The position numbers and the translations under genes were made by a program. Source: Candidatus Saccharimonadota bacterium (GTDB taxonomy: Bacteria > Patescibacteriota > Saccharimonadia > Saccharimonadales > Saccharimonadaceae). Taken from it: a DNA stretch of 12,916 nt. A model generated the notes under the pieces. The model saw nothing but the letters and a program-made list of their open reading frames with translations, searched no databases and had not been told where the DNA came from. Where the stretch lies: positions 10,430-23,345 of the forward strand of contig JAUNQQ010000003.1 of assembly GCA_030536095.1 (NCBI GenBank), written 5' to 3'. Positions 1-12,916 of the stretch are shown one piece after another (position 1 is the first letter of the stretch; every line of letters starts with the position of its first letter).

Positions 1-636
1 CCCCGCATATCCGACAATAAACCATCCATAAAATCCCCGATAATTTTTTTCAATCAAATTTTTTAGTCCCAGCACTACCATCGGCAAAAATACAAATAAT
101 AATTCCTCCGCCTGCGCATCTCGAACTAAAATCTCCACCATCCGATATGGCATCATCATATAGATTACCGCCGTAATTAATGCCACATTTTTCTTCCCCG
201 TAACATTCTTCATCAAAATATACATCGTCACTCCCGACAAAAACATTCCGAGAAAATGCGCCGCCTTCATCGCCCACGCTAAATTCGAAGTAATTGGCGA
301 AAAAATCATTCCCAGTCCCGCCGCCATCACATGAAAAAGTTGCGGATAAAAAATCCCCGCACCATATCCTAGATTATTTCCAATAAACGGAAAAATTTTC
401 AAATCAAAATGTCCACTCTTCCACGTCTCTATAATCGCCTGAATATTCGCCACATGATACGATGTATCATCTCCATTCATATATTTTCTTGACACAAACT
501 GTAATAATACCACTCCCGCTGCTAAAAAAATCCACCAATAATTTTTATCCCGAAAAATCCCATTTTTTACCCACGTCCAAAGTTGCGAAAACCGTTTCTT
601 CATCCACCACCCAAATTTTTCAATATTTCCCTTCAT
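1..636 (-). CDS. PTPS-related-type polytopic membrane protein (GT-C-like), 3' end outside window
   Basis: The frame is open from an ATG at 636 to the window edge, giving 212 residues without a stop; the C-terminus lies outside. A basic N-terminus is followed by a first membrane segment around residues 33-48. Next comes an extracytoplasmic-looking stretch with GDDTSYH (55-61) and the motif NNLGYGAGIFYP (87-98). Further hydrophobic segments lie around 102-115, 127-140, 150-162 and 178-190. The pair PYR (163-165) and RDAQAE (172-177) matches, from memory, the pattern of the 6-pyruvoyl-tetrahydropterin-synthase-related membrane family, which is GT-C-like and despite its name not an enzyme of pterin synthesis. 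A lipid-linked sugar transfer role is inferred from the family and the neighbouring glycosyltransferases. The start is fixed by an extended -10 box ending six bases upstream; a second ATG at 603 is the alternative. The gap to the YfhO-like gene is 30 bases. Confidence 0.85.
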   Translation of the reverse strand, partial: MKGNIEKFGWWMKKRFSQLWTWVKNGIFRDKNYWWIFLAAGVVLLQFVSRKYMNGDDTSYHVANIQAIIETWKSGHFDLKIFPFIGNNLGYGAGIFYPQLFHVMAAGLGMIFSPITSNLAWAMKAAHFLGMFLSGVTMYILMKNVTGKKNVALITAVIYMMMPYRMVEILVRDAQAEELLFVFLPMVVLGLKNLIEKNYRGFYGWFIVGYAG

Positions 637-642
637 ACCCCA

Positions 643-651
643 ATTATACCA
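643..651 (-). promoter_or_regulatory. Extended -10 promoter of the PTPS-related gene, leaderless layout
   Basis: TGGTATAAT reads on the minus strand. Six bases (TGGGGT) separate the hexamer from the ATG at 636, so the predicted first transcribed base is at or next to the start codon. No TTGACA-like -35 is seen at 16-18 bases. It lies between the start codon and the stop of the YfhO-like gene. Confidence 0.7.
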
Positions 652-666
652 CGCCACTATCTTAAA

Positions 667-3138
667 TTACTTACAAATTCTCGTCTCCACCTTCCGCTTT
701 CTTTCTCGCCAACCAATTCCCATTTCTCCCAAAATCCCCACTGCGCTAATCACCACTCCCGCCATCACTCCAGGTGTTTTATATTCCAAAACAATCTCAT
801 TCTCCCCGACCAAAACCGGTACCACCATCAATGTATTCATAAATTTCTCCGCCTGAACTTCTCTCCCATTCACCAAAACCCGAAAATTCCCGTCCTGCGG
901 AATCGTCACCAAAATTTTCGAAACATTTTCCGAGACATTCACTTTAATCCTAAAATTATCTCCTCCATCCTGAAAATCCGTCATTTCCGCCCCCGTCAAA
1001 ATCTTTTCTCTCGCCTCCGCCAAAGCTACTAAATCTGCCTGATAAAATTTCACATCCGAAATTCCTTCCGAAACCGAAATTTTTCCATCTACCCTCACCG
1101 TTTTCGGCGCCAACCAAACTCCATATTGCGTTTCCAATTTTCCATCCCGATAAATCTCCCCTCTTCCATTCGCTATCATATAAACCGCCCCACTCGTCTC
1201 TGGAATTATATATTTCCCATTCTCTTCCTCGATTTTAATCTCCCGATAAATTTCCGTCTTTCTCCCAGAAATCTCACTCAACATTTTATTCTGACACCAA
1301 AACGGATTTTTCTCATCCTTACAATTAAATTTTTCATCCCCTAAAAATCCCATCGCCATCGGCAACGCATACGGATTTTCATAAACTGTCTTCTTCTCGT
1401 CACTAAAAACTTTTTCATATTCCGCAAGTTCCCTATCGTCCAAAATATATTTCACCCCCAAAATCGAATCCGTCCCAATTATACTACTATTCGTAATATT
1501 CATATTTTCCCCGTTTCTATTGTATCCCATTTTCTCTAACAAAATCCTCACTCTCTCATCTGGCGACGAAGTATATCCACTCACTGAATTATAATTAAAA
1601 GCAAGCGCCTCATTATAATTCGCCGTCAGCGTCGGATACTGCAATTCATCTCCTCTCGTCACTAAATTATGAATTCGATATTCTCCCCCGTCCATCTCCT
1701 TAATTTTCTCAATCAGCTCCTCTTCCCTCCGAATATATTCACCATAGGCCACACCTCCATTATCAATTTTTGCACACAAAATCCCATTCACTCCTAATTC
1801 CATCATCGCCAAAGCCACCGCTAAACCACTTTTTAATCTCTTCTCATTCATCGCCAAAATCACTCCCCACCCCACCATCATTGCAATATTCACCCAAATT
1901 TCTCCCCCTTTCAATGTCCCACCACAAAATTCATAGGCTAAGATTCCTAAAATCATTCCCCCCACCATCTTCCCAACTTTTTCTTTTTTCATCGTTTCCG
2001 ACCACATTTTCCCCGCCACGAAAATAAGCGGTAACAGTCCCACAAAAGAATAACGAAAGACCACTCCACCCGGAAACCTTCCCAGTCCAAATAGCCAAAT
2101 TAATGGCGGCAAAAGATGTATTAGAAAAACTATTGCAATAAGCCCTATCTCAAATCGCCTCTCTCTGTATTTTTTCTTTTCAAGCAACATCCACCCCACT
2201 AATAATCCCGTCAATAATCCTACGTATAAATCTGGATGACCATTATCTATCTTCCCTCCTATTAAAAATCCTTCCAATAAATTCAACGGATTATATAGCC
2301 TCCCAAATCCTAGTATCGACTTAAGGCTAGAATCAACCCCGCCTCTTCCCATCATCAATCCCGCCATCGTCGGTATAATCAAAAACCCAGCCGCCATTCC
2401 ACCTATTGTCACCGTTCCTATAAGTCTCCCAAATCCTCGCCACGACAATTTTTCATTTTTTGAACTCTCATACAGCCACCAAATCCCCATTCCTATTAGT
2501 GCCATTATTCCCGCATACCAATTCACTATCAATGTTACCGTCGTTAAAATCGCCAGCCTTGCCCCCCTTCCCTCCCGTACTAATCGCGTCACTTCATAAC
2601 ATAATAACGGATACATAATCATCGCATCAATCCACATTTGATTCTGAAAATTATAAAACATCCACCCGCTCAGCGCATATCCACACGCCAAAACAACTAC
2701 TTGATAATTCTGAATTTTATTAATTCTCTTTCTTAAAAACCACGTCATACTCGCCGCCGCAAGCCCAACTTTCAAAATCATCATTAATGTAAAATAAATC
2801 TGAAAATCATCTTTATTAAACAAAAGTAATAAGAATGAAAATGGCGAAGTAAGATAATAACTAAATACTGCCACCGTATTTCCGCCTAAAACTTTCGACA
2901 AATCATAATTTATCTGGGCTTTTCCTTCTGCAATATCTTTTCCCCAACTAAAAAAATCCACATATTGAATTGTCGCATCAACATACGCTAAAGATTTTTC
3001 TCCAAACGGCACTATTTTTTTCGCAACACAAATCCCCACCATCGTCACTATCGCCACCAAAAAACTCGCCAAAACCACCGCCAAAACATTTTTCTTTTTT
3101 CCGCCACAACCTGACTCCACAGCCTTCCTGTTCTTCAT
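667..3138 (-). CDS. YfhO-family membrane protein, putative GT-C glycosyltransferase
   Basis: This 823-residue polytopic protein resembles the YfhO family (usual length roughly 800-900). A first membrane helix (about 18-40) is followed by an extracytoplasmic loop with YVDATIQY (Asp54, Gln58, Tyr59), the place where GT-C enzymes carry a key acidic residue. Many hydrophobic segments follow to about residue 470. Then comes a soluble, beta-rich C-terminal region to about 780, one more helix around 783-803 and a basic tail (WRERKRK). In Bacillus subtilis YfhO works with the GT2 enzyme CsbB to decorate lipoteichoic acid with GlcNAc from an undecaprenyl-phosphate donor; a similar transfer is inferred here, with substrate and acceptor unknown. 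An ATG two codons earlier (3144) directly abuts the -10 box, so the ATG at 3138, six bases after it, is preferred. It lies 57 bases downstream of the GtrII-like stop and probably forms its own transcription unit. Confidence 0.88.
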   Translation of the reverse strand: MKNRKAVESGCGGKKKNVLAVVLASFLVAIVTMVGICVAKKIVPFGEKSLAYVDATIQYVDFFSWGKDIAEGKAQINYDLSKVLGGNTVAVFSYYLTSPFSFLLLLFNKDDFQIYFTLMMILKVGLAAASMTWFLRKRINKIQNYQVVVLACGYALSGWMFYNFQNQMWIDAMIMYPLLCYEVTRLVREGRGARLAILTTVTLIVNWYAGIMALIGMGIWWLYESSKNEKLSWRGFGRLIGTVTIGGMAAGFLIIPTMAGLMMGRGGVDSSLKSILGFGRLYNPLNLLEGFLIGGKIDNGHPDLYVGLLTGLLVGWMLLEKKKYRERRFEIGLIAIVFLIHLLPPLIWLFGLGRFPGGVVFRYSFVGLLPLIFVAGKMWSETMKKEKVGKMVGGMILGILAYEFCGGTLKGGEIWVNIAMMVGWGVILAMNEKRLKSGLAVALAMMELGVNGILCAKIDNGGVAYGEYIRREEELIEKIKEMDGGEYRIHNLVTRGDELQYPTLTANYNEALAFNYNSVSGYTSSPDERVRILLEKMGYNRNGENMNITNSSIIGTDSILGVKYILDDRELAEYEKVFSDEKKTVYENPYALPMAMGFLGDEKFNCKDEKNPFWCQNKMLSEISGRKTEIYREIKIEEENGKYIIPETSGAVYMIANGRGEIYRDGKLETQYGVWLAPKTVRVDGKISVSEGISDVKFYQADLVALAEAREKILTGAEMTDFQDGGDNFRIKVNVSENVSKILVTIPQDGNFRVLVNGREVQAEKFMNTLMVVPVLVGENEIVLEYKTPGVMAGVVISAVGILGEMGIGWRERKRKVETRICK

Positions 3139-3144
3139 ATCCAT

Positions 3145-3153
3145 ATTCTACCA
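3145..3153 (-). promoter_or_regulatory. Extended -10 promoter of the YfhO-like gene
   Basis: TGGTAGAAT on the minus strand has one mismatch to TATAAT. Exactly six bases (ATGGAT) lie between the hexamer and the ATG at 3138, the same spacing as three other genes here. The upstream ATG at 3144 would start at the first base after the hexamer and could not be carried by a transcript from this promoter. Confidence 0.6.
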
Positions 3154-3195
3154 CTTACCTTCCACATTTTCCACTCAGATTTCAAATCCTTCTTC

Positions 3196-4662
3196 CTAAT
3201 ATAAACACATTTTCACTACATTTCCCTGAAACTCAATCTGTTCTCGCTCAAAATACTCCCAATCTCGATCTCGACAAAATTTTTTAAAATCTTTATCTTC
3301 AGCTTTATCATATTTCTCTCCACTATAATATTCAATAATTTCAACCTGCGACCAATTCGGCCAAAATGCTGAATTATTAATATTTTTCGAAACAAAAATT
3401 CCGTCATAAGATTTTTGACGACGACTATCCTCATTAACCACAAATTTTTCAACCTTTATCTTCTTCTCACTTTCATAATCCCGAATCATCGAAATAATTT
3501 GCTTAGCTCTCTCCCGATCCAATGCAATAGTCTCATAGTGGTCAGTTATAATTCTCGTTGCTCCATAAAATTGTAACCCAAGAAAAATCATTCCTGCTAT
3601 AATACCAATTTTCTCCGCCCTGAAGCTCACCTTCTCTCGTCTCGTTAAATAAAATATCAACATTATTAACCCAATAATCCCACCATATGCGTAGGTCGAT
3701 CTCGGACAAATGAAAATCGAATTTGTCGCCAAAATTACCTGCGGTGCAACCGCCGCCGCCACCGCACTAATAAAAACTAAAAAGACTCCGCCCAGTCTCT
3801 TCAATTTATCTTTTTTCGCTCTAAAAATCAACGCTACAATAATCCCTACGGTAAAAATCGTCATCCAAAAAAATGTATTTTCAGGCATCAAATTAAATCC
3901 TCCAATTAACTCCTTCGTCCCCGAAATAATTTTCTTCAATGATTCCCCAATAACTATATCGCCTCCAGCCCGATTCTTAAAGCCTAACATTTTCGTAATC
4001 ACAATATTTATCATCGATACTGACACATAAATTACTCCCGCAAGAATTATTTCTTTTATCTTTTTACGGTAATCATTATTTTGCGAAATAATATGTATCA
4101 CCATTAGTACTAAATATATTCCGATTACTCCTTGATAAGAACTTACCGCCAAAAAAAGTACCATAATAGCTTTAAATAAATCTTTCTTATTTCTATTTTC
4201 TAAGAAATTCACCAAAAACTTCACCGCTAAAATTGAGCATAAAATCCCCAAGCACATAACCCCTTTCTCTAAAAACAAATATAATTCAATTAAAAACGGA
4301 TTTAAAACTATTAAAAGCGTCAAAATTCTTACCAAATTTTTATTTTTTATTCGCCGCCTAATCATTTCATCCAAAATTATCATCGACACCACAGTTGAAA
4401 AAATCGCTAAGCAAAAACTTATCTTATATATTAATCCATCTGACAAGTTCAACTCTTTTACTAAAGCAAAAAATCCCGCCCCAATAAAACGCCCATTCGA
4501 AAGAAAAACTCGCACCGGATTCTGGCTAAACTCAAAGTAAGAATCTGTCGCAAAATCAATCTGAAAAAACATCCCATAAAATAAAATGACCGCACATCCA
4601 TAAAATAATATTTCTTTTTTTCTTTTTCTAACAAATTCTAACAATCTACACATCATCTTCAT
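3196..4662 (-). CDS. GtrII-like glucosyltransferase domain membrane protein
   Basis: This 488-residue protein resembles the Glucos_trans_II (GtrII-like) family of GT-C integral membrane enzymes, which transfer glucose from undecaprenyl-phosphate-glucose to surface glycans on the outer face of the membrane. A basic N-terminus and a helix at about 17-35 are followed by a loop with Asp40 in DFATDSYFEF and the pattern NGRFIGAG (56-63). Similar Asp and NGR placements are typical of the family as I recall it. About ten further hydrophobic segments run to about residue 365, followed by a charged soluble C-terminal domain of roughly 120 residues. The required lipid-linked sugar could come from the GT2 enzyme two genes upstream; this is inferred. 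The start follows an extended -10 box by eight bases, with no Shine-Dalgarno. The next gene begins 57 bases after its stop. Confidence 0.82.
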   Translation of the reverse strand: MKMMCRLLEFVRKRKKEILFYGCAVILFYGMFFQIDFATDSYFEFSQNPVRVFLSNGRFIGAGFFALVKELNLSDGLIYKISFCLAIFSTVVSMIILDEMIRRRIKNKNLVRILTLLIVLNPFLIELYLFLEKGVMCLGILCSILAVKFLVNFLENRNKKDLFKAIMVLFLAVSSYQGVIGIYLVLMVIHIISQNNDYRKKIKEIILAGVIYVSVSMINIVITKMLGFKNRAGGDIVIGESLKKIISGTKELIGGFNLMPENTFFWMTIFTVGIIVALIFRAKKDKLKRLGGVFLVFISAVAAAVAPQVILATNSIFICPRSTYAYGGIIGLIMLIFYLTRREKVSFRAEKIGIIAGMIFLGLQFYGATRIITDHYETIALDRERAKQIISMIRDYESEKKIKVEKFVVNEDSRRQKSYDGIFVSKNINNSAFWPNWSQVEIIEYYSGEKYDKAEDKDFKKFCRDRDWEYFEREQIEFQGNVVKMCLY

Positions 4663-4670
4663 ACCTACAT

Positions 4671-4679
4671 ATTATACCA
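4671..4679 (-). promoter_or_regulatory. Extended -10 promoter of the GtrII-like gene
   Basis: TGGTATAAT on the minus strand is followed by eight bases and then the ATG at 4662. An earlier ATG at 4670 is followed at once by a TAG stop, so it is not a start. The eight-base gap would leave zero to two leader bases. No clear -35 is seen. Confidence 0.65.
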
Positions 4680-4717
4680 CGAACTCATAGCGCATCTCGC
4701 AACACCCCCCAAAAAAA

Positions 4718-6289
4718 TCACTTTACACTCCATCTTTCTATCCAAATTATCGGCATCACCAAAACTACCGGCACCATATATCTAAAAATTATCACCGGCG
4801 CCAAGACAATCGTCACTAAAAGCCCCGCCACTAAACTCATCCCGACTAATTGCTTCCATTTTTTTCGATAAATCACCTCTGTTAAAATCATCGTAAAAAT
4901 CACCAATAAAATCCCTCCTCCCCACAAAACTCGTAAAATCGGAATCCTACTAAACCATCCTCCCTGCGTCATTTTTCCAATTATTTTCGATAAGATATTA
5001 TCTCCACTTAAATGCCGAATTTCCATTCCATTTTGCTCATCCTTTGTCCATTTCCACTCTGCCCACGGATGATAAATCCTCGTATCTGGATATTTTTTCC
5101 ATGGGTAATAAACCCCTAAATCGAGTAGTCCCATCGCTTCCGCATAATTCTGAAAATCCTTCATTCCAATCCTCATCCATAATCCTAAATAATCCCCAAA
5201 ATTATCCGCCATATATTTATCATTTGCACATTTCTTAAAATTATCCGATATCCCCTGGTCTTTTCGGTAATATTCAAAATCACACTTCGGATAAAAATTC
5301 TCAAACGCTTTTCTTTCTTTCTCGGTCCAAATCCCTCTATTCATCACATAACTTCGCGTCATCTGCATTACCGGCAAATTCATACTCTCGTGCCATAAAC
5401 TCAGCTTTTTTACTCCCATTCTATCCAAAATCGGTCCATTAAAAATCATTATGCTACCAATAATTAAACTCATTATTCCCAAAAATTCTCCTCTTCTCCC
5501 ACGCAGTATTATTACTCCTATCACCACCATCGGCATCATCGCAAATAGTCCGTTACTTCTAAAAATCCCCATCAAAAATCCCAACAAAATCATCAATAAA
5601 ATATTCACTCTCTCTTCATTTACCCATTTTGTTATCCCCAACAAAAAACCCGCAAAAAACACACCAAACAATACATCATGACATCCAGACACGCTTAAAA
5701 CCAAAAGCGGTAAATGCGTCATAAAAAATATCATTAAAATAAAAATTACTTTTCCATTTTTCGTTCTTTCATAAAAATACTTTAGTCCTTTCGCCTCCAC
5801 TAACGCTACTGCCAAAATCTGCAATAAAATCAATCCCGCATACCCAATCTCTCGACTCTGAAAAATCGTCTCTCCAAGACTAATAAATCCACCCATCAAC
5901 CAGATAAACGGAATTGGATAATGCGTATCATAGACTCCACTCGTCCACCGTCGCAACTGAAAAATCGTATCATATCCAAACACTCCCGGAAAAGCCACCA
6001 GCCAAACCACTACTAACGGAATCACCAAAATCCCCATAATTTTCAGCTCTTCCATTTTTCCAACTTTTTCACCCCATTCCTCTAATCTCTTTCCAATCTT
6101 CCCTTTACCACTCTCCTTTTTCCTACCTAACCATAAATTCATCAACACCCCCACAATACCGCTTACCACTAAAATCTTAAGAATAGTAAAAACATCCCAT
6201 TTAATCTCGGAACTATTTTCCAACTGCCTTCCGATTACCAACAAAATCCCCCAAAAAATCCCAAACACACCCGCCAAAAACTTCCTCAT
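4718..6289 (-). CDS. DUF6020-like polytopic membrane protein, putative GT-C-type
   Basis: This 523-residue membrane protein resembles the DUF6020 family, which is common in surface-polysaccharide loci and has no established reaction. Two N-terminal helices (about 5-20 and 36-54) and a charged cytoplasmic linker (55-83) precede a helix at 86-100. Then comes the signature FPGVFGYDTIFQ (100-111), with Asp107 and Gln111 and a nearby HYPIP at 123-127, a layout like the first external loop of GT-C enzymes. A later VSGCHDVLFG segment matches a second family pattern. A soluble region of about 120 residues (roughly 300-430) separates the main helices from two C-terminal helices. It ends in TGA followed by a run of seven T. 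The start follows an extended -10 box by seven bases. A role in surface glycan assembly is inferred from fold and neighbours. Confidence 0.78.
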   Translation of the reverse strand: MRKFLAGVFGIFWGILLVIGRQLENSSEIKWDVFTILKILVVSGIVGVLMNLWLGRKKESGKGKIGKRLEEWGEKVGKMEELKIMGILVIPLVVVWLVAFPGVFGYDTIFQLRRWTSGVYDTHYPIPFIWLMGGFISLGETIFQSREIGYAGLILLQILAVALVEAKGLKYFYERTKNGKVIFILMIFFMTHLPLLVLSVSGCHDVLFGVFFAGFLLGITKWVNEERVNILLMILLGFLMGIFRSNGLFAMMPMVVIGVIILRGRRGEFLGIMSLIIGSIMIFNGPILDRMGVKKLSLWHESMNLPVMQMTRSYVMNRGIWTEKERKAFENFYPKCDFEYYRKDQGISDNFKKCANDKYMADNFGDYLGLWMRIGMKDFQNYAEAMGLLDLGVYYPWKKYPDTRIYHPWAEWKWTKDEQNGMEIRHLSGDNILSKIIGKMTQGGWFSRIPILRVLWGGGILLVIFTMILTEVIYRKKWKQLVGMSLVAGLLVTIVLAPVIIFRYMVPVVLVMPIIWIERWSVK

Positions 6290-6296
6290 ATCTCAT

Positions 6297-6305
6297 ATTA
6301 TATCA
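6297..6305 (-). promoter_or_regulatory. Extended -10 promoter of the DUF6020-like gene
   Basis: TGATATAAT on the minus strand is seven bases before the ATG at 6289. It begins 12 bases beyond the edge of the intergenic inverted-repeat element. No canonical -35 is seen; that position falls in the T-rich end of the repeat and its flank. Confidence 0.7.
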
Positions 6306-6317
6306 TACAACAAATAC

Positions 6318-6441
6318 AAAAACGATTTCTAGAGATGAAGTCCGAGGATGCGACGAGAAGCGAGGACGGGCTGGGCTTTATCGCCCTGCCCTCCGAGCCT
6401 CGCAGTCGCAGACGAAGGAATTCGCTCTAGAAATCGTTTTT
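6318..6441. repeat. Intergenic inverted-repeat element, copy 1 (complete)
   Basis: The 124-base element is bounded by perfect 17-base inverted arms, 6318-6334 and 6425-6441 (AAAAACGATTTCTAGAG and its complement). Nested inside are further complementary blocks: 6349-6354 with 6405-6410, 6360-6365 with 6398-6403, and 6368-6376 with 6383-6391 (nine positions, one central T-T mismatch), closed by a six-base loop. Transcribed, this would fold into a rod-like hairpin. The arms end in an A-tract and a T-tract on either strand, so it could act as a bidirectional intrinsic terminator. The right arm overlaps the last codons of the GT2 gene, and the left edge lies just upstream of the DUF6020 promoter. 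A related copy is at 12695-12916. It may be a genomic repeat family, a structured non-coding RNA or a terminator module; the sequence alone does not decide. Confidence 0.85.
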
Positions 6442-7380
6442 AGTCAGGTTCATTAAGATTTCATATCTTTGCCGGTCCTTCTTATTAATCACCTGTAAAA
6501 TCAACCCCGTCACAAAATCCAATAGTCCAAACAAAATCAAAAAGCATCCCACTACTAATCTCGGAATCTTCGTCACAAAACCAGCCTGAAAATACTCAGA
6601 AAAAGCCGGCCAAACCAAAACCAATCCGATAATTCCAAAAATCACCGCAAGAATCGTAAAAAACCTCAGTGGTTTATATTCCGCAAACAACACTCCAATC
6701 GTCTTTAAAACTTTCAATCCATCCGTATAAGTCGACAATTTCGACTCGCTTCCCTCCGGCCGATCTCGATACTCAATCGGAATCTCCACAATCCGATAAT
6801 TCTTATCTACCGCGTGAATACTCATCTCCGTCTCAATCTCAAATCCCTTCGACAAAACCGGAAATCCTTTCACAAATTCCCGCGAAAACGCTCGATATCC
6901 CGTCATAATATCATGAATATCATTCTGGAATAATCGCCGGATTAACCACCGCACAATCTTATTCCCAAAATTATGCATCGGCCGCTTATTCTCTGAGAAA
7001 TATGTCGTCGATAATCTATCCCCCACCACCATATCCGCCTGTCCAGAAAGCACCAACTCACTCATTTCCCTCGCACTCTCCGCCGGATAAGTATCATCCG
7101 CATCCACCATGATATAACAATCCGCCTGAATCTCCCGAAACATCTGTCGCACTACATTCCCCTTCCCCTGCCTCGGCTCTTTTCTAAGCACTACCTTTTT
7201 CGTTAAGACCCCTTTCTTTGCCATCTTCTCGACAATCTCATAGCTCTTATCCGATGAATTATTATCATAAACATAAATCACCGCTTCCGGCAAAACCTTC
7301 CGAAAATCTTCCACCACTTTTTTAATCGTCTTTTCTTCGTTATAACACGGCACCAAAACCGCAATCTTCTCACTTTTCAT
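6427..7380 (-). CDS. GT2 glycosyltransferase, DPM1/GtrB/CsbB-like, with two C-terminal membrane helices
   Basis: This 317-residue enzyme likely moves a sugar from a nucleotide donor to polyprenyl phosphate on the cytoplasmic face of the membrane, giving the lipid-linked sugar that GT-C enzymes use. The GT-A domain shows the start strand with VPCYNEE (10-16), YDNNSSD (38-44), RQGKGN (70-75) and the metal-binding DADD (93-96). TGYRAFSREF (160-169), GFEIETEM (179-186) and the PIEYRDRPEGSESKL block (201-215) follow, as in DPM1-like GT2 enzymes. Two helices at about 240-262 and 276-297 anchor it, as in GtrB and CsbB. Pairing with the YfhO-like or GtrII-like protein is inferred; no GtrA/GtcA-type flippase is in the window. 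The ATG sits six bases after an extended -10 box. The last four residues (KNDF) and the TAG stop are encoded by the arm of the inverted-repeat element. Confidence 0.93.
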   Translation of the reverse strand: MKSEKIAVLVPCYNEEKTIKKVVEDFRKVLPEAVIYVYDNNSSDKSYEIVEKMAKKGVLTKKVVLRKEPRQGKGNVVRQMFREIQADCYIMVDADDTYPAESAREMSELVLSGQADMVVGDRLSTTYFSENKRPMHNFGNKIVRWLIRRLFQNDIHDIMTGYRAFSREFVKGFPVLSKGFEIETEMSIHAVDKNYRIVEIPIEYRDRPEGSESKLSTYTDGLKVLKTIGVLFAEYKPLRFFTILAVIFGIIGLVLVWPAFSEYFQAGFVTKIPRLVVGCFLILFGLLDFVTGLILQVINKKDRQRYEILMNLTKNDF

Positions 7381-7386
7381 ACCTTA

Positions 7387-7395
7387 ATTATACCA
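7387..7395 (-). promoter_or_regulatory. Extended -10 promoter of the GT2 gene
   Basis: TGGTATAAT on the minus strand is followed by TAAGGT and the ATG at 7380. An AAGG core touches the start codon too closely to work as a Shine-Dalgarno. It lies about 50 bases after the terminator of the secreted-protein gene, so GT2 has its own transcription unit. Confidence 0.7.
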
Positions 7396-7443
7396 CATTT
7401 TCCCCTATCTAATCATTTATCTCCTCGCATCTAGCCGACATAC

Positions 7444-7468
7444 AAAAATCCCCCCCTCGGGGGGATTT
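7444..7468 (-). terminator. Intrinsic terminator of the secreted lectin gene
   Basis: On the minus strand AAATCCCCCC (7468-7459) pairs perfectly with GGGGGGATTT (7455-7446) across a three-base loop, and five T (7448-7444) end the run. It starts 25 bases after the stop codon of the lectin gene and is the clearest factor-independent terminator in the window. Confidence 0.93.
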
Positions 7469-7493
7469 ATAGCCGGCTCACTTCCAAGAGTTT

Positions 7494-8437
7494 TTATTCC
7501 TCTACTCGTCTCACGGTAAATTTCTGCGCCTTCGTTCCGTTTCCATCATAAATCTGAACATTCGTTCCGTCTTTTGCTCCCGCCCCAGCGACATCCAGAT
7601 ACTTTCCATTTGCCCTTGACATTAGCGAAACTGTCCCATCTCCATTATCTATAATCTTCCACTGTTGTGCTGGTGTTCCGTTCCATTCGTACTGTTGCAC
7701 ATTTGCTCCATTCTTTGTGCTTCCGCCCGCAACATCTAGGACTTTCTCATCGGCCGTATTCAAACTATTCGCATTTACCAGCACGTAATAACCGTTATTA
7801 AGCTGAACCGCCTTAAACCTCTGCGCTCCCGTTCCATTGCTGTGATAAAGCTGTATATTCGCTCCATTCTTTGTAGTTCCACCCGCAACATCCAGTGCTG
7901 AACTATCATTCACCTTTGATACAAACTCATACATACCCCTATCTTCAACCGCCTCGCTATCTTCACCCGTAAACGTTTCATCCTTCGTTAGTCCCCATTT
8001 CATCGCGTTCGTATTATCATTATGATAGACCTGAACATTTTTTCCATTCGCCGCTTTTCCACCACTTAGATTTAGATAGTAATCTCCCAACGCCGACTTA
8101 AATATATATACCCCATCCGAGACTTCTTCCGCTTTCCAAAGAACACGAGCGTCATCTCTCAATGTTTCAATTTTCCGATAATCATACTGCACCACATTCA
8201 CCCCATCCTTAATGTTCGTATCCGACACACCCAAATCATGTCCCGACCGAACATTCTCAATCCAGTAATACCCCTTTCCCGCATATTCAATCAAGTATCT
8301 CTGCGCCACAGTATTATTCGACTTATAAACCTGAACATTCGCTTCATTCGCCGTCGAGCCACCTGCAATATCTAACACAAAACTATTATCTACTGCACTT
8401 TTAATTGTATATGCACCATTCTCAATAATCTGTTCAA
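7494..8437 (-). repeat. Six ricin-type lectin subdomain repeats at the 3' end of the secreted-protein gene
   Basis: About 314 codons encode six repeats of a LDVAGGSTKNGANVQxY...NGTxAQ pattern, which together make two beta-trefoils. In protein order the cores read FVLDIAGG, HDLGVSD (degenerate), YYLNLSGG, SALDVAGG, KVLDVAGG and KYLDVAGA. The repetition is also visible in DNA: 7701-7739 and 7857-7895 differ at only five of 39 positions. Five of the six repeats keep a recognisable Q-x-(W/F/Y)-like element (AQRY, MKWG, AQRF, AQQW, AQKF). Confidence 0.85.
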
Positions 8438-11400
8438 CCTCAGTAATTTCCCAATCAACCACATTCGTCCCAATGTAATTTCCCTGGCCCGTCACAGTAA
8501 TCGTATATTTGTCTACCTCTGTCTCCGTCTCATCCTCACCATTAATCACATAGGTAAAATCCGTTCCCTGCTCAAGCTCATTCCCATCTCCATCCGTCAC
8601 GGTAATTTCCGGCGCAATCTCCTCTCCCGTATATTCTGCATTTAATGCAACCACCGTAAATTCTGCAATATCTACCGGCTTAACTCTAAACCACATCCGA
8701 ATACTTCCGGTATATTTCCCCGTTCCTTCGACATAAATCGCATAACTCCCCTCGCTCTTTACATCCGTCGCACCTTCTAGTACTTCATAATTATCATAAT
8801 CTTCCTCGTCTGCATAATAGCGAATTTCCGTCCAATAATCTTCACTGTTCGTTAAGACCGTCCCATCTGGCGCTGTCAACGTCAGCTCTGGCTTCTGGCT
8901 CTCACCGTTATACTCCAATTCATCGTCATAATCATAATCAAACGCTAATTCACCCTCACCATCTACCGCTATAATCTGTTCCGTTACCTTAACATTATAT
9001 TTCCTGGTTACGTTTCCAAAGTAATACCATACTATTGTTTCCCCTGGCCCAACCATTGTAATAGTATTTCCCTGCGCAACTGCAACTTCTTCATTTTCGC
9101 TCTCCCAACGTCCATTCTCTGGATCGACCTCTAAATCTTGCCATTCCGGTAACGCCGACGTATCAGAAATCTCAAATTCCCCCGCATCTTCTGCACTTTT
9201 TGCCTCGGTCACCACTACGTCAAACTTTACTTCCACGCCATTATAAGTCGTGCTGATCTTCGTCTCGCCCTTTGCTTTCGCGTAGATGATTCCGTTACTA
9301 ATCGTCGCAACGCTCTCGTCTTCTACCGTCCAAGTCTCATCCAAAATCGCGCTCCCCTCTAATTCTGTCCGGATATTATGCTTCTGATCATATTCGTCAT
9401 TTGTCACTAGTTCGACCGAGAACGGTCCTGCCATAATCGTCGCCGCATATGTCGTCTCCGAAACATCATTATAATTCTCTCCACCCGAAATCCGATAATG
9501 GACCGTATATTGACCGATTTCCGCTGCCTTCGGAGCTTCCGTTCCCCAGCTTTCACCGTCCAAACTAAACTCTACCGTTCCATCATTATCAGTCGTCAGT
9601 TCTCCTAATTCCTGATCTTCGCCATTATACTCCAACCCCACCACCGTCACTTCCTGAGTCGAAGTCGCTTTCTCAATTACAAATGTCGTACTCGCCGTGC
9701 TTCCGCTTCTATATCCCGCCGCCTCACCAGCTTCATTCACTACCGCCGTCGCCGTCGCCGTTCCTGCATTAACATTATCTTCATAAGTAACATCATAATA
9801 ATCTGCACTCACCGTTTCCCCACTCGCTCCCAACACCTTGATTGTCGCTTCCTTTGCTTCTCCGTTATAAACATAGACCGTCTCATCATCAAGTTCCGCT
9901 TTACTAAATGTTGACTTTACCGTCACGTGATAGGTCTTCATCTGCAAACCATATTTCACTATAACGTCTGTATTTCCTGCTGCTACCGGCGTAATTGTCC
10001 CCTTATTCACTGTTGCCACATTCGCATCAATGCTCTCCCATTCCCCATTCTCTCGCACATCCGCGTCTATTTCCCCATCATACCACTGTCCACCATTTAC
10101 ATTCAGCTCAACATCTTCTTCCCCGTCGTCAATAACCGCATAAACTTTTGTCGCATAACTCGCCACATAAGTCGCTTTTACTCCAACCAGTTTCACAAAC
10201 ACTGTCGTCTCGCCCGATGCTACCGCTGTCACTATTCCGTCTTTAACGGTCGCTACATTCGTATCTGCACTCTCATAAGTCAAGTAATCCGCAAACTCAT
10301 CGCCATAAACATTTTCCAATTCCACCGTCTCACCAGTCGCTAACTCCAACTCCTCCCCAGTTTTATCTTCTTGCGTATCCAAAATATCATACGTTTTCGC
10401 CGAATTTTGATATGCATCCAATCCGTCCTTAATATACTTCGCTTCCGGCGCCTTATCATAATTCCCACCTTCTAAAATCTCTTCTATATCTTCCGCAAAA
10501 ACTACGCCCTGAAAAGTTCCATCTGAAACCGTAATTTCCGGAATCGTTTCCATCCCATGCGGATTCGCCTCAAACACTGACGCTACACCCTTAAACGTTC
10601 CGCCGGAAATATTTACATGAATGTCATCATTTGTAGTGTGTTCCACAACCGCGAGCGCCGCTCCATCCGTTGTCGTGCCATTTCCATTCGCCGCACTTTT
10701 CGTCGGGTCAGTTGTCGAAGTTGAAGTCAGAATTCCACCCGAAATATCCAGGCTTCCCGCCCGAATCTCAACTGCCGTCATTCCACCAATAATCTCTCCA
10801 CCCGTAATCTCACTTACACCATCGTACGTCGGTAGATAAATTCCCGTCTCGCTTGCTGTAATTGAACCACCATTCACCGTAAACTGCGCACCCTGCTCCG
10901 AAAGATTTCCGTTTCCACTTATGCCATAACCGTTCGTTGAAACAATCTCTCCGCTATTTAATGTTACGGCCGCTTTTCCCCATCCAACTATGCCATAAGT
11001 ATCATTCGTTTCGCTTTCCGCCTTAATTGTCGCGCCATCAATATTCACCTCTGCGCCTTCGACATCCAATCCATACGCATCTGACTTAATCGTCGTCCCC
11101 TTGCCAAAATTTACTATCGCTCCGCCAAAAACATACACTCCTCGATCGCCCCCATCCCCAGAATCAACCGTTACATTTACGTCTTCCAACGTAACTACCG
11201 ACTCATTAAAAACCGACAACCCATACCCAGCATTATCATTTATTATTCCATTCTTAATCGTCAGCGCCCCGCCCATTACCTTAATCGCGCCCGTCACGGT
11301 TTTTCCGTTTAAGTCTAACGTCGTTTTTTCCCTACCAGTAATCCTAATACTTTTTCCCGTACCAAATTCAATATTATCATTCAGAGTATAGGTGTCGCTT

Positions 11401-11597
11401 TCACCATTATAACTATAAACCACCGCGTCATTACACCCCTCATTCACCGTATTAACGCACATATCAGCATCATTCACTGTTGTCGCAAATACATCTTCGA
11501 CCAACCCCGTCCCCAGCGGACTTGCCAGCGTTAATCCCGCTGTAACACTCGCCACCACGAGTCGTGACCAAGAAATTCTATGCTTCCTTGTTTTCAT
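7494..11597 (-). CDS. Giant secreted multidomain protein: beta-helix, Ig-like/MBG modules, two ricin-type lectin domains
   Basis: The product is 1367 residues. An N-terminal Sec signal peptide has a basic KTRKHR region, a hydrophobic core and a likely cleavage after VFA (residue 38). The only two cysteines I find (47 and 55) lie just after it and could form a disulfide. Residues about 70-375 carry short GG-rich repeats (NISGG, EITGG) typical of a right-handed beta-helix. BIG2-type Ig modules follow at about 417-490, 490-561, 726-795 and 800-870, with MBG-like YNGE/YTGEE modules at 564-725 and 873-1050. Two ricin-type beta-trefoils (about 1054-1216 and 1216-1367) end the protein, so glycan binding is the best-supported function. 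No LPXTG motif or C-terminal helix is seen, so anchoring is unexplained. A host-adhesion role is inferred. AGGAGG at 11606-11601 favours the ATG at 11597; ATG 11600 and GTG 11624 are alternatives. Confidence 0.9.
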   Translation of the reverse strand: MKTRKHRISWSRLVVASVTAGLTLASPLGTGLVEDVFATTVNDADMCVNTVNEGCNDAVVYSYNGESDTYTLNDNIEFGTGKSIRITGREKTTLDLNGKTVTGAIKVMGGALTIKNGIINDNAGYGLSVFNESVVTLEDVNVTVDSGDGGDRGVYVFGGAIVNFGKGTTIKSDAYGLDVEGAEVNIDGATIKAESETNDTYGIVGWGKAAVTLNSGEIVSTNGYGISGNGNLSEQGAQFTVNGGSITASETGIYLPTYDGVSEITGGEIIGGMTAVEIRAGSLDISGGILTSTSTTDPTKSAANGNGTTTDGAALAVVEHTTNDDIHVNISGGTFKGVASVFEANPHGMETIPEITVSDGTFQGVVFAEDIEEILEGGNYDKAPEAKYIKDGLDAYQNSAKTYDILDTQEDKTGEELELATGETVELENVYGDEFADYLTYESADTNVATVKDGIVTAVASGETTVFVKLVGVKATYVASYATKVYAVIDDGEEDVELNVNGGQWYDGEIDADVRENGEWESIDANVATVNKGTITPVAAGNTDVIVKYGLQMKTYHVTVKSTFSKAELDDETVYVYNGEAKEATIKVLGASGETVSADYYDVTYEDNVNAGTATATAVVNEAGEAAGYRSGSTASTTFVIEKATSTQEVTVVGLEYNGEDQELGELTTDNDGTVEFSLDGESWGTEAPKAAEIGQYTVHYRISGGENYNDVSETTYAATIMAGPFSVELVTNDEYDQKHNIRTELEGSAILDETWTVEDESVATISNGIIYAKAKGETKISTTYNGVEVKFDVVVTEAKSAEDAGEFEISDTSALPEWQDLEVDPENGRWESENEEVAVAQGNTITMVGPGETIVWYYFGNVTRKYNVKVTEQIIAVDGEGELAFDYDYDDELEYNGESQKPELTLTAPDGTVLTNSEDYWTEIRYYADEEDYDNYEVLEGATDVKSEGSYAIYVEGTGKYTGSIRMWFRVKPVDIAEFTVVALNAEYTGEEIAPEITVTDGDGNELEQGTDFTYVINGEDETETEVDKYTITVTGQGNYIGTNVVDWEITEVEQIIENGAYTIKSAVDNSFVLDIAGGSTANEANVQVYKSNNTVAQRYLIEYAGKGYYWIENVRSGHDLGVSDTNIKDGVNVVQYDYRKIETLRDDARVLWKAEEVSDGVYIFKSALGDYYLNLSGGKAANGKNVQVYHNDNTNAMKWGLTKDETFTGEDSEAVEDRGMYEFVSKVNDSSALDVAGGTTKNGANIQLYHSNGTGAQRFKAVQLNNGYYVLVNANSLNTADEKVLDVAGGSTKNGANVQQYEWNGTPAQQWKIIDNGDGTVSLMSRANGKYLDVAGAGAKDGTNVQIYDGNGTKAQKFTVRRVEE

Positions 11598-11600
11598 CAT

Positions 11601-11622
11601 CCTCCTTTTGGGCTTTTGGCCC
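11601..11622 (-). promoter_or_regulatory. Leader hairpin and strong Shine-Dalgarno of the lectin gene
   Basis: On the minus strand GGGC (11622-11619) can pair with GCCC (11613-11610) around a CAAAA loop. AAAAGGAGG (11609-11601) follows directly. The SD ends three bases before ATG 11597, short but workable, and abuts ATG 11600. The hairpin lies just upstream of the SD and would mask the alternative GTG start region. Only this gene has such a leader here. Confidence 0.6.
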
Positions 11623-11644
11623 ACACTCTTTTAATAACACCTAC

Positions 11645-11674
11645 ATTATATCACATATTTTTTCATTTTATCAA
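11645..11674 (-). promoter_or_regulatory. Canonical -35/extended -10 promoter of the lectin gene
   Basis: TTGATA (11674-11669) matches five of six bases of TTGACA. After an 18-base spacer ending in TGA comes TATAAT (11650-11645). The predicted first base is about 11638, giving a leader of roughly 40 bases. The stretch upstream of the -35 is almost pure A/T, like an UP element. It is the only promoter in the window with a recognisable -35. Confidence 0.8.
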
Positions 11675-11836
11675 AAAACATTAGATAATAAAAAATAATC
11701 CACCTTTTAAAACTCCAAACCATAATAATTCTAAAATAAATCCTAAAAAATTCTTACTAACTCCCCTAATAAAACCCTATATAAATCAGCTCACTCTTCA
11801 TATCTAAGAGAATAAAAAATACAAAATTAAATCTTA
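11675..11836. other. AT-rich spacer with no recognised gene
   Basis: This is the rest of the 212-base gap between the 86-residue gene and the lectin gene. It is strongly A/T-rich. A weak 5-bp inverted repeat (11794-11798 with 11806-11810) has no T-tract, so I see no clear terminator for the orn operon. No credible small ORF or RNA gene is visible. Confidence 0.5.
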
Positions 11837-12097
11837 TTATTCTTTTTCGGTTAAATCCCTACTCACTTTTACCAAATCTCGTATCTCTTCCTCCTCCATC
11901 TGCCCCAAAACAATCTCCACTCCCCCCCTCCCAAAATACCGACTTTCCATCACCGTCTCATATTTCTCAATCAAAAACTCTTTCAATTCCTTCGGAACTC
12001 GCACTTCAATCGTCTTTTCCCGCTCCACTAAATACGCCTTCCCATTTTCTACTCGCGAAATCTTCACCCCTTCCATCTCATCTAAAAACTTATTCAT
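11837..12097 (-). CDS. Hypothetical 86-residue charged protein coupled to orn
   Basis: I do not recognise this protein. It is small, highly charged and soluble-looking, with no signal peptide or membrane segment. The pattern suggests a short beta region (residues 10-33, VKISRVENGKAYLVERE then a VRVP strand), a helix (36-50) and an acidic C-terminal helix (68-86). Its ATG overlaps the orn stop as ATGA, and GGAG lies eight bases before it inside the orn 3' end. It is therefore co-transcribed and probably translationally coupled with orn. That linkage hints at a role in RNA turnover or regulation of Orn, but nothing in the protein shows it. A run of seven G in the coding strand (11922-11928) encodes part of FGRGG. 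Confidence 0.75.
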   Translation of the reverse strand: MNKFLDEMEGVKISRVENGKAYLVEREKTIEVRVPKELKEFLIEKYETVMESRYFGRGGVEIVLGQMEEEEIRDLVKVSRDLTEKE

Positions 12098-12651
12098 TTT
12101 ATTTTCTCCATATAATACTTCAGCTCACTAATCGACCCCAGAATATCATCCATCGCCCGATGTTCTTCCTTCTTCGTAAAAAACTTATTTCTCGCCTGAA
12201 ACACCACCTTCCACGCACTCACATCCAGCATCCGATAATGCAACCTTTCCGAAACTAACGGCCATTCCTTCTCTATAAACTTCTTGTCATTATAAACCGA
12301 ATTCCCCGCCAGAATAATTTTTCCCTGATATGTCGGATCCGTCGTAATCGCACTCTCCACAAAACTCTCATCTATCCACTTCCGCAATTTTTCGTCCATC
12401 TCTTCCGTCGAAATCCCCTTCTTATTCTGCTTCATCAGCCCATCTCTTGCTTTCGCATTTTTCTCCCAAAATTCCCCCACCATCCGCTCTTTCATCAGCT
12501 CCTCCGGAACTTTCACTACCCCTTCCATCCGCACAATCTCATTAAATTCCCAATCCGTCCCAATCGCCGCCACTTCAAGAATCCGATCCCGCTCCACCTC
12601 CAATCCCGTCATCTCTAAATCCACCCACAAAACACTCGCCTTTTTCTTCAT
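12094..12651 (-). CDS. orn: Oligoribonuclease (DEDDh 3'-5' exoribonuclease)
   Basis: The 185-residue protein matches oligoribonuclease in length (E. coli about 181) and motifs. It degrades very short RNAs (2-5 nucleotides, and pGpG in species with c-di-GMP) to mononucleotides in the cytoplasm. All DEDDh residues are in place: Asp11 and Glu13 in WVDLEMTGL, Asp122 in LAGNSVYNDKKF, and His164 and Asp169 in HRAMDD. The family blocks HYRMLDVSAWK (138-148) and ISELKYY (174-180) are also present. The ATG lies six bases after an extended -10 box without a Shine-Dalgarno. It is the first gene of a two-gene operon with the 86-residue protein. Orn is mainly known from proteobacteria and actinobacteria, so its ancestry here would be interesting, but the sequence shows no clear sign of recent transfer. 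Confidence 0.96.
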   Translation of the reverse strand: MKKKASVLWVDLEMTGLEVERDRILEVAAIGTDWEFNEIVRMEGVVKVPEELMKERMVGEFWEKNAKARDGLMKQNKKGISTEEMDEKLRKWIDESFVESAITTDPTYQGKIILAGNSVYNDKKFIEKEWPLVSERLHYRMLDVSAWKVVFQARNKFFTKKEEHRAMDDILGSISELKYYMEKIK

Positions 12652-12657
12652 ATTTTT

Positions 12658-12666
12658 ATTATATCA
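12658..12666 (-). promoter_or_regulatory. Extended -10 promoter of orn
   Basis: TGATATAAT on the minus strand is followed by AAAAAT and then the ATG at 12651, a leaderless layout. It lies 28 bases beyond the edge of repeat copy 2. No good -35 at 16-18 bases. Confidence 0.7.
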
Positions 12667-12694
12667 TACCCCAATAATCCCAATCTAAAAAACT

Positions 12695-12916
12695 AAAAAC
12701 GATTTCTAGGGATGAAATTCAAAGAAATAACAATCCGCGCCATTCGGCACGTCATAAACAAAATTTTTTGCTAGCTCCGCCAGTAAAAAATTTCATAATT
12801 CTTTTTCTTTTCGTTGGGGCTTTTCTTTTATAAAAAGAAAAGCCCCACCTTGATGTTGGGCTTAATGCCCTGCCTCCGAGCACTGCAGCCACAGACGAAG
12901 AAGTTCGCCCTAGAAA
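12695..12916. repeat. Intergenic inverted-repeat element, copy 2 (right arm cut by window edge)
   Basis: The left arm AAAAACGATTTCTAGGG (12695-12711) differs from copy 1 at one base. The visible part of the right arm, CCCTAGAAA (12908-12916), carries the matching change, so pairing is kept. The first 26 bases match copy 1 (6318-6343) at 23 positions. The last 60 (12857-12916) align with 6372-6433 at about 51 of 62 columns, including the GGGC-loop-GCCC core (12858-12861 with 12867-12870). Between these ends it holds about 136 bases absent from copy 1, including a strong hairpin at 12815-12847. The element lies directly upstream of the orn promoter. By analogy with copy 1, a gene outside the window may end in its right arm. 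Confidence 0.75.
12815..12847. repeat. Perfect 15-bp hairpin inside repeat copy 2
   Basis: TGGGGCTTTTCTTTT (12815-12829) is the exact reverse complement of 12833-12847, with a three-base loop. The stem is GC at the base and A/T at the tip. No T-tract follows on the plus strand. On the minus strand the bases after the stem are ACGAAAAG, so it is not a standard terminator. Confidence 0.8.

What the first reader, a model, noticed from the sequence alone, without database searches (positions are those of the whole stretch)
6318..6441. Intergenic structured repeat with compensatory base change between copies
Copy 1 has perfect 17-base inverted arms and three further nested stems. Copy 2 (12695-12916) has AG to GG in the left arm and the matching CT to CC in the right arm. 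One covarying pair in two copies is small but direct evidence that pairing is maintained. Both copies sit between genes, just upstream of a leaderless-type promoter. This fits a repeated terminator/insulator, a structured RNA family or a MITE-like element. I do not recognise it as any described class.
Basis: partly seen in the sequence, partly recalled or inferred. Interest (0 to 1): 0.75.

Follow-up and report, generated by a model that had tools for sequence, protein, structure and literature searches.

The report
Mobile DNA hairpin inside CPR genes
A short DNA hairpin has spread through the genomes of ultra-small candidate-phylum bacteria, settling just after genes or in frame inside essential genes, and its outer arms often look like an inverted copy of the gene it entered.

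Summary
The repeat is real and far more than two copies. It is a ~124-nt imperfect hairpin: a conserved ~85-nt core with fixed internal loops, closed by a ~17-bp outer stem of almost free sequence. Covariance models find it in 28 of 99 genus, 43 of 199 family and 39 of 379 phylum genomes searched. Of 42 pairs, 41 covary. Of 131 full copies, 60 touch a stop codon with one particular end and 33 lie in frame inside ORFs in the same orientation; 8 and 6 are reversed; 24 are neither. Hosts include ValRS, ArgRS and Mur ligases. In 9 of 11 in-gene copies tested, one arm encodes host residues found in homologues; the other arm, its inverted copy, does not. I read it as a non-autonomous mobile palindromic element that works like Rickettsia palindromic elements, here spread through candidate-phyla bacteria. 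Fold-back copying of host sequence is inferred; the mover is unknown. Terminator and ordinary structured RNA are less likely. In the window's own genome the arms travel with the element, so host-copied arms are not universal.

The parts
6318..6441 (+). Copy 1, whole element in the orientation of the covariance model; this is antisense to the flanking gene 6427-7380
   Evidence: R1 144.4 bits, R2 100.8 bits over 6316-6443
6318..6334 (+). Outer stem P1, left arm (17 nt)
   Evidence: P1 pairing falls towards background after position 17 in 21 own and 74 genus copies
6335..6424 (+). Core with conserved internal loops
6368..6391 (+). Distal hairpin GGGCTGGGC-loop-GCCCTGCCC
6362..6396 (+). Internal loop below the distal hairpin: GA at 6362-6363 opposite GA at 6395-6396
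6425..6441 (+). Outer stem P1, right arm (17 nt); read with the gene this is the first arm and it holds the gene's TAG stop at 6427-6429
6427..7380 (-). Glycosyltransferase family 2 gene ending inside the element; its closest homologues end within a few residues of the same place (e.g. ...MNLLKK*, ...LNLIKKDK*)
4718..6289 (-). Next gene on the same strand (DUF6020), a separate gene
12695..12916 (+). Copy 2, broken: left arm whole, core interrupted by about 100 foreign bases, right arm cut by the contig end

Best explanation
A small non-autonomous mobile palindromic element, working like the Rickettsia palindromic elements. SHOWN: one structural family (conserved core, about 17-bp outer stem) dispersed in many candidate-phyla genomes; in the window's genus it stands mostly at the 3' ends of genes or in frame inside genes, nearly always in one orientation relative to the gene; in 9 of 11 in-gene copies tested the arm on the gene's 5' side encodes host residues, and the other arm is complementary to it. 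INFERRED: the core enters DNA as a folded single strand, one end is joined to the host strand, the other end folds back and is extended about 17 nt using the host flank as template, and that inverted copy is joined to the far flank. Insertions that keep the frame and carry no stop, or that fall just after a stop, survive; inside genes they add roughly 30-36 codons in loops that vary between homologues, and then decay. UNKNOWN: the enzyme, and whether the intermediate is DNA or RNA.
For: Dispersal: 28/99, 43/199, 39/379 genomes; 0 matches at E<=1 in 508 kb of 80 control loci, nearly all of other phyla. Structure: 21/43 pairs doubly changed among 11 own copies, 41/42 in 78 rows, covariation score 0.845 against 0.213 shuffled and at most 0.138 slid in 31 rows of other genera. 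Placement: 60 vs 8 at stops, 33 vs 6 inside ORFs, 24 neither, of 131 (binomial p 6e-11 and 1e-5); 5 of 19 close neighbour pairs were tested and are separate genes. Host arm: over the 9 insertions where both sides could be anchored, protein identity to homologues is 0.357 for the host-side arm and 0.073 for the other, higher in 9 of 9; over all 11 the host-side mean is 0.343. S1 protein C-terminus. DNA: host-side arm 6.75-10.2 of 17 identical for 9 insertions (L189's mean counts its own gene once).
Against: Host-derived arms are not universal: the 12 own copies aligned share one arm sequence with small changes, copies in G386 and G389 share a related one, and 2 of the 11 tested insertions do not fit (L184 0.04, L207 0.14). 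DNA identity of the host-side arm is modest because homologues are diverged, and the other arm could be scored in few cases. No clear target-site duplication, though the wider set has a weak excess of flank repeats of 5 or more (13 of 62, 10% expected). No partner enzyme: Y1 transposase in 3 of 99 genomes. In seven wider genomes many copies are neither in nor at a gene (17 of 40) and the 3 inside ORFs are reversed. Part of the orientation bias inside genes could be selection on frame.
Confidence: 0.72

Rival explanations
1. A conventional MITE: both arms are terminal inverted repeats moved in trans by an unknown transposase; later drift plus template-switch correction between the arms lets arm sequences diverge while staying complementary.
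For: Arms are shared between copies in the window's genome, G386 and G389; orthologous sites show different but paired arms; arm correction by template switching is discussed for other palindromes (PMC6649704, passages); weak excess of flank repeats in the wider set (13 of 62, 10% expected).
Against: In 9 of 11 in-gene insertions the host-side arm encodes residues seen in homologues at that place; S1 likewise. No target-site duplication in own and genus copies. Y1 transposase in 3/99 genomes; DDE transposases were not searched.
Confidence: 0.3
2. A structured non-coding RNA (or RNA-templated element) read from the strand antisense to the host gene; the arms pair in that RNA.
For: Near-invariant unpaired bases; isolated arm mismatches are G.T 54 to A.C 15 in model orientation over genus and wider copies; reverse transcriptase genes in 23/28 element genomes against 37/71 others, p 0.006, post hoc.
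Against: In the window's own genome the mismatches are G.T 2, A.C 7. Copy number and sites vary between species, and copies lie in frame inside essential genes. No Rfam family reached its gathering score. The two reverse transcriptases of the window's genome are not next to copies (nearest about 10 kb) and look to me like DGR enzymes (recalled motif), so the association may be indirect.
Confidence: 0.2
3. A terminator or 3'-end stabiliser for the upstream gene.
For: Of 60 copies with a stop within 25 nt of the gene-side end, all have it between -17 and +7 nt; many own copies end in A-run/T-run on the two sides.
Against: 39 of 131 copies are inside ORFs; an mRNA hairpin should favour mismatches of the opposite kind from those seen in genus and wider copies.
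Confidence: 0.08

Closest known systems
Rickettsia palindromic elements (RPE)
   Same: 105-150 bp long hairpin, open reading frame, in-frame insertion into conserved genes and also between genes, target duplication marked '?' (PMC2229807 and PMC10969869, passages). That their mover is unknown is recalled.
   Different: Found here across candidate-phyla bacteria; core conserved as structure while the outer stem is nearly free in sequence; bias to one orientation and to gene 3' ends; host-derived arm in many coding copies. No RPE sequence was compared.
Bacterial MITEs (ERIC, RUP, Correia)
   Same: Short, palindromic, multi-copy, without a transposase gene.
   Different: No clear target-site duplication; no partner transposase identified.
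REP elements / REP-associated Y1 transposases
   Same: Hairpin repeats outside and next to genes (recalled).
   Different: REPs are 20-40 bp (PMC3733652, start of abstract in listing); Y1 transposase in 3 of 99 genomes.
Coding palindromes of Nematomorpha mitochondria
   Same: Inverted repeats inside coding sequence with complementary arms.
   Different: Perfect repeats up to 142 bp per arm, not a dispersed element with a common core as far as the passages say (PMC6649704, passages).
IS1272 (inverted-repeat-replacing insertion)
   Same: Targets are inverted repeats, no target duplication (PMC5678879, abstract).
   Different: No inverted repeat is evident at the empty sites printed (by eye, not tested by program).

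Membership tests
Rickettsia palindromic elements | Palindromic hairpin of about 105-150 bp | tested here: met
   about 124 nt
Rickettsia palindromic elements | In-frame insertion into conserved protein genes | tested here: met
   33+6 of 131 full copies inside ORFs; ORFs running through the copy were the criterion, so frame is partly by choice of cases
Rickettsia palindromic elements | Sequence homology to an RPE family | not tested
   no RPE sequence was fetched
MITE | Terminal inverted repeats | tested here: met
MITE | Target-site duplication | tested here: not met
   mean longest flank repeat own 2.90 (null 2.98), genus 3.15 (3.03), wider 3.32 (3.09); repeats of 5+ in 0/21, 8/79, 13/62 (null 9%, 8%, 10%), so a weak excess in the wider set only
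MITE | Partner transposase with matching ends | tested here: inconclusive
   only Y1 and RVT_1 were searched
Structured RNA family | Covariation supporting one structure | tested here: met
Structured RNA family | Transcript | not testable with these tools
   no expression data
Known Rfam family | Match above the gathering score | tested here: not met
   four weak matches, none reaching it and none in copy 1
Intrinsic terminator | Not inside an open reading frame | tested here: not met
   39 of 131
REP | 20-40 bp palindrome with Y1 transposase | tested here: not met
   length; Y1 in 3 of 99 genomes

The most novel reading that the evidence does not exclude
A mobile hairpin that, on insertion, makes half of its own outer stem by copying the host gene backwards: the core's free end folds back and is extended about 17 nt on the host flank, possibly by self-primed cDNA synthesis from an RNA read antisense to the gene. 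Each such coding insertion carries a stem tailored to its host, and the process has been feeding new loops into essential proteins across the candidate phyla radiation.
Probability: 0.35. Interest if true: 0.92.

Novelty: new variant of a known kind. Interest (0 to 1): 0.8.

Why it matters
Coding palindromes in bacteria are best known from Rickettsia, without a known mechanism (recalled). Here is an independent family, spread through a bacterial phylum, with one conserved fold, a fixed stem length and, in the window's genus, a fixed orientation to genes. The host-matched arm is a clue to mechanism that can be tested by comparing strains. It also explains some extra loops in proteins of these tiny genomes, and warns that such loops need not be functional.

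Tried and rejected
Ordinary sequence search missed the family: BLASTN found it in 2 of 99 genus genomes including its own, and the second hit is only an arm-like 23-mer. Viral contigs with one exact pattern, phage and plasmid records with one copy as query: none. Terminator and ncRNA readings: see rivals. Split genes rescued by splicing or bypassing: 5 of 19 close neighbour pairs were examined and are separate genes; copies breaking a gene out of frame were not searched for systematically. I first noted G-U equal to A-C from a fitted alignment; a register-independent count (repeated without six doubly fetched copies) reversed this for genus and wider copies, and I use. One search had counted some homologues that carry the element or are the same gene; one search leaves these eight loci out and is the one I quote. 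The reverse-transcriptase association is post hoc. Rows dropped: 11 opposite-strand duplicates of 115; 4 copies of 135 under 100 nt; G093's weak 69-nt hit was not followed. Alignment A5 kept one opposite-strand row by oversight (L117, 1 of 78), so model R2 holds it. Six copies are also. Not in print, as far as searched: (search listings only) show no such element in candidate phyla; subscription papers and preprints are not in that library.

Full report
WHAT IS IN THE WINDOW. Copy 1 (6318-6441) has perfect 17-nt arms and a long imperfect hairpin between them. It lies at the 3' end of a family-2 glycosyltransferase gene on the minus strand, whose TAG stop is inside the right arm. C-termini were printed for 79 of 80 homologue loci; the closest end within a few residues of the same place, so the element sits at the natural gene end. 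Copy 2 is a broken remnant cut by the contig end.

WHERE IT COMES FROM. The window is part of one contig of a 0.75-Mb draft genome. A same-genus genome, G034, has a contig of exactly the length (385,110) of a named Candidatus Saccharibacteria record from roe deer rumen, and named close relatives of a protein from another same-genus genome are Saccharibacteria. So I take the genus to be Saccharibacteria and the phylum Patescibacteria/CPR. This is inference.

THE FAMILY. BLASTN gives 19 further match rows in the genome, some fragments, but almost nothing in relatives (2 of 99 genomes including its own). A covariance model from 11 own copies finds matches in 28 of 99 genus genomes at E<=0.01. I collected 104 distinct places: 24 own, some partial, and 80 in 26 other genomes. 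A second model finds 43 of 199 family genomes in 25 of 61 genera at E<=0.001 and 39 of 379 phylum genomes in 35 of 313 genera and 26 families at E<=0.0001. The genomes were drawn from larger groups. The model finds nothing at E<=1 in 508 kb of 80 control loci, three of them Saccharibacteria. No whole genome outside the phylum was searched with it.

THE STRUCTURE. Nine unpaired core columns keep one base in 77-80 of 80 genus copies while helices change sequence. Of 42 pairs, 41 have double-sided changes. In 31 matches from other genera, some in other classes, 93.7% of cells pair against 59.6% shuffled and at most 38.8% slid; this alignment was fitted to the model, which helps it. The outer stem pairs well for 17 positions and drops from position 18 on.

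PLACEMENT. ORFs were called mechanically. Of ten in-frame hosts scanned with Pfam, six are class I tRNA synthetases, three of them with a ValRS C-terminal domain and two ArgRS; two are Mur ligases, one is PriA (a reversed copy) and one is a DHH protein below the cut-off. I call L162, L189, L203 and L226 IleRS and L202, L224 and L208 PolA from their sequence (recalled motifs). The translated element is Ser/Ala-rich, in more than one frame. The core, read with the gene, has at least one open frame in 80 of 80 genus copies, against 51 of 80 the other way, so selection on frame explains part of the bias inside genes but not at stops. In seven wider genomes the pattern is weaker: 16 of 40 at a stop in this orientation, 4 reversed, 3 inside ORFs, all reversed, 17 neither.

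THE ARMS. Several IleRS and ValRS homologues have short loops where the element stands; others carry Ser/Ala-rich inserts that may be decayed copies. For 11 insertions the host-side arm matches homologues at 0.343 mean protein identity; over the 9 where the far side could be anchored it is 0.357 against 0.073 for the other arm, and higher in 9 of 9; L184 (0.04) and L207 (0.14) do not fit. Mapping flanks onto homologues typically leaves about one arm plus a variable stretch: 11-40 nt in the 30 pairs that I printed for eight insertions out of 376 rows; for L184 and L207 the median is negative, as if the whole element had been added. In an S1-domain protein the arm encodes the last residues and stop, and the 59 homologue C-termini printed end in the same RKIS-type motif; whether those homologues carry the element is unknown. 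Against this, the 12 own copies share their arms, and so do copies in G386 and G389.

WHICH STRAND. Isolated arm mismatches are G.T 34 to A.C 12 in genus copies and 20 to 3 in wider ones, in model orientation; own copies 2 to 7. So pairing seems to matter on the strand antisense to the gene, as DNA or RNA. This speaks against an mRNA terminator.

MOVER. Y1 transposase is in 3 of 99 genus genomes. Reverse transcriptase is in 23 of 28 element genomes against 37 of 71 others; this was tested after the fact and the enzymes may belong to other systems. No clear target-site duplication; the wider set has a weak excess of flank repeats.

VERDICT. It works like a Rickettsia palindromic element; membership in that family was not tested by sequence. 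The fold-back origin of the arm is the boldest reading and needs close strain pairs.

Noticed in passing
window 12758-12796 and 12814-12848: Two unrelated hairpins inside the broken copy 2; the second is a near-perfect palindrome, perhaps another nested repeat.
   Followed up: partly
L109 about 1772-1852 (G000:C73) and L106 7081-7124 (end of G000:C44): Two copies are interrupted at a similar place by a related GC-rich sequence, suggesting a second element that inserts into the first (seen).
   Followed up: no
L205:2179-2481 and L106:5598-5852: Copies stand head to tail a few bases apart.
   Followed up: no
window 6427-7380: The glycosyltransferase's closest named relatives in genome contigs are Bacilli and Clostridia (up to 67% identity), suggesting horizontal transfer.
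   Followed up: no
window 7494-11624: 1376-aa protein with four RicinB-lectin stretches.
   Followed up: no
L404:1150-2406 and L405:2071-3144: Two reverse transcriptase genes in the window's genome, each with a gene of about 400-440 aa on the same strand nearby; type not established.
   Followed up: partly
L338, L339, L346, L372-L378: In wider candidate-phyla genomes the outer arm ends often share a motif like AGGACTTA, perhaps a true terminal repeat there.
   Followed up: partly
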